Assembly (NCBI GenBank): GCA_002919305.1
Contig: PKFB01000057.1
Span: 62,001-126,000, forward strand
From: Actinomycetales bacterium
GTDB lineage: Bacteria; Actinomycetota; Actinomycetes; Mycobacteriales; Micromonosporaceae
DNA: 64,000 bases
Direction: 5' to 3'
The stretch's first letter is position 1. Each line of letters starts with the position of its first letter. A program made the translations under genes and the position numbers. Under the pieces are notes generated by a model. That model saw only the letters and a list, made by a program, of their open reading frames with translations, did no database searches and was not told where the DNA came from. Positions 1 through 64,000 of this stretch are shown here, piece by piece.

Positions 1-1194
1 ATCTCCTCCGAAATCGCCGAGGCCATTCAGTGGGCCGCCGAGCGGGTTATCGCGGGTGAATACAACGAGCACTTCCCGGTCGACGTGTTCCAGACCGGGT
101 CGGGCACCTCCTCCAACATGAACACCAACGAGGTGCTCGCCACCCTCGCCTCCCGGCGCTTGGGGACGCCGGTGCACCCCAATGACCACGTCAACGCCTC
201 TCAGTCGTCCAACGACGTCTTCCCCTCCTCCATTCACCTCGCCGCCACCGAGGCGGTGGTTCGGCAGCTCATCCCCGCCCTCAACCACCTCGCACAGACC
301 CTTGAGGGCAAGGCCGAGGAGTTCGCCAACGTGGTGAAGTCCGGGCGTACCCACCTGATGGACGCCACCCCGGTCACCCTGGGGCAGGAGTTCGCCGGGT
401 ACGCGGCGCAGGTCCGGTACGGGGTGGAGCGGCTGGAGGCGACGCTGCCCCGACTGGCCGAGCTGCCGTTGGGCGGCACCGCCGTCGGTACCGGAATCAA
501 CACCCCGCCCGGATTCGCCGGCCGGGTGATCGCCGAGCTCGCCGCCGTGACCGGGCTGCCGTTGACCGAGGCGCGTAACCACTTCGAGGCACAGGGCGCT
601 CGCGATGGCCTGGTGGAGGCGTCCGGGCAGCTGCGGACCATCGCCGTCGGGCTGAACAAGATCGCTAACGACATCCGGTGGATGGGGTCCGGGCCTCGGG
701 CCGGCCTGGCCGAGATCGTCCTGCCCGATCTGCAGCCCGGTTCCTCGATCATGCCGGGCAAGGTCAATCCGGTGCTGTGTGAGGCGGTCAGGATGGTCGC
801 CGCCCAGGTCGTGGGGAACGACGCCGCTGTGGCGTTCGCCGGCGCCGCCGGGGACTTCGAACTGAACGTGATGCTGCCGGTGATGGCGCGGAACGTGCTG
901 GAGTCCATCCGGCTGCTGGCCAACGTGTCTCGGTTGTTCGCCGACCGCTGCGTGGCGGGTATCACCGCCAACGTCGAGCGGTGCCGGGAGTATGCGGAAA
1001 GCTCACCGTCGATCGTCACCCCGCTGAACCGGTACCTCGGTTACGAGGAGGGGGCTGCGATCGCCAAGCAGGCTCTGGCCGAACGCAAGACGATCCGTCA
1101 GGTGGTGATCGAGCGGGGCCACGTGGCCAGCGGCGCGATCACCGAGGAGGAGCTTGACCGCGTCTTGGACGTGCTGGGCATGACCCATCCCTAG
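1..1194 (+). CDS. fumC: Class II fumarate hydratase, 5'-truncated by window edge
   Basis: Interconverts fumarate and malate in the TCA cycle as a cytosolic homotetramer. The frame is open from base 1, so the N-terminus (about 70 residues of a usual ~465) lies outside the window; 397 residues are visible. An internal GTG at 85 is not the real start. Seen: the substrate-binding stretch [14 protein letters not shown] near visible residues 31-44, the [14 protein letters not shown] segment, and the fumarase/aspartase signature [11 protein letters not shown] near residue 250. Aspartase and argininosuccinate lyase share the fold, but length and motif wording fit fumarase. It ends convergent to the next gene, with a strong hairpin between. 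Confidence 0.95.
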
Positions 1195-1242
1195 CAGGCC
1201 CTGAGCGTCGCGTAACCCCGCGGGAGGAGAGTCACGTGGGGT

Positions 1243-1299
1243 GTGGTCCGGGGCAGCGTCCGACTCTTACCCAGTCGGAGAGCCCGTGCCCCGGACCAC
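1243..1299. terminator. Bidirectional hairpin terminator between convergent genes
   Basis: A perfect 13-bp inverted repeat (GTGGTCCGGGGCA at 1243-1255, complement at 1287-1299) encloses a second perfect 7-bp hairpin (TCCGACT 1259-1265 / AGTCGGA 1273-1279). It lies 49 nt after the fumC stop and 22 nt after the end of the opposing gene, as expected for a shared factor-independent terminator. There is no clear T-run. Confidence 0.75.
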
Positions 1300-1320
1300 G
1301 ATGCTCTCAAGCGCCATGAA

Positions 1321-2412
1321 TCACCCTGACGAGGTGGGCAACAGGGCGTGGTCGGCCCAGGAGCGGGCTTCCCGGCTCAGCGCCCATACCCGGGTGAGGT
1401 CGGCTTCGATATGAGCCACGGCGGTCATCGCACCGTACGCGAGGAGCAAGACCGTGCGGTGATCGAGAAGCCGACGGTCGGTGGTGTCTTGGCTGGTGGC
1501 GCGCCAGGCAGCCACCTGCGCGTCGGTAAGAGCCTCCGGCGCCAGCCCGGCGAGGATGGCCACCCGAGCCCCGGCCTGTTCAGGCTTAGGCAGCTCCGTC
1601 AACGCCGCCTCGATGAGCTCACCGGAGTCGCCGATACGACGGCCGCGGTAGGCCTCGATCACGTCGGAGACCAGTTCACGCGCCGTGGGGGTGAGGAGGT
1701 CACCGCCTCGTTCGGCGACGGCCATCAAGGTGGTGTACGCGGCCCCTACGGGGGTAGCGTCCGCCCACTCAGGTGGGGCGGTGTCTCGGGGAAGCCCGGC
1801 CAGGAGGGACAGGCTCGTGCCGGGACCACGGTCTTGGAACGCCTCCCATGGGTCCGATGGGGCGTCCCCGAAAGAGCCCTCGAAGGCCCGGTCGACCGGA
1901 CCCGCTTCTACTGGCCGTACCCCGGGCGGCAGCATGGCCAGCGTGAGGCGGTTGAAGAAGTGCGTGGCCAGCGCGGCCCCGAAGTACTCGACCACCGGCT
2001 CACCGGGTGGGACCGGAGGGCCGCCAGCCGTGCCGGTGGCCCGTGCCCAGTCCAGGAGCACGGCGGCCTGCGGGTCGGTGGGGGTGCCACCCTGTGCGAT
2101 CGTGTCGGCCAGATCCTCGTGGCCGAGCCTTCGTAGCGTCGCCAGATGAGCAGCCTCGGCATAGCCACAGGCATTGACGCGTGACACACCCAGCGCTACC
2201 AGCGCTCTGTTGGAGGCGGACGCCGTCCCGATGAGCTGGGCCTCCCACATCAGGGCCCATCCAGCCGCCAACACCTCCGGAGCGGGCGAGAGCATGTGAA
2301 ACGTCAGATCGACACTACGGGATCCCGCGCCGGCCCACGCGTACACCTCGGCTACCAGACCATGAGCGGCGGCCGGGGTGACGGGTGTGACATGACGGAT
2401 GTACCGGGACAT
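1321..2412 (-). CDS. AhpD/carboxymuconolactone decarboxylase-like protein with incomplete CxxC
   Basis: This 363-residue protein has an AhpD-type core in its first ~100 residues (N80-A-C82-G-Y-A85-E-A-A-H89), matching the family pattern NxCxYCxxxH except that the second cysteine is alanine. AhpD family members reduce peroxidases or act as decarboxylases; losing one of the paired cysteines argues against a normal disulfide cycle. The rest of the protein is Ala/Pro-rich, with weak similarity to a second helical repeat. The ATG at 2412 has a GGAAGGAAG ribosome binding site. It is divergent from a two-component system 213 bp away, which may regulate it (inference). The family call is good; the reaction is unknown. 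Confidence 0.7.
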   Translation of the reverse strand: MSRYIRHVTPVTPAAAHGLVAEVYAWAGAGSRSVDLTFHMLSPAPEVLAAGWALMWEAQLIGTASASNRALVALGVSRVNACGYAEAAHLATLRRLGHEDLADTIAQGGTPTDPQAAVLLDWARATGTAGGPPVPPGEPVVEYFGAALATHFFNRLTLAMLPPGVRPVEAGPVDRAFEGSFGDAPSDPWEAFQDRGPGTSLSLLAGLPRDTAPPEWADATPVGAAYTTLMAVAERGGDLLTPTARELVSDVIEAYRGRRIGDSGELIEAALTELPKPEQAGARVAILAGLAPEALTDAQVAAWRATSQDTTDRRLLDHRTVLLLAYGAMTAVAHIEADLTRVWALSREARSWADHALLPTSSG

Positions 2413-2502
2413 GACTTCTTCCTTCCGGTGTTCGCTGTCCCCTTGATGATCGGCGTCGGGGCGCCCGAGGTCGTCCTCCTGCGGTAAGCAACATCGCGGT
2501 CT

Positions 2503-2593
2503 ATGGGGAGCGCAGCCGCGTACCCCATCGGACGGAGGACCCGATCCATGTACCGCGTTGGTGGTAGGGCGGGGTTCCCTCCAGCGGAGGACC
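2503..2593. promoter_or_regulatory. Divergent control region with spaced direct repeats
   Basis: The 213 bp between the AhpD-like gene and the kinase holds two exact copies of CGGAGGACC at 2533-2541 and 2585-2593, start to start 52 bp (about five helical turns). A short inverted repeat ATGGGG/CCCCAT lies at 2503-2526. TAGGGT at 2614-2619, six bases before the kinase ATG, looks like a leaderless -10 box. The repeats could be response-regulator sites; this is inference. Confidence 0.4.
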
Positions 2594-2625
2594 TATCGGA
2601 GAACACCTCTGGTTAGGGTGCGGGC

Positions 2626-3747
2626 ATGCTTGGCGTAAGCAGGGTCCCCCCGGCGGTGCGGGACTGGATCCTTGCGGTTTGTGTGACGGGCTTGTTGTTG
2701 GTCCCCGGGCTCTCCACCCCTCAGGATCAGACAGGCCTGGTCTACACGGGTTTGGCCCTGCTGGGCGCCAGCGGTCTGGCCTTGGGATTGCGCCGCCGGA
2801 TGCCGGTCGTCGTTCTGATCATCACGGCGGTAGGGCTGCTGGGGTGTGCACTGCTGAATATCGGCCTGATTCCCCCGGCGTACCTGATCGGCGTGTACAC
2901 CGCGACCCGGATGGGGCACCGGGTGGCCACCGTCGTAGTGAGCGTGCTGCTGTTCGCTGCGTTGCTGGTCGTGTGTGCGGTGTTGCCGGACGGCCCGAGC
3001 GTGAAAGAGGCGCTCAGCGAAGCGGTCGTCGATACCGGTTGGCTTATCGCGGCCGCGGTGGCGGGCGAGGCGGTACGCCAGGCCGAGCAACGGGCGGACG
3101 AGGCCGAACGCACCCGGGAAGAGATCACACGGCGCAAGGTCGGCGAGGAGCGGCTGCGTATCGCGCGGGAGCTGCATGACTCGCTCACCCACCAAATCTC
3201 GATCATCAAGGTGCAGGCCGGGGTGGCCGTCCATCTCGCGCGTAAGCGGGGAGAGGAGGTGCCGCCTGCCTTGCTGGCGATCGAGGAGGCTAGCCGGGAG
3301 GCGGCCCGAGAGTTACGCGCCACGCTCGGGGTATTGCGCGGTGACGAGGAGGTGCCGCGCTACGGGCTGGACCAGCTTACGGAGCTGGTGGAGCGCGCGC
3401 GTTCGACCGGAGTGGACGTCACTTTGCGGATTGAGGGGGCCACCGCCGACCTGCCGGCCGCACTGGAACGCGCCGCCTATCGCGTTGTCCAAGAGGCCCT
3501 GACCAACGTGGTGCGTCACGCTGGCCCCACCACGGCATCGGTGCAGGTCAGCGTGGACCAGGAAGCGCTGACCGTTCGCGTTGACGATGACGGGAGGGCC
3601 ACTCCTGCCGCCCAGACGGCGCCCGGGGTTGGATTGATCGGCATGCGAGAGCGGGTCGCCGCGCTGGGCGGGCGTCTGTACGCGGGGCCCCGTGAGCAGG
3701 GTGGTTTCACCGTCCAAGCCTGGATCCCCGTGGAGCGGATGACGTGA
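2626..3747 (+). CDS. NarL/DesK-type sensor histidine kinase
   Basis: Membrane sensor kinase of 373 residues. The first ~150 residues form about four to five hydrophobic segments with almost no extracytoplasmic loop, suggesting intramembrane sensing. A short charged coil (VRQAEQRADEAERTREE) leads to a HisKA_3 dimerisation helix with phospho-acceptor H184 in ARELHDSLTHQ. The HATPase domain carries the N-box VVQEALTNVVRHA and the G-box VGLIGMRERV. The start is ATG 2626 with a TAGGGT box six bases upstream and no Shine-Dalgarno, so probably leaderless. The stop overlaps the response-regulator start by 4 nt, so the two are translationally coupled. The signal is unknown. Confidence 0.92.
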   Translation: MLGVSRVPPAVRDWILAVCVTGLLLVPGLSTPQDQTGLVYTGLALLGASGLALGLRRRMPVVVLIITAVGLLGCALLNIGLIPPAYLIGVYTATRMGHRVATVVVSVLLFAALLVVCAVLPDGPSVKEALSEAVVDTGWLIAAAVAGEAVRQAEQRADEAERTREEITRRKVGEERLRIARELHDSLTHQISIIKVQAGVAVHLARKRGEEVPPALLAIEEASREAARELRATLGVLRGDEEVPRYGLDQLTELVERARSTGVDVTLRIEGATADLPAALERAAYRVVQEALTNVVRHAGPTTASVQVSVDQEALTVRVDDDGRATPAAQTAPGVGLIGMRERVAALGGRLYAGPREQGGFTVQAWIPVERMT

Positions 3748-4409
3748 TCCGAGTGCTGCTGGTTGATGATCAACCGCTGTTACGCGGTGGCTTTCGCGCG
3801 TTGCTGGACGCCGAGGACGGGATCGAGGTGGTTGCTGAGGCGGGGAATGGGCAAGAGGGGGTCGCACTGGCGGCCCAGTACCGGCCGGATGTGGCGTTGA
3901 TCGACATCCAGATGCCGGTCATGGACGGCATCGAAGCGACCCGACGGATAGCCTCGGACCCGGAGCTGGCCGGGGTACATGTCGTGATTCTGACCAACTA
4001 CGGCTTCGATGAGTACGTCTTCCAGGCGTTGCGTGCGGGCGCGACAGGGTTCCTGGTGAAGGACATCGAACCGGCCGACCTGCTGCACGCCGTGCGCGTG
4101 GCGGCTCGCGGCGACGCGCTCCTCGCGCCGTCAATCACCCGCAAACTGATCAGTGAGTTTGTGAGCCGGAATCCCCAAACCGTATCCACTCCCGCGCTCG
4201 AGGCACTCACCAACCGGGAGCGAGAAGTCGTCGCCCTGGTCGCCCGCGGGCTGTCCAACGATGAGATCGCGGAGCGATTGGTGATTAGCCCATTGACGGC
4301 GAAAACACATGTGAACCGGGCCATGACCAAGCTGCAGGTCCGCGACCGCGCCCAGCTTGTCATCTTCGCCTATGAGTCCGGCCTGGTCTCCCCATCCCGA
4401 TTCTCCTGA
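3744..4409 (+). CDS. NarL/LuxR-family response regulator
   Basis: Cytosolic transcription factor of 221 residues, partner of the kinase just upstream (4-nt overlap, GTG start inside the kinase stop). The receiver domain covers residues 1-120, with acidic pocket VDD near residues 7-9, phospho-acceptor D54 in IDIQMPVMDG, and the late lysine in LVKDIEPADL. The LuxR-type helix-turn-helix is at about 150-210 (LTNREREVVALVARGLSNDEIAERL). Its targets are not known from the sequence; the divergent AhpD-like gene and the operon itself are the obvious candidates. Confidence 0.93.
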   Translation: MIRVLLVDDQPLLRGGFRALLDAEDGIEVVAEAGNGQEGVALAAQYRPDVALIDIQMPVMDGIEATRRIASDPELAGVHVVILTNYGFDEYVFQALRAGATGFLVKDIEPADLLHAVRVAARGDALLAPSITRKLISEFVSRNPQTVSTPALEALTNREREVVALVARGLSNDEIAERLVISPLTAKTHVNRAMTKLQVRDRAQLVIFAYESGLVSPSRFS

Positions 4410-4462
4410 CCTCCTGTGGTCTTTTGTTTCGGTAGCGAGTTCGGTGCCGAAGCGCGGCGGCC

Positions 4463-4494
4463 GTTAAAGGACCCATTAAGGCGTCTGTTAAAGG
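4463..4494 (+). repeat. Three TTAA boxes with exact 12-bp period
   Basis: TTAAAGG at 4464, TTAAGG at 4476 and TTAAAGG at 4488 are spaced exactly 12 bp apart in the gap between two convergent genes. No promoter for either neighbour should lie here, so the role is unknown. The 138-bp gap also has a T-rich stretch right after the response-regulator stop (4421-4430), which may be its termination site. Confidence 0.35.
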
Positions 4495-4547
4495 GAGACG
4501 AGTGACGCCGGTGAGCAGGAGAAGACGGTGTCGGCGCTCCGAAGATG

Positions 4548-5195
4548 TCAGGAGGTCAGGGAAGCCGCGATCTGCTTTGCCGTCGCTATGACCTGAGGGC
4601 CCACGGTCGCGGCGTCCAGCGGGCCCAGTGCGATCACCCCGACGCTGGCTTCTAAACCATCAACCCCCAGCACCGGAGCGGCGACCCCGTATGCGCCGGA
4701 CTGCAGTTCCCCAGCGCTGGTGACGTATCCCTGCTTCCCCAGCCGGCCCGCGACGATGGCGTGTCCGGCGGCCCCTTTGTCCAACGGGTGCCGAGACCCC
4801 GTCCGATACGCCACGTGGACCTGAGTCCAGCTCGGCTCCACCACCAACAGCGCCAACGCCTCCCCACCGTCGGCGATTGTGAGGTGGCTGGTCGCGCCGA
4901 CCTTTTCGGCGAGGGCACGCAGCGCCGGTAACGCGGCCTCCGCGATTAACGGCTGGGCCCGCCGAGCCAGATCTAACACCGACATCCCCAGCCGCAGACG
5001 CCCTTCCCGGTCGCGGCGAATCAGGTTATGGGCAGCCAGTGTGCTGGCAAGCCGGTAGACCACAGCGCGTCCGACAGCGAGTCGTTCCGCCGCTTCGGTG
5101 ATCGTCACACCGCCAACGGAGTCAGCGACCAGCATGAGAAGACGCAAGCCCCGGTCGAGGGTCTGCGCGGTCTCTGGGCTGGACGAGGTGGCCAC
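4548..5195 (-). CDS. IclR-family transcriptional regulator
   Basis: Cytosolic repressor or activator of 215 residues. The N-terminal winged helix-turn-helix (about 10-70: [30 protein letters not shown] split across helices, then [20 protein letters not shown]) is followed by an IclR effector-binding domain ([24 protein letters not shown], then [12 protein letters not shown] and the conserved GVAAPVLG). Slightly shorter than typical IclR proteins (~250). The GTG at 5195 is preceded by TATTGT seven bases upstream, a leaderless arrangement. It is divergent from cysS with only 47 bp between starts. The ligand is unknown. Confidence 0.85.
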
Positions 5196-5242
5196 GGGTG
5201 GGACAATACGTGGAGTTGACGACTACCCGATACCCTTACAGG
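5196..5242. promoter_or_regulatory. Back-to-back leaderless promoters, iclR-type gene and cysS
   Basis: On the minus strand TATTGT (5203-5208) lies seven bases before GTG 5195. On the plus strand TACCCT (5231-5236) lies six bases before GTG 5243. Neither start has a convincing Shine-Dalgarno. The 47-bp spacing leaves both promoters overlapping, so the regulator could influence cysS (inference). Confidence 0.55.
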
Positions 5243-6670
5243 GTGAGCCTTCGCCTGTACGACACGCTGACACGGACAGCGCGGGAATTTGTTCCGCGGG
5301 AACCCGGTAAAGTCGGAATTTACCTGTGTGGCGTTACCGTACAGGCCGAGCCACATATTGGGCATCTTCGCTCCGGTGTCTCCTATGACGTGCTACGCCG
5401 GTGGCTCGGCTACCTGGGGTACCAGGTGACCTTCGTACGGAACATCACCGACATTGATGATCGGGTGCTGGCCCGGTCCATCGACGAAGGAGTGCCCTGG
5501 TGGGCGTTGGCGTATCACAACGAGCGGATTCTCGCTGACTGTTACGCCACGCTCGGTGTTCTGCCCCCCACCTATGAGCCGCGTGCCACCGGACACATTC
5601 CGGAGATCCTGTCGCTGATCGATGTGCTGATTGAGCGAGGGCACGCCTATCGGGGGCTAGGGGGCAACGGTGATGTTTATTTCGACGTTCGCTCCTTCCC
5701 CGAATATGGGGCACTGTCCCGGCAACAGGTGGACCACATGCAGGCCGCCGAGGATGGGGAAAGCCGCGCCAAGCGGGATCCACGGGACTTCGCTCTGTGG
5801 AAGGCGTACAAGCCCACCGAGCCGGCCGATGCCCAGTGGGCCACCCCCTATGGCCCTGGACGGCCGGGGTGGCATATCGAATGCTCGGCGATGGCGCGTC
5901 GCTACCTGGGTGATGAGTTCGACATCCACGGCGGCGGCGTGGATTTGGTCTTCCCCCACCACGAAAACGAGATCGCTCAATCCCGGGCGGCGGGGTTCGG
6001 GTTCGCCCGTCACTGGATGCACAACGGGCTGCTGAACCACGCGGGCGAGAAGATGAGCAAGTCCATAGGGAACGTCGTCTACCTCCGGACTTTGATCGAT
6101 CTGGGGTTGCGGCCGGTGGAGATCCGGTACTACCTGGCGCTGCCCCACTACCGCTCGCTCATCGAATACAGCGAACCCGCTATCCGGGAGGCCGCCGCGG
6201 CCTACCAGCGGATCGAGAACTTCGTTCAGCGGGCCAACGAACGGGTCGGGCAGGTCACCCCGACCGAGTTGCCGCCGGAGTTCGTCGCCGCGATGAACGA
6301 CGACCTCAACACCCCTAAGGCCATCGCCGTGGTGCATGACGTGGTGCGGGACGGCAACGCCGCCCTCGCCGACGGCGATGACACCAGCGTGCGGGAGGCC
6401 TTGGCCAAGGTGCGGGGGATGCTTGACCTGCTGGGTCTGGATCCGCTGCAGGCGCCCTGGGTGTCCGACACCCGAGGCAGCCGGGAGAAGGAGCTGCGGG
6501 CCGTGGTGGAGCGACTGGTCACCAGCACGCTGGAGCAGCGCGAGCAGGCCCGGGCGCGGCGGGACTACGCCACCGCTGACGCGCTGCGTGACCAGCTCAA
6601 GCAGGCCGGGATCCTCGTCGAGGATTCTCCCCGGGGTCCACGGTGGACCCTCGCCGAAGGGGCGATGTAG
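5243..6670 (+). CDS. cysS: Cysteinyl-tRNA synthetase
   Basis: Class I aminoacyl-tRNA synthetase charging tRNA-Cys; 475 residues, the usual length. Seen: the HIGH-type motif PHIGH in [17 protein letters not shown], zinc ligands (C in YLCGV and ECSAM, then HHENE), the KMSKS motif EKMSKSIGN, and a helical DALR-type C-terminus. The upstream in-frame start at 5198 would overlap the divergent promoter and add a non-conserved leader; GTG 5243 begins VSLRLYDT, the usual N-terminus, with a -10-like TACCCT six bases before it. rlmB starts on the very next base after the stop, so the pair is an operon, a frequent actinobacterial arrangement. Confidence 0.96.
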
Positions 6671-7717
6671 GTGCCGGGTAACTCCTCACGTCCTAACCGG
6701 CGTACCTCGCCTAAGAAAGGCCGTACGGTCGGATCCGGCGGCATGCGACGCCAGGGCTTGGAGGGCCGGGGCCGTACCCTCCCCGCGGAGGAACGGCCCT
6801 GGCACAAGGCCTACCAGGGCCCCAATATCCCCAAGCGCACCGCCTGGAAACAGGAGAAGGAACGACGCGCCGCTGCGGAGGAGCACGGCAAGAGCGAACG
6901 CCGTGCGGCCAAGGCGGTCCGGGTCTCCGGTACCGCCGGACGTAAGGCGACGTCCCTCAAGGAGGCGCCCGAGGTACTGGTCGGGCGTAACCCCGTCGTC
7001 GAGGCGCTGCGCGCCCATGTGCCAGCTACGGCGCTGTTCATCGCCCGCGGCCTTGAAGTGGACGACCGGGTCGCGGAGGCGTTGAGCACGGCGGGTGACC
7101 GGGGAATCGCCATCCTGGAGGTCGGGCGTTCCGAGCTGGACCGGATGACCGGGGGCGTACCGCATCAGGGGATCGGGCTGCAGGTTCCGCCTTTCGCGTA
7201 CGAGCCCTTTGAGGATTTGCTCGCCGCCTCCACCGAGAGCCCGCAGACGCCGTTGCTGGTCGCTCTCGACGGCGTCACCGACCCCCGCAACCTGGGGGCG
7301 GTGGTGCGGTCGGCTGCGGCCTTTGGGGCCCAGGGGGTTTTCATTCCGGAACGGCGTGCCGCCGGGATGACCGCCGCCGCATGGCGGACCTCGGCGGGGG
7401 CGGCGGCCAGGCTACCGGTTGCCCGGGTCACCAACCTCACCCGCGCCCTCAAACAGTGTCAGGAGGCCGGGTTCCTTGTTGTGGGGTTGGACGCGGATGG
7501 CGAGACCTCCCTGTATGAGTTAGAGATCGCCGTCGACCCCTTGGTGATCGTGGTCGGTTCGGAAGGGCGTGGCCTGTCCCGTCTGGTGGGACAGACTTGT
7601 GACCTGCTGGTGGGGATTCCGACGACGTCGCAGGTGGAGTCGTTGAATGCCTCCGTCGCCGCCGCGGTGGCGTTAGCCGAGGTCGCTCGTCGTCGCGCTA
7701 CCTCCCCGGTCCGCTGA
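6671..7717 (+). CDS. rlmB: SpoU-family 23S rRNA 2'-O-methyltransferase (RlmB-like)
   Basis: Methylates a ribose in 23S rRNA (the Gm2251 type) using SAM; 348 residues. The first ~95 residues are a basic, low-complexity RNA-binding extension ([27 protein letters not shown]) common in actinobacterial versions. A substrate-binding domain starts at [14 protein letters not shown], and the SpoU trefoil-knot catalytic part follows: [17 protein letters not shown] (motif 1), [13 protein letters not shown] (motif 2) and [20 protein letters not shown] (motif 3). The GTG start abuts the cysS stop. TrmH-type specificity cannot be excluded from sequence alone. Confidence 0.9.
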
Positions 7718-7861
7718 CCGTCCCGGAGCTGGCGATCGAGGGTCTCCCCGGGCCTGACGCCTCGCATTGGGCGGCGGTACGCCTTTTGGAACCCGATGGT
7801 GACGTCGGCTCTGATCCGACGCGCGATAAGAGAAACCGATAAGAGGAGCGAGGAGTAAGAA

Positions 7862-7900
7862 GGCGGCGCGCCGCCACCGTGAGGTGGCCGGCACGCCGCC
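7862..7900. terminator. Bidirectional terminator between rlmB and msiK
   Basis: GGCGGCG-C-GCC-G-CCAC pairs with GTGG-CC-GGC-A-CGCCGCC around a short loop, with one mismatch and one bulge. ACTTTTATC follows on the plus strand and a T-rich stretch (TTCTTACTCC) on the minus strand, so it fits intrinsic termination for both convergent genes. Confidence 0.7.
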
Positions 7901-7925
7901 CACTTTTATCGGTCAGTGAACCACG

Positions 7926-9017
<1,092 letters not shown>

Positions 9018-9111
9018 GATGTGCGTCCTTTCACCGGCAGGAACGTGCCGGACGATCCGAGTGAAAGACGTCGTGGACACCGCACGAAGTCGTGGCGGTG
9101 CCGGTTGCCGG

Positions 9112-9237
9112 TGTCAACATAACGCCCCATGCCGAAACTGAACAGAGGACGAAGAACACTTGTGCCGGACTCGCACCTTCCTGCTTTCATGCGTGTTAAG
9201 AGGTTTACTCCCGCTTTTTCCTGCGCTGATAGCGCAG
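9112..9237 (-). promoter_or_regulatory. msiK upstream region: TTGACA and 17-bp palindrome
   Basis: TTGACA lies on the minus strand at 9117-9112, about 95 nt before msiK. Further up, CTGCGCTGATAGCGCAG at 9221-9237 is a perfect 7-bp inverted repeat with a 3-bp centre, the odd-length palindrome style of LacI-family operators. CACGAAGTCGTG (9083-9094) is a second short inverted repeat inside the leader. Functional assignment is inference. Confidence 0.45.
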
Positions 9238-9328
9238 TAGGCGTGGCTGATTTCAAACCTCTGGCACCGGCGGCGTACCATCGGCGTGGCACTCGATACG
9301 GTGACTGCCGTACCGTGACGCCTTGTCC

Positions 9329-9404
9329 GCCGACGTGGCGCAATTGGTAGCGCACCCGACTTGTAATCGGAAGGTTGCGGGTTCGAGTCCCGCCGTCGGC
9401 TCCA
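9329..9404 (+). tRNA. tRNA-Thr, anticodon TGT, CCA encoded
   Basis: A 76-nt cloverleaf: acceptor GCCGACG/CGTCGGC, D arm GCGC/GCGC, anticodon loop CTTGTAA with TGT at positions 34-36, T arm GCGGG-TTCGAGT-CCCGC, discriminator T and genomically encoded CCA. The top pair of the anticodon stem (27-43) is a C/A mismatch; all other stems are perfect. It reads ACA (and wobble) codons. Confidence 0.97.
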
Positions 9405-9506
9405 CCTTCTATCGGAACGCTGAGGATGACCCGCCTTGGCGGCCTTTTGGCGGCTATAGATGCGTAAATGGCCGTGATGGTTAAGTAGTTCGTTGCCCTG
9501 TAGAAC

Positions 9507-10070
9507 TCACAGGTCGCGTTTGGTGAGGGCGACCAGGTAGCCGCAGGGTTCGGTACCGGGATTGATGAACCAGCAGGGAGTCGGCGGGCCGAGTTGGAGG
9601 CAGTCGCCGGCGTACAGGTCGTGCTCGATGTCGCCTTCGCGGAAGCGGAGATGCCCTCGCAGCATCCAGATCTGTTGATGGATGAAGGTGTACGCCTCGG
9701 CGGGGGAGAAGATGCGCGCGCCGGGTGGTAGTTCGACCTCGACGAGTTCCAGGGGAGCGCCGGCGGTCGGGGACACGAGGCGGCGACGGTAACCGGTCTC
9801 AGGGTCGGTCCAGACGGTCTGATCGGTGGCGCGGACGAGGCGTCGGTCAGCGCCTTCGGCGCGGGCGATGAGTTCGGACAGTGTCATGCCCAAGGCGCCG
9901 GAGAGGCGGTTGAGGAGGGCGGCGGTGGGCTGCGCCTCGCCGCGTTCGATCTTGTTGATCATCGCTCGCGACACGCCGGAGCGTTCAGCGAGTGTGCTGA
10001 TGGACCAGGCGCGGGCGAGGCGGGCGGTACGCAGGGTCGCCGCGATCGATGCGGAGAGTCGGTCCGACAT
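9507..10070 (-). CDS. XRE-family regulator with C-terminal cupin sensor
   Basis: A 187-residue DNA-binding protein. The N-terminal lambda-repressor-type helix-turn-helix (about 8-65: LRTARLARAWSISTLAERSG, VSRAMINKIERGEAQPT) joins a cupin beta-barrel (about 105-180: LVEVELPPGARI, HQQIWMLRGHLRFREGD, AGDCLQLGPPTPCWFINPG) of the class that binds small ligands. It is divergent from a GNAT acetyltransferase with 40 bp between starts, a common arrangement in which the regulator controls both. TATAGT lies eight bases before its ATG, inside a strong palindrome, implying autorepression (inference). Confidence 0.88.
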   Translation of the reverse strand: MSDRLSASIAATLRTARLARAWSISTLAERSGVSRAMINKIERGEAQPTAALLNRLSGALGMTLSELIARAEGADRRLVRATDQTVWTDPETGYRRRLVSPTAGAPLELVEVELPPGARIFSPAEAYTFIHQQIWMLRGHLRFREGDIEHDLYAGDCLQLGPPTPCWFINPGTEPCGYLVALTKRDL

Positions 10071-10073
10071 GGG

Positions 10074-10110
10074 TGTCCACTATAGGAGACAACTTGAATA
10101 CTATCTTGTC
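10074..10110. promoter_or_regulatory. Palindromic operator over divergent leaderless promoters
   Basis: TGTCCACTATAGGAGACA (10074-10091) is an 18-bp palindrome with 14 of 18 symmetric positions (TGTC-nn-CTATAG-nn-GACA). It contains the minus-strand -10 TATAGT, eight bases before the XRE start. GACAA (10088-10092) and TTGTC (10106-10110) form a second spaced inverted repeat over the plus-strand -10 TACTAT (10099-10104), which lies six bases before the GNAT ATG. Confidence 0.65.
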
Positions 10111-10644
10111 ATGGAGCGTGGACAGCTGACGATTCGGGACGCGACAGAGCAGGACGCGGCGACGTGCGCCGCGATCTACGCGCCGTACGTCACGGATACG
10201 GTGATCACATTTGAGACGGAGCCGCCGACACCGGCGGAGATGGCGGCTCGGATCGCGCAGGCGCAGCGGACGCACGCGTGGCTAGTGGCGGAGGAGCACG
10301 GGCGCGTCATCGGCTACGCCTACGGTGGGCCGTTTAAGGCGCGGGCAGCGTACCGCTGGTCCTGCGAGGTCAGCATCTATCTGGAGTGGGGGCGGCGGCG
10401 GACCGGCGCTGGTCGGGCGCTCTACACCGCGTTGCTGGACCGCTTAGCGCAGCGGGGGTTCCGGACCGTGGTCGCTGGAATGGCCCTGCCGAATGAGGCG
10501 AGCGTCGGGCTTCACCGCGCCATGGGGTTTGAGCCGGTCGGTGTCTACCGGCGCATTGGGTGGAAGCATGGCGCTTGGCGCGATGTCGCCTGGGTCCAGC
10601 GCTCTATCGGCCCTGATGAGGACCCGCCAGCCGAGCCGCGGTGA
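10111..10644 (+). CDS. GNAT N-acetyltransferase, phosphinothricin acetyltransferase-like
   Basis: Cytosolic acetyl-CoA-dependent acetyltransferase, 177 residues, resembling the PAT/YncA subgroup: IRDATEQDAATCAAIYAPYVTDTVITFE at the N-terminus, YAYGGPFKARAAYRWSCEVSIYL, the acetyl-CoA loop GRRRTGAGRALYTALL, and NEASVGLHRAMGFEPVGVYRRIGWKHGAW. Such enzymes acetylate phosphinothricin, methionine sulfoximine or related amines; the native substrate is unknown. A longer in-frame ORF exists, but ATG 10111 gives the family N-terminus and sits at a leaderless promoter. Probably controlled by the divergent XRE-cupin protein. Confidence 0.9.
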   Translation: MERGQLTIRDATEQDAATCAAIYAPYVTDTVITFETEPPTPAEMAARIAQAQRTHAWLVAEEHGRVIGYAYGGPFKARAAYRWSCEVSIYLEWGRRRTGAGRALYTALLDRLAQRGFRTVVAGMALPNEASVGLHRAMGFEPVGVYRRIGWKHGAWRDVAWVQRSIGPDEDPPAEPR

Positions 10645-10649
10645 TCGCT

Positions 10650-11067
10650 CCGGAGCCTCTCCAGGCTCTTTCTGAGCCCCGGACTACCGGCCGCCGCGCC
10701 GGAATCAGCCGGATCCGCGGATCGGTAGCCACTTCAGTGGTTTTGTACGCCTCGGCGGGGGAGTGGATCACGTGAAAACGGGCGTCGACCTCGGGGAGAG
10801 CACAACATGGTCCCCAGTGGACGGTCGGTGCCCGAGATGAGAACCTCACCGGTGAGGTCGTCGGGAGTGGCCTCCCGGATCGGTTTTAGATCAGCGATCC
10901 CCTCGGACTCCGTCCAAGTGGTCTCGGAAGCGGTGGGGAACAACCGCGGCTTGGAGCACAACGATCGAGGCTCAATGAGCACCGTGCTGATCTACAGGCT
11001 CGCCGCCATGACCGCGGCGGCGCATCCGGCGACCGCCTCCGATGATCACCAGGTCAACATCAGGCAT
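10650..11067 (-). pseudogene. Decayed FAD/NAD(P)-binding oxidoreductase remnant
   Basis: From an ATG at 11067 (minus strand) the frame reads MPDVDLVIIGGG, a dinucleotide-binding start, then must shift by one base to continue as AGCAAAVMAASL. It meets a TAG and continues as ISTVLIEPRSLCSKPRLFP up to about 10734. A further frame change is needed to continue as VDARFHVIHSPAEAYK. One frameshift, one stop and one more shift within ~400 bp, plus missing catalytic domains, indicate a pseudogene of a pyridine-nucleotide/FAD oxidoreductase. Sequencing error could explain one lesion but not all three. Confidence 0.6.
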
Positions 11068-11223
11068 CGGCCGTGACCATACAAGCGGTGTCAGCGGTCA
11101 CCGCATCACCTTCTGGGTGTGGGCGCGTCGCACCCGGCCAGGGCGGCGTATCGGTGTCCACGGGGCGTACGGATGATGGATCGCTGGATACGCACCGGCC
11201 ACAACGATCATGGGGGTGGGCCT

Positions 11224-12480
11224 GTGGGCCGGCGTGGCGACAGGCGGGTCGTCGGGGTCATCGCGGCGGCGGCGAGTTGGGGGGTCTTCTGGGGTGGCTG
11301 GGCCGCGTTGTTGCCGGCGATCCTGGAGCGCCTGAGTACCAGCGAGCGTGAGCTGGGGCTGGCCCTGTTGGCGATCCCGGCAGGAGCTCTGCCGGCGATG
11401 GTGGGGAGTGGGCGCCTCGCCGACCGGATCGGTCAGGCGCTGCTTCCGATCGTGCTCGTCGGTTTCGGGGGCGCTACCGCCGTGGTTGGCCTGGTGCCGA
11501 GTGTGCCGTGGCTGACGGTAGCGCTGCTGATGGTGGGGGCGACCAGCGGCGCGATCGAGGTCGCCCTTAACACCACCACGGCGGCATTGGAGGAGGCCAC
11601 CGGCGCGCGACTGTTCAACAAGGTGCACGCCGCGACGCCGTTGGCGATGGTGGTGGCCGCTCCGGTGGTCGGGGCCGCTCGACAGGCGGGTGCGGGGCCG
11701 GCCGTTATCTCTGGGGTGATCGGTCTGCTGGTGCTGGGGACCGCGTTACTCAATCTTCGCTTCCAGCGGGACACGGAGAAAGCGGAGAAAGTGCTGTCCG
11801 GGACGGCTGGGCGGCCGAAGCGGCGGGAAGCCACCGCAAAACCAGATCCCGGGCAGGCGAACCAGGGACCGAAACAGGGGAATACTGTCGGCGCCTTTGG
11901 AGGCTCCCTGACCAAGGGCACCCTGCTGCTTCTGGGAGGGGTCGCCGCGGTTGTGCTGCTGTTGGAGAACGCCGTCGAACAGTGGTCGGCGCTTCATTTG
12001 GAGCGTGGGCTCGGGGCGACGCCCCTGGTCGGCAGCCTCGGTCCAGCCAGCTACATGGCGGCGTTGGCGCTCGGCCGCGTCCTGGCTCAAACCTTCGGGG
12101 CCCGTCTGCCCGACCGCGTCCTGGTGGTGATCGCAGGCGTGAGCGGATGCGCTGGGCTTGGACTCGCCGCGGTCGCGCCGGTGGTCCCATTGGCGCTGCT
12201 TGGGTTCGCGATGGCGGGGTGTGGCATGGCGGCGGCGGTCCCCACGATCTTGGCGGTGGCCGGCCGGCTGGCGGCTCCGACATCACGCGGAAGAGCGATG
12301 TCGGCCATCACCACCACCGCCTACCTAGGGTTTTTGTCTAGTCCGGTGTTGGTCGGGGCACTCGCCTCAGCCATCAACCTGCGGACCGCATTGATGGTGG
12401 TGGCCGCTCTGGGGTTGATTGTCAGCTTCGCCGCGGTTCAGATCCGCGCCTTTCACACGCATCCTGAGCAGCGGAGCTAA
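11224..12480 (+). CDS. Major facilitator superfamily permease
   Basis: Twelve-segment inner-membrane transporter of about 418 residues. Hydrophobic helices are visible throughout, with the MFS loop 2-3 motif (GSGRLADRIGQALLP) and a YbjJ-like FNKVHAATPLAMVVAAPVVG segment. The central cytosolic loop (about 190-225) is basic and low-complexity. The start is uncertain: GTG 11224 follows a G-rich stretch and begins just before the first helix; ATG 11173 or GTG 11119 would add a basic leader with no helix. The substrate cannot be read from sequence. No operon partner. Confidence 0.85.
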   Translation: MGRRGDRRVVGVIAAAASWGVFWGGWAALLPAILERLSTSERELGLALLAIPAGALPAMVGSGRLADRIGQALLPIVLVGFGGATAVVGLVPSVPWLTVALLMVGATSGAIEVALNTTTAALEEATGARLFNKVHAATPLAMVVAAPVVGAARQAGAGPAVISGVIGLLVLGTALLNLRFQRDTEKAEKVLSGTAGRPKRREATAKPDPGQANQGPKQGNTVGAFGGSLTKGTLLLLGGVAAVVLLLENAVEQWSALHLERGLGATPLVGSLGPASYMAALALGRVLAQTFGARLPDRVLVVIAGVSGCAGLGLAAVAPVVPLALLGFAMAGCGMAAAVPTILAVAGRLAAPTSRGRAMSAITTTAYLGFLSSPVLVGALASAINLRTALMVVAALGLIVSFAAVQIRAFHTHPEQRS

Positions 12481-12547
12481 CTCAGGTGACTCAGGGCGGG
12501 CTGATCCGGCAGCACTCCTGGCTATCGGATAAAACGTGCGTAAACCA

Positions 12548-12575
12548 TTGATCGGGTGTGTTGCTCACCTAAAGT
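12548..12575 (+). promoter_or_regulatory. Sigma-70-like promoter upstream of channel gene
   Basis: TTGATC (12548-12553), a 16-bp spacer and TAAAGT (12570-12575) form a plausible vegetative promoter 85 nt before the channel gene. A second candidate, TAGGAT at 12648-12653, lies six bases before GTG 12660 and would give a leaderless transcript. Confidence 0.5.
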
Positions 12576-12659
12576 AACCGGCCTGAGGATCGGATTTGCC
12601 GGCACACTCCCTGATAAGCGGGTTGAGGCGGGATGGAATCGGCTGATTAGGATCACAGA

Positions 12660-14459
12660 GTGTTTCCGGTTCCGCGCCCGCGCCTAAGGAGGCGGAGAAG
12701 CTACGGACGCATGGTGGTATGCGGCGCTAACTCGCTGACATACCGGCTCGCCGAGGAGCTCACCACCCGATACGGGGAACAGATCACCGTGGTGGTGCCG
12801 TCTCGGCGCGACGATGATGGGCCCGACATCACCCGGATACCAGGAGTCACGGTCGTCAGGGCGGATCGCCTGGAGACAGAGGTCTTCAGGCACATCAATC
12901 TGGGTCAGGCTCGGGTGCTCGCCCTGACCGATCAGGATGACGTCGGCAATATCCATGCCGCGCTGTGCGCGAAAGAAGTCAACCCGAACATCCGGCTCGT
13001 GGTCCGCATGTTCAACATGAAACTTGGACAGCGGATCCGCGAGCTGTTCGAGGACTGCGCGGTGCTCTCCGACGCCGCGATCGCGGCCCCCGCCTTCGTC
13101 ACAGCCGCCCTCGGAGACGTCGCCCCCAGTTTCGTACCGGTGGCGGGCCGGACACTGTACGTCGCCCGCAGCGGGGACGTAGACCCTGACTCGGTCGTGT
13201 GCGTGCTCGCCTCCCAGGAGAACCCCAACGACGACGAAGAACTGCTTCCCGCCGATCCAGAGGAGCTGTCCGAGAGCACCGGACGATCCAGACGGAGTAC
13301 GCCCGGGGACACGGTGAGCGCCACCGATGCCGCCACCACTCAGGCCGCGTCCCAGCAGGACGAGCGACTGGTCCTGGCGGTGGCCAACACCAACCGCCCC
13401 GCCACGCCCCGGCGGCGTTACCGGTACCGGTCGAGGGATGTGTTCTGGCCGGTGCTTCGGGCGCTGCTGAGCCGTCGGCTGGGAGCCGCTTCGTTGGTTC
13501 TGATCGGCGTCCTGCTCCTCGGGAGCGTGCTGTACGCGACGCTTGGCGAGATGAGCTGGTTGGACGCGCTCTACGTCACGCTGCTGACGGCGTCCGGTCG
13601 AGGAGACCCAGACATCACCCTCAACGGCGCCCAGCAGGCGATCCAGACGATGATCGTGTTCGCCGGGATCGCCGTGATTCCGGTGGTCACCGCGGCGGTG
13701 GTGAACGCGGTGGTGGGGGCGCGGCTGGCCATCAACAGCGGCCTGCCCACCGAACGCTTGGAAGACCACGTCGTGGTCGTGGGGATGGGCAACGTCGGCT
13801 CCCAGATCATGACTCAGCTGGATGATCTGGGGCTTCCACTCCTGGCGGTCGACCGGCGGGAGAACGCCCCTGGGATTCAGGTGGCCCGGCAGCGCGGCAT
13901 TCCAGTGTTGATCGGGGACACCACTGTGGAGCAGACGCTGCAGGACATCCAGATCGAACGGGCCCGGGCGTTGGTGGCGGTGACCAGCGATGACATCGTC
14001 AACCTCGAGACCGCCCTGCACGCCCGCGCGCTGCGTCGGGACCTGCGGGTGGTGCTTCGACTCTTTGACGGGGACTTCGCCCGGCGAGCGCAAAGACGGC
14101 TGGATATCACCGCCTCCCGCAGCGTGGCGTACCTGGCCGCGCCGGCCTTCGCGGCCGCCATGGTGGAACGCAACGTGATCAGCACTCTGCCGGTGGGGAA
14201 CCGGGTACTGCTGGTCGCCGAGTTCCCTGTGGGGTCCGGCAGCGAGCTGGACGGCCGGCAGGTACGTGAGGCGCATCTGCAGGGGCATGCGCGGGTCATC
14301 GCTCTCGGCCAGCGCGAGGGCGAGGTGCTGTGGCGGCCCGCGTCGGAGGTCATCGTGCGCGGCCAAGATCGACTGTTTGTGCTCGCCACTCGGGAAGGGC
14401 TGGGAGAGCTGCTGGCGCGTACCACTCCCTTGGTCGAAATGGACCCGTCGGCGTCGTGA
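12660..14459 (+). CDS. RCK-pore-RCK ion-channel-like NAD-binding protein
   Basis: A 599-residue membrane protein with two TrkA-N/RCK Rossmann domains flanking a two-helix pore. RCK1 is at about 15-150 (MVVCGANSLTYRLAEEL, then TRIPGVTVVRADRLETE), followed by a TrkA-C-like part. A linker of about 190-265 (Asp/Glu/Ser-rich, then very basic RRRYRYRSRD) precedes TM1 (about 277-295), the pore loop and TM2 (about 328-352). RCK2 starts at HVVVVGMGNVGSQIM. The filter aligned with TTVGYGD reads T310-A-S-G-R-G-D316. The architecture is known in actinobacteria as a potassium-channel family member; selectivity is doubtful given Val to Ser and Tyr to Arg changes. Confidence 0.85.
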   Translation: MFPVPRPRLRRRRSYGRMVVCGANSLTYRLAEELTTRYGEQITVVVPSRRDDDGPDITRIPGVTVVRADRLETEVFRHINLGQARVLALTDQDDVGNIHAALCAKEVNPNIRLVVRMFNMKLGQRIRELFEDCAVLSDAAIAAPAFVTAALGDVAPSFVPVAGRTLYVARSGDVDPDSVVCVLASQENPNDDEELLPADPEELSESTGRSRRSTPGDTVSATDAATTQAASQQDERLVLAVANTNRPATPRRRYRYRSRDVFWPVLRALLSRRLGAASLVLIGVLLLGSVLYATLGEMSWLDALYVTLLTASGRGDPDITLNGAQQAIQTMIVFAGIAVIPVVTAAVVNAVVGARLAINSGLPTERLEDHVVVVGMGNVGSQIMTQLDDLGLPLLAVDRRENAPGIQVARQRGIPVLIGDTTVEQTLQDIQIERARALVAVTSDDIVNLETALHARALRRDLRVVLRLFDGDFARRAQRRLDITASRSVAYLAAPAFAAAMVERNVISTLPVGNRVLLVAEFPVGSGSELDGRQVREAHLQGHARVIALGQREGEVLWRPASEVIVRGQDRLFVLATREGLGELLARTTPLVEMDPSAS

Positions 14460-14502
14460 GCGGTCCGCCCGACGCTCCCTCACGGGAGGGTGGGCGGACC
14501 GC
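14460..14502. terminator. Bidirectional hairpin terminator
   Basis: GCGGTCCGCCC (14460-14470) pairs perfectly with 14492-14502 and encloses CTCCC/GGGAG (14475-14479/14484-14488). It begins one base after the channel stop and lies 29 bp from the end of the convergent DUF4032 gene. Confidence 0.75.
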
Positions 14503-14530
14503 GGTGGTGACGTGCCCGGCGGACCGGGCC

Positions 14531-15808
14531 CTATGACGACAGGTCAGAGGCCTTGAGGGTCTCGCCGTCCAAGGCGGCGCCCAAAACCGCCTTCTCATCC
14601 GGCTTGTGGGCCAGCACATCGGTGATGAAGGAGGACAGCGCCGCCTCCATGCCGACGTCTCGGCCTGCCGCCTCCGACATGAACCAGCGGTGGTCGAGGA
14701 GCTGGTGGAACAGCTCGGGCGGCTCCAGCTTGCCCCGCAGCTCCATCGGGATCGCCCGGATGACCGGCTCGAACACGTCCGTCATCCAGCGGTGTGCGGC
14801 GATCTGCTCGTCGTCGATACGGTTGGCGGCCTTGTAGGTGTCCAGGTCGTTGAGGAGCCGCCGGGCCTGGTTCTCCTCCGCGTCCAGTCCGGTCAGCCGC
14901 AGCAGCCGCCGGGTGTGGTGGCCGGCGTCGACCACCTTGGGCTGGACCTTGTACGACTCCCCGTCTGGAGTCAAGGTCACCGACATCTCCGCCACGTCGA
15001 ACCCGAGCTGGTTCAGCCGTCGGATCCGAGCCTCCAGCCGGTGCCGCTCACCGCGGGCGATGGTCTCCTCATAGGTGATCTCGTGCCAGAGGCTCTCATA
15101 GCGCCGCACCACCTCGGCGCTGATGCGCTCCGGGTCGATGGAGGGGTGCAGCATGCCAGCGGCCTCCAGGTCCAGAGCCTCACCGAAGATGTTGAGGCGC
15201 GCCAGCTCCAGGTCCTCTTCCCGCTGGCCGTTAGACAGGCGTGGGTGCAGAACCCCGGTCTCGGCGTCGACCAGGTAGGCCGCGAAGGCGCCCGCGTCAC
15301 GGCGGAACAGGGTGTTGGACAGGGAGCAGTCTCCCCAGAAGAAGCCGGTCAGGTGCAGCTTCACCAGCAAGGCCGCTAACGCGTCCAGGAGGCGATTGAA
15401 GGTGTCCGGACGCAGGGTGTGACTGAACAGTGCACGGTAGGGCAGGGAGAACTGTAAGTGACGGGTGATGAGCACCGGATCCAACGGTTCGCCGTCTTCG
15501 GTGGTCCGGTCGTGGATGATCGCCACGGCCTCCACCGCGGGCGCACCCCGGCGCTCCAGAGCGCGCAGCAGGTTGTACTCCCGTTCGGCGATGCGTTGCT
15601 CACCGGTCTCTTTTACCGCGTACACGACTCCGTCTAAACGAACGAAACGGACAATGTGTCGTGAGAGGCCTCGCGGCAGTGCGACCAGTTGGTCGGCAGG
15701 CCACTGCTCCAGCGGAGTCGACCACGGTAAGTCGAGCAGCGCGGGTGTTGTGAGCGCGGCGGTGATCTGCACGCTCCCCAGGATTGCGCTTTCGGGCCGG
15801 TCATGCAT
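14531..15808 (-). CDS. DUF4032 protein with kinase-like N-terminal half
   Basis: Cytosolic protein of about 425 residues, conserved in actinobacteria. The first half looks like a lipopolysaccharide-kinase/small-molecule-kinase fold: IVRFVRLDGVVYAVKET (Lys), EREYNLLRALERRGAPAVE, LLVKLHLTGFFWGDCSLSNTLF (catalytic-loop-like D..N) and AYLVDAETG (DFG-like Asp). The DUF4032 part follows, with EARIRRLNQLGFDVAEM and GLDAEENQARRLLNDLDTYK. The substrate is unknown. The start is uncertain: ATG 15808 is used here; GTG 15772 gives QITAALTTPALLDLPW, the likely conserved N-terminus, while TTG 15853 is longer. Confidence 0.8.
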   Translation of the reverse strand: MHDRPESAILGSVQITAALTTPALLDLPWSTPLEQWPADQLVALPRGLSRHIVRFVRLDGVVYAVKETGEQRIAEREYNLLRALERRGAPAVEAVAIIHDRTTEDGEPLDPVLITRHLQFSLPYRALFSHTLRPDTFNRLLDALAALLVKLHLTGFFWGDCSLSNTLFRRDAGAFAAYLVDAETGVLHPRLSNGQREEDLELARLNIFGEALDLEAAGMLHPSIDPERISAEVVRRYESLWHEITYEETIARGERHRLEARIRRLNQLGFDVAEMSVTLTPDGESYKVQPKVVDAGHHTRRLLRLTGLDAEENQARRLLNDLDTYKAANRIDDEQIAAHRWMTDVFEPVIRAIPMELRGKLEPPELFHQLLDHRWFMSEAAGRDVGMEAALSSFITDVLAHKPDEKAVLGAALDGETLKASDLSS

Positions 15809-15944
15809 GGGTTGGGCAGGTGAGTCTCGTCGCACCGTTGACGTGACGTTCAACGCTGCGCCAAGCCTCCGCCGCCGCGCCGCGACGAATCGTCCTCTTT
15901 GTCGTTAGAGAGATTGCCGTTAATCGGGACAGAGAGGAATTTTC

Positions 15945-17330
15945 ATGAGGCGTGAGCGGGCTGCAGTCATGGTCGCTGGACTGCTCGCCGTGGCGATGCT
16001 CACCTCTGGCGGCGCCACCGATGCGTCGGATGAGCGGATTGTGCAAACGGCGGCGGAAACCTCGGTGCTCGAAGCGGGAACCTCCGGGTCTGCCTTGGAG
16101 GATCCCGCCGCCGGCGAACAGCCGACGGATGCCGACGCGGCACCAAGGGCCCCGGAACCCGGGTCATCCGAAGCGGCCACGGCGGAGCCCGGCGTGCCGA
16201 CGCTGACCGAACCAGAGCGCGACGGTGGCTCCGTGGCCGGCGACGCCGCACCACAGCGGATCGGCGTGGAGGAGTCGGTCGAAGCCGTCATGAGCTACGA
16301 CGGCGAGGAGAGCCAAACGCTCCATTTCCCCGGCGCAGAGTATGTGAAGATCCATTTTGAGCGGTTGCTGCTGATACCCGGGGATTACGTGACGATCTCT
16401 GATCCCCTCGGCGGCCAACTGCTCCGTTACTCGATTGATCCTCGCCTCGGTGCGCCTGAAAGCGATTCAGAGAGCACTTTCGATGGCGGCACCGGGTTTT
16501 GGGCCATGTCGATCACCGGTGATACCGCGGTGGTGACGCTGCACCGGACAGCGGGCGTGTTGTCGGAGCTGTCGCGGTATGGCGTGCGAATCGACCGGGT
16601 GGCGCGTGGGTTCACCGCTGAAGAGCGGGCTGAGTACATCGAGTCTCGGCGGGAGGAGAGCATCTGCGGTCGAGACGACAAGACCGATGCGGTTTGCTAT
16701 GAGTCGACGCGACCGACCGAGTACGCGCACAGCCATCCAGTCGCCCGGCTGTTGATCAACGGTACGGCGATGTGTACCGCGTGGCGGTTGGGGCCGTCCA
16801 ACCGAATGATCACCAACTATCACTGCTTCTCCACGACGGCGATGGCCCGGCGTACCGAGATTTGGTTCAACTATCAGTGCGTCGCCTGCGGAGACCCCAC
16901 CCTGGCCAGAAGCGTGAAGACGGTCGGGGCTCAAGTTTTGCGTACCAATCGCACCTTGGATTACACAATATTCACGGTCTCGGATTTTGAGAGCATTCGT
17001 GAATTTGGGTATCTGGAGCTGGATACCGCAGGCGCGGTCCGCGGCGAAGAGGTCTATATCCCGCAACACGCGGCTGGAAGACCGAAAACCATCGCAATAG
17101 ACAGCGACGCTGACAGCCGTGGAGTCTGCCAGGTGGTCGATCCCCGGTACGACGGTTACGCGGCGGATACCGACGTCAGCTACTACTGCGATACCGAAAG
17201 TGGTTCGTCGGGCTCCCCGGTAATCTCCCGCGAGACGAACCAGGTGGTCGCGCTCCACCATTTCGGGGGTTGTCCGAATTCTGGGGTACGCAGCGATTTG
17301 CTGTATCAGGAGTTGTCAGATCTGATCTGA
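15945..17330 (+). CDS. Secreted trypsin-like serine protease
   Basis: Exported protein of 461 residues with a signal peptide (MRRERAAVMVAGLLAVAMLTSGG) and an acidic Ala/Pro/Glu-rich region to about residue 105. A beta-rich prodomain-like segment spans about 110-215. The S1-type catalytic domain has H293 (MITNYHCF), D339 (TLDYTIF) and S422 (SGSSGSPV), the last standing in for GDSGGP. Cysteines are frequent (CTAW, CVACGD, CQVV, YYCDTE, GGCPN), suggesting disulfides outside the cell. AGAGAGGAA lies before ATG 15945. It is divergent from the DUF4032 gene and followed by a long hairpin. Confidence 0.87.
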   Translation: MRRERAAVMVAGLLAVAMLTSGGATDASDERIVQTAAETSVLEAGTSGSALEDPAAGEQPTDADAAPRAPEPGSSEAATAEPGVPTLTEPERDGGSVAGDAAPQRIGVEESVEAVMSYDGEESQTLHFPGAEYVKIHFERLLLIPGDYVTISDPLGGQLLRYSIDPRLGAPESDSESTFDGGTGFWAMSITGDTAVVTLHRTAGVLSELSRYGVRIDRVARGFTAEERAEYIESRREESICGRDDKTDAVCYESTRPTEYAHSHPVARLLINGTAMCTAWRLGPSNRMITNYHCFSTTAMARRTEIWFNYQCVACGDPTLARSVKTVGAQVLRTNRTLDYTIFTVSDFESIREFGYLELDTAGAVRGEEVYIPQHAAGRPKTIAIDSDADSRGVCQVVDPRYDGYAADTDVSYYCDTESGSSGSPVISRETNQVVALHHFGGCPNSGVRSDLLYQELSDLI

Positions 17331-17350
17331 CTGTTCTGTCCGTGAACTGG

Positions 17351-17448
17351 GGGCGAGGGCTCGGGTAGCCCGACGGCGCCATCACGACAGACGACCCGGT
17401 GGGGTCAGAGCATCGTGATGGCGGTGTCGCGGGGTGGAGCCCTCGCCC
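17351..17448 (+). terminator. Long multi-segment hairpin terminator
   Basis: Three nested stems: GGGCGAGGGCTC (17351-17362) with 17437-17448 (12 bp), GCCATCACGA (17378-17387) with 17413-17422 (10 bp), and a central GACCC/GGGTC. All are perfect. It starts 20 nt after the protease stop and is well placed as its terminator, though it is unusually long. Confidence 0.7.
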
Positions 17449-17750
17449 TCACATGTAGAAGTCAGACATTCACTCCTATCGTCAAACCGGATCCCGGTCC
17501 TCGGTGCGCGAGTTTTCCGGACACCCTGCATAGTTGTACGCGTGACCGCTCTCTGATCACCCAGTGGTCACCGAACGCAGGTACCGTGGCCTTGTCACGG
17601 CAGGGCGGACAGGCGGAGGTGTGCGCTGCTGAGCGTCGGAATCCGGGCCGTCCACCGGGGCGGAGTCCTAGTGGACTTTCAAAATGAGGCCCAATGTGTC
17701 GCACAACGTGGGGGTTGTGATGCCTCCGCGTGCGTCATGGCGAGGTCGAC
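17449..17750. other. Non-coding gap before PAP2 gene
   Basis: I see no protein I would support in these 300 bp; the short ORFs on both strands lack ribosome sites and recognisable composition. It presumably holds the promoter of the downstream phosphatase, but no clear -35/-10 pair was found. Confidence 0.4.
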
Positions 17751-18482
17751 GTGACAGGGCCGGTGAAAGCCACAGTCGCGCCGACCCCCTCGGCGCTTCC
17801 GGAGGAGCCCATGCCTCCTCGGTTGACCCCCGCAGGCTGGTGGTTTGACGCCGTACTGCTGCTGGCGTTGATCGGACTGACCTTGCTGCTGGCCGGCGGC
17901 GTACTGCTGGATTTGGATATCGCGATCCGTGACTGGGTCGACGCCTCCCGTCCGCCGGTCGCCTACTGGATCTCCCGCGGGTTGTGGCTGCTGGGGCAAG
18001 GGACACCGCTGGCGTTGATCACCTTGGGGATCGCCTTGTTGTGCGCGCGGCGGGAGAAATCATTGCGCCCGGTGATACCCGTGGTGGCGGCCTTCCTGCT
18101 GATCATGTCCACCGTCGGCATGATCAAGATCTTCACGGATCGGGGCACCCCGCACCACGGCGCGGTCGGGCTGTTCACCGAAGCCGACCAGGAGTCCTAT
18201 CTGTCCGGTCACGCCGTCAACGCGATCGTCTGGTACGGCGTGATCGTGACGCTGCTGGCGTCCCGACTGAAACCGGTATGGCGCCGGCTGCTGCGGTACG
18301 CGCCGGCCGTGCTGGTCGCGATAGCGTCGGTGTACCTGGCCTTTCACTGGTTGACCGACACCATTGCGGGGATCTTCCTCGGGCTGCTGATCGACCGGAT
18401 GCTCATCCGGCTGCCCTGGAGAACCATGCCGGTGCCCGAGCCGCTGGAGCGCTTCTTCCCCCGACTCCCAACCTCCTCCTGA
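17751..18482 (+). CDS. PAP2-family membrane phosphatase
   Basis: Polytopic phosphatase of about 243 residues, likely acting on lipid phosphates such as undecaprenyl or phosphatidate phosphates at the outer face of the membrane. About six hydrophobic segments are visible. Motif 1 is KIFTDRGTP, motif 2 YLSGHAVNA (the usual PSGH with Leu for Pro), and motif 3 SVYLAFHWLTDTIAG with the catalytic His and Asp. GTG 17751 has GAGG seven bases upstream; GTG 17730 is an alternative adding seven residues. It is convergent with nagA. Confidence 0.85.
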   Translation: MTGPVKATVAPTPSALPEEPMPPRLTPAGWWFDAVLLLALIGLTLLLAGGVLLDLDIAIRDWVDASRPPVAYWISRGLWLLGQGTPLALITLGIALLCARREKSLRPVIPVVAAFLLIMSTVGMIKIFTDRGTPHHGAVGLFTEADQESYLSGHAVNAIVWYGVIVTLLASRLKPVWRRLLRYAPAVLVAIASVYLAFHWLTDTIAGIFLGLLIDRMLIRLPWRTMPVPEPLERFFPRLPTSS

Positions 18483-18536
18483 GCGCCCACCGGCCCGGGC
18501 CGACCCACCACGCGGTCGACGCGGCCCCGCCCGGCC

Positions 18537-19655
18537 TTACACCCAGGTTCCGGCGCGCATGACCCGGCGTACCTGCAGCGCGTCATCGAGGACGACCAGG
18601 TCGGCGCGTAGCCCTGGGCGCAACGCTCCCCGGTCGGTCAACCCCAGCAGCCGGGCCGGCGTGGTCGCCGCCATCCGCGCGGCGTCCTCGATCGGTACGC
18701 CGGCCCGCACCGCCCGGCGTACCGCCGCGTCCATCGTCAACGTGCTGCCAGCGATCGCGCCGCCCTCCGTCAACCGCGCCACACCATCGGTCACCGTGAC
18801 CGGCTGTCCGCCCAGCTCATAGCTTCCGTCGGCCATCCCCGCGGCGGCCATGGCGTCGGTGATCAGCATTGCGCGGTCCGGCCCGGTCACCCGGGTGGCG
18901 AACAGCAGCGTGCCGTCGTGCAGATGAACCCCATCGGCGATGAACTCACACACCACCGACGAGGCGCCCAGCACCGCGAACACCGGTCCGGGTTCTCGGT
19001 GGTGCGGCGGCCGCATCCCGTTGAACACATGGGTGGCGGCGCGGGCGCCGGCCGCCACACCGGCCAACGTCTGTTCATAGGTGGCGTCGGTGTGTCCGAT
19101 CGCCGCCACCACACCCCGCTGAGCCAGCAGGGCGATCGCCTCCAGCGCCCCATTCCGCTCCGGGGCGATGGTGACCATCGACACCGTGCCCGCGCCCGCC
19201 TCCAGCAGCCGCGTCAGCTCCGTCAGGTCGGGGTCCCGCAGGTACGCGGGGTTCTGAGCACCGCACCGCACCTGCGACAGGTAGGGCCCCTCGTAGTGGA
19301 TGCCGGCGATCACCTCCTCGGCGACTAACGGCGCGAAAGCCACGGTGGCCTCGTACAGCACCTCGGCCGGTGCGGTCACCAGACTGGCCAGGGTCGTGGT
19401 GGTTCCGTGCTTCAGGTGGAAGGCGGCCACCCGTCGTGCCTGCTCCACATCCCCGGTGGTGTAGGTGGCGCCGCCGCCACCGTGACAGTGCACGTCCACA
19501 AAACCGGGCAACACCCAGGCACCGGCGAGGTCCTCCCCAACGGATCCTGGCGCGTCACCGCTGGTGACAGCGCTGATGACTGTCTGGTCGATCTCCAAGT
19601 GGCCGGTCACCACGCCGTCGGGGGTGACGATGCGGGCGTTAGTCAGTCTGGTCAC
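18537..19655 (-). CDS. nagA: N-acetylglucosamine-6-phosphate deacetylase
   Basis: Removes acetate from GlcNAc-6-P, committing amino sugars to glucosamine-6-P and glycolysis; 372 residues, family length. Amidohydrolase features: metal-binding PGFVDVHCHGGGG, HLKHGTTTTLASLV, GIHYEGPYLS (metal-ligand Glu), AIGHTDATYEQ, ATHVFNGMRP and LITDAMAAAG. The GTG at 19655 has GAGAGGA upstream. It is divergent from a DeoR-type regulator, which probably controls it. The chitinase further right and msiK belong to the same nutritional theme, though they are far away. Confidence 0.94.
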   Translation of the reverse strand: MTRLTNARIVTPDGVVTGHLEIDQTVISAVTSGDAPGSVGEDLAGAWVLPGFVDVHCHGGGGATYTTGDVEQARRVAAFHLKHGTTTTLASLVTAPAEVLYEATVAFAPLVAEEVIAGIHYEGPYLSQVRCGAQNPAYLRDPDLTELTRLLEAGAGTVSMVTIAPERNGALEAIALLAQRGVVAAIGHTDATYEQTLAGVAAGARAATHVFNGMRPPHHREPGPVFAVLGASSVVCEFIADGVHLHDGTLLFATRVTGPDRAMLITDAMAAAGMADGSYELGGQPVTVTDGVARLTEGGAIAGSTLTMDAAVRRAVRAGVPIEDAARMAATTPARLLGLTDRGALRPGLRADLVVLDDALQVRRVMRAGTWV

Positions 19656-19773
19656 ACGGGGTCCTCTCGTTGTGGCTGGTGCAAGGCCCAGGGGGTACGC
19701 CCACCGCGCAGGTCAGCTCCGCTCCGGCTCGGGTATATCCGGCCAAACCGGGCAGATCTGTCTGCCGGGCCGA

Positions 19774-19816
19774 GGTTTCGCGCACTCGCCTCGACGTTCT
19801 GCCTGGGTTTCGCGCA
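19774..19816. promoter_or_regulatory. Candidate DeoR-type operator: direct repeat GGTTTCGCGCA
   Basis: GGTTTCGCGCA occurs at 19774-19784 and again at 19806-19816, exactly 32 bp (three helical turns) apart, just upstream of the DeoR gene in the nagA divergent region. Nearby, GGCAGA-TCTG-TCTGCC (about 19752-19767) is a perfect inverted repeat. DeoR proteins often bind multiple direct or inverted boxes; assignment is inference. Confidence 0.5.
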
Positions 19817-19856
19817 TCATTGTGCACAGATCATGGGCCTGGCGTGGGGAGGGCCG

Positions 19857-20642
19857 TTGGACCGCTACGCGCGGTGGAATGCGCTGTTGGAGATCCTGGC
19901 CGAGGAGGGCCGGATCACCGTGGAGGAGGCTGCGCAGCGGCTACAGGTATCTCAAGCGACGATTCGTCGGGATTTCGATCAACTCGCCCAACAACAGATG
20001 ATCACTCGGACTCGGGGTGGGGCGGTCGCCAACAACATCTCCTACGACCTGCCGTTGCGCTATAAGTCCGCGAAGCGGGCCTCTGAGAAGCAACGGGTGG
20101 GTCGGGCGGCGGCGACCCTGGTCAGCCCGGGCATGGTCGTCGGCATCAACGGCGGTACCACCACTACGGAGGTGGCGCGGGCGTTGGCGACCCGCGGGGA
20201 TCTGATGGGGCACGGCGAGGGGACTGCCCTGACGATCGTCACCAACGCCTTGAACATCGCCAACGAGCTCCTGGTCCGGCCCCACATCAAGATCGTCGTA
20301 GCAGGGGGTGTGGTACGCCCGCAGTCCTATGAACTCATCGGCCCGTTGGCCACCGGTATCCTGCGGGAACTCACCCTCGACATCGTGTTCCTCGGGGTGG
20401 ATGCGATCGATGTCATGTGGGGTGCCGCCGCCCACCACGAGGGGGAAGCGGCGATCAACAGTCTCATGGCGGCGCGGGCCCGGCGGGTCGTGGTGGTGGC
20501 GGACAACACCAAGCTGGGACGACACGCCTTCGCCCGGGTGTGCCCCATTGAACGGGTGAACACGCTGGTGACCGACTCCGGGGCCGACCCGGCGTTGGTG
20601 GCCGCCTTCGAGGCGGCCGGGATCCGGGTGATGTGCGTGTGA
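19857..20642 (+). CDS. DeoR-family sugar-catabolism regulator
   Basis: Transcription factor of 261 residues. The N-terminal DeoR helix-turn-helix is at about 3-55 (ARWNALLEILAEEGRITVEEAAQRLQ, QATIRRDFDQLAQQQM, TRTRGGAV), and a DeoRC sugar-phosphate sensor follows (GMVVGINGGTTTTEVARAL, TNALNIANELL, VVAGGVVRPQSYELIGPLA, VFLGVDAID, VVVADNTKLG). TTG 19857 is chosen because GGGGAGGG lies at correct spacing and the protein then starts LDRYARWNAL; ATG 19833 in the same frame is possible. The divergent nagA suggests GlcNAc-6-P or GlcN-6-P as effector (inference). Confidence 0.88.
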   Translation: MDRYARWNALLEILAEEGRITVEEAAQRLQVSQATIRRDFDQLAQQQMITRTRGGAVANNISYDLPLRYKSAKRASEKQRVGRAAATLVSPGMVVGINGGTTTTEVARALATRGDLMGHGEGTALTIVTNALNIANELLVRPHIKIVVAGGVVRPQSYELIGPLATGILRELTLDIVFLGVDAIDVMWGAAAHHEGEAAINSLMAARARRVVVVADNTKLGRHAFARVCPIERVNTLVTDSGADPALVAAFEAAGIRVMCV

Positions 20643-20777
20643 AATCCCCGGCTTCTTAAAGCCAAAGGCAGAAAGAACAGCGGCGTCCGCGTGTGCGCCC
20701 ACTCCTGACAGGGCGGCGTGGTTGAATGCCACCAGCGTAATTCGCTGACGGTAGCTGACGAGAGCCCAGGGAGCGAG

Positions 20778-21098
20778 ATGGACGCCGCCGCGGGGGAGAC
20801 GCCGTCTGGCGCCGATCTGTCCGGCTCGGATCCTTCCGCGCGGACAGGGCTATCCCGTCGGGAGTGGGAGATCCTGGCCTTCGAACGCCAGTGGTGGAAG
20901 CACGCGGGATCTAAGGAGCAGGCGATCCGCGACCTGTTCGACCTGTCCTCGACCCGCTACTACCAGATCCTCAACGCCCTGATCGACAAGCCTGAGGCGC
21001 TCGCACACGACCCCATGCTGGTGAAGCGGCTGCGTCGGATCCGGGCCGCGCGGCAGCGGGCCCGTTCCATGCGTCAGCTCGGCGTCCACGAAGGATAG
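20778..21098 (+). CDS. DUF3263 small helix-turn-helix-like protein
   Basis: A 106-residue actinobacterial protein of unknown function. Residues 22-85 form the DUF3263 region (LSRREWEILAFERQWWKHAGSKEQAIRDLFDLSSTRYYQ, in pieces), which resembles a winged or tri-helical DNA-binding fold; the C-terminus is very basic (KRLRRIRAARQRARSMRQ). The N-terminal 20 residues are acidic and disordered. GGGAGCGAG lies just before ATG 20778. The stop codon is inside a 10-bp tandem repeat. Function may be nucleoid- or transcription-related (inference). Confidence 0.82.
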   Translation: MDAAAGETPSGADLSGSDPSARTGLSRREWEILAFERQWWKHAGSKEQAIRDLFDLSSTRYYQILNALIDKPEALAHDPMLVKRLRRIRAARQRARSMRQLGVHEG

Positions 21099-21119
21099 GG
21101 AAGGATAGGGCAGGATAGG
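21093..21119 (+). repeat. 10-bp tandem repeat spanning a stop codon
   Basis: GGATAGGG begins at 21093 and 21103, and GGATAGGT at 21113, giving three near-identical 10-bp units. The DUF3263 stop TAG lies in the first unit. Slippage here would alter the gene's extreme 3' end. Confidence 0.6.
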
Positions 21120-21259
21120 TCCGCCGTCCCTGGCAGTCAGGAGCCTGCCGTCGAGGGGACAGTCAGACACCCAGGACCTGTCATCCAGGTGTCGCCGGTC
21201 CCGACGCACGGCGTCGCCAGTAGAGCAGCCGACAGACCCGAACCGGACCCACCGTCCCC

Positions 21260-23482
21260 TTACCGGATCTGATGGCGTTCGGCGTACGCCTGCAACGCGG
21301 CCACCTGGACCGGGTCCAATGAGGGACGCACCCGACGCCGTGCCGCCTCGATATGGGCGAGGCCTACCTGCGTAGCCGTCAAAGACTCCCGCATCGCCGC
21401 CAGCGCGGCCTCCCGGATCAAGGCGGCGCAGTCGGCGGAGCTGAACCCTTCCAACTCGGCCGCCAACGCCGTCAGATCCACCTCCTCCGACAGCGGCACC
21501 CGACGCGCCGCCGCCCGCAGGATCTCGGCGCGTGCCGCCGCGTCAGGGGGTGGCACGAAGACCAGCCGCTCCAGCCGGCCTGGGCGCAGCAAGGCGGGGT
21601 CGATCAGATCAGGGCGGTTGGTGGCCCCCACCACGACCACGTCACGCAGCTGCTCCACCCCGTCCAACTCGGTCAGCAGGCTCGCCACCACCCGGTCGGT
21701 GGTGCCACCGTCGGTGGCCTGGCCCCGGCGCGGCGCCAGCGCATCCACCTCGTCCAGGAAAATCAGCGCGGGGGCCGCGTCGCGGGCCCGGCGGAACAAC
21801 TCCCGCACCGCCCGTTCACTCTCCCCGACCCATTTACTGAGCAGCTCGGCGCCTTTGACCGACAGCACGTTGGCCCGGCCCGAGCCGGCGACCGCCCTGA
21901 CCAGGTAGGTCTTGCCGCAGCCGGGTGGGCCGTACAGCAGAACGCCGCGGGGTGGCGCGATCCCGAGCCGCTCGAAGCTGTCCGGGTAGGTCAGCGGCCA
22001 CAGCACCGACTCCACCAGGACCTGCTTCACCTCGGCCATGTCGCCGACCTCGTCCAAGGTGATGGTGGAGACCTCCACGGTGGAGTCCGCCATCGAGGTG
22101 GGGCGTACCACCTCCAGAGCGGCCTCGAAGTCGGCGTGGGTGATCGTCGGATCGGTGTCGGGGGTATGCCCAGGACGGGGGCGTTGCCGCATCGCCGCTC
22201 GCACCCCCGCCTCCCGGACCAACGCCAGCAGATCAGCGGCGACGAACCCGGGGGTACGCCCCGTGATGTCATCCAGCCGGACGTCCTCGTCCAGACGGAC
22301 CCTCCGGGTGAGCACCGCCAGCAGGTCACGGCGCGCCGCGGTGTTGGGCAGGGGGATGGCGATCTGGTGTTCCAGTACGCCAGGTGCTCGCAGGCTGGCG
22401 TCGACCGCCTCTGGTCGGCTGGAGGTACAGATCACCGCGCATCCGTCGCGCAGCAGGTCACCGATGATCTGACGGAAAGCGGTCAACAAGGCGGCCCGTT
22501 CCGTCAGGCCGTCAACATCGGACACCAACAGCACCCCACGGGCGGCCTCCGACACCGACGCGGCGGCTTGCCGGAGTCGGGCCAGCGCATCATTGGCGGG
22601 CATCGCCACCAGCTCGGGCGTCCACAGCGACACCACCGTGGCGGATACTTCCCGGGCGACCGCGCGTACCAGGGTTGATTTTCCGGAACCGGCCGGTCCG
22701 GTGATCAGAATGCCCAGGGACATGCTGGTGCCCAGCCGTTCCAGCACCTCACGGTGGTGAAAACCCAGATCGAGCAGCTCGGTCAGCTGCTGGGCTTGAC
22801 TGCGCATCCCCGCCAGGTCATCCACCCCGACCGGCGGGTCGTCGTCCTGGCCCGACGCCTCCGGGTGCGCTGGAGGCGGGGTCGCACTGGAGTGGGTCGC
22901 CGCGCCATCCCGCCAGGCGACCACGGTGTCCATGGTGACGATGACCGGGTCCGGGGAGTCGGTTTCGGTGACCGTCAACAGCACGGTGGTCCATCCCATG
23001 CCCACCGTGTTGGACAAACTGCGACGCGCCCCCTCCACCAGGGCCCGCGCCGGACTGCCCAGCTCCATGTCGCGGGGCAACAGGGAAACGTTGTCCCCGG
23101 CGGTGACCACCTTGCCCAGAAGGGCCAGCCGGAGCATCTCGGCCGACACCACCGCGGTGACCTCCGGTGGACCGGCGACGATGACCCGACGGGCGGCCCG
23201 GGGCGGTATGGCGGCGATCGTCACCTGACCGCCGTCCCGGATGCCAAGGTTGCCCAACATCAGGTCATCGGCGTACAGCAACCCCCGCCCAGCACCCGGC
23301 TCGGCGCGGGCCACGATGCCCGCGGTGGTGCGTCGGCCGGTGAGTCGGACCGGGTCACCGGGGCGCAAGCCGAGCGCGGATATCACCTCCTCGTGTAACC
23401 GCACGATTCCCCGTCGGGCGTCCAAGGCGGCGGGACGCAGTGACGCAGTCAGGGTGAGGGTGTCCTCGCTCGGTTCGGTCAC
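21260..23482 (-). CDS. CDC48/p97-like tandem AAA+ ATPase
   Basis: A 740-residue unfoldase-type protein. An N-terminal CDC48-N double-psi-barrel (VRLHEEVISALGLRPGDPVRL, then ADDLMLGNLGI) is followed by two AAA modules. D1 has Walker A GPAGSGKST near residue 261, but its Walker B reads LLVSDVDGL instead of DEID, so hydrolysis is probably impaired. D2 has Walker A GPPGCGKTY near 516, Walker B LIFLDEVDAL near 574 and the second region of homology GATNRPDLIDPALLRPGRLE. The GTG at 23482 (VTEPSEDTLTL) with TACCCT seven bases upstream is chosen; an earlier start would overlap the divergent gene. Substrates are unknown in bacteria. Confidence 0.9.
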   Translation of the reverse strand: MTEPSEDTLTLTASLRPAALDARRGIVRLHEEVISALGLRPGDPVRLTGRRTTAGIVARAEPGAGRGLLYADDLMLGNLGIRDGGQVTIAAIPPRAARRVIVAGPPEVTAVVSAEMLRLALLGKVVTAGDNVSLLPRDMELGSPARALVEGARRSLSNTVGMGWTTVLLTVTETDSPDPVIVTMDTVVAWRDGAATHSSATPPPAHPEASGQDDDPPVGVDDLAGMRSQAQQLTELLDLGFHHREVLERLGTSMSLGILITGPAGSGKSTLVRAVAREVSATVVSLWTPELVAMPANDALARLRQAAASVSEAARGVLLVSDVDGLTERAALLTAFRQIIGDLLRDGCAVICTSSRPEAVDASLRAPGVLEHQIAIPLPNTAARRDLLAVLTRRVRLDEDVRLDDITGRTPGFVAADLLALVREAGVRAAMRQRPRPGHTPDTDPTITHADFEAALEVVRPTSMADSTVEVSTITLDEVGDMAEVKQVLVESVLWPLTYPDSFERLGIAPPRGVLLYGPPGCGKTYLVRAVAGSGRANVLSVKGAELLSKWVGESERAVRELFRRARDAAPALIFLDEVDALAPRRGQATDGGTTDRVVASLLTELDGVEQLRDVVVVGATNRPDLIDPALLRPGRLERLVFVPPPDAAARAEILRAAARRVPLSEEVDLTALAAELEGFSSADCAALIREAALAAMRESLTATQVGLAHIEAARRRVRPSLDPVQVAALQAYAERHQIR

Positions 23483-23515
23483 CTTCGTGAGGGTAGCCGC
23501 CCTACAGTTGCGGGC
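23483..23515. promoter_or_regulatory. 33-bp divergent, overlapping leaderless promoters
   Basis: Minus-strand TACCCT (23495-23490) lies seven bases before GTG 23482; plus-strand TACAGT (23503-23508) lies seven bases before ATG 23516. Each -35 position must fall inside the other promoter or gene start, so polymerase binding should be mutually exclusive. Confidence 0.55.
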
Positions 23516-26290
23516 ATGCGTCCGCTCCGACGGTTGAGCTTTCCGGTTCATCCGGTTCAACAGTTGGCTCGGAGTCGCCGCTGGTTGATCGGGCTCGTGG
23601 TGCTCAGCGTGCTGGCCGCCACTGTGATCGGGTTCGTCGGCGGCGATGGTGCCGGCTACCGGACCGAGGAACGGATGCTCAGGGTCAACGCCGCAGACCC
23701 CGTGGAGTTGGACACCACGCTGTATGTGCCCGGCACCGCCACACCGTCGAATCCGGCGCCGGCGGTGTTGCTGTCACACGGCTTCGGGGGCACCAAGGCC
23801 AGCGTGGCGGCCGCCGCCGAGGAGCTGGCCGAGCACGGTTACGTCGTTTTGACGTGGACGGCACGCGGCTTTGGACGCTCCGGAGGCCGCATTCACCTCA
23901 ACAGCCCCGAGCATGAGGTTGCCGACGCCGCAGACCTGCTGGATTGGGTGGCCAGCCGCCCGGAGGTGCTCTCCGACGGGCGGGGCGATCCGCGGGTTGG
24001 CGTGGTAGGCGCCTCGTACGGCGGAGCCTTGGCTTTGCTGCTGGCGGGGTACGACGACCGGGTCGACGCACTTGTGCCGCAGATGACCTGGCATGACCTG
24101 GCGGCTGTCTTCCTGCCGGAAGCCACCGGTGCCGGGCCCGCCAACGGCGTATTCAAGCGCGCCTGGGCCGGGGTCTTCTTTGGGGCGGTGACCGGGATCG
24201 GGGCGGAGCAGGGGCGGTTGGGCGGAGTGTCCGCTGACCCGGAGTGCGGGCGGTTCGCGGCCGAGATTTGCCGGGCGTACCAGGAGGTGGCGGCCACCGG
24301 GCGGGCGAGCGAGCAGGTGATCACACTGCTGCGTCAGCGCAGCCCGGTCAGCGTGGTAGACCGGATCACGGCGCCGACGCTGGTGGTGCAGGGAACGGCC
24401 GACACCCTGTTTCCCCTGTCAGAGGCGGACGCCATCGTACAGGGCCTGGCGCGGGCCGGTACGCCCGTGGCGGTGACATGGGCCTCCGGGGGTCATGACG
24501 GCGGAGAAGGGGCGGACACCGATACCGAGCGGATTCGGCGGCTCAGTCTGCGGTGGCTGGACCGCTATCTGTGGGGCGTCGACGATCAAGCAGAGGAAGC
24601 GCTCGCCGCCTTCACCTACAGCCGGGTGACCGGGTTCGACCTCAACGAGGGCGAGCTGACGACGGCGACATTCCAGGCCTCCGCGTACCCGGGTCTGGAT
24701 GGCGAGGGGACACCGCACCGGGTGACCGTTGAAGGAGAGCCGGTGCAGATCGCCAGCCCGCCAGGCGGCACTCCGGCCGCGCTCTCCTCCCTGCCCGGCG
24801 CCGGCCCCGAGGTGACCTCCGGGTTGGTCGTGGACATCCCCGGACAGTACGCCCGCTACCTGTCGGCTCCGCTGGAGACGGCGCTGGACGTGACCGGGGC
24901 GCCGACCGTCGACATCCGGGTGGCCTCCCCCACCGGGGAGGCGGTGTTGTTCGTGAAGCTCTATGACGTCGGTCCGGACGGTCGTTCAACACTCCCCAAC
25001 GGGCAGGTGGCGCCGGTGCGACTCACCGGACTGCCGTCTGAGATCACTGAGGCTGAACCGGTGACGGTCACGCTGCCGGCCCTGGCGTATCGGTTCGAGG
25101 CCGGGCACCGGCTCGGGGTGGTGATTGCCACCTCCGACCAGGCGTATGCCGGGCCGGATGACCCCAGGCTGTACACCGTGGCCCTCGGCGCCGGAGACGC
25201 CGCGGAGGTGACGTTGCCGCAGGTGCCCGCCACAGTCGTCGCGGGATCGGAGCGGGTGCTGTGGGCGGTGTTGGTGGGCTTGGTGGTGGCGCTCGCCGGC
25301 CTGGTGGGGGTGGCGTCCGGCGTGGCGCGGATCCGGCGGCGCCGGGTCAGCCGGGTCGGCTTCCCGGACTACCGTGAGGTCCCGCTCGTGGTACGCGGGC
25401 TGAGGAAGGTGTACACGGATGGCTTCGTCGCGGTCGACGACCTGACATTCACCGTCCAGCCAGGACGAGTGGTGGGGTTGTTGGGGCCCAACGGCGCGGG
25501 GAAGACCACCACCCTGCGCATGCTGTTGGGGCTGATCCGGCCCACCGCGGGGGAGATCCTGGTGTTCGGGCATCCGTTGACACCCGGGGCGCCGGTGTTG
25601 TCCAGGATCGGGGCACTGGTGGAAGGGCCAGGGTTCCTGCCACATCTGTCCGGTCTGGACAATCTGCGGTTGTATTGGCAAGCGACGGGACGGCCGATAT
25701 CGCAGGCTCGGCTGGATGAGGTGCTGCACATCGCCGGGTTAGGGGAGGCCGTGCACCGAAAGGTACGCACATACAGCCATGGGATGCGGCAGCGCCTCGC
25801 GATCGCGCAGGCGATGCTGGGCATGCCTCAGCTGCTGATTCTCGATGAGCCCACCGACGGGTTGGATCCGCCGCAGATCGCTCAGATGCGGCAGGTGCTG
25901 CGGCGGTACGCCACCGACGGGCGTGCGGTCCTGGTCTCCAGCCATCTGTTGGCGGAGGTGGAGCAGACCTGTACCGATGTCGTGGTGATGCACCGGGGCA
26001 CGCTGGTGGCGGCTGGGCCGGTGGCGGAGATCGTGGGTGACTCTCGAACCGTCCTGTTTGGAGTATCTGATGTAGAGGCCGCCGAACGGGTGCTGCGGGA
26101 GTTGCCGGGGGTCCGTCCCGTGGCCCGCGACGCCGGTGGGTTGATCGTGGACATCGATGGCGCATCCCGAGGGGAAGTGGTGGCCGCGCTGGTGACCTCC
26201 GGGATCGCGGTGGAGCGGGTGGTGCCTCGTCAACGACTGGAAGACGCGTTCTTGGCCTTGGTGGCCGACGGGGAGGAGAGGCGGCCATGA
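23516..26290 (+). CDS. S15/CocE-type hydrolase fused to ABC ATPase
   Basis: One continuous 924-residue frame. TM1 is at about 22-42, then an extracytoplasmic alpha/beta hydrolase (LSHGFGGTKAS oxyanion region, nucleophile S167 in VVGASYGGA, acid in QGTADTLFPLSEA, His in SGGHDGGE). A PepX-C-like jelly roll spans about 440-570 (VTGAPTVDIRVASP, then LALAYRFEAGHRLGVVI-like wording). TM2 is at about 580-605, followed by a cytosolic ABC domain: Walker A G657-PNGAGKTT, signature YSHGMRQRLAIAQ, Walker B LLILDEPTDGLD (E778) and H-loop VSSHLLAE. The 4-nt overlap with the permease gene implies one complex. A surface peptidase/acylase linked to an ABC-2 exporter is the inferred function. Confidence 0.85.
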   Translation: MRPLRRLSFPVHPVQQLARSRRWLIGLVVLSVLAATVIGFVGGDGAGYRTEERMLRVNAADPVELDTTLYVPGTATPSNPAPAVLLSHGFGGTKASVAAAAEELAEHGYVVLTWTARGFGRSGGRIHLNSPEHEVADAADLLDWVASRPEVLSDGRGDPRVGVVGASYGGALALLLAGYDDRVDALVPQMTWHDLAAVFLPEATGAGPANGVFKRAWAGVFFGAVTGIGAEQGRLGGVSADPECGRFAAEICRAYQEVAATGRASEQVITLLRQRSPVSVVDRITAPTLVVQGTADTLFPLSEADAIVQGLARAGTPVAVTWASGGHDGGEGADTDTERIRRLSLRWLDRYLWGVDDQAEEALAAFTYSRVTGFDLNEGELTTATFQASAYPGLDGEGTPHRVTVEGEPVQIASPPGGTPAALSSLPGAGPEVTSGLVVDIPGQYARYLSAPLETALDVTGAPTVDIRVASPTGEAVLFVKLYDVGPDGRSTLPNGQVAPVRLTGLPSEITEAEPVTVTLPALAYRFEAGHRLGVVIATSDQAYAGPDDPRLYTVALGAGDAAEVTLPQVPATVVAGSERVLWAVLVGLVVALAGLVGVASGVARIRRRRVSRVGFPDYREVPLVVRGLRKVYTDGFVAVDDLTFTVQPGRVVGLLGPNGAGKTTTLRMLLGLIRPTAGEILVFGHPLTPGAPVLSRIGALVEGPGFLPHLSGLDNLRLYWQATGRPISQARLDEVLHIAGLGEAVHRKVRTYSHGMRQRLAIAQAMLGMPQLLILDEPTDGLDPPQIAQMRQVLRRYATDGRAVLVSSHLLAEVEQTCTDVVVMHRGTLVAAGPVAEIVGDSRTVLFGVSDVEAAERVLRELPGVRPVARDAGGLIVDIDGASRGEVVAALVTSGIAVERVVPRQRLEDAFLALVADGEERRP

Positions 26291-27210
26291 TCGCTCCGAG
26301 CGACCGGTCAAATTCAGCGACCGATCAAAGGGCGGCGGGGATGGCGCCCAGATTTGGGGATGACGCCGCGCCCGGGTATCGGGCTGAGGCGACGCTGTCG
26401 ATCGGGCTTGAGATCCGGCGACAGCTCAGCCGTCGCCGGACCAAGCTCATGCTGGGATTGATGGTCGTTCTCCCGGTGGTCCTGTACCTGGCGTTCCAAT
26501 TTGGACCCGCTGATGAGGGAGAGAACGCCGATGAGGCGCTGCGTGGGCTGGTCGATCTCGCGACCAGCAGCGCGGCCAATTTCGCGGTTTTCACGTTGTT
26601 GATGTCGGCAAGCTTCCTGCTGGTCCTGGTGGTGGCGCTGTTCTGCGGCGACACCGTGGCGAGCGAGGCGAGTTGGGGAAGTCTGCGCTATCTTTTGGCG
26701 ATCCCGGTGCCGCGAGGACGACTACTGACGGTGAAGCTCACCGTTGGCCTGTTGTACTCGGCAGTAGCCCTCGTCCTGCTCACCGGGACCGCGCTGGTGG
26801 TGGGGGTACTCGCGTTCGGCTGGGAGCCGCTGCGGGCACCGGTCGGAGGTGAATCGCCGCCCGGTGAAGGATTGGTGCGGGTGATCGCCGCCGCAGGTTA
26901 CATCGCCGTGGCGTTGTTGCCGGTGGCGAGTGTGGCGTTTTTCTTGTCGGTATCCACCGACGCTCCTTTGGGGGCCGTCGGTGGCGCGATCCTTTTCCAG
27001 ATCGTCTCCGCCATCCTGGAGGCGATCACCGCATTGGGGAGTCTGCGGAGCCTCCTGCCCACCTACTACACCGACGCCTGGTTCGGTTTGTTGTCCGACC
27101 CGATACGGATCGAGGACATGCTGCGAGGTGGGATCAGTGCGTTGGTGTATTCGACGATCTTCCTCATGCTCGCGTGGTGGAGATTCCCGCGTAAGGATGT
27201 CGTCAGCTGA
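26287..27210 (+). CDS. ABC-2 type permease, partner of the fusion ATPase
   Basis: Integral membrane protein of 307 residues with about six hydrophobic segments: KLMLGLMVVLPVVLYLAF, FAVFTLLMSASFLLVLVV, LLTVKLTVGLLYSAVALVLL, VIAAAGYIAVALLPVASVAFFL, GAVGGAILFQIVSAIL and STIFLMLAWW. The extracytoplasmic loop after TM1 is acidic (ADEGENADEALRG). SLRYLLAIPVPRGRLL is the typical ABC-2 cytosolic segment. The start overlaps the upstream stop (ATGA), so the two proteins are co-translated. The first ~35 residues are polar and cytosolic. The transported substrate is unknown. It is convergent with gpgS, with a 15-bp gap. Confidence 0.86.
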   Translation: MIAPSDRSNSATDQRAAGMAPRFGDDAAPGYRAEATLSIGLEIRRQLSRRRTKLMLGLMVVLPVVLYLAFQFGPADEGENADEALRGLVDLATSSAANFAVFTLLMSASFLLVLVVALFCGDTVASEASWGSLRYLLAIPVPRGRLLTVKLTVGLLYSAVALVLLTGTALVVGVLAFGWEPLRAPVGGESPPGEGLVRVIAAAGYIAVALLPVASVAFFLSVSTDAPLGAVGGAILFQIVSAILEAITALGSLRSLLPTYYTDAWFGLLSDPIRIEDMLRGGISALVYSTIFLMLAWWRFPRKDVVS

Positions 27211-27225
27211 CTGTCTGGATGGGAT

Positions 27226-28182
27226 TCAGCCCTGCCGGGCCGCGCGGTATTCAGGGAGCGAGGCGATGGGAGGACGCTCCGGCAGCGACATCTGAGCATC
27301 GATCGGCACGATGACCTCGTTCTCCCGCCGGAACTGCGTGAGGGTGCAGCCCCGCTTACCGTGTGGGTCCACCCGCGCCATCACGGTGTGCAGGATGGTG
27401 GCCGCCATACGGCCAAGGGCCTGGGTGTCCTGATGCTCATGGCCTCGATTGCCCAGGTCGACTTGAGCCACCGCGTTCAACCCGCACCGGCTCACGGTGT
27501 CGATGAGCAGGCCGGTCTCCACGCCGTAGCCGGCCGCGAACGGCAAGGTTTCCAACAGTTCCCGCCGACCGGCGTACTCTCCGGCGAGTGGTTGGACCAC
27601 CCCGGCGAGTTCCGGGAAGAAGGTGTTGAGCAACGGACGAGCCATCAGTTCAGTGACTCGACCACCGCCCGCCGCGGCCGATACTTCACCGAGTGGACGG
27701 TCGTAGAACCCTTTGACCAACTGCACACTGGGGTCAGTAAGAAGCGGTCCCAACAGGCCAGTGACGTAACTGTCCTCAAAACTGGTCAGGTCTGCGTCCA
27801 CATAGACCACGAGGTCCCCGCGCGTGACCGCCAGGGATTTCCAGAGCACTTCGCCCTTCCCTGGCCGAGAGCCGTACTGCGGCAGCACGGTGTCGCGGTG
27901 ATAGACCGTGGCACCAGCGGCGGCGGCCACCGCGGCCGTATTGTCGGTGGATCCTGAGTCCATCACCACGACTTCATCCACTAGCCCGGTACGCTCGCCG
28001 AGCTCAATGACGCCTTTGACAATGTCGCCTACTGTGGCTTCCTCGTCGAGCGCCGGTAGAACAACGCTGACGGTGACATTGCCTTTGTGTTCACGCAGCA
28101 ACTCCTCGGGCCAATCTTCAGCTCGAGAGGTGCGCGTAGTGAACCATCGCTCTGCTCTGGTATCCACGTCGCAGACAATCAC
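27226..28182 (-). CDS. gpgS: Glucosyl-3-phosphoglycerate synthase
   Basis: GT81/GT2-fold glycosyltransferase joining glucose from a nucleotide sugar to 3-phosphoglycerate, the first step to glucosylglycerate and methylglucose lipopolysaccharides in actinobacteria. About 318 residues. Seen: VSVVLPALDEEATVGDIV, VVMDSGSTDNT, GKGEVLWKSL, the metal-binding VDADL, and the later LAGEYAGRRELLE and GYGVETGLLIDT substrate segments. The start is uncertain: GTG 28182 is used here, GTG 28227 extends it by 15 residues and GTG 28167 shortens it. The phosphatase gpgP is not recognisable nearby. Confidence 0.92.
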   Translation of the reverse strand: MIVCDVDTRAERWFTTRTSRAEDWPEELLREHKGNVTVSVVLPALDEEATVGDIVKGVIELGERTGLVDEVVVMDSGSTDNTAAVAAAAGATVYHRDTVLPQYGSRPGKGEVLWKSLAVTRGDLVVYVDADLTSFEDSYVTGLLGPLLTDPSVQLVKGFYDRPLGEVSAAAGGGRVTELMARPLLNTFFPELAGVVQPLAGEYAGRRELLETLPFAAGYGVETGLLIDTVSRCGLNAVAQVDLGNRGHEHQDTQALGRMAATILHTVMARVDPHGKRGCTLTQFRRENEVIVPIDAQMSLPERPPIASLPEYRAARQG

Positions 28183-28227
28183 ACCGGTTGATGGCCGACA
28201 AGTTACAAGGTCGTGATCTCGGCACAA

Positions 28228-28640
28228 CCAATCTCGCTGACGGTTCCGGTTAGGTGATCATTCTCAGGGTACTTGCTCTTTGCGGCTCTCGCCGACCCTG
28301 CCAGAAAGATTACCTGTATCCCGTTTTGATCGCTGGAGTTACCCGAGGTGTGAGCGGCTTCTCAGGGCTTCTCCGCGCTTCCGCGATGAGGAGCGCTAGC
28401 CGTGGTGCGCAGCACGGCGTCGCGCCGTTCATCGATTGGTTACATGGTTCGTCGATCCGTTCAGTGTTCGATACATCACTGTCTGGTTCTGGTAACGAAT
28501 CAAGCTCCATAGACTCCGATTCGGATCACCCACCAAGGGATATGCAACCGGTCTCCTGCGCCCCACCACGGGCGCCGGAGGTGACCAGACGCCGGATCCG
28601 ATCTGGTAGACAGGTGGGTACGCACAACTGAATCAGGACT
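28228..28640. other. Non-coding stretch upstream of SAM riboswitch
   Basis: About 410 bp of lower-GC sequence with no protein I would support. GCGCT...AGCGC near 28375-28396 can pair. No clear promoter could be assigned, although a transcript must start here to read the riboswitch. A perfect hairpin CTGTCCG-AGC-CGGACAG (28641-28657) lies immediately before the aptamer. Confidence 0.4.
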
Positions 28641-28659
28641 CTGTCCGAGCCGGACAGGA

Positions 28660-28797
28660 CTCATCCAGAGGGGTTGAGGGACTCGGCCCGTTGACACCCC
28701 GGCAACCGTCACGTGAGTCTCGATGTTGATGCGAGGCCGCACGTGTCAGGTGCCAAGTCCGACCCGTACCGGTGTGGTGCGGGACAGATGAGGAGGA
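28660..28797 (+). promoter_or_regulatory. SAM-I (S-box) riboswitch controlling thrC translation
   Basis: The aptamer matches the S-box core: P1 CTCATC (28660-28665) with GATGAG (28787-28792), the conserved AGAGGGG..GAGGGAC..GGCCCGTTGACACCCCGGCAACC region in parts at 28667-28707, P3 with CACGTG/CACGTG, the AGGTGCCAAGTCC core (28748-28760), and P4 CCCGTACC with GGTGCGGG. The 3' strand of P1 overlaps AGGAGG (28791-28796), the ribosome site of thrC, 11 bases before its ATG. Ligand binding would therefore sequester the ribosome site directly. Confidence 0.92.
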
Positions 28798-28807
28798 AGG
28801 GCCTCGC

Positions 28808-30094
28808 ATGACGTCACTTGTCAATGCCACCGTGTCCGCTGACCAGGAAGGTCAGCTCACCAATGCCGCGCGCTGTCTGGTCTGTCGTGGCTGTGGCGCG
28901 GAGTATCCGCTGAGCTCCCAGCACGCGTGTTTTGAGTGTTTCGGGCCGCTGGAGGTCGGTTACGACCCAGAGCTGCTCGCCCGGGTGACACGGGAGCAGA
29001 TCGAAGCTGGTCCATGGAACATCTGGCGGTACGCCGGTCTGCTCCCCGCTGGTCAGGCGCCCGCTGACCGGGTGAGCCTTAACCCGGGAATGACCCCGCT
29101 CGTCCCCGCCGACGCTTTGGCCCGTGAACTGGGGATGAAGCGGCTGTGGGTCAAGGATGACTCGGCCAACCCCACCCACTCCTTCAAGGACCGGGTGGTG
29201 TCGGTGGCCCTGACGGCGGCCAAGCGGTTAGGGTTCAACCGCTTCGCCTGTGCCTCCACCGGCAACCTCGCTAACTCGGTCGCTGCTCACGCCGCCCGCG
29301 CCGGTTACCCCAGCATGGTGTTCATCCCGTATGACCTGGAACCGGGCAAGGTGATCACCACGGCGGTCTATGGCGGACACGTCGTGGCGGTCGAAGGTTC
29401 CTACGACGACGTCAACCGGTTGTGCAGCGAACTGGTCGAGACCGATGAGTTCGAACACACCGCGTTTGTCAACGTCAACGTGCGGCCGTACTACGCCGAA
29501 GGCTCTAAGACCCTCGGGTACGAGGTGGCCGAACAACTGGGTTGGCGGTTACCAGAGCAGGTCGTGATCCCGATGGCCTCGGGGGAGCTGCTCACCAAGA
29601 TTGACCGGGCGTTCACCGAACTGGTGGAGATCGGTCTGGTGCCTCCGACCAGTTGGCGGGTCTTCGGTGCGCAATCCGCTGGCTGCGCGCCAATCGTCAC
29701 CGCGTTGCACGCGGGCTCCGATGTGATCGAGCCGGTCAAGCCGACCGGGATCGCCAAATCGCTCAACATCGGCGACCCTGCGGCCGGTCCGTACGCCTTG
29801 GAGGCGGTGCGTCGGACCGGCGGGTGGATGGATTACGCGAACGATGATGAGATCCGGGAGGGGATCCGGCTGCTGGCCCGTACCACAGGGATCTTCCCGG
29901 AGACCGCCGGTGGGGTCGTGGTGGCGGTACTACGCAAACTGTTGGAGGCGGGGAAGCTCGATCCTGACGCCGAGACGGTTATCTACAACACCGGTGAGGG
30001 CTTGAAGACCCTGGACGCGGTGACCGGTGTGGGCCCTACCCACACAATTCGGCCGTCACTGCGAGCCGCGGCTGAGGCGGGATTGCTGTCCTGA
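28808..30094 (+). CDS. thrC: Threonine synthase
   Basis: PLP enzyme converting O-phosphohomoserine to threonine; 428 residues. The N-terminal cysteine cluster (CLVCRGCGAEYPL, HACFECFGPLEVGYDPE) is the zinc-ribbon-like lead-in of this subgroup. The PLP lysine is in NPTHSFKDRVV; SNxGN-type ASTGNLANSVAAHAA binds the phosphate; EGSYDDVNRLC and TGIAKSLNIGDPA are typical of threonine synthase rather than cysteine synthase. ATG 28808 is set by AGGAGG inside the riboswitch P1 stem. Placing it under SAM control links threonine output to methionine status, since both use homoserine phosphate or its precursor. Confidence 0.93.
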   Translation: MTSLVNATVSADQEGQLTNAARCLVCRGCGAEYPLSSQHACFECFGPLEVGYDPELLARVTREQIEAGPWNIWRYAGLLPAGQAPADRVSLNPGMTPLVPADALARELGMKRLWVKDDSANPTHSFKDRVVSVALTAAKRLGFNRFACASTGNLANSVAAHAARAGYPSMVFIPYDLEPGKVITTAVYGGHVVAVEGSYDDVNRLCSELVETDEFEHTAFVNVNVRPYYAEGSKTLGYEVAEQLGWRLPEQVVIPMASGELLTKIDRAFTELVEIGLVPPTSWRVFGAQSAGCAPIVTALHAGSDVIEPVKPTGIAKSLNIGDPAAGPYALEAVRRTGGWMDYANDDEIREGIRLLARTTGIFPETAGGVVVAVLRKLLEAGKLDPDAETVIYNTGEGLKTLDAVTGVGPTHTIRPSLRAAAEAGLLS

Positions 30095-30693
30095 CTCAGA
30101 CGACAGCGTTTTTGTCACCCTTTCCGGTGAAAGCCGAGCATATAAAAATGATCATGAGTTGATGTTGGGGAACAGCGGCCCCAATAACCAACCATATGGT
30201 TGCTAGAACTGGTATCGGGGCCGCTGGGACCAGCCGAAGTCGCATGTCGCGTGCGGCACCAGACCCGAAAACAAGAAGAATCTTCAGATAAGCAAATCTT
30301 GGGTAAACGGAATACGTCTCAGACTTGACGAGACAGTCATCAGCGACGCAGGATGACCAGTGCGGGAGGACGTTACGCAGTCCGCGCATTTATAGTGCGT
30401 GTGGCTTAGTTTCAGTGCCGGGTTGGTGCTGACGCGTACGTCCTCTCGACCATTTTTAAAGCCGGGAAGGGGATCGGGGACGAAATCCGATCACGCGTCA
30501 TCGGCAGGCCCGCCGCACCCTATCCCCACCGTTCTCAGATCGCCTCATCGTACCCACCATGGCCCTATAGGTGGCGTTCACCCCGAGGGTGGAGCGGCCG
30601 TTATGGGTTAAGGGCTGTGACAGACAGAGCACCCAAGCACTCAATGTCGGCTGAGAACGGCCACTGAATCGGTGTGGACGGCATGATGACGGT
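30095..30693. other. 600-bp non-coding region with nested inverted repeat
   Basis: No protein is supported; the 97-residue minus-strand frame at 30096-30389 has no ribosome site. CAGCGGCCCC (30173-30182) and its complement (30217-30226) flank a perfect 14-bp palindrome CAACCATATGGTTG (30189-30202), which may be the thrC terminator or an RNA element. The decamer TAAACGGAAT lies at 30304-30313, followed by ACTTGACGAG at about 30323, which includes a TTGACG -35-like hexamer. The base composition is clearly AT-richer than the genes. Confidence 0.45.
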
Positions 30694-32394
30694 ATGACTC
30701 CGGCGACCCAGATGCCCGACACCTTGACAACCGATGGGGCCGACGCGCGCTCGGGTGTCCTCCAGCAGGCGTTGGCCGCGATCGCGGAACGCGGCTACTG
30801 GAGCCGCTACCCCGAGTCTCCTAGCCCACGCGTGTACGGGGAGACCGCTGCGACTGAGGGGAAAGCCGCCTTCGAGGCCTATCTGGGTCAACGGTTCCCT
30901 CTGGAACAACCCGGTACGGACGGCTGGGTGAGCACCGAACGGAATCCGTACGGATTTCCGTTGGAGATCGCCTACCCTCACTCCGATGTCGACACCCTGC
31001 TCGCCGCGGCGCAGGCGGCTTTGCCGCAGTGGCGGCAAGCCGGGCCGCACACCAGGGTCGATGTCTGTCAACGCATCCTCGACCGACTCCACGAGCACGT
31101 CTTCGAACTGGCGTACGCCGTGCAGTTCACCACCGGGCAGGCGTTCGTGATGGCTTTTCAAGCCGGGGGACCACACGCCCTGGATCGTGGGCTGGAGGCC
31201 GTCGCCTACGCCTACCGGGAGATGACCCGGCAGGCCGAACGGGTCGTCTGGCGCAAGCCCGCTGGACGGGGGACGACGGTGGCGGTGGAGAAGCGCTACC
31301 ACATCGTGCCCCGTGGGGTGGCGCTGGTGATCGGCTGTAACACGTTCCCGACGTGGAACGCCTATCCCGGCCTGTTCGCCAGCCTAGCGACAGGCAATCC
31401 GGTCGTGATCAAGCCGCATCCCCGCGCGGTGTTGCCGTTGGCGATCACCGTTCGATACGCGCGCCAGGTACTGACCGAGGCTGGGTTTGACCCCAATCTG
31501 GTGACTCTGGCCGCCCAAGGGCCTGACGAGGCGTTGGCCAGCATGCTGGCGACCCGGCCAGAGATACGGATCATCGACTACACCGGCTCCACGGCCTACG
31601 GACAGTGGCTGGAATCCCACGCGCGGCAGGCGCGTGTCTACACCGAGAAGGCCGGGGTCAACTTCGTGGTGATCGACTCCACTGACGACGTCGACGGGAT
31701 GTTCCGCAACCTCGCCTTCTCCCTGACCCTTTATTCAGGGCAGATGTGTACAACGCCTCAGAACATCCTCATTCCCCGTGATGGCATCACGACGCCAAAC
31801 GGGAGATTGAGCTTCGCCGAAGTGACGGACGGGATTGTGGCGGCTGTCACAGCCCTGACCCGGGAGCCGGCCCGGGCTGTGGAGCTGACCGGCGCGATTG
31901 TCAACGAGGGAGTGCTGGAACGCCTGGAAAGAGCCGCGACGGTCGGCGAGGTGCTGCTGGCGTCGCGCAGCGTGAAGCATCCGCAGTTCACCGACGCGAC
32001 CGTGCGTACTCCCCTCATCGTCAGGCTGGACGTGGCCGACCGAGACATCTACACCGCCGAATGGTTCGGGCCCATCTCATTTATGGTCTCCACCGATTCC
32101 ACCGAGCAGAGCCTGGCGGTGATGTGTGACACGGTCAGGGAGCACGGGGCGTTGACCGCTTCTGTCTACGCCACGGACCCGGCCGTGCTCGAGGCCGCCG
32201 AACAGGTCGCGATCGATAGTGGAGTGCACCTGTCGTGCAACCTCACCGGTGGGGTGTTCGTCAATCAATCCGCCGCTTTCAGTGACTTTCACGCTACCGG
32301 GGCTAATCCCGCCGCGAACGCCACGCTGGTCGACGCCGCGTTCGTCGCCGACCGCTTCCGGGTGGTCCAGTCGCGTTACCCGGTAGCCTCCTGA
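30694..32394 (+). CDS. paaN: PaaN-type aldehyde dehydrogenase-fold protein
   Basis: A 566-residue member of the aldehyde dehydrogenase superfamily named for phenylacetate degradation. Seen: the N-terminal family-specific part (AIAERGYWSRYPESPSPRVYGE), the Rossmann region GVALVIGCNTFPTWNAYPGLF, VIKPHPRAVLPLAITVRYAR, the Glu-region TEKAGVNFVVIDST, and the active Cys in YSGQMCTTPQNI. PaaN-like proteins oxidise or open ring intermediates of aromatic-CoA catabolism, though exact chemistry in this subgroup is uncertain. No paaA-K genes are adjacent, so this copy is an orphan. The ATG at 30694 lacks a strong ribosome site. Confidence 0.88.
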   Translation: MTPATQMPDTLTTDGADARSGVLQQALAAIAERGYWSRYPESPSPRVYGETAATEGKAAFEAYLGQRFPLEQPGTDGWVSTERNPYGFPLEIAYPHSDVDTLLAAAQAALPQWRQAGPHTRVDVCQRILDRLHEHVFELAYAVQFTTGQAFVMAFQAGGPHALDRGLEAVAYAYREMTRQAERVVWRKPAGRGTTVAVEKRYHIVPRGVALVIGCNTFPTWNAYPGLFASLATGNPVVIKPHPRAVLPLAITVRYARQVLTEAGFDPNLVTLAAQGPDEALASMLATRPEIRIIDYTGSTAYGQWLESHARQARVYTEKAGVNFVVIDSTDDVDGMFRNLAFSLTLYSGQMCTTPQNILIPRDGITTPNGRLSFAEVTDGIVAAVTALTREPARAVELTGAIVNEGVLERLERAATVGEVLLASRSVKHPQFTDATVRTPLIVRLDVADRDIYTAEWFGPISFMVSTDSTEQSLAVMCDTVREHGALTASVYATDPAVLEAAEQVAIDSGVHLSCNLTGGVFVNQSAAFSDFHATGANPAANATLVDAAFVADRFRVVQSRYPVAS

Positions 32395-32718
32395 CTCCTC
32401 CGGAGCGGGGCCGAGGTAACGGCTCAAGAGGATTTTTGCACATTACGGTCCGGGCCGAATCTCGGACGTGTCTAATCGGAGAGTTATTCATGTTTGCTGT
32501 GATCTCGGCTGCTTCAGGGACGGAGCGGCGAAACGGGTTTTGGCATAAGAAGCAGGCGGTTCCGCAAGACCCCTGTGCACTCCTGCTCCACTCGTGTAGC
32601 GTGCAGAGTCGGTCGGCGTTCTCGACTGTGTTCGTGCCAAGGCGCACGTGCAAGATCAGGGCGGGACCCCGACTCCGCGACCGTGGAGTCGGAGCAAGAT
32701 GAAAGAAGGAAGTGCACC
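32395..32718 (+). promoter_or_regulatory. Long leader of cold-shock gene with hairpin before ribosome site
   Basis: About 320 bp without a supported gene. TAGCGT at 32597-32602 is a possible -10. CCGACTCC (32669-32676) and GGAGTCGG (32685-32692) form a perfect 8-bp hairpin ending 14 bases before the GAAGGAAG ribosome site. Long structured leaders are typical of cold-shock genes. Confidence 0.5.
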
Positions 32719-32922
32719 GTGGCACAGGGCACCGTCAAGTGGTTCAACAGTGAAAAGGGCTACGGCTTCATCGCGGTCGACGGAGGAGCGGACGTCTTCG
32801 TCCACTACTCGGCGATCAACATGGAGGGCTACAAGTTCCTGGAGGACGGACAGCGAGTGGAGTTCGACATCGCCGAGGGAGCTAAAGGCCCACAGGCTGA
32901 GAACGTCCGCATCGGTGGCTGA
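32719..32922 (+). CDS. cspA: Cold-shock protein, CspA family
   Basis: A 67-residue single cold-shock domain, an OB-fold RNA/DNA chaperone. RNP1 is KGYGFIAV and RNP2 is DVFVHYSAI; the start [11 protein letters not shown] is canonical, and the C-terminal QAENVRIGG is typical of actinobacterial CspA. GTG 32719 follows GAAGGAAG at correct spacing. An ATG at 32699 is out of frame. A strong terminator lies 20 nt after the stop. Confidence 0.96.
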
Positions 32923-32941
32923 CGCCTTTAACTGACGTCCG

Positions 32942-32982
32942 GAAGGGCGGGGTACGCGGTGAAGCTGCGCACCCCGCCCTTC
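32942..32982 (+). terminator. Intrinsic terminator of cspA
   Basis: GAAGGGCGGGGT (32942-32953) pairs perfectly with ACCCCGCCCTTC (32971-32982), 12 bp with a 17-nt loop, just after the cspA stop. Confidence 0.8.
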
Positions 32983-33071
32983 GTGGTGTCTGGGCTTGGT
33001 TTTTGGGTCTGTGGCAAGGGTTCAGCGGCTGTCAACAGCGGTCGTCAGCGGCCGATCCATCGTCGGGTTGG

Positions 33072-33098
33072 CTTGCACTCGCCGACCGAGAGTGCTAA
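33072..33098. promoter_or_regulatory. CIRCE element 1 (HrcA operator)
   Basis: CTTGCACTC-N9-GAGTGCTAA. The right half matches the CIRCE consensus fully; the left half differs at two outer positions. Spacing of nine is exact. Confidence 0.85.
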
Positions 33099-33106
33099 AC
33101 CTGTGA

Positions 33107-33133
33107 CTAGCACTCCCCGTGTGCGAGTGCTAG
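33107..33133. promoter_or_regulatory. CIRCE element 2 (HrcA operator)
   Basis: CTAGCACTC-N9-GAGTGCTAG, a perfect inverted repeat with the nine-base spacer, differing from the consensus only at the outermost position of each arm. It is 35 bp centre to centre from the first element. HrcA itself is not in the window. Confidence 0.93.
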
Positions 33134-34948
<1,815 letters not shown>

Positions 34949-34995
34949 TCCGGTCTGGGCATTCCCGACCGATCAGGTCCGAGCGTGTGACGCTC

Positions 34996-35025
34996 AAGGG
35001 CGGGTCTCTCGCGGACCCGCCCTTT
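34996..35025 (+). terminator. Intrinsic terminator of groEL
   Basis: AAGGGCGGGTC (34996-35006) pairs with GACCCGCCCTT (35014-35024), with a short loop and a brief T-run. Confidence 0.8.
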
Positions 35026-35176
35026 CGCTGTCCACGCCCATTGCCGCCTAACGCCGCCTGATATCGATATCGGCGTACCCTTCTCGCCTCCCGTGCAGGA
35101 GCAACCGGTCGGCGATTCCAGGTGTGACCGGCAACAAATCCTCCATTTAGGGCCCGCGAGGGCTACCGTCGGGAGG

Positions 35177-36931
35177 GTGAGAAGTGATCCAACGCTATCC
35201 CGCTTCGAGGCGAGCCAACTCAGCCCACAGCGCAGGGCGGCCGACCTGGAGCGGATGCGCACCGAACAATTCGACGTACTCGTCATCGGTGGCGGCGTCA
35301 CCGGTGCTGGAGCGGCCTTAGACGCGGCCAGCCGTGGCCTGTCGGTGGCTTTAGTGGAGGCCCGTGACTTCGCCGCCGGGACCTCCTCCCGGTCGAGCAA
35401 ACTGATCCACGGAGGCCTGCGCTACTTAGAACAGCTGGAGTTCGGTCTGGTCCACGAGGCGCTGCGAGAGCGGGGCCTGTTACTGGGGCGGTTAGCACCC
35501 CATCTGGTCCGTCCAGTGCCGTTCTTAGTACCCCTGACCCACCGGGTCTGGCAACGGGCCTACTACGGCACCGGGGTGCTGCTCTACGACATCCTGGCCA
35601 GCGCATTCGGGTACGGCCGGGGTATTCCGTGGCACCGCCACATCAGCAAGCGAACCGCTCGGCGGCTCTTCCCGAGCCTGCGCGCAGACGCGCTCAAAGG
35701 CGCGATCCAGTACTACGACGGCCAGGTTGACGACGCACGGTACGTGGTGACGCTGGTCCGTACCGCGGCCAGCTACGGCGCGGCGGTAGCCACCTCCACC
35801 CGGGTGATCGATCTGCTGCGGGAGGCACGTCAGGTCGTCGGGGTCCGGGTGCGGGACATGGAGAACCGGGAAGAGTTCGACATCCGGGCTCGGACCGTGG
35901 TGGCCGCTACCGGGGTGTGGAGCGACGACATCAGCGAAATGCTGCATGAGCGGCCGGGATTGCGGGTCCGCGCGAGTAAGGGGATCCACCTGGTTGTGCC
36001 GCGCAGCGCGATCACGGGTGAGACCGGTCTGATCCTGCGGACCGCGATCAGTGTGCTGTTCGTGATTCCCTGGGGCGGGCACTGGATCATCGGGACCACC
36101 GATACCGACTGGAAGCTCGACCGGGCCCATCCGGCGGCTTCCAGCAGGGATATCCAGTACCTCCTGGACCACGTCAACAAAGTCCTGGACAAGCCGCTGT
36201 CCCTCGATGACATCGAGGGGGTGTACGCCGGGCTGCGTCCCCTGCTGGCAGGGGAGAGTGAGCTGTCGAGCAAGCTATCCCGCGAGCACGCCGTGGTGGA
36301 GCCGATGCTCGGGCTCATGCTGGTCGCCGGGGGCAAGTACACGACCTACCGCGTCATGGCGGCCGACGTGGTCAACAAAGCGGCGCGGCGGTTGCCCGGC
36401 ACCCGGCGCTCCCGTACCGAGGAGGTACTCCTGCTGGGTGCCGACGGGTTTAAGACGGCGTGGGCGCATCGCTCCAGCATTGCCCGCCGCCACGGCGTTT
36501 CAGTGGGGGTTGTGGAGCACCTTCTTGAGCGCTACGGCACCCTCGCCTTGGAGGTGCTGGAGCTGATACGCGAGCGCCCGGAGTTGGCCCAGTCCATACC
36601 TGGGGCGCCGGAGTATCTGCGCGCTGAGGTGGTCTACGCCGCCCGCGCCGAAGGTGCTTTGCACCTGGACGACGTACTGACCCGGCGTACCCGGATCTCC
36701 ATTGAGACTCCCCACCGGGGAGTCGAGAGCGCCGAGGACGCCGCGTCGTTGATGGGTGAGGTTTTGGGCTGGGACGAGGAGACACGTCGCCGGGAGGTCG
36801 AGCACTACCTGTTGCGGGTTGCCGCGGAACGGGAGTCCCAGCGGATGCCTGATGACCAGACCGCGGACGCCGCTCGACTAGGCGCCCCAGATGTCAGGGG
36901 GTACGCCGCTGACCGGGCAGCGTCCGCGTAA
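35177..36931 (+). CDS. glpD: FAD-dependent glycerol-3-phosphate dehydrogenase
   Basis: Membrane-associated flavoenzyme oxidising glycerol-3-P to dihydroxyacetone phosphate and reducing menaquinone; 584 residues. The FAD-binding motif is VLVIGGGVTGAGAALDAASRG, followed by the family stretch DFAAGTSSRSSKLIHGGLRYL, WGGHWIIGTTDTDW, GLRPLLAG and VAGGKYTTYRVMA. The C-terminal DAO-C domain lies at about 395-530. GTG 35177 is chosen: TACCGT sits seven bases before it, indicating a leaderless message, and upstream residues are not conserved. Glycerol kinase and facilitator genes are not adjacent. Confidence 0.94.
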   Translation: MRSDPTLSRFEASQLSPQRRAADLERMRTEQFDVLVIGGGVTGAGAALDAASRGLSVALVEARDFAAGTSSRSSKLIHGGLRYLEQLEFGLVHEALRERGLLLGRLAPHLVRPVPFLVPLTHRVWQRAYYGTGVLLYDILASAFGYGRGIPWHRHISKRTARRLFPSLRADALKGAIQYYDGQVDDARYVVTLVRTAASYGAAVATSTRVIDLLREARQVVGVRVRDMENREEFDIRARTVVAATGVWSDDISEMLHERPGLRVRASKGIHLVVPRSAITGETGLILRTAISVLFVIPWGGHWIIGTTDTDWKLDRAHPAASSRDIQYLLDHVNKVLDKPLSLDDIEGVYAGLRPLLAGESELSSKLSREHAVVEPMLGLMLVAGGKYTTYRVMAADVVNKAARRLPGTRRSRTEEVLLLGADGFKTAWAHRSSIARRHGVSVGVVEHLLERYGTLALEVLELIRERPELAQSIPGAPEYLRAEVVYAARAEGALHLDDVLTRRTRISIETPHRGVESAEDAASLMGEVLGWDEETRRREVEHYLLRVAAERESQRMPDDQTADAARLGAPDVRGYAADRAASA

Positions 36932-36961
36932 CGGTCGGAAAACGAGGTCGGGTCGTCAGCG

Positions 36962-37588
36962 TCACTGTCCGTACGGCGACTGGTATCCGCCTGGCGCACC
37001 GGGGTAGCCACCCTGCTGACCTCCGGGGTATCCGCCTGGCGCACCAGGGTAGCCACCTGGCGCTCCAGGGTAGCCACCTGGCTGACCACCGGGGTACGGA
37101 TTCTGCTGTGGGTAGCCGCCGGGGTACCCGGGGTATCCACCTTGTGGGGGGAAGCCCGGCGCGCCCGGGTATCCCCCCGGGTATCCCCCGGCGTACGCCG
37201 GACGACCACCAGGGCCTACGTACTGAGCGCTACCGAAGGCGAGGATCAGGTAACCCACGGGGGCGAACAGGAACAGGCCGAAGAAGGCGAAGGCGCCACT
37301 CTTCCTGAAAGATTTCGCTAAGTCGAACGCAACTATGATAAGTATGACGATATCGACAAGCGGGATGAAGTACAGCGGGATCCACCATCCGGGGCGTCCG
37401 ACGACCTTCAGGAGGGTGTAGATGTTGTAAAGAGGGATCAGTGCGGCCCATCCTGGACGACCAGCCTTGGTGAAGATGCGCCACATCGACGCGATCATCA
37501 GCGCGATGAAGCCTAGAAAGATCGCCAATATACACAGGATGGCGGCTGTTATGCCGGCTCCCGCCGATGCGGTCCCTGGATCGGACAC
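36962..37588 (-). CDS. DUF5684 membrane protein with Gly-Tyr-Pro repeat tail
   Basis: A 208-residue protein with four hydrophobic segments in its first 125 residues ([76 protein letters not shown]). The DUF5684 hallmark [13 protein letters not shown] is present. The last ~80 residues are a GGYPGAP-type repeat with about fifteen GYPG or PGGY units, a disordered low-complexity tail that also makes the DNA internally repetitive. The function is unknown; related proteins may sit in signal peptidase-like clusters. Its gene is convergent with glpD, with 30 bp between stops. Confidence 0.82.
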
Positions 37589-37797
37589 GAGTGTTCCTCC
37601 TGATTAAGTGGTATGAACTGCGAAGGCGAATTCTCGAGCCGGGGGTACTAGGCGCGCAATAGCCGTCCCGGCCGGTCCATTGTCAGAATCACGTCTCCCT
37701 GTGATTCATCCCGATAGGTGGGCTCTGTCTACTTATGTGACGTGCTTGTGACCTTTCTGTTACTCTCTGAAGTCGGATGGTCACGTACCGTCCAACT

Positions 37798-38667
37798 ATG
37801 TCCGTTGTGGGATCGGGAGAGACGACCTCCGACCATGCCGACCACCAGACCACGGCGCCGCTGATCGCCCTGGTCGCGGGGGCTTTGCTTGCGATGGGGC
37901 AGCCCGTTCTCGCCACGCGGGTAGGCCTCCTGGCGTGGAACGGCTGCGGCTGTGCCGACCAGGCCGCCTGGTGGAGCTCCCAGCTCGTTGGCGTCGGTTG
38001 GTTCGCGGCCACCAGCGTGGTCCTCGCCACCGCCCCAGGACTGTTCCGGAGGTTTCGAAAGCTGTCCGACACCCTAGTGACACCGGCCGCAGCCGCTTTT
38101 GGCGCGGCCCTCGCGGTTCCCTTGACCGCCGCTGGCGCTGCTTGGGCCGCGATGTACGGCGGTGCGAGCCTGGGTTGGGAAGCAGGTACCCAGGCGGCCG
38201 CCGGCACCCTGACCGGCCTCGTCGTCGCCATCGCGGGCACTCGCTGGCCGGGGTTGACCAGCGGTGTGAGAACGCATGCTGTCATGATCTGGGGGATCGC
38301 GCTGTTGTCGGTGCGGCTTTCGCCCGAGGAGCCCCCACCGCTCGGGCACCTTATTGTGGGGAACGGTGTCAACGGGGGGATCGCAACGGCGATCCTGCTT
38401 ACGGTCCCATTCTTGACCGGTGGGGCAATCAGTATTCGTCTGCCCGCGGGGACATCGGCCTTCACCGTTGCTTTTGCCGCTGCCTCAGGGCCAGCCCTAT
38501 TGCTGTTTAGTTACGCCGTAGCGTTCGGGATCAGCGGGTATGGCTGGAACTGGGCTCTTCTCTACCCGGTGGTCCTGGCGGTACCGGCTGCGGTCGCTGG
38601 CGGCTGGCTCACCTATGCGTTCTGTCGTTCACCCGAGCGACACCTTCTTGCGCCCGCCGGTTTCTGA
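37798..38667 (+). CDS. Polytopic membrane protein of unknown function
   Basis: About 289 residues and roughly seven hydrophobic segments with short loops; one loop contains the cysteine pair CGCAD. I do not recognise a family. ATG 37798 is chosen because TACCGT lies six bases before it (leaderless pattern); ATG 37777 is in frame and adds seven residues. The Ala/Gly/Val-rich helices resemble small integral membrane proteins with no catalytic motif. It stands alone, divergent from DUF5684. Confidence 0.7.
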   Translation: MSVVGSGETTSDHADHQTTAPLIALVAGALLAMGQPVLATRVGLLAWNGCGCADQAAWWSSQLVGVGWFAATSVVLATAPGLFRRFRKLSDTLVTPAAAAFGAALAVPLTAAGAAWAAMYGGASLGWEAGTQAAAGTLTGLVVAIAGTRWPGLTSGVRTHAVMIWGIALLSVRLSPEEPPPLGHLIVGNGVNGGIATAILLTVPFLTGGAISIRLPAGTSAFTVAFAAASGPALLLFSYAVAFGISGYGWNWALLYPVVLAVPAAVAGGWLTYAFCRSPERHLLAPAGF

Positions 38668-38989
38668 CCTGACTGATCAGCTCCTGAATTGGCTGATCCG
38701 TCTCCTCTGGAGAGAAGAATAAGTACCGGCGGACTGTCCATACCGCCAAGTGGTTAAACGGAATCAATACCGATCAACGACAGCGTACAGAAAGCAGATC
38801 GGGCTCGGCCTGTGTGAAATAGATTTAGTTCTCGATCGCCTCTGCTAGAAGAGCGTTCGTCCCTGTTCCCTAGGAATAGGTTGAGCTTTCCCGCTTAGAT
38901 GTCCGAAGAGTCGGACAGGCGAGAATCGATCTCGCAAATGATCGCGATGGCGGCGGTCAACGTGACTTTTTTTGCCTCTTTAAGAAAGC

Positions 38990-39041
38990 GGGCGTACCCT
39001 CCGTAGAGGAATCATGCCCCCTTTCGGGGGTGGGTACGCCC
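38990..39041 (+). ncRNA. Candidate structured RNA: stem enclosing C5/G5 hairpin
   Basis: A perfect 10-bp outer stem (GGGCGTACCC / GGGTACGCCC) encloses an 18-nt single-stranded part and a CCCCC-TTTC-GGGGG hairpin with a tetraloop. The structure is direct observation; whether it is transcribed is not known. Confidence 0.35.
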
Positions 39042-39195
39042 AGGGGTGAGCCGGCCTGTCACGAGCCGGTCTGCCAGTAGTGGGGGTGGCGGGAAGCGGG
39101 CGCCACACTCTTGGTCTGGGCAGCAGGTGAGGCGAGACCAGGTCCGACCTCCCGTAAGGGAACGATCCGGTGCTCAGGGAATCAAGCACAACTGC

Positions 39196-39229
39196 GTTCG
39201 CTCCTTCCGACTACCGGAAAGAGGCGAAC
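39196..39229 (+). ncRNA. Candidate 13-bp RNA hairpin
   Basis: GTTCG-CTC-C-TTCCG pairs with CGGAA-A-GAG-G-CGAAC around ACTAC, with one mismatch and one bulge. It lies 257 nt before the downstream small gene. It is palindromic, so strand is undetermined. Confidence 0.3.
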
Positions 39230-39485
39230 AGTATCTCGACTAACTTTCACTGAGACCGTGTATATGAATGGCGAGGATGCGCCCGTACGCCGGTCCGGCA
39301 GTGAGTGATGTTGACCAGCGCGCATGTCGGTTGGGGAGAAGCGCGAGAAGCAGAGTGAACACGACATGGCAGGACGCGTGATGGCGCGGGCGCGATTAAG
39401 GAGCTCACCACCTTACATGAAGGGGCAAGATATCACTATTTTGAGCGCGACGGCGTCGGATACAGGCGGTAGTTAGGCTGACGGC

Positions 39486-39818
39486 GTGATGGAATACGCC
39501 AACCGGCTACGGCAAGCACACCGGGAGCTTGAACGCGCTCTGGAGCAGCGGTTAGGGCCGAATTCAGAAGATTGGATCATTGAAGAGATGTCACCGCTGA
39601 CCCGCACCGAGCCCTACGTGTGCGCGTTACGACACCAGGCGTTTCCCGATCGGTACGCCACGATCGAAGCGGGGGGCGGCTCTACTAGGGGATACGCCTA
39701 TCAGGTGATGATTCAGACTCGAGAAGGCTCCGATGAGTGGATCACGGTGATTGGTCCCTGTAAGTTCTCATACGCCTCCGGTGCCGTCTTCCACGCTATG
39801 CGTTACGTCATTGAGTAG
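39486..39818 (+). CDS. Small conserved-looking hypothetical protein
   Basis: A soluble 110-residue protein with an N-terminal amphipathic helix (NRLRQAHRELERALEQRL) followed by an alpha/beta part (EPYVCALRHQAFPDRYATIEAGGG, YAYQVMIQTREGSDEWITVIGP). I do not recognise the family. GTG 39486 (or ATG 39489) lies six bases after TAGGCT, a leaderless promoter whose following bases GACGGCGTG are identical to those at the HAD-LarE gene. It is preceded by the long structured non-coding region, which may be its leader (inference). Confidence 0.65.
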   Translation: MMEYANRLRQAHRELERALEQRLGPNSEDWIIEEMSPLTRTEPYVCALRHQAFPDRYATIEAGGGSTRGYAYQVMIQTREGSDEWITVIGPCKFSYASGAVFHAMRYVIE

Positions 39819-39987
39819 CCGAAGCCGAAGCTCACCGGCCAGCTGCGGCTCTGGCGTTAAGCGGCCGCTACCCCACAATCACTTCCGTCAGGCGGGCGGC
39901 GATCATCACCAGGCTCGACTGTGGTCAGCGTGAAGGACGTCGCGAAGAACTTGAAAACTTGAATGTGAAAAACTTAAGGAGCATCCC

Positions 39988-40605
39988 GTGGAACGGGAGC
40001 CAGCGCGCAGACGTCTGACGGATATGAACAGGCACCGCGCTTTCATGATCGCTGTTTGCGTCACCATGTTTGGAGCGCTGGCCTGCAGCACGGGTGAGCC
40101 AGGCGCCGCCCCATCGGCCAGCTCGTCCCCGACCACCGTCCCGTCTCATGCGCCGAGTTCAACGGCCCCGGAGGGTACGCCCGACGGCGGCCCCGGAGCC
40201 CCATCCGGAACGCCTCCTGAAACGTCTACCGAAGACGACCAGACCGACGGGAGGCGGCCGTACGCCGTGCGAATCATGCTGAGCCGGTCCGCGGGATTCG
40301 TGGGGCTGGATGAACAGGTGGTCGTGGAGCCGGACGGTCAATGGACGTACACCACCGCCGACGGTGTGCGGCAGACCGGCCGTCTCACCGACTCTCAGCT
40401 GACCGAACTTCGAGGGTTGGCGACCAGCCGCGAGCTCACCGAGGAGTTCCAGACCCGGGGCGCCACGCGTCCCTGCGCGGACGCCTACCGGTACACGCTG
40501 ACGGTCCATGAAACGACGATGCAAACCGAGGAGTGTGATGGTCTGGCGGGTCGACCGACTTTCGCCGCCCTGGTCTCCCTGCTGATCGACGCCACTCCGC
40601 TGTAA
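39988..40605 (+). CDS. Putative lipoprotein, emfourin-like C-terminal domain
   Basis: A 205-residue exported lipoprotein. A basic n-region and hydrophobic stretch (AFMIAVCVTMFGALAC) end in a lipobox with C33. A Ser/Thr/Pro-rich linker follows to about residue 88, then a ~110-residue domain (RIMLSRSAGFVGLDEQVVVEPDGQWTY in part; LTDSQLTELRGLA; ACADAYRYTLTV-like wording) that resembles protealysin-inhibitor/emfourin proteins. That resemblance is by eye only. GTG 39988 has AGGAG at good spacing; ATG 40024 is an alternative start closer to the signal peptide. Confidence 0.7.
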   Translation: MEREPARRRLTDMNRHRAFMIAVCVTMFGALACSTGEPGAAPSASSSPTTVPSHAPSSTAPEGTPDGGPGAPSGTPPETSTEDDQTDGRRPYAVRIMLSRSAGFVGLDEQVVVEPDGQWTYTTADGVRQTGRLTDSQLTELRGLATSRELTEEFQTRGATRPCADAYRYTLTVHETTMQTEECDGLAGRPTFAALVSLLIDATPL

Positions 40606-40641
40606 GGGGGGCATCCGGACGGGAGCCGCGGAGGGGCCTCC

Positions 40642-40815
40642 ATGGCTACCATGCGGTACATGGCCCTGTTTTCAGAGCTGCCGCGGTGTGACTCCTGCGA
40701 ACGCCGCAAGATCCTGCCTCAGGCTGGGGCTAAGGATCTTGAACGGTTGACCGGTGGGCGGCTCGTCGCGTTCGAGTGCCCCACCGGGCACGGCTGGCAC
40801 GTGCGGCTGCGGTAA
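40642..40815 (+). CDS. 57-residue cysteine-containing small protein
   Basis: ATG 40642 has GGAGGGG six bases upstream and encodes 57 residues. A CxxC (RCDSCERRK) near residue 17 and a later CPTGHGWHVRLR could bind zinc as C2-C-H/H. Codon use is typical for the genome and the ribosome site is strong, so I consider it real despite its size. No function is assigned. It lies 37 nt after the lipoprotein gene and is convergent with the XPB helicase. Confidence 0.6.
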   Translation: MATMRYMALFSELPRCDSCERRKILPQAGAKDLERLTGGRLVAFECPTGHGWHVRLR

Positions 40816-40833
40816 CACCGAACGCCGCAGGAG

Positions 40834-42498
40834 TCACGCCGGATCGGTGGGCAAGGGCGGCCCAAGCACGTCGTCGGCGTCAGTGATGGTGTACGCGTAC
40901 CCCTGCTCCGCCAGGAACCGCTGCCGGTGCGCCGCGTATTCGGTGTCGATGGTGTCGCGTGACACCACCGTGTAGAAATGCGCCTGCCGGCCGTCGGCCT
41001 TGGGGCGGAGGATCCGTCCCAGCCGTTGCGCTTCCTCTTGACGGGAGCCGAAGGTCCCCGACACCTGAATGGCGACCGCCGCCTCCGGGAGATCGATGGA
41101 GAAGTTCCCCACCTTGCTGATGACCAGGGTGGAGAGTCGCCCGGACCGGAAAGCGTCGAGCAACCGTTCCCGTTCCCGGGTCGTGGTCGAGCCCTGGAGC
41201 ACCGGGACGTCCAGGTACTCGGCCAGCTCCGAGAGCTGCTCCAGGTAAGCGCCGATGATCAGGATCTGTTCCCCGGCGTGCCGCTCCACCAGCGCCTTGA
41301 CCACGGGCAATTTGGTACGCGCGGTCGCCGCCACCCGGTACCGGTCCTCGGGGTCCGTGGTGGCGTAAGCCAACCGTTCGGCGTCGGTGAGCGTGACCCG
41401 CACCTCAACACACTCGGCGGGGGCGATCCAGCCCTGCGCTTCGATGTCCTTCCAGGGGGCGTCGTAGCGCTTAGGGCCGATGAGGGAGAACACGTCGCCT
41501 TCCCGGCCGTCCTCGCGGACCAGGGTGGCGGTCAGCCCGAGCCGGCGGCGGGCCTGCAGATCCGCGGTGAAACGGAAGATCGGTGCGGGCAGTAGATGGA
41601 CCTCGTCGTAGATCACAAGGCCCCAGTCCCGGGCGCCGAATAGGTCCAGGTGGGGGTAGGTGCCCTTGCGGCGGGTAGTGAGGACCTGATAGGTCGCGAT
41701 CGTGACCGGACGAATCTCCTTGCGTTCGCCGGAGTATTCGCCGATCTCCTCCTCGGTGAGGCTGGTGCGGGCCAACAGCTCCCGTTTCCATTGCCGACCG
41801 GCGACCGTATTGGTGACCAGGATGAGCGTGGTTGCCTGAGCGCGAGCCATGGCCGCGGCGCCTACGAGCGTCTTTCCCGCGCCGCAGGGCAGGACAACCA
41901 CCCCGGAACCGCCGGCCCAGAAGGAGTCCACCGCCTGTCGCTGGTACGGGCGTAGGGCCCAGCCCTCCTCGACGAGGGCGATGGGGTGGGCCTCACCATC
42001 CACGTATCCCGCCAGGTCCTCGGCGGGCCAGCCGAGCTTGAGCAGCGCCTGCTTGAGGCGGCCACGTTCGCTGGGGAACACCACCACGGTGTCGTCGTCG
42101 ATGCGGGCGCCGAGCATGCCGGCGAGTTTCTTCGAGCGCGTCACCTCCACCAGGACCGCGCGGTCCAGGGCGCGCAGCACCAGGCCATGGGCGGGGTCGT
42201 TGACCAGTTGGAGTCGCCCGTAGCGGTCCATGGTTTCGGCGACGTCCATCAGCAACGCGTGCGGTACCGGGTACCGGCTGTACCTCAGCAGGGCGTCGAC
42301 CACGGACTCGGCGTCGTGTCCGGCGGCCCGGGCGTTCCACAGGCCTAGGGGAGTGATCCGGTAGGTGTGGACGTGTTCCGGGGCGCGTTCCAGCTCGGCG
42401 AACACCGCGATCGCCATGCGGCAGGCGTCGGCGTCGGGGTGATCGACTTCAAGGAGCAGCGTTTTGTCGGACTGAACAATGAGGGGGCCTTGCGCCAC
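40834..42498 (-). CDS. XPB/Ssl2-type DNA repair helicase
   Basis: Superfamily 2 helicase, 554 residues, bacterial homologue of the TFIIH/NER subunit XPB. The N-terminal ~130 residues form the Helicase_C_3-type module (PLIVQSDKTLLLEVDH, TYRITPLGLWNARAAGHDAE, YPVPHALLMDVAETMDRYG). The damage-recognition-like part precedes motif I GAGKTLVGAAA, motif II YDEVHLLP (DEVH), LTATLVREDGREGD (motif III with RED), and motifs V/VI KVGNFSIDLPEA and QRLGRILRPK. GTG 42498 has GGAGG at ideal spacing; a longer frame adds non-conserved residues. DNA unwinding in repair is the family role. Confidence 0.93.
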   Translation of the reverse strand: MAQGPLIVQSDKTLLLEVDHPDADACRMAIAVFAELERAPEHVHTYRITPLGLWNARAAGHDAESVVDALLRYSRYPVPHALLMDVAETMDRYGRLQLVNDPAHGLVLRALDRAVLVEVTRSKKLAGMLGARIDDDTVVVFPSERGRLKQALLKLGWPAEDLAGYVDGEAHPIALVEEGWALRPYQRQAVDSFWAGGSGVVVLPCGAGKTLVGAAAMARAQATTLILVTNTVAGRQWKRELLARTSLTEEEIGEYSGERKEIRPVTIATYQVLTTRRKGTYPHLDLFGARDWGLVIYDEVHLLPAPIFRFTADLQARRRLGLTATLVREDGREGDVFSLIGPKRYDAPWKDIEAQGWIAPAECVEVRVTLTDAERLAYATTDPEDRYRVAATARTKLPVVKALVERHAGEQILIIGAYLEQLSELAEYLDVPVLQGSTTTRERERLLDAFRSGRLSTLVISKVGNFSIDLPEAAVAIQVSGTFGSRQEEAQRLGRILRPKADGRQAHFYTVVSRDTIDTEYAAHRQRFLAEQGYAYTITDADDVLGPPLPTDPA

Positions 42499-42786
42499 GG
42501 AGCGCCTCCGGAAGTGATGAGGGGAACGCCGGGAATGTCGTTGAGACAGCCGGCTCCCAGTGTCCCTCTCTGAAGCCACCCACGCTTGCTGAGTGGTGCC
42601 TGTCACACGGAGGTCGGGGCGATCCGTGCCGCGGCCGGTCGCCCACAGACGGTGGTCATTGCGTGTGGTTGGCCCACTGGCGGCTGCCTGTCCAGATGCC
42701 TCACAAGGCCAACTCCACGCCAAACTCTGTCACGCTGCCTTGGCCTACGTGCTTGGCGCCGGCGCGGCTGTGGCCTGCCCGCCGGT

Positions 42787-42847
42787 AGGCATTGTTCAGC
42801 AGGCTAGGCATTGTTCAGCAGGCATTGTGTGGGTTCAGTAGGCATTG
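42787..42847 (+). repeat. Irregular tandem AGGCATTG/TTCAG repeat
   Basis: AGGCATTG starts at 42787, 42806, 42820 and 42840. The first two copies belong to a 19-bp exact unit (TAGGCATTGTTCAGCAGGC wording); TTCAG follows three of the copies. It looks like a young micro-duplication. Confidence 0.6.
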
Positions 42848-43029
42848 GGTGGCGCCTGTCGCCGTGGTGGATGCCCCGCGGTTTTGCCCTGAAGCTGGCG
42901 CTGGCACGAATCGGGGAGCATACCGGCGGCGCTTCCAGGCAGAGTTTTGGGCAGGGCAGCCTGGGGCATCCCAGCACTTGGGTAGCGACAAGGCTGGGAG
43001 CGTGTGGTCGGGGGACCACCTTCCGTTTT

Positions 43030-43099
43030 CGGCGTCGGGTACGCGTACTGGACGCAGCCGTCGCGGTGTCCGACGGGGGAGTGCGCGTACCCGACGCCG
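43030..43099 (-). terminator. 16-bp perfect inverted repeat, possible apbE terminator
   Basis: CGGCGTCGGGTACGCG (43030-43045) pairs perfectly with 43084-43099 across a 38-nt loop. On the minus strand it lies about 145 nt past the apbE stop. The loop is long for a simple terminator, so a protein-binding or RNA-regulatory role is possible. Confidence 0.45.
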
Positions 43100-43242
43100 T
43101 TCCACGTACACCCCAACCACAACCGGCCGTGAAAGGATCGTGAGTCCGCGGCCCACCCCGGTCGGCTCGGCAGATTCTTCGGCAGATTCTGGCGAGGTAC
43201 GCCCGGTAGCGGGATCCCAACAGACTTCAGAAGTGAGAGCGG

Positions 43243-44004
43243 TCAGGCGGCGGAGGAGATGTCCTGGCCACCCGGGTGCGGCTGAACGTACAGGACCGCC
43301 TCATAGCCGTCGGATGTGGGGAACCAGGACAGCCCAGCGGGGCCAGCGGCCCGCAGTGCGGTGGCATATCCGTCGGCCGTGGCGAGGTCCGGGCCCATCA
43401 CGGTGACGAGCCGGAAGTGGCTTTTGGGGCGCTGCGTGTAAGGGTCGATCACCTCGCTGGCTTCTGTGGCCAGACCAGTGTTGGTGATGTGCAGCGAGCT
43501 GAGGATCTCGGTGGGGTAATCGGGGTCGTGAATACAGACCCGCCAGCCGTCCCCGCCGGGGGCATTGCCGCGCAGCAGGAGCTTGCCGCGCGCCTCGATG
43601 GAGAAGTCGCTGATCCCCGCCTTCAGGAGGGTGGCGCCGGCCTGTTCCAGCGCCCAGCCCGTGAGCATTCCACTGGGGTCGAAACCACCGGGAAGCGCCC
43701 ACGGGTCGAAGTAGCCGTCGGTGGCGGCGCGCACCTCACGGCATCGGCTCATCACCGCGGCGGAGATCGCTGCGGCGTTGGTGTCGTTAAAAGGCCCTTG
43801 GCTGCGTCCCGTTGCCCACCCTAGGGCGGTGTCGATGCCACGCAGCTGACTGACCGCCATGGCCAGGGCGTGAGCGATGTCTTCTCGACTGAGGAAGGAG
43901 GGAGGGTTCAACCGGAAATGGGCGACTGAACCGGGCATTGCGGTGACATGTCGCACCGGTGTCCAGTCAATGGTGTAACGGATCCGTGCTTTGCCGGGCC
44001 GCAT
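43243..44004 (-). CDS. ApbE-family FAD:protein FMN transferase
   Basis: About 253 residues, the short actinobacterial ApbE type, which attaches FMN to threonines of target flavoproteins or traffics flavins. Seen: NDTNAAAISAAVMSRC, TDGYFDPWALPGGFDPSGMLTGWALEQAG (Asp/Gly flavin loop), GKLLLRGNAPGGDGWRVCIHDP, and the metal-binding ATADGYATALRAAG. ATG 44004 has AAAGGAG upstream and is preferred over a frame starting at 44133. No signal peptide is evident, so it may be cytosolic. No obvious flavoprotein target is adjacent. Confidence 0.85.
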   Translation of the reverse strand: MRPGKARIRYTIDWTPVRHVTAMPGSVAHFRLNPPSFLSREDIAHALAMAVSQLRGIDTALGWATGRSQGPFNDTNAAAISAAVMSRCREVRAATDGYFDPWALPGGFDPSGMLTGWALEQAGATLLKAGISDFSIEARGKLLLRGNAPGGDGWRVCIHDPDYPTEILSSLHITNTGLATEASEVIDPYTQRPKSHFRLVTVMGPDLATADGYATALRAAGPAGLSWFPTSDGYEAVLYVQPHPGGQDISSAA

Positions 44005-44268
44005 TGCGCCGGCTCCTTTCCATCCCCCGACCCAGTTGGCCTTTCCGGCCAGTCGTTCCTGGGGGACGGTTGGAGGCTGACCGCCCACCCAGGTACGACC
44101 GGCATTGGACCACTGTCGCACGGAGCGGCCCACTACCCCCCGGAAAGGTTCGCTCGGTTATTACTTTGAAGGATTGACCTGGGATGATCCTTGGCTTGAG
44201 CTGAGAGTTTCCTGGGAGCTAGTGTCCACAATGGATAGATCGCGGCGTGATGCCGCTCCGCGTACCCC

Positions 44269-46623
44269 TCACTCTGAGTCGGTGAGGAGAGTGGCCGAGG
44301 CGATCCGGTGCAGCGCGAAGGTGTGCATGGTCTCGCTTCGTTCGTCCTCAGCCCGCAGATAACCCGCCCCGATCGAGACGGGGCGCACGAGGCGGGTCGC
44401 CATCGCCCCGTGGGAGTCGACGTAACCCACCCAGACCCGCTGCCGCTCCCGCAGCGCTTTCTGCAGCACCGCCAGGGTCTGCCCCGGCGTTGCCTGATTG
44501 TCGAGGTTGGGGCGGGAAGCGCGGGCCGTGGCGTCGCCTTGGCGGATCAGCTCCACCACTGTGGACAGGCGAACCTCGTCAAGGGCCATGGAGGTGTCGG
44601 GCACCCGTGGGGGACGTGACCGGGCCGGTGCCCGACGGGCCTGCGGTTTAGTCAGAACCGTGGCTCCAGAAGCGTCCTCGGCGACCGGTGCGTACCCGGC
44701 GTCGCGTAGCGTGTCCAACAGCCTGTGCAACGCGTACGGGGTCACGACAACCGTCGGGGCGATGCGGCGCAGCTCCAGGTGAGACAGGCGCCGGTCGGCG
44801 ATGAGTTCGTCGAGCAGGGCCGTATCTTCGCTGCGGAGGTAACAACCGCAGTGGCCGGCCCGCAGCCCGCCGTGGCGTCGAGCCACATCGTCGATGAGAT
44901 AGGTCAGTGCCTGCGGTACCGGGGTTGCGGAGCGATGCGCCATCCTGGCGTGCAGATCCTCGGCGGTCACCCCGGCGTCCAAGGCGCGCCGGACGCTGTC
45001 GGCGGTGATGCGGTAGACGGTGGCGCCGCCGGCCGACTCCGGTTCGGCCATGAGGGCCAGTTCCGCGGCCAGGGACGGCTCCGGCGGTCCAGGGACCACC
45101 ACGGTCAGGTCGGCTTGCACCAGGATGTGATCGACCGGGGTGGGGAGCAAGGGCTCCAAAGCCCTGGCAGCCCGGTCCGTGATGACCGGTGTCTCCTCGT
45201 CGACGCGAATTCCGAGCGGGTCGAAAGCCGCGTCTTCATCCTGGGCCCGGAGTTCATCCTGGGCCAGGAGAGCTCGGCCATAGCAGGTGAGCGCCCCCAG
45301 ACCCGTCACCCCTAGCGTCGCGGCCTCTGACAGCACCTGATGAACCACCGTGTCCCGGTGCCGACCACCCCGCCGGGGTGCCCGCCAGGACAACATCTCC
45401 AGCACCGCTTGGGGGGCGCCCACCGCGCCCTCCGGCAGGAGCGCCAGCATCTGGAGCGTGCTTTGCCGCAGCTGGGACACACCACCCCGCTCCACGTCAT
45501 CAGAGAGCGCGTTGATCAGGCGGTCTCTGTCGTCCCGGGTGCCGATCAGGCCGGGTTGCCGATTCATGCCCAGCCATGCCCGGGCCAGGCGTACCCAGCG
45601 GACCGCCAGCGGCGCTTCCCGCCAAAGGTCATAGGCGGGCGTTGGAAGCCAAACCGGGTCGGCCTCCTGGCTGTCATCGAGCAGTTCGGCGGCGAAGGCG
45701 ATCTCCACAAGCAAGCCCGCTTCGGACTCCGAGATCCCTGTGGTACGCGCGATCCGGCGCAGATCCCGTATCCCCAACCCGGTGGAACGCAGCACCGCCG
45801 CCGGTTCGGTGGCCAGGGCGTCAAGGAGCGCGTCGGTGCGGCGTACCACCTCCATCGCCTGACCAGCACCTGCGGTGTTGACCGTGTCGGTGGGACGGAT
45901 GGGGACGTCAGGGGTAGGGGGCTCCGGATGTAGGTCACCCAACGGGCCGGTGTCGCGACGGAGCAGCAGCCCTACCTCCCGAGGCAGCTCCACGGTGTCG
46001 TCGGAGATCGGGATGAGCAGACGACGCGAGATCAACCACCGTACTGGACTGTCATCGTCCCCAGGGGCGGTGGGGCGTCGGGCGTTCCGGACGGTGCCCA
46101 CGGGTGGGCCGGCGGCGAGTCGATCGAGGATGGCACGGGCCGGCGCAGGGGCGGTCAGCACAGTGCGCCGCAACCGGGCCGGATCACCGGCGAGTTCGCC
46201 GGCTTGGGGATCCAGTTCGGCGGCGGGCCGGCCCAACCCCGCCGGGTACGCCGAGCAGACCTCGTCCACGGTGGGCAGGACGATCAGATTGGATTCCTCG
46301 CCGTGGACCACCGCCAGGGAGCGAAGGCGTTCCAGGGCAGCACGCACTGCGTCAGCCGATGCGGCGTCGGCGACCAGTCGTAATAGAGCAGCCTCGTTGA
46401 CAGGTTCCCCCAACTGGGGCAGCAGCCGTAGTGCGTCGAGGATCTCCAGAGTGAAGCGGTCGAGTCCGTCCAAAGCGCGCGCAACCGAAAACCGGGAGGC
46501 CGCGCGTTGCGCCAGGGTCGCGATATCCGTGGGAACCGGGACAGCGAGGTCGGGGCGGGCACGGAGCAGACTGATCAGACCGGAGTCGGGCAGGCGGCGG
46601 AGATGATCGGCGAGGCTGCTCAC
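44269..46623 (-). CDS. Helicase-associated (XPB-N-like) and WYL-domain protein
   Basis: A 784-residue cytosolic protein without helicase motifs. The N-terminal winged-helix-like region (SLADHLRRLPDSGLISLLRARPDL, FTLEILDALRLLPQLG) leads to a Helicase_C_3 module at about 490-620 (HILVQADLTVVVPGPPE, VYRITADSVRRALDAGVTAED, TPVPQALTYLIDDVARRHGG). A WYL ligand-sensing domain ends the protein (ALRERQRVWVGYVDSHG, RLVRPVSIGAGYLRAED, FALHRIASATLL). GTG 46623 lies seven bases after TAGCGT, a leaderless start. It probably acts with the nearby XPB helicase in DNA damage handling (inference). Confidence 0.85.
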   Translation of the reverse strand: MSSLADHLRRLPDSGLISLLRARPDLAVPVPTDIATLAQRAASRFSVARALDGLDRFTLEILDALRLLPQLGEPVNEAALLRLVADAASADAVRAALERLRSLAVVHGEESNLIVLPTVDEVCSAYPAGLGRPAAELDPQAGELAGDPARLRRTVLTAPAPARAILDRLAAGPPVGTVRNARRPTAPGDDDSPVRWLISRRLLIPISDDTVELPREVGLLLRRDTGPLGDLHPEPPTPDVPIRPTDTVNTAGAGQAMEVVRRTDALLDALATEPAAVLRSTGLGIRDLRRIARTTGISESEAGLLVEIAFAAELLDDSQEADPVWLPTPAYDLWREAPLAVRWVRLARAWLGMNRQPGLIGTRDDRDRLINALSDDVERGGVSQLRQSTLQMLALLPEGAVGAPQAVLEMLSWRAPRRGGRHRDTVVHQVLSEAATLGVTGLGALTCYGRALLAQDELRAQDEDAAFDPLGIRVDEETPVITDRAARALEPLLPTPVDHILVQADLTVVVPGPPEPSLAAELALMAEPESAGGATVYRITADSVRRALDAGVTAEDLHARMAHRSATPVPQALTYLIDDVARRHGGLRAGHCGCYLRSEDTALLDELIADRRLSHLELRRIAPTVVVTPYALHRLLDTLRDAGYAPVAEDASGATVLTKPQARRAPARSRPPRVPDTSMALDEVRLSTVVELIRQGDATARASRPNLDNQATPGQTLAVLQKALRERQRVWVGYVDSHGAMATRLVRPVSIGAGYLRAEDERSETMHTFALHRIASATLLTDSE

Positions 46624-46768
46624 CTCCTCAACGCTAGCGTGCTGCCGAGCTGCATTCAGTGTCCGCGTCAGGGACCTGGGGCATCGTGCGACACTGGGGG
46701 TGATCACCCTGCCCACCGCACCCTGGCGGTGGGTTCATAGTGGCTTCGGGCGCGAGGAGGAGACGAGC

Positions 46769-46975
46769 ATGGCGAGGCGGGTGGATGGCACCTCTGGCGG
46801 CTCGACGAAAGCGTCCCAGAAGGGACGGGTTCAGGACGGGCATCTACCAGTCAACGAGCTGCTGTTCTCTCGTCCGGGAGGCGCTTCTCCCTTCGGGGAG
46901 GATGTCGTGTTCCCGCTTCCTGTAGAGCAGCTGTCCTACGTTCACCCTGAGCGTCAGCCCGCCCGCGAACGCTGA
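46769..46975 (+). CDS. Hypothetical 68-residue protein
   Basis: ATG 46769 has a strong GGAGGAG site at correct spacing. The protein is basic at its N-terminus (MARRVDGTSGGSTKASQKGRV) and then has a compact LPVNELLFSRPGGASPFGEDVVFPL segment. I do not recognise it. It is divergent from the WYL protein and followed by a very strong hairpin, which supports it being a transcribed unit. Confidence 0.55.
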   Translation: MARRVDGTSGGSTKASQKGRVQDGHLPVNELLFSRPGGASPFGEDVVFPLPVEQLSYVHPERQPARER

Positions 46976-47001
46976 CTTGCGTACCACGCTGGCTTGCGTA
47001 T

Positions 47002-47039
47002 TGGTTGTGGGTCCGTGTCAACACACGGACCCACAACCA
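47002..47039. terminator. Perfect 17-bp hairpin terminator
   Basis: TGGTTGTGGGTCCGTGT (47002-47018) pairs perfectly with 47023-47039 around the tetraloop CAAC. It lies 27 nt past the small gene and 17 nt past the chitinase end, so it serves both convergent units. Confidence 0.85.
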
Positions 47040-47056
47040 TCAGTGGGGGGACGGGT

Positions 47057-48763
47057 TTAGGTCAAACCGTCGGCCATGGCGGCGACAAGATCACCGTTAT
47101 CGCCGTCCAGCGACCACAACATCAGCCCGCCCAGGCCGTTGGCGAGGACATACGCTGCCTTGTCAGCGACGATTCTGGGATCGTCGTACGACCAGAATTC
47201 GCCGTTGGAGTACAACCACAGCGCGCCGGCTTCGGGGTCGTACACCCGGGTCCCGGGTCGGTTAATGAGCACGTCGTAGTCTTCGACGCCATCCTCGTAC
47301 GACCCGTCCGCCGGGTTCGGTCCGGGTTGGTACAGGCCATTGTTGGTGTTGGGTACGCCCGCCCAGCCGCGTCCGTACGCCGGCACACCGATCGCAAGCC
47401 GGTCCGCCGGGGCGCCCCGTGCCAGCCAGGAGTCCACCGCGAGGTCCACGCTCCAGCGCTCGGGGGCCGGGTCGTCCGGCGGCGAGTACAGCTGCGCCTG
47501 GTGGTTGGTGGTGGTCTCCCAGGCACCGTGCAGGTCATACCCCTGCACCGTGGCGTAGTCCAGGTACCGGAAGATCTGGTCTACCTCGAAACCAGCGTCG
47601 ATGCGCGCTGGATCGGCCGGCAGGAAGGCCGACAGCTGGTACCGGCGGCCGGTCTCAGCGCTCACCGCGTCGAGCTGACGCCGGAACTCCTCCAGCAGCA
47701 GCGTGAAGTTGCGCCGATCCTCTGGCCGGACAATGTTGTGCGGGTGGCCTTGGCTGCCGGGCCACTCCCAGTCCAGGTCAAATCCGTCGAAGATGCCGGC
47801 CGCGGCGCCGGGACCGCCTTGTGGCTCACCGCCGAGGATCGGCAGATTGCCGCGGATGAACAGGTCGATGCAGCTGGCGACGAACCGTTGACGGGACTCA
47901 GGTGTGGCGGCCGCATTGGAGAAGTAGCGTGACCAGCTCCAGCCACCCAGGGAGAACATCACCGTCAGGTGTGGGTAGCGCTGCTTGAGCTGGCGGAGCT
48001 GGTTGAAGTTGCCAGCCAAGGGCTGGTCCCAGGTGTCGGCGACCCCGCTGACCGATTCGCTGGCGGTAAAGCGGCGTTGGTAGTCGGCCCATGCGTCGCC
48101 CACACCGGGCTCGTTGGTCTCGAAGCACAGGCCGTCGGGAGAGATGTTGCCGAAGGCGTAGTGGATGTGGGTGAGGCGTTCGGCGGCGCCACTGGTGACG
48201 ATGTCGCGGACCAGGTAACCGCGCTGGTAGATGCCCCACTGGGTGAAGTACGCGATCCGCATCGGCTCTTCCGGCCCCGGCGCTGGGGTGGTCGGGGAGA
48301 CGGTCGGTGACGCGGTGGGAGAGGCGGTCGGCGATGCGGTTGGGGAGATGGTCGGCGAGGAGGTCGGTTGGCTACCGCTGCACGGCTCACCGTTGAGGGT
48401 GCAGTTCGTCGGGTCACTCCATGAGCCGCTGTAGGTCCCCTCAAATCCGACCGTGACCGACGCGCCCGGGGGGAGGGAAGCGTTCCAGGATTCTGGGGTG
48501 ATCGTGTACCGGTCACCGGACCGGCTGATCTGGCCGTTCCACACCGAGGTGATGGTGGCGGGCAGGGAGAACTGCAGTTCCCAGCCTTCTAGCTGGGCTG
48601 TTCCGCCGTTGGTGATCCGGTAGTTGGCCACAAAACCGGTGCCCCAGTCGGAGGTTTTGGTGAACGTGGCGGTTACACCGGGGGCGGCTGATGCGGGTAA
48701 TGCGGGTAGCAGTGCCACGACGATCGCGGCGACCACCAGGGTCACCGCCGTCCGAACTCTCAT
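47057..48763 (-). CDS. Secreted GH18 chitinase with N-terminal CBM2
   Basis: Exported 568-residue enzyme hydrolysing chitin. Signal peptide: MRVRTAVTLVVAAIVVALLPALPASA. A family 2 carbohydrate-binding module follows at about 27-130 (FTKTSDWGTGFVANYRITNGG, then WNGQISRSGDRYTI; two cysteines in NCTLNGEPC). The linker at about 130-168 repeats SPTASPT. The GH18 barrel has SLGGWSWS, the catalytic DxxDxDxE as D326-GFDLDW-E333 and the late MLWSLDGDNG. GGGAGGCGCC precedes ATG 48763. A palindromic operator and TTGACA promoter lie upstream. Confidence 0.95.
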   Translation of the reverse strand: MRVRTAVTLVVAAIVVALLPALPASAAPGVTATFTKTSDWGTGFVANYRITNGGTAQLEGWELQFSLPATITSVWNGQISRSGDRYTITPESWNASLPPGASVTVGFEGTYSGSWSDPTNCTLNGEPCSGSQPTSSPTISPTASPTASPTASPTVSPTTPAPGPEEPMRIAYFTQWGIYQRGYLVRDIVTSGAAERLTHIHYAFGNISPDGLCFETNEPGVGDAWADYQRRFTASESVSGVADTWDQPLAGNFNQLRQLKQRYPHLTVMFSLGGWSWSRYFSNAAATPESRQRFVASCIDLFIRGNLPILGGEPQGGPGAAAGIFDGFDLDWEWPGSQGHPHNIVRPEDRRNFTLLLEEFRRQLDAVSAETGRRYQLSAFLPADPARIDAGFEVDQIFRYLDYATVQGYDLHGAWETTTNHQAQLYSPPDDPAPERWSVDLAVDSWLARGAPADRLAIGVPAYGRGWAGVPNTNNGLYQPGPNPADGSYEDGVEDYDVLINRPGTRVYDPEAGALWLYSNGEFWSYDDPRIVADKAAYVLANGLGGLMLWSLDGDNGDLVAAMADGLT

Positions 48764-48825
48764 GGCGCCTCCCTGGGTGCGGGAACTCCCGTTGTCCTGA
48801 CTCGTCGCGGAGGTCGCGACAGAAG

Positions 48826-48882
48826 TTAGGAAACTTTCCTAAAGGAAAGGCGAATTTAGACCTAATAAGCAATCGATGTCAA
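48826..48882 (-). promoter_or_regulatory. Chitinase promoter and palindromic operator
   Basis: On the minus strand TTGACA (48882-48877), a 17-bp spacer and CTAAAT (48859-48854) make a promoter. Just downstream, TTAGGAAACTTTCCTAA (48826-48842) is a perfect palindrome with a single central base, and CTTTCC-TAAA-GGAAAG (48834-48849) overlaps it as a second inverted repeat. The position between -10 and start codon fits repression. The motif style is like ROK- or LacI-type operators of glycoside hydrolases; the regulator is not identified here. Confidence 0.7.
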
Positions 48883-48995
48883 GACATGTCTCTCGCCCAG
48901 GGGGTGGTTTTCCTGCGCGAATGTGGACATAGTCCGGAGTGTGTGGTGAAGTCGCGGATCACGGCCCGGGAGGGCAGACACGGTACGCTGACGGC

Positions 48996-50429
48996 GTGGC
49001 GAGTCCGGTGGTCGGCTTTGATCTTGATATGACGCTCGTGGACAGCCGTCCCGGCATCGCGGCGGCCTACCGGGCACTGAGCGCCGAGACCGGGGTGTGG
49101 ATCGACGTCGATGCGGTGGTCTCACGTTTAGGGCCGCCCGTAGAGCAGGAAATGGCGCGTTGGTTCCCACCCGAGCAGGTCGCGGCGATGGTGGCCCGTT
49201 ACCGCGCCCTGTACCCCGATCACGCTGTCGCCCCCTCACCCGCGTTAGCGGGAGCGGCGGAGGCCATCGCGGCGGTCCGGGACGCGGGCGGAAAGGTTGT
49301 CGTGATCAGCGCGAAGCACCCCACGCTGGTGCGGCTCCACCTCGACCAACTGCAGCTGTCGGTCGATGAGGTGGTCGGGCTCGCGTTCGCCGACGGTAAG
49401 ACCGCCGCCATCCGGGATCACGGCGTCCAGATCTACGTCGGTGATCACACCGCCGACGTCCGGGCAGCCCAGGCCGCGGGCATCACCTCGGTAGGCGTGA
49501 CGACCGGGCCGTGCGACGCGCGCGAGTTACAGCAGGCCGGCGCTGACGTGGTGCTGGAGGACCTGCAGGGCTTCGCCGGCTGGCTGGAGGAGTGGGTTCT
49601 CACCAGCCGACTCGACGCGCTTCAGCGACGGCTTCAGGAACTGGACAGCCTGCTGGTTGCCTTCTCCGGCGGTGCGGACTCCGCCTTCCTGTTGGCAGCG
49701 GCGGTACGCGCGCTCGGGCCAGAGCGGGTTGTCGCGGCGACCGCGCTCTCTCCGAGCCTGCCCGCTACCGAGCTGGAGGCAGCCCAGGCCTTTGCACGCC
49801 AGATTGGAGTCCGGCACGAGCTCGTCGCGACCGCCGAGATGGAGCGCCCGGGGTATCGGGCCAACGGTGGGGATCGATGCTTCCACTGCAAGGCGGAGCT
49901 GCTGGACCGGTTGCGGCCCTTGGCCGCCAAACTCGGCCTTGCCCATGTGGCGACCGGAACCAACGCCGATGATGTGATCGCTGGTTTCCGTCCGGGCATC
50001 CGGGCCGCCGCTCAGCGGGGCGCGGTGACGCCGCTGTGTGACGTTGGACTGACCAAGCCGCAGATCCGGACCGCCTCCCGCCGATGGGGGCTGGTTACCT
50101 GGGACAAGCCCGCGGCGGCCTGCCTCGCGAGCCGGATCGCGTACGGCGTGACGATCACCCCCAGCCGCCTGGCCCGGGTGGAGCGGGCCGAAGCCGCGTT
50201 GCGGCAGCGGCTGGCGGAGGCGGGGATCGGTGTCCGAAACCTCCGAGTCCGAGATCTGGGCGACGCTGGTGCCCGGGTTGAGGTGGACGCCGACCTGGTC
50301 GACGCCGTGGCGGCGCGTCCGGACATCCTGACCGACTTGGAAGACTTCCCCCGGGTGACGTTGGACCCCCGGGGGTTCCGGTCCGGGTCCATGAACGAAC
50401 TCCTCCCTGACCCCGAACGGTTCCGCTGA
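48996..50429 (+). CDS. HAD phosphatase domain fused to LarE-type sulfur transferase
   Basis: A 477-residue natural fusion. Residues 1-195 are a HAD hydrolase of the phosphoglycolate-phosphatase type: nucleophile motif VVGFDLDMTLVDSRPG, VVVISAKHP (motif II), and VGDHTADVRAAQAAG (motif IV). Residues about 205-470 are a PP-loop ATPase like LarE: S224-GGADS229, CFHCKAELL, GTNADD, and the sacrificial-cysteine region PAAACLASRIAYG with C376. LarE donates sulfur to the nickel-pincer cofactor of lactate racemase; LarB and LarC are not in the window. GTG 48996 is six bases after TACGCT (leaderless). Confidence 0.85.
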   Translation: MASPVVGFDLDMTLVDSRPGIAAAYRALSAETGVWIDVDAVVSRLGPPVEQEMARWFPPEQVAAMVARYRALYPDHAVAPSPALAGAAEAIAAVRDAGGKVVVISAKHPTLVRLHLDQLQLSVDEVVGLAFADGKTAAIRDHGVQIYVGDHTADVRAAQAAGITSVGVTTGPCDARELQQAGADVVLEDLQGFAGWLEEWVLTSRLDALQRRLQELDSLLVAFSGGADSAFLLAAAVRALGPERVVAATALSPSLPATELEAAQAFARQIGVRHELVATAEMERPGYRANGGDRCFHCKAELLDRLRPLAAKLGLAHVATGTNADDVIAGFRPGIRAAAQRGAVTPLCDVGLTKPQIRTASRRWGLVTWDKPAAACLASRIAYGVTITPSRLARVERAEAALRQRLAEAGIGVRNLRVRDLGDAGARVEVDADLVDAVAARPDILTDLEDFPRVTLDPRGFRSGSMNELLPDPERFR

Positions 50430-50605
50430 GGATTGGCCCTCTCACCGTCCGAAGTGGGCTGAAGCAGACGGTGAACGGACAAATCCTGTCGGTAAACGGA
50501 ATCGCCAGACGGTGGTTAGGGATGGATCATGGATGGTGGTGAGCTCCCGACACGACGATACGCGTTGGGAGCAGCCAGCCCGGCTGGATAGCCTTGAAGG
50601 ACCCC

Positions 50606-50630
50606 GGGGGTGCCACTTGAGTGAACCCCC
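50606..50630 (+). promoter_or_regulatory. Hairpin with T-rich tail before second cold-shock gene
   Basis: GGGGGT (50606-50611) pairs with ACCCCC (50625-50630), enclosing CACT-TG-AGTG; TTTCGTGTTT follows. It resembles an intrinsic terminator but lies 177 nt past the HAD-LarE stop and 32 nt before the cold-shock start, so attenuation in the leader is possible. Confidence 0.5.
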
Positions 50631-50662
50631 TTTCGTGTTTCGTGGAGAGGCAGAGGTCAGCA

Positions 50663-51049
50663 GTGCCAAGCGGCCGAGTCAAGTGGTACGACGCGGAAAA
50701 GGGCTATGGATTCCTCACCCGCGACGAGGGCGGGGATGTGTTCGTCCACAGGGGCGCCCTCCCGACGGGTGTGACGGCTCTCAAACCGGGGCAACGAGTG
50801 GAATTCGGCATCGTGGAGAGCCGGAAGGGGAGCCAGGCGCTGTCGGTGCGTTTATTGGAGGCGTTGCCCTCCGTTGTCGAGGCGCGACGTCGGCCGCCTG
50901 ACGAGCTGCACGGCCTGATCGAGGACATGATCAAGGTGCTAGAGCTGAAGGTCCAGCCGGAGCTGCGCCGGGGCCGGTACCCAGACCGCAAGGTGTCCCG
51001 CAAGATCGCAGAGGTGGTGCACGCGGTGGCCCGGGAGCTGGAGGTCTGA
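50663..51049 (+). CDS. Cold-shock-domain protein with C-terminal extension
   Basis: A 128-residue protein. Residues 1-65 form a cold-shock domain ([15 protein letters not shown] with RNP1, [11 protein letters not shown] with RNP2). Residues 70-128 are an alpha-helical basic/acidic extension ([44 protein letters not shown] in part), typical of the longer actinobacterial Csp class. GTG 50663 begins at the domain edge; a longer frame from 50621 is less likely. A hairpin lies just upstream and a very strong terminator downstream. Confidence 0.9.
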
Positions 51050-51152
51050 CACATCCGGTCAGGATGGACAGACCGGCTGACGTACCCGATCCCAGGGACG
51101 GCCGACACAACCGACGAGCTGGCTCGACAAGCTAGCGCGAATCGTGAAAACG

Positions 51153-51182
51153 TGAATGGGGGGCGCGAGCGCCCCCCATTCA
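51153..51182. terminator. Perfect 13-bp terminator hairpin
   Basis: TGAATGGGGGGCG (51153-51165) pairs perfectly with 51170-51182 around CGAG. It separates the cold-shock gene from the convergent membrane protein gene. Confidence 0.85.
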
Positions 51183-51224
51183 TATACGAATACGAAGCGA
51201 TGTGGCCACCTCGGTGGTAACCGA

Positions 51225-53282
51225 CTAGCTGGATGGATCGGTCAGGTCCGACATCCGCATCAGTTCAATGTCCAGCTCCGGGTGCTCCGCCACGAACTGC
51301 CGCAGTGCACCTTCAACATCGAACCGGGGCGGGGCGTCCTCGTCGAGCACCTCACGGGTTCCGTCGCGATTGATGTCGGCGACGATCAGCCGGACCGGGG
51401 TGTCGGTCTCCAGCAGCAACTCCGTCAGGTTGTCCACACCCTGCTGATCGCGGGTGTACAGGGTCCACGGTTCGAAGTCGTCGGTGGAGCCGTGCTCCCG
51501 GCGCAGCACCCCGGTGAACAGGGCCACCACCTTCCCGTCGGGATGAACCACGACATTGATGCGATCGTCGGCCTCGCCGTCGGGGTAGTGCTCCAACACC
51601 GCCGTGATCATCAGGGCGTGGAGGGGGTACTCAAGATTCCCCGCGGCCCAGGCCGCGCCCCAGCTGACCCCTGGCGCTGGGTAGCCGTTGGTGCCGGCCG
51701 GGCGTTGGATCGGGATCACTCCGAACATCGCCAGCGGGGTTAAGCACAGCAGCGTGGCCACGAGCGCGGAACGCCGCCGCGTGGTACCTACAAGCGCGCC
51801 CAGAGGCCCGCGCGTACCCCCCTCCTGGAGGTGAGGTCGCTGGGGGATGAGCAGGGCGCATGCCCCCAAGCCGACCAGGCAGGCGACGAACACCGCGTGG
51901 ACGGCCTTTTCGAAGTAGTAGGCCAGCTCTCCGAGCACGATGATCTGGTACGTCCCGATGGCCAGCGCGAACGCCGCGGTGATCACCAGGTTCGCCACCA
52001 CCATCCGCCAGGTGATAGAGCGCCACACCAGCAGCAGGCCGGCACAGATCAGCACCGTGACGGCGACCACGAGATTGCGGCTGAGTGGGACCACGCCTCC
52101 GTCGGGGGAGAGGTCCTCAATGGGGTTGGCGTTGGCGTACATCATCAGGTACGGGACCAGCGCCAACGGCGCGGCTATCACGATGCTGATCAGCACGGTT
52201 GGCCAGGAGCGCAGCACCCGGCGTCGATAGACGATCAACGCCAGCAGCGAGGACGCCATGGCGATAGGCATCAGGAAGAAATAGGTGAAGGCGATGCCCA
52301 CCAGCAGCGCCGCCACCATCACGATCAGTTCTCGGGTACGCGCGATGGGCCGGGCCAGCAAGGTGAACAGCACCGCTAACAGGGTCAGGCCGAGGATCTC
52401 ACTGGGGTAGCCGCGGACGAACATGGCCAACACCGGCCCCACTCCTACCGCCGCGGCGGTGAAGGTGCAGACGGCCATCATGCGCCATCCACTCAGATAC
52501 GTGGCCGCCACGCGGCCGGTCGCCCACACCATCACTAAGGCGAACAGGCCGTATCCGAGAATGGTGAAGGCGGTGTAGTGGCCAAAGGCGTTCAGCGGAG
52601 TGTCCAGCTCAGTGGTGGACCGCACGAAGTTGTCCAATAATGCCGTCACCATGTGGAAGCCCTGGGGGTAGTTCTCCAGGCCAGGGGTGACGTACGGTGC
52701 GGCAGCCTCATTGTGGAAGTAGACGTATCCACCGAACCGGTGGATAGAGTCAAACAATGTGAAATGTCGCGCGTTGTCTTCGCCGGGAAGAATTAACGCG
52801 ATTCGGCCGGTGAGATCTCTCGGCAGGAACGGGAGGACAACCAGCGTTGTGATCGCCACGCCGCTGATCAGGGCGTGGATATCCGACGGACGCAGGGAAC
52901 GAGGGAGAACGGGGCGCCGGCGAGTCAGGGCCGCGATCAGGGTGAGCGCGGTGAAACCGGCGATCGCTACCGGTACCGGCTCCAGATTCCAAGGCCAGTG
53001 CGAAAAGAGCAAGCCGGCCGCGGTGGTGGCGCTGACCAGGAGAACGAAGGCCAGGATCAGCCGGTCCAGCAGGGTCCGACCCCCGCGCAGCAGGCTCGCT
53101 GTGCCCACCAACAGCAGTGGTGGCAGCAACCAGTCGACTCTGATCACGTGGGCGAGTGGTGGTACAACCCAGGACAAGATAAACGCCAGAACCAGGTACC
53201 CGATCCAACGGCGGGACGGCCGACGGGGTGCGGCCGTCGCGGCGTGGTCGGGACGCTGCGAGGTATCGACGTAGGCGACCAC
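51225..53282 (-). CDS. Large polytopic membrane protein, possible GT-C-type transferase
   Basis: A 685-residue integral membrane protein with about twelve to fourteen hydrophobic helices up to residue ~530. The C-terminal ~150 residues are soluble, probably extracytoplasmic (MITAVLEHYPDGEADDRINVVVHPDGKV in part, then LYTRDQQGVDNLTELLLETD). The first long loop has GEDNARHFTLFDSIHRFGGYVYFH and ENYPQGFHMVTALLDNF, a layout seen in lipid-linked-sugar glycosyltransferases (GT-C fold), but no definite motif is claimed. GTG 53282 has CGGAG upstream. I cannot name the family. Confidence 0.7.
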   Translation of the reverse strand: MVAYVDTSQRPDHAATAAPRRPSRRWIGYLVLAFILSWVVPPLAHVIRVDWLLPPLLLVGTASLLRGGRTLLDRLILAFVLLVSATTAAGLLFSHWPWNLEPVPVAIAGFTALTLIAALTRRRPVLPRSLRPSDIHALISGVAITTLVVLPFLPRDLTGRIALILPGEDNARHFTLFDSIHRFGGYVYFHNEAAAPYVTPGLENYPQGFHMVTALLDNFVRSTTELDTPLNAFGHYTAFTILGYGLFALVMVWATGRVAATYLSGWRMMAVCTFTAAAVGVGPVLAMFVRGYPSEILGLTLLAVLFTLLARPIARTRELIVMVAALLVGIAFTYFFLMPIAMASSLLALIVYRRRVLRSWPTVLISIVIAAPLALVPYLMMYANANPIEDLSPDGGVVPLSRNLVVAVTVLICAGLLLVWRSITWRMVVANLVITAAFALAIGTYQIIVLGELAYYFEKAVHAVFVACLVGLGACALLIPQRPHLQEGGTRGPLGALVGTTRRRSALVATLLCLTPLAMFGVIPIQRPAGTNGYPAPGVSWGAAWAAGNLEYPLHALMITAVLEHYPDGEADDRINVVVHPDGKVVALFTGVLRREHGSTDDFEPWTLYTRDQQGVDNLTELLLETDTPVRLIVADINRDGTREVLDEDAPPRFDVEGALRQFVAEHPELDIELMRMSDLTDPSS

Positions 53283-53805
53283 CAAGGCTCCGTTCTGCTC
53301 GTTAGGCTCTTTACGGCACGATGAGTGGGAGCGGGACTACTGCGGCTCAGACCGGACCGCCGATCTTGTTTTGACTATCTTGAGACAGGATATGGGACAG
53401 TGTGACCGGTGAGTGATCGCGGTCCTTGACCCCAACCCGTCTGAAGTATGGATGATAGCCAGCAACGGGCGAATAAAACTTAACCCGATCTTTCGAAAGA
53501 TGGTGGGAAAGAAGTCAATCAGGCTACTGATTGACTGATCTGCGGCCACCCCGAAGGGGATAGAAGCAGTCTGTCGATCCTCTGACCTCGAAAAATGGAT
53601 CTGCGTGGATCTTGGATCGTCGATGAGAATCCCGCCGTCGCGACTTAAAGTAATGAAATTGTGACGATACGCTACCTCGTGAAGTGGTGACGAGGAGTGA
53701 TGGAAACGCCATTCGCTACCTGAGCGCGTCGTCTGGTATTACCCGCGGTTACCGTGACGGCCTCGGTTACCGGTATACACGCGGTTATCCGACACGCGAT
53801 CGAGA
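53283..53805. other. 520-bp AT-richer non-coding region with hairpins
   Basis: No supported gene. ATCTTTCGAAAGAT (53488-53501) is a perfect 14-bp palindrome, and GTCAATCAG-GCTA-CTGATTGAC (53514-53535) a perfect 9-bp hairpin. CCCC-GAA-GGGG follows near 53552. CGGTTACCG repeats at 53746 and 53764 with CGGTTATCC at 53782, exactly 18 bp apart. The right end lies just past the mqnD stop. Confidence 0.45.
53746..53790. repeat. Three CGGTTA boxes at 18-bp period
   Basis: CGGTTACCG at 53746-53754 and 53764-53772, and CGGTTATCC at 53782-53790. The exact 18-bp step suggests binding-site iteration rather than chance, but the array lies downstream of mqnD, not in a known promoter. Confidence 0.5.
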
Positions 53806-54630
53806 TTAGCGACGAAGCTGGGATTCTGACACCTTCGGGACCAAGCCGGCCGCCGCGGCCCGCCCGAGCAGCTCCTCCGCCGCCGCGTACCCCTCGTCTC
53901 CAAGATTCTCGGTGAACGAGTTCACGTACAACGCGATGTGCTGGGAGACGACGGCCGGATCCATCTCCTGAGCGTGCGCAAGGACATACTCCTGGCTGGC
54001 TGCCGGATTACTCCAGGCCATTCGAACCGACGTGCGGATCCACTCGGCCGCCGCGTCGATATCCATTCCTCGGCGCGCCACAATGGCGCCCAAGGGGATC
54101 GGCAGCCCGGTCTCCTGTTCCCACCATTGACCCAGATCTACCAATTGGTGAAGGCCGTATTGGGGATAGGTGAAGCGGGCTTCATGAATGACGAGGCCGG
54201 CGTCCACGACCCCATCGCGGACCGCCGGCATGATCTGGGCGAACGGCATCACCGTCACCCGCGCCACGTTCAGCCCGTCAGCCCACAACCGAAACAGCAG
54301 GTACGCGGTGGTCCGGTCGCCGGGCACCGCCACGGTGGCCCCCGCCAGGTCGGCGGGTTCGCGGGGCGACGCGGTCAGCAGAAGCGGACCGCATCCGCGT
54401 CCAAGGGCGCCACCGCAGGGCAGGAGGGCGTACCGCTCTAACAGCCAGGGCAGGGCGGCGTAACTGACCTTGACGAGGTCATAGGTGCCTTGCTCGGCGG
54501 CGGTGTTGGTGACATCCACATCCGCGTACGTGACCTTCACCGGAGGGGCGCCGGGGACTAGGCCGTGAACTAGGGCGTGGAAAACGAAGGTGTCGTTAGG
54601 GCAGGGAGAGATCGCTAACGACACGCTCAT
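53806..54630 (-). CDS. mqnD: 1,4-dihydroxy-6-naphthoate synthase
   Basis: Enzyme of the futalosine route to menaquinone, converting cyclic de-hypoxanthine futalosine to dihydroxynaphthoate; 274 residues with a periplasmic-binding-protein-like fold but no signal peptide. Motifs: ISPCPNDTFVFHALVHG at the N-terminus, DVDVTNTAAEQGTYDLVKVSYAA, VAVPGDRTTAYLLFRL, VVDAGLVIHEARFTY and LPIPLGAIVARRGM. The start overlaps the mqnB stop by 4 nt, and mqnB overlaps the MFS gene, so the three form one operon. Confidence 0.94.
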   Translation of the reverse strand: MSVSLAISPCPNDTFVFHALVHGLVPGAPPVKVTYADVDVTNTAAEQGTYDLVKVSYAALPWLLERYALLPCGGALGRGCGPLLLTASPREPADLAGATVAVPGDRTTAYLLFRLWADGLNVARVTVMPFAQIMPAVRDGVVDAGLVIHEARFTYPQYGLHQLVDLGQWWEQETGLPIPLGAIVARRGMDIDAAAEWIRTSVRMAWSNPAASQEYVLAHAQEMDPAVVSQHIALYVNSFTENLGDEGYAAAEELLGRAAAAGLVPKVSESQLRR

Positions 54631-55316
54631 ATGCCCTCCTCGGAGCTATTCAGTGACACGGTGGAGAAAGCGGAGGTGAGCATGCTCAGGGCGTGCTCCA
54701 ACCGCCAGGTGGATCGGTCACGGGGGCCGATCGGGTTAGAGATCGTGCGTACCTCCCCGAAGCGCAACCCGGCCTGGACCGCCGCCGCAGCCACCCCGAA
54801 TCCTTCCATCGCCTCGGCCAAGGCGTCAGGGTGACGCTCGGCCAACGTCGCCGCGGTCACCGCGGTACCGGTCACCGTGGCCAGCGTGAGGATGGCGCCG
54901 CGGTGGGCCAGTGGACACTCCAGCGGCACAGTCGCGGTGACCTGATCAGCCACGGTACCGGCCAGCCAAGGTGGGGTGGGGACTGAGGGCAGGTGGAGGG
55001 CCGGCAGCGGCAGGAAACCATTCGGTGACTCGGCCCCCACATCCGCGGCCACGCTGCGAGTGGCGAGGACCACATCCCCGACCTCGACGCGCCCGACGAA
55101 CCCACCGGCGATCCCGGCGCTGAGAACCGCGTCGAAAGCGGCGCCCCGGGCCTCTGCGAGCGCAATCAGCCGCGCGGTGGCGGCGGCCGCCGCGGCCGGC
55201 CCCACCCCGACGGCCACCACCTCGGTCGACCATGAGGAGGCCCGGGGATTACGCGACAGCCCAGCGATGACAGCGTCCCGCTCCGCGGGGACGGCGGTGA
55301 CGATAAGCAGTCTCAC
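54627..55316 (-). CDS. mqnB: Futalosine hydrolase
   Basis: Nucleosidase that removes hypoxanthine from futalosine; 229 residues. MTA/SAH-nucleosidase fold: LLIVTAVPAERDAVIAGL, VVAVGVGPAAAAAATARL, LSAGIAGGFVGRVEVGDVVLATR, then LATVTGTAVTAATLAERHPDALAEAMEGFGVAAAA (the EAMEGF segment carries the substrate-binding Met-Glu-Gly), and ISNPIGPRDR. It is followed by mqnD with ATGA-style overlap and preceded by the MFS permease with a 4-nt overlap. Together with mqnD it shows that this organism makes menaquinone by the futalosine pathway. Confidence 0.93.
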   Translation of the reverse strand: MRLLIVTAVPAERDAVIAGLSRNPRASSWSTEVVAVGVGPAAAAAATARLIALAEARGAAFDAVLSAGIAGGFVGRVEVGDVVLATRSVAADVGAESPNGFLPLPALHLPSVPTPPWLAGTVADQVTATVPLECPLAHRGAILTLATVTGTAVTAATLAERHPDALAEAMEGFGVAAAAVQAGLRFGEVRTISNPIGPRDRSTWRLEHALSMLTSAFSTVSLNSSEEGI

Positions 55317-57106
55317 GATGTCGTCTTACCTCGCGGGCCACCGCGCCCAGAGGGCCGGTACAGGTGGTAGCCGGGAGGCGAGGGCGCCGTCTGCTCGTCG
55401 GTGGACTCGGTGAACTGTGGGGGAGCCGGCTGACCAGGCTCTACAGCCGGTGGTATCCGAACTGTCCGCCCCTCGAAGCTGCTGAGGGGAACCGTCGGAT
55501 TCTCGTCGGGATGCACCACGGCGCCGGGCAACTCGCGGGTTCTCTCCCAGTGCTCGGGTTCCCGAGGGAGCGTGGTGCCCGAAGCGGTGACGCGCTCCGG
55601 GGAAGGGGGAGGTGCGGGCTTCGAACCGGGGACGTCGGGTTCGGGATGCGTGGGCTTGGTGTCCCGACGGCGCCGGACCGTCCGTCGCGAGACAGCTTCC
55701 GCTCCGGCGGTGTCGGAGGGCTGCGCAGACACATCCTCCTCGGGAGCGGAGGGGGCCGGTGAGGACGAGGGCAACACCACCCCCGTAAGCCGCTCGTCAC
55801 GTAGCTGTGAGGCCCAAGTGGCGAGCTGGGCCAACACGGCGATCACGCCGATCGTGGCCACCAGCAACCCCAGCCTGCCCGACAGCGGAGCGAGTCCGAG
55901 CGCGCCCCCGGCGACCCAGGCGAGCATCAGCAGCGTCTCGGAGTGGGCGAAGGCGCTGGCGCGTACCTGTTCCTTCAGCCGTTCCTGAATGATCGCGTCT
56001 ATGGCGAGCTTGCCGAACCCGGCGACGAATGAGGTGGCCAGACACAACAACGCCACCGTCCCGAGCGTGTACCACCAGGTGGCCAGGGCCGCGAATGCGG
56101 CTATCACGGCCATTCCGATCGTCTGAGGAAGCAACGGACGCCGGAACCGTGCCCGGGCGCACAACGCGGTGGCGAGGAAGGAGCCCGCCCCCAGCGCCAC
56201 GGCCACCACCGACAGGGCAACCTCGGGCCGGAGCAGCGGGAAGTCTCCCTCCCTGATCCGGAACGCCAGGAACAGGGCGAGGAATCCATACATGGCGCGC
56301 AAAGCCACGCCACCGACCAAAGCGGCCCACACCAACTTCCCGGTCAGGACCTTGCCGGAACGCAGGCCGGGCAGATGAAAAGCCCGAGGCGCCACCTCGG
56401 GAGGATCGGAGTCGGCGCGGGGCGGCAGTCGAAGCGCCACCACCATGCCGTAGAGGAACACCACGCTGGCCAGCCGCAACGCCCATTGCGGTCCAAACCA
56501 AACCAACGCGATCCCCACCGGCGCGGCCAGCGCACCGGCGACCGTCCCGAACAGAGAGCCACGGGCCCCGGCCTCCACCAGTCCCAGCGACTCCGGAATC
56601 AGGCGTGGCACCGCCGCGGCGCGGGCCACCCCGTACGCGCGGGACAAAGTCAGCACCCCGAACGCCGCCGGGTACAGCGCTAAACCGCCCAGGTTGTCGG
56701 AGATCACCCACGCCAGAAAGCCCCGCCCCAGCATCGTGGTGGCCAGCGCGTACCGCCGGCCGTGCCGGAACCGGTCCAGCAGAGGGCCCACCACCGGCGC
56801 CAACAGGGCGAAAGGCACCATGGTGACCAGCAGGTAGAGCGCTACCCGGTCGCGAGCCTCGCCCACCGGCACCGAGAAGAAGATCGTCCCCGCGAGACCG
56901 ATGGCGATCAACGCGTCACCGGCGCAGGAAGCGACGTGCAGATCCAGCAGGCGCACCATGCCGATCTCGCCGGCGGCGCTGCGCTCCCGGACCACCGACA
57001 CCTGCCGAATGAGGAATCTCCCTGTCCGGCTGAGCCCATCAGCCACCGCGCCCGCCCCGTGGGCCGAGGTACGGACGGCACCGGTCAGCCAGCGGAGTAC
57101 GGACAT
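55313..57106 (-). CDS. MFS permease with long C-terminal disordered tail
   Basis: A 597-residue protein: about eleven to twelve membrane helices in residues 60-440 (SCAGDALIAIGLAGTIFFSV, LYLLVTMVPFALLAPVVGPLLD with the loop motif DRFRHGRRYALA, and later LATWWYTLGTVALLCLATSFVAGFGKL). A ~150-residue Pro/Glu/Ser-rich cytosolic tail contains RRTVRRRRDTK. The helix DAIIQERLKEQVRASAFAHSETLLML resembles a family of actinobacterial MFS proteins next to mqn genes. ATG 57106 has GGGAGG nine bases upstream. Substrate unknown; the operon position suggests a link to quinone precursors or hypoxanthine export (inference). Confidence 0.8.
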   Translation of the reverse strand: MSVLRWLTGAVRTSAHGAGAVADGLSRTGRFLIRQVSVVRERSAAGEIGMVRLLDLHVASCAGDALIAIGLAGTIFFSVPVGEARDRVALYLLVTMVPFALLAPVVGPLLDRFRHGRRYALATTMLGRGFLAWVISDNLGGLALYPAAFGVLTLSRAYGVARAAAVPRLIPESLGLVEAGARGSLFGTVAGALAAPVGIALVWFGPQWALRLASVVFLYGMVVALRLPPRADSDPPEVAPRAFHLPGLRSGKVLTGKLVWAALVGGVALRAMYGFLALFLAFRIREGDFPLLRPEVALSVVAVALGAGSFLATALCARARFRRPLLPQTIGMAVIAAFAALATWWYTLGTVALLCLATSFVAGFGKLAIDAIIQERLKEQVRASAFAHSETLLMLAWVAGGALGLAPLSGRLGLLVATIGVIAVLAQLATWASQLRDERLTGVVLPSSSPAPSAPEEDVSAQPSDTAGAEAVSRRTVRRRRDTKPTHPEPDVPGSKPAPPPSPERVTASGTTLPREPEHWERTRELPGAVVHPDENPTVPLSSFEGRTVRIPPAVEPGQPAPPQFTESTDEQTAPSPPGYHLYRPSGRGGPRGKTTS

Positions 57107-57196
57107 GCTCCCCATCCTCCCGTATTGTTCCCGCTGCCTGCAGGCTGCTTATCCGCGGCACGTGAAGGTTCGTCCCCCCGCCGCGTTGTCAGGGTG

Positions 57197-58090
57197 ATGA
57201 GCGAGAATGGACCGGTGACACGCAGCGCCGTCCGTTCCCAGTCGTCAGCGGATCCCGCGGCCGCCCCTCGCTCGTCCGGCCGCGCCCGGAAGGGCCCTCG
57301 GCTGGACGCCATCTGCGCTGAGGCCGTGGAGTTGGCACGGGCAGCCGCGGTGGAGTCCGCCGGTGAGGGCCAGGTTGGCGACCACCTTGAAGCGGTGCCG
57401 GAAGGCGATCGACTGGTCACTCACCTGTTTGAATGCTTGATGCCCGGCTACCGAGGGTGGCGTTGGGCCGTGGTGGTGACCCGGGTTCCCCGCAGCAGGC
57501 GGGTGACGGTCTGCGAGACCGCTCTGCTTCCTGGACCGGACGCTTTGCTGTCTCCTTCGTGGGTTCCCTGGTCGGAACGGTTGGAACCGGGGGACCTGGG
57601 GGTCGGTGACCTGCTCCCTACGCCACCGGACGATGAACGACTGGTCCCGGGATACCTGCAGTCCGACGATCCCGCCGTTGAGGAGACGGTGTGGGAGCTG
57701 GGCCTGGGGCGAGTCCGTGTAATGAGCCGGGTCGGGCGCAGTGAGTGCGCACAGCGGTGGTATGAGGGTCCACACGGTCCCCAGGCGCCGATCTCCCGGG
57801 CGGCTCCCCCGCAGGCGCGCTGCGGCACCTGCGGGTTCTACCTGCCGTTGGCGGGGGCGCTGCGGAATCTGTTCGGGGTATGCGGCAATGTGTACGCTCC
57901 CGACGACGGTCAAGTCGTCAGCGCCGACCATGGCTGTGGCGCGCACTCAGAGGTGCTGACCGATATCGCTTCTCCGGTGGAGGAGCTGCCCACGGTCTAT
58001 GACGACGCCGAGATCGAGCCGGTTGTTATCCATCCCCCAGAGGGGTCGGTCACTGACTCCGACTCCACCGAGCCCTACGGTCACGGCTGA
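57197..58090 (+). CDS. DUF3027 protein
   Basis: A 297-residue actinobacterial protein of unknown function. Residues ~33-185 contain the DUF3027 core (LDAICAEAVELARAAAVESAGEGQVGDHLEAV, in pieces; GYRGWRWAVVVTRVPRSRRVTVCE; WVPWSERLEPGDLGVGDLLPT). The later part has two Cys pairs (RCGTCGFYLPL, VCGNVYAPDDGQVVSADHGCGAHSE), a probable zinc-binding element. It is divergent from the mqn operon. The stop is 3 nt before the sacsin-like gene, so the two are co-transcribed and may work together. Confidence 0.85.
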   Translation: MSENGPVTRSAVRSQSSADPAAAPRSSGRARKGPRLDAICAEAVELARAAAVESAGEGQVGDHLEAVPEGDRLVTHLFECLMPGYRGWRWAVVVTRVPRSRRVTVCETALLPGPDALLSPSWVPWSERLEPGDLGVGDLLPTPPDDERLVPGYLQSDDPAVEETVWELGLGRVRVMSRVGRSECAQRWYEGPHGPQAPISRAAPPQARCGTCGFYLPLAGALRNLFGVCGNVYAPDDGQVVSADHGCGAHSEVLTDIASPVEELPTVYDDAEIEPVVIHPPEGSVTDSDSTEPYGHG

Positions 58091-58093
58091 GCG

Positions 58094-60817
58094 GTGAGTG
58101 ATCCATTCGATACCCATACTCGTCGCCAGGTGATCCTGGACGCCTGGCGTGCGTCGCCTACCCGGTTCCGGGAGGACGCCAACGCTGAGGAGGACCTGGT
58201 CCGGGGAGCGTACGCGGACCGACTGCTGGTAGAGCTGGTGCAGAACGCGGCGGACAGCGCCGCGCAGGCGGGCGTACCCGGAACCTTGCGGTTCCGGCTG
58301 ATCCAGGAACCAGAGTGCGGCTGGGTTCTCAGCGCCGCCAACACCGGTGCCCCCTTGGACGCCGCCGGGGTGGACACGCTCACGGCGCTCCGCGCCTCGG
58401 CGAAGCGGGATGGCACCACGGCCGGTCGGTTCGGGGTCGGTTTCTCGGCGGTCCTGGCGGTCAGTGACGCGCCAGAGCTGCGTTCTCGAACCGGAGGGAT
58501 CCGGTTCTCCGCCGAGGAAACCCGCCGGTTGGTCGCCACGGTGCCCCACCTGGCCGAGGAGATGGCCCGTCGGTCCGGGGCGGTCCCCGTGACCAGGTTG
58601 CCGTGGCCTGCCCCCACGCCACCGGCCGAAGGATTCGACGCCGAGGTGTGGCTGCCGCTGCGCGACGCCGACGCGGTCAAGGCGGTCGCCGATGCCTTGG
58701 CCGAGTTCGATCCGGCCCTGTTGCTGGCTTTCCCGGAGCTGGCCGTCGTGGACCTCAACGGCCGGGTCATCCGCCGGTCGTCGAGCGGGTCGATGGTCAC
58801 CCTGGATGAGGACGGGGTGCCGACCCGGTGGCGGCTGGTCCGCCGGGAGGGTGAACTGCCCGGTGACCTGCTCGCTGATCGTCCCGTTGAGGAGCGGGTC
58901 CGCACCGCGTGGTCGATGCTGGCGGCGGTCCCGGTCACCACCGAGGGGAAGGTGGCGCCACCGGCGGTCAGGCAGGTGATTCACGCTCCCACCCCGAGCG
59001 ATGAACCGCTCTCGTTGCCGGTGCGTCTGATCGGGACTTTCCCGTTGGATGTGGGGCGTCGCCGGGTGCCGTCCGGTCCACTCACCGCCTGGCTCGCCGA
59101 ACGGGCCGGTGAGGTGATCGCGGATTTGATCATCGAACTGGCCGACCATCCCGAGGTGCTCCAGCTAGCGCCGGCGCCCGGGCTCGCCACCGCGCCGTTG
59201 GACGCCGCTATCCGGGACGCCTGCGCAGCACGGCTGAGACAGCGCGCCTGGCTGCCGGTGGTGACCCCCGACGGATCCCTGGCGCGGGATAGCGAGGGGG
59301 CCATCCTCCCCGTGGAGCCGGGACGCGCGGTGTCGGTCCCGGACCCGTTGGTGCTTCCGCTCGCCGACACCCTGCAAGGCCTGCTGCCGGAGGGCTGGTG
59401 GAACCGGACGACCGCCGCGCTCCTAGGGGACCTGGGGGTGCGTCGGCTGGGCATCGCTGACCTGGTTCCCCTGATCACTGGCCTGGAGCGGTCACCGCAG
59501 TGGTGGCGACGCGTGTACGCGGCGCTGGAAGCCACCGGCCTGGACCTGGCCGACCGGGAGGCGTTGGCTGGGCTTCCGGTCCCGCTGTTGGATGGGCGTA
59601 CCGCCGTGGGGCCCGCGGATACGCTGCTGCCTCCCGAGGAGGAGCTGCCCGCCGCCGTCGTCGACCTTGGACTGCGGGTGGTGCACCCCGATGCGGTGCA
59701 TCCCCTGTTGGAGCGCTTGGGAGCCACCCCCGCCACCGCTGAAGCGATTCTGACCGATCCCCGAGTCCGGGAGGCGGTCCTGGACGCCGTCCAGGAAGGG
59801 GAGCCCGAGGACCTGGCCGAGTTGGCCACCACCGTGCTCTCACTGGTCTCTGCCGCCAGACTCCACACTCCTGTGGAGGAGTGGCTGACGGAGCTGCCGC
59901 TCCCAGCCGCCGACGGTGACTGGGTGGCCGCGGCCGACCTGATCCTTCCCGATGGTCAGCTGGTCGACCTGCTGGTGCCGTCGGCGCCGCTGCGGCCGGT
60001 CGCGCCGGACTGGGTCGCCCGGTGGGGCGCCGCGGCCCTGACCGGGGTGGGGGTCATGGACGACTTCCACCTGCTGGAAGAGTCCATGGTGGACCTGGCC
60101 GATCTGGAAGAGATCGACCTGCCCGCTATCGACGAGTGGGCCGAGGTGGTACGGGCCACGGTGGGCGAGACGGAGGGTGCCTACCTGGAGCGGTTGCTCG
60201 CGGTGCGGGATCTGGAATGGGTACGCGACGACCGCTGGGCTGAGGCTCTCCAGCTGCTGATTCGACAACCGACGCGGGAGGCACTCGTGGCGCCGTGCAG
60301 CGTGGTGCTCCCCGACGGCGGTCGGGTCTTGGTGCCCGCGTACACCCGGTGGTGGCTGGGGCGGCAACCGTTGTTCTCGGGGCGCCGTCCGGCTGAACTG
60401 CGTACCCGCGACGCGGTGGAGCTGGAGGGGTTGTATGACCCCGCACCGGTGGATTCGGAGGTGGCCAGGCTCCTGGGGGCGCGGTCCAGCCTGGATGATG
60501 TGCTCGCCGACCGCGACGCCGCCGTGGACCTGCTGGATCGGCTGGCTGACCCGTCCCGTTGGGTGAAGCCTGAACTGTTGGTGGAGGTGTACGCGCGGCT
60601 GGCGGCAGCCCTGGCCGAGGAGGAGATCGACCTGCCAGGAACGGTCCGGGTGGCGCCGGACCGGGTAGCGCCGGCCTCGGAGGTGGTGGTGCTGGACCAC
60701 CCGTGGCTGCTGGACCGCCTGGGGAACCGGTACGCGATCTCCGGAGGGACCGATCCGGTCGCGGTGGCTGACCTGCTGGAGCTGCCTCTGCTGAGCGAAT
60801 TGCCTGAGAAACCCTGA
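58094..60817 (+). CDS. Sacsin/Hsp90-type ATPase-domain protein
   Basis: A 907-residue cytosolic protein. The first ~150 residues form a GHKL/Hsp90-like ATP-binding domain of the sacsin type: LLVELVQNAADSAAQAG (N-box), LSAANTGAPLDAAGVDTL (D-G-type lid), and GRFGVGFSAVLAVSD (GxGF glycine loop). The remaining ~750 residues lack other known motifs and are Asp/Glu/Leu-rich, with weak internal repetition of LPLPAADGDWVAAADLILPDG-like segments (about 595-640 and 740-770). Sacsin-repeat proteins act as chaperone scaffolds; the bacterial role is unknown. GTG 58094 lies 3 nt after DUF3027. Confidence 0.82.
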   Translation: MSDPFDTHTRRQVILDAWRASPTRFREDANAEEDLVRGAYADRLLVELVQNAADSAAQAGVPGTLRFRLIQEPECGWVLSAANTGAPLDAAGVDTLTALRASAKRDGTTAGRFGVGFSAVLAVSDAPELRSRTGGIRFSAEETRRLVATVPHLAEEMARRSGAVPVTRLPWPAPTPPAEGFDAEVWLPLRDADAVKAVADALAEFDPALLLAFPELAVVDLNGRVIRRSSSGSMVTLDEDGVPTRWRLVRREGELPGDLLADRPVEERVRTAWSMLAAVPVTTEGKVAPPAVRQVIHAPTPSDEPLSLPVRLIGTFPLDVGRRRVPSGPLTAWLAERAGEVIADLIIELADHPEVLQLAPAPGLATAPLDAAIRDACAARLRQRAWLPVVTPDGSLARDSEGAILPVEPGRAVSVPDPLVLPLADTLQGLLPEGWWNRTTAALLGDLGVRRLGIADLVPLITGLERSPQWWRRVYAALEATGLDLADREALAGLPVPLLDGRTAVGPADTLLPPEEELPAAVVDLGLRVVHPDAVHPLLERLGATPATAEAILTDPRVREAVLDAVQEGEPEDLAELATTVLSLVSAARLHTPVEEWLTELPLPAADGDWVAAADLILPDGQLVDLLVPSAPLRPVAPDWVARWGAAALTGVGVMDDFHLLEESMVDLADLEEIDLPAIDEWAEVVRATVGETEGAYLERLLAVRDLEWVRDDRWAEALQLLIRQPTREALVAPCSVVLPDGGRVLVPAYTRWWLGRQPLFSGRRPAELRTRDAVELEGLYDPAPVDSEVARLLGARSSLDDVLADRDAAVDLLDRLADPSRWVKPELLVEVYARLAAALAEEEIDLPGTVRVAPDRVAPASEVVVLDHPWLLDRLGNRYAISGGTDPVAVADLLELPLLSELPEKP

Positions 60818-60996
60818 AAGACCAAAACCCTGAAGAGCTCTGAGGCCCCTGCCGCCTGACCCGTGGAGGTATCCAGTGTGTGCAGGGGCGACTTTCGTAC
60901 GTGCGTACGACCGCAGGCGGGTTTCTCAAGGTCGTAGGCGGGTGCGTCCTTTGTGGAGTCGTGGGCGTTTTGCCGTAGAGCCTGTGGCGGGCGGGG

Positions 60997-61245
60997 TCAG
61001 GAGGAGCGGGAGCGGCGGGCGTCGCGCCGGGCCATGAGATAGATCCCCACCAGGCCGGCCACGACGCCGGACAGGCAGGTCCACAGCCACCAGGTGCGGC
61101 CGGTGTCCTCCAGCCAGTCGCGGACGAACAACAGGAGCAGTCCGGCCACCCCCCACAGCGCCGTGCCGACCACTGCGAACGGTGTCATCGGGACTTCCAA
61201 CGGCTCCACGACCGGCTTCAGTTGGTGGTTGGCGCGACGGCTCAC
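60997..61245 (-). CDS. DUF2530 two-helix membrane protein
   Basis: An 82-residue actinobacterial small membrane protein with two hydrophobic segments (TPFAVVGTALWGVAGLLLLFV and TWWLWTCLSGVVAGLVGIYLM, in pieces) and a basic tail RRDARRSRSS. GTG 61245 lies six bases after TAGTCT, a leaderless arrangement. Function unknown; the gene often sits near this DUF3027/sacsin-like block. It is convergent with the sacsin-like gene. Confidence 0.85.
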   Translation of the reverse strand: MSRRANHQLKPVVEPLEVPMTPFAVVGTALWGVAGLLLLFVRDWLEDTGRTWWLWTCLSGVVAGLVGIYLMARRDARRSRSS

Positions 61246-61627
61246 GGCGCAAGACTACGCCGTCGCCAGAGCTGGGTGACACGGCATCTGATCTTGAGCT
61301 GATCGTATCCAGGTCTGTGTCGATCTGCCATGTCTTGTCACTGAACAGTGCGGTCTCTGGGGGCTGGAGACGTTAATCCGGAAATCAGTTTCATCTGGTG
61401 TGGATACCCATTGTGGTCTGTTGTCGCCAAAGCGTGATTCTGATGGGGATAGACGGATTTATTTTCTTCTAGGGGCAGACATCCATCATCTCGACGGCTA
61501 CGGTGTCCCATACGGGGATTTCTTCGCTTTCCCGATCTTCCGGGGAGTTTTGGGAAATCCGAATGCTGTCCGTAATAGTCCCATCACTCGCTATTGGGAC
61601 CTCATCTTCGATGGCAGGAGGTTCGTT
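61246..61627. promoter_or_regulatory. 380-bp leader region of S8 protease gene
   Basis: No supported gene. CACTG-AA-CAGTG (61339-61350) is a small inverted repeat. The T-rich ATTTATTTTCTTCTAG (61459-61474) may hold a promoter. AGGAGG at 61616-61621 is the ribosome site for the downstream GTG. Confidence 0.45.
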
Positions 61628-64000
61628 GTGCCTCGGGGAAGACGCTTCGGTGCCTTATTACTCGCGGTCGGGCTTGGCCTCGTCATGCCATCTGGCACCG
61701 GCGCCGCGTATCAGGACACCGTCGCCGCCGAGCAGGGGGCATCCCTCGCGTCACCCGCCCAATCCGTCACCTTCATCACCGGGGATCGGGTGACGGTACG
61801 CGTCATCGACGGACGACAGGTGCCCCGGATTGAGCCAGGGCCGGGCCGGGAGGAGATGCGGTTCAGCGTCCGCCATGTCGATGGGCGGCTCATCGTCCTG
61901 CCGGAGGACGTGGTGCCCCTGCTCAACGCTGGCCGATTGGACCTCCGATTATTCGACGTCACGACCCTGCTGCGGTTCGGGTACGACGACGCCAGCCGGT
62001 CGGATCTGCCGCTGATCGTGCGGCAGAGCAGTGGCACGAGCATAAGCCCGCTCACCACGGCGGGAGCCCAGATCACCCGACAGTTATCGGTGATCGGATC
62101 CGTAGCGCTGCGGCAGCCCAAGGGGAACGCCACACGATTGTGGGAGGCGCTGACCGGCGGCTCCGCATCCGACGCCATGAGCGTGGAGCACGTCTGGCTG
62201 GACGGCCTTCGTCAGCTCACGTTGGATGTGTCGGTGCCGCAGATCGGAGCACCGACGGCCTGGGAGACCGGGTATACCGGTGAGGGTGTGACGGTGGCGA
62301 TCCTGGACACCGGTGTGGACGCCACCCATCCCGATCTGGCGGGGCGCGTGGTGGAGGCGGCGAACTTCACCGAGGCGTCGGATGCCTCCGACACCGTGGG
62401 GCACGGCACCCATGTGGCCTCGATCGTGGCGGGGTCAGGGGCGGCTTCAGACGGCGCGTACCGAGGGGTGGCGCCGGACGCGCAGCTGATCAGCGGCAAG
62501 ATCTGCCAGACCAACCAGTGCGTGGAGTCGGCGATCCTGGCCGGGATGCAATGGGCGGCCGAATCCGGCGCCGACATCGTGAATTTGAGCTTGGGTGGTC
62601 CGGACACCGCCGAGGTGGACCCATTGGAGGAGGCGGTCAACCGACTCACCGCTGAGTACGGCACGCTTTTTGTCATCGCGGCGGGGAACGACGGCTTCTT
62701 CGGGGACCACACCGTGGATTCGCCGGCCACCGCCGACGCGGCCTTGGCGGTGGGCGCCGTCGACGACGATGGGCAGTTGGCCCGCTTCTCCAGTCAGGGC
62801 CCCAGGATCGGCGACGAGGCGGTGAAGCCTGACATCACCGCGCCAGGTGTGGGGATCGTCGCGGCACGGGCGTCCGGAACCCAGATGGGGACGCCGGTGG
62901 GGGAGTACTACACGGCGGCTGATGGCACGTCGATGGCGGCCCCGCATGTGACGGGGGCGGCGGCGCTGCTGGCACAACAGCACCCCGAGTGGGGGCCGGT
63001 CGAGCTGAAAGCGGTGCTGATGGGGTCGGCGACACCGAACCCACAGTTGGGGGTCTTCCAGCAAGGCGCGGGCCGGGTGAACGTGGCCGCCGCCCTTGAG
63101 CAGCGGGTGTACGCCGAGCCCGCGGCGTTGTCGGCCGGTATCCAGCTGTGGCCCCACAGTGATGACGAGCCGGTGACTCAGACGCTCACCTACCACAACC
63201 TCACCGATGAGGCGGTCATCCTGTCATTGGAAATCGTCGATGCCCGGACCGGGGAGACGGCTGCGCCGGAGGGGATGTTCGTGGTGAGCGACTCCTCCGT
63301 GGAGGTGCCGGCGGGCGGCTCGGCCAGCGTAGAGGTCACAGTGGACACCCGGGGAGATGGCCCGGATGGCTGGTACAGCGCCACGATTGTCGCGACCGGG
63401 GACGGAAACACCGTGTTCACCCCGATCGGGGTAAACAAAGAGGTCGAAAGCTACACCCTCACCGTGACGCACCTGGATCGGAACGGGGAGCTGGCCTCCA
63501 ACTACAACACCCTTGTGTCCGGTGTGGACAGTTCTGCTTTCCTCTTCCCCTACGATCCGGACGGGGAGTTCAGCATCAGACTGCCCCGGGGGACGTACCA
63601 CCTCGACACCAACATCTACACCTTCTACGGCACGGGGCAGATTCCTGAACTGTCCAATTTGGTCAATCCCCTGGTGGAGCTCACCCGGGACACCACCGTC
63701 CGGCTGGATGCCCGGTCGGCCCGTCCCATCACGGTCGAATTCGAGCACGTCGGTGTCCGCCTTGGACTGATCAGCGTCAGCTACCTGAGGTACACCGATG
63801 TGGGTGGGCTGACCTCGTCACTGTTCGCCAGCAGCCTGGATGGTGTCTACGCCGGACACACCGGGGTGTCGCTGGAGTCTGACGAGCTGATCGCCGAGAT
63901 CGCGGGCCTGTGGGGAGTACCGGGAAGCGACGGCACCCTGTACACCAGTCAGCGGGTCTATCACCTCGCCTGGCACCAGTACGGGCGTGTCTTCACGGGC
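61628..64000 (+). CDS. Secreted S8 subtilisin-like protease, 3'-truncated by window edge
   Basis: Open to the last base, with 791 residues visible. The signal peptide (VPRGRRFGALLLAVGLGLVMPSG) precedes a ~190-residue inhibitor/propeptide region. The subtilisin domain has D227 (AILDTGVDATHPDL), H259 (VGHGTHVASI), N354 (IAAGNDGFFG) and S435 (DGTSMAAPHVTGAAALL). Beyond it lie beta-sandwich segments (VTVDTRGDGPDGWYSATIVA and later). The GTG at 61628 has AGGAGG six bases upstream. Such large S8 enzymes with accessory domains are exported and often digest extracellular proteins. Confidence 0.93.
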   Translation, partial: MPRGRRFGALLLAVGLGLVMPSGTGAAYQDTVAAEQGASLASPAQSVTFITGDRVTVRVIDGRQVPRIEPGPGREEMRFSVRHVDGRLIVLPEDVVPLLNAGRLDLRLFDVTTLLRFGYDDASRSDLPLIVRQSSGTSISPLTTAGAQITRQLSVIGSVALRQPKGNATRLWEALTGGSASDAMSVEHVWLDGLRQLTLDVSVPQIGAPTAWETGYTGEGVTVAILDTGVDATHPDLAGRVVEAANFTEASDASDTVGHGTHVASIVAGSGAASDGAYRGVAPDAQLISGKICQTNQCVESAILAGMQWAAESGADIVNLSLGGPDTAEVDPLEEAVNRLTAEYGTLFVIAAGNDGFFGDHTVDSPATADAALAVGAVDDDGQLARFSSQGPRIGDEAVKPDITAPGVGIVAARASGTQMGTPVGEYYTAADGTSMAAPHVTGAAALLAQQHPEWGPVELKAVLMGSATPNPQLGVFQQGAGRVNVAAALEQRVYAEPAALSAGIQLWPHSDDEPVTQTLTYHNLTDEAVILSLEIVDARTGETAAPEGMFVVSDSSVEVPAGGSASVEVTVDTRGDGPDGWYSATIVATGDGNTVFTPIGVNKEVESYTLTVTHLDRNGELASNYNTLVSGVDSSAFLFPYDPDGEFSIRLPRGTYHLDTNIYTFYGTGQIPELSNLVNPLVELTRDTTVRLDARSARPITVEFEHVGVRLGLISVSYLRYTDVGGLTSSLFASSLDGVYAGHTGVSLESDELIAEIAGLWGVPGSDGTLYTSQRVYHLAWHQYGRVFTG

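Follow-up and report, generated by a model that had tools for sequence, protein, structure and literature searches.

Positions 23516-26290 on the plus strand of the window, the 64,000-nucleotide stretch of DNA analyzed here, form one open frame with an ATG start that encodes 924 amino acids and has no in-frame stops. The encoded chain runs from a hydrophobic segment through a CocE/lipase-type hydrolase, a PepX_C jelly roll and another hydrophobic segment to a complete ABC ATPase, with Pfam matches to Peptidase_S15 (residues 61-315), PepX_C (446-551), and ABC_tran (641-780). An initial annotation of this DNA had placed hydrolase and ATPase in a single polypeptide, as the uninterrupted 924-codon frame bears out, and had described a PepX-C-like jelly roll followed by a second membrane helix, which agrees with the PepX_C match and the hydrophobic segment at residues 581-599. 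The host genome (4.94 Mb) contains one copy of the fusion, whose direct neighbors are a CDC48-like gene and a GpgS gene. The divergent CDC48-like gene overlaps the start of the fusion as annotated, and does not if the GTG at 23482 is its start, as a homologue suggests. The features of the locus are:

23516..26290, plus strand: fusion gene, hydrolase - transmembrane helix - ABC ATPase (open reading frame, domain searches, 79/80 named relatives fused)
23585..23641, plus strand: N-terminal hydrophobic segment, residues 24-42, a predicted signal anchor or signal peptide (hydropathy)
23696..24574, plus strand: alpha/beta-hydrolase core, residues 61-353
24014..24016, plus strand: Ser167, predicted catalytic nucleophile, in GASYGG (111/111 rows, 109 distinct)
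24245..24271, plus strand: Cys244 and Cys252, predicted disulfide (each in 109/111 rows, spacing 9 throughout)
24401..24403, plus strand: Asp296, predicted catalytic acid (111/111 rows, 109 distinct)
24494..24496, plus strand: His327, predicted catalytic base, in GGHDGG (111/111 rows, 109 distinct)
24611..25231, plus strand: PepX_C-like jelly roll, residues 366-572
25256..25312, plus strand: second transmembrane helix (TM2), residues 581-599, with an Arg-rich stretch after it (hydropathy)
25376..26041, plus strand: ABC ATPase core, residues 621-842, with Walker A K663, signature YSHGM, E778, and H810
26042..26272, plus strand: accessory region at the C-terminus of the ATPase, residues 843-919
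26271..26280, plus strand: gggaggagag, ribosome-binding-site-like, a few bases 5' of the permease start (sequence)
26287..26290, plus strand: ATGA stop/start overlap of fusion and permease (sequence)
26287..27210, plus strand: ABC-2 permease, 307 aa, six predicted helices

The hydrolase part exceeds the cut-offs of the CocE/NonD model TIGR00976 (NCBIfam; 105.5 bits vs. 66.3) and of the Pfam models Peptidase_S15 (PF02129; 87.6 vs. 23) and PepX_C (PF08530; 57.9 vs. 22.5). The solved structures closest to it are lipase/esterases, nearer than the X-Pro peptidases, so that "S15" is here simply Pfam's name for the domain; the same comparison lends no support to the exported peptide once suggested as substrate. 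Among these relatives, the solved CocE/NonD hydrolases and the lipase PaL (PDB 8yzn) are single enzymes of 505-614 residues, whereas in the fusion the chain continues into a membrane anchor and then the ABC ATPase. The source organism and activity of PaL were not found in the literature searched, and the PAL of PMC8971842 was rejected as a match, being a different enzyme.

Conservation was assessed in an alignment of 111 rows comprising the window sequence, the 80 named loci except L141 (79 in all), and 31 further fused loci, the remaining fused loci being kept out as redundant; 109 rows are distinct, with the pairs L133/L050 and L162/L055 representing the same places. The serine, acid, and histidine motifs recognized initially correspond to S167, D296, and H327, and are invariant throughout, as are K663, H810, and the Walker B glutamate E778, in keeping with the complete ABC ATPase that had been described. 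Since hydrolase identity falls to 33% in the most distant fused pair, invariance of the triad does not stem from too little divergence time. Judged from the aligned sequences, both catalytic parts, hydrolase and ATPase, are under constraint. This bears on plain tethering, in which the hydrolase would scavenge lipids or esters near the membrane while the transporter moves an unrelated cargo. Such an arrangement gains from the existence of related solo hydrolases, some with C-terminal anchors, but fusion and permease have been kept over deep branches of the phylum with catalytic residues invariant in both parts, and plain tethering is considered very improbable.

The hydrophobic segments, their flanking charges, and the cysteine pair are consistent with a topology in which the hydrolase would lie outside and the ATPase inside. 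The N-terminal segment is present in 109/111 fused proteins, with a mean net charge of +4.4 ahead of it, and in small genomes the N-terminus reads by eye as a signal peptide. Around TM2 the mean charge is +3.8 after the helix and +0.3 before it, and R605 and R607 are each kept in 103/111 rows. Between TM2 and the ATPase lie 25 linking residues in the window (600-624) and 18 to 57 in relatives. These lengths matter for the main rival to a transport function, an ATP-gated surface enzyme, in which nothing would be transported and ATP would instead make the outside hydrolase change conformation or open its active site to substrate. ATP-driven control of an outside partner has been proposed for NosDFY and FtsEX, but a link so variable argues against a rigid lever; gating through the permease would be compatible with it. 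The ATP-gated enzyme is regarded as rather unlikely.

The permease matches Pfam ABC2_membrane_2 and ABC2_membrane_4, and no FtsX/MacB permease domains were detected in it (Pfam, E 0.001). Its predicted fold is closest to NosY, tied in Z with ABCG2, at ~20% identity. The six helices attributed to it initially are recovered in part by hydropathy, which yields five segments at the cut-off used, with the sixth (276-302) taken from the predicted structure. The 4-nt overlap with the fusion is likewise present, the shared bases being ATGA, and in the named loci the permease start is offset from the fusion stop by -4 (46/78) or -1 (25/78). The permease lies directly downstream in 32/32 loci of a first set, in which the window itself is counted, as is a locus with its hydrolase truncated at a contig boundary, and three members of which recur in the named 80; in 20/20 longer loci, ten of them places already counted; and in 13/14 further loci, the remaining one being truncated at a contig boundary. 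Local synteny aside, the pair has no conserved additional neighbor; that synteny comprises, in Micromonosporaceae and Geodermatophilaceae loci, CDC48-like, DUF3263, threonine synthase, cold-shock, and GroEL genes; across 21 loci of Streptomycetaceae and Streptosporangiales, only antisense frames of the permease recur in more than five. That fusion and permease constitute a single machine is well supported. The one-machine reading first offered is supported as regards the single chain and the permease that goes along with it, and is not supported as regards the peptide substrate. Two irregular records may be mentioned: in P0208, hydrolase, ATPase, and permease form a single chain of 1196 residues, a single record that could reflect an indel, and L045 has its permease match divided between two frames, which was left uncorrected.

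The named loci are the best 80 of 576 by similarity, a choice that favors fused members in the counts drawn from them; they derive from an alignment-based scan of genome contigs, and a single-protein scan gave no match. Hydrolase and ATPase are fused in one frame in 79/80, the exception being L141 on a 4-kb contig. The question raised initially, whether a permease always follows this domain order, finds its answer in the same loci, where a permease adjoins in 79/80. An artefact or misassembly joining two genes has negligible probability and is ruled out by the fused state of 79/80 named loci in other assemblies; the fused frame together with the permease in these relatives likewise dismisses a sequencing accident. 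The three domains also occur in each of the best 120 nearest database proteins listed.

The counts do not support the module being a rarity. Both hydrolase and ATPase are matched at E < 1e-200 in 32/37 Micromonosporaceae genomes, that of the window included, drawn from 61 genomes of the order; of the 32, one has a frame break within the ATPase part (G031, left uncorrected) and one is truncated at a contig boundary. A further 29 loci from the phylum divide into 18 fused and 11 solo hydrolases. Fused members include the deep lineages Euzebya and Nitriliruptoraceae as well as Micromonospora and Streptomyces and its relatives. Five records of a plasmid collection match, two with the fusion (Nonomuraea, Tsukamurella) and two with a solo hydrolase (Streptomyces, Haloterrigena). 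The hydrolase part alone was matched in 75/296 genomes of a class-wide scan at E 1e-60, some of these being solo hydrolases judged by frame length. One holder of the module is IMCC25003, of the freshwater acI lineage, with a genome of ~1.35 Mb (PMC5301498). Constant retention by streamlined acI genomes was considered and rejected, as the module occurs in 17/101 genomes of that small-genome family (13/67 of those of good quality) and the genome G389 is without it. Among the rows listed for family f8 of the window's order, 2 genomes match and 20 do not. Given this patchiness, the module is an accessory, though old, function.

Distribution and ATPase type together bear on a self-protection pump, which would expel toxic ester drugs or natural products that the hydrolase destroys outside, preventing re-entry. 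The accessory part of the ATPase is long in 102/111 rows and short in 9/111. All ABC models among the best 25 of 196 NCBIfam models score below their own cut-offs for the fusion; within these 25 the ATPase is most DrrA-like, the DrrA model TIGR01188 reaching 181.8 against a cut-off of 312.45. The DrrA-like type and the presence of the module in antibiotic-producing genera (Micromonospora, Streptomyces) favor a pump of this kind, but biosynthetic or regulatory neighbors are not conserved outside local synteny, and the module occurs in genomes as small as 1.3-1.9 Mb, a size class generally poor in biosynthetic clusters. Self-protection is accordingly held to be improbable.

The closest relatives of the fusion ATPase point to a different kind of outside partner. 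A single edge with support 1.0 parts fused from solo proteins both in the ATPase tree (53 fused, 17 solo) and in the hydrolase tree (53 fused, 13 solo; three solo hydrolases without the GxSY motif were dropped). The nearest solo ATPases (L177, L185, L191) each have directly upstream a secreted-looking protein that weakly resembles MucB/RseB, LolA, or DUF2092; one of the three passes a Pfam cut-off (24.0 vs. 22.3 bits). In the PDB, the highest-ranking natural match of the secreted partner is MucB (E 0.056), behind a designed protein (E 0.053). A profile of the three had no match in the other loci first examined, solo or fused. A wider search found an RseB/LolA-like partner in 73/101 genomes of the order; in 20 of 30 loci an ATPase lies directly downstream, with a permease detected by the fused-type profile in 19 of the 20, while 10/30 have no ATPase downstream within the examined stretch. 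Seventeen of the 20 are new, L206-L208 coinciding with L177, L191, and L185. In a tree enlarged by these ATPases, the fused and RseB/LolA-type sequences group together with support 0.996, to the exclusion of 14 other solo ATPases; support for the fused-ATPase clade drops from 1.0 to 0.63, and that of the RseB/LolA-type clade is 0.87. In the window's own taxonomic order, the sister system thus comprises a secreted protein, an ATPase nearest to that of the fusion, and a permease. Its outside partner, unlike that of the fusion, is no hydrolase but a free-standing secreted protein of ~355-370 residues; at the window's locus an enzyme appears to occupy the outside place. Lipids or lipoproteins are the known ligands of the RseB/LolA fold.

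The locus has the sequence features of an ABC-2 type transporter, in that the ATPase motifs are complete and the ABC-2 permease has six predicted helices, and several known systems offer partial likenesses. NosDFY likewise has an ABC-2 permease and an ATPase, NosY and NosF, whose folds may be related to those predicted here, together with an outside partner protein. NosD is, however, a separate protein of another fold; here the outside part is a hydrolase, with neither a NosD-type partner nor a nos gene context. DrrAB/NatAB-type ABC-2 exporters share the ATPase sequence type and the six-helix permease, but are not known to have an extracellular enzyme. PCATs unite a hydrolytic enzyme and an ABC ATPase in one chain, with the C39 protease on the cytosolic side, and differ from the fusion, in which no C39 cysteine protease domain was found (Pfam, E 0.001). 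The layout had been thought to be without a characterized example, and none was found in the open-access literature, nor any well-characterized homologue, among the matches listed. SCO3110-3111 of Streptomyces coelicolor were rejected as a match on their published descriptions, which present a different type of system (PMC3123327, PMC4416010, and PMC6009599). One paper terms SCO3110 FtsX-like.

The reading preferred here, with roughly even confidence, is that an ABC-2 machine built on the fused ATPase and lipase/esterase-like hydrolase exports an ester-bearing lipid or other lipophilic cargo and cleaves it outside. The complex would presumably contain two fusion chains and two permease chains. 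ATP would drive the lipidic or ester-bearing cargo outward, the machine acting as an exporter or floppase, and the tethered hydrolase would then cut the same cargo at the outer face. The most economical reading is export followed by cleavage, with the fused esterase/lipase as outside partner of the ABC-2 pair, and a lipidic cargo is suggested, indirectly, by the fold relatives of the hydrolase and by the RseB/LolA-like protein that the sister systems carry. Against this reading, other six-helix ABC-2 permeases handle drugs or have functions outside transport, and correlated distances would be expected from simple co-inheritance as well. The weakness of the RseB/LolA likeness, the variable TM2-ATPase link, and the lower support for the fused clade in the enlarged tree count against it too.

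More broadly, the fusion and its permease may represent a phylum-wide, uncharacterized class of ABC systems, with cytosolic motor and extracellular lipase-like enzyme in one chain, that either flips a lipid or acylated product to the outer leaflet and cuts it there or uses ATP to fire the surface enzyme, and that would have arisen when an enzyme replaced the lipid-binding RseB/LolA-like partner of a sister exporter; this proposal falls slightly short of even chances. Should the coupling prove real, a single covalent chain would tie ATP consumption inside to ester hydrolysis outside and offer a simple setting for studying the action of ABC motors on enzymes across the membrane. The sister three-gene system is the natural comparison and can narrow the cargo. 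The database names seen for members of the family cover one half each, either "alpha/beta fold hydrolase" or "ABC-2 type transport system ATP-binding protein."

Solo hydrolase relatives of the fusion protein, found in four loci (L078, L087, L188 and L189), terminate in a C-terminal hydrophobic anchor, and two of them carry LPxTG-like motifs (LPATG, LPSTG). Anchored solo hydrolases of this kind are a possible forerunner of the fusion, by way of the anchor helix. The nearest solo ATPases belong to a sister system of three genes, which encode a secreted RseB/LolA-like protein (the resemblance is weak), an ABC ATPase and an ABC-2 permease:

L177:1517-2602, three-gene system
L185:3101-4210, three-gene system
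L191:3195-4253, three-gene system

A response regulator lies close to the system in all three loci. In a search across the window's order, the secreted protein had matches in 73 of 101 genomes.

In one genome of the window's family, the frame of the fusion is broken within the ATPase part (G031:C1:4833554-4836210). A single database record, P0208, joins hydrolase, ATPase and permease in one chain of 1196 residues, which could be a natural fusion or an indel. The database copy of the window protein itself, P0001, has 901 residues, apparently starting at a later TTG (residue 24) rather than at the 924-residue start; called from there, the protein would lose its positive N-terminus and would start within the first hydrophobic segment.

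Other genes of the window include:

21260-23560 (-), CDC48-like double AAA ATPase
27226-28227 (-), glucosyl-3-phosphoglycerate synthase (NF010496, 427.5 bits)
40834-46716 (-), XPB/Rad25-type helicase gene and Helicase_C_3 plus WYL domain gene

As listed, the TTG start of the CDC48-like gene runs into the fusion gene. An alternative GTG at 23482 agrees with a homologue, and would leave 33 bases between the two divergent genes. The synthase gene is convergent with the permease gene and lies close to the fusion/permease pair in 3 of 20 relatives fetched. The Helicase_C_3 plus WYL gene lies ~1.5 kb from the XPB/Rad25-type helicase gene, on the same strand.
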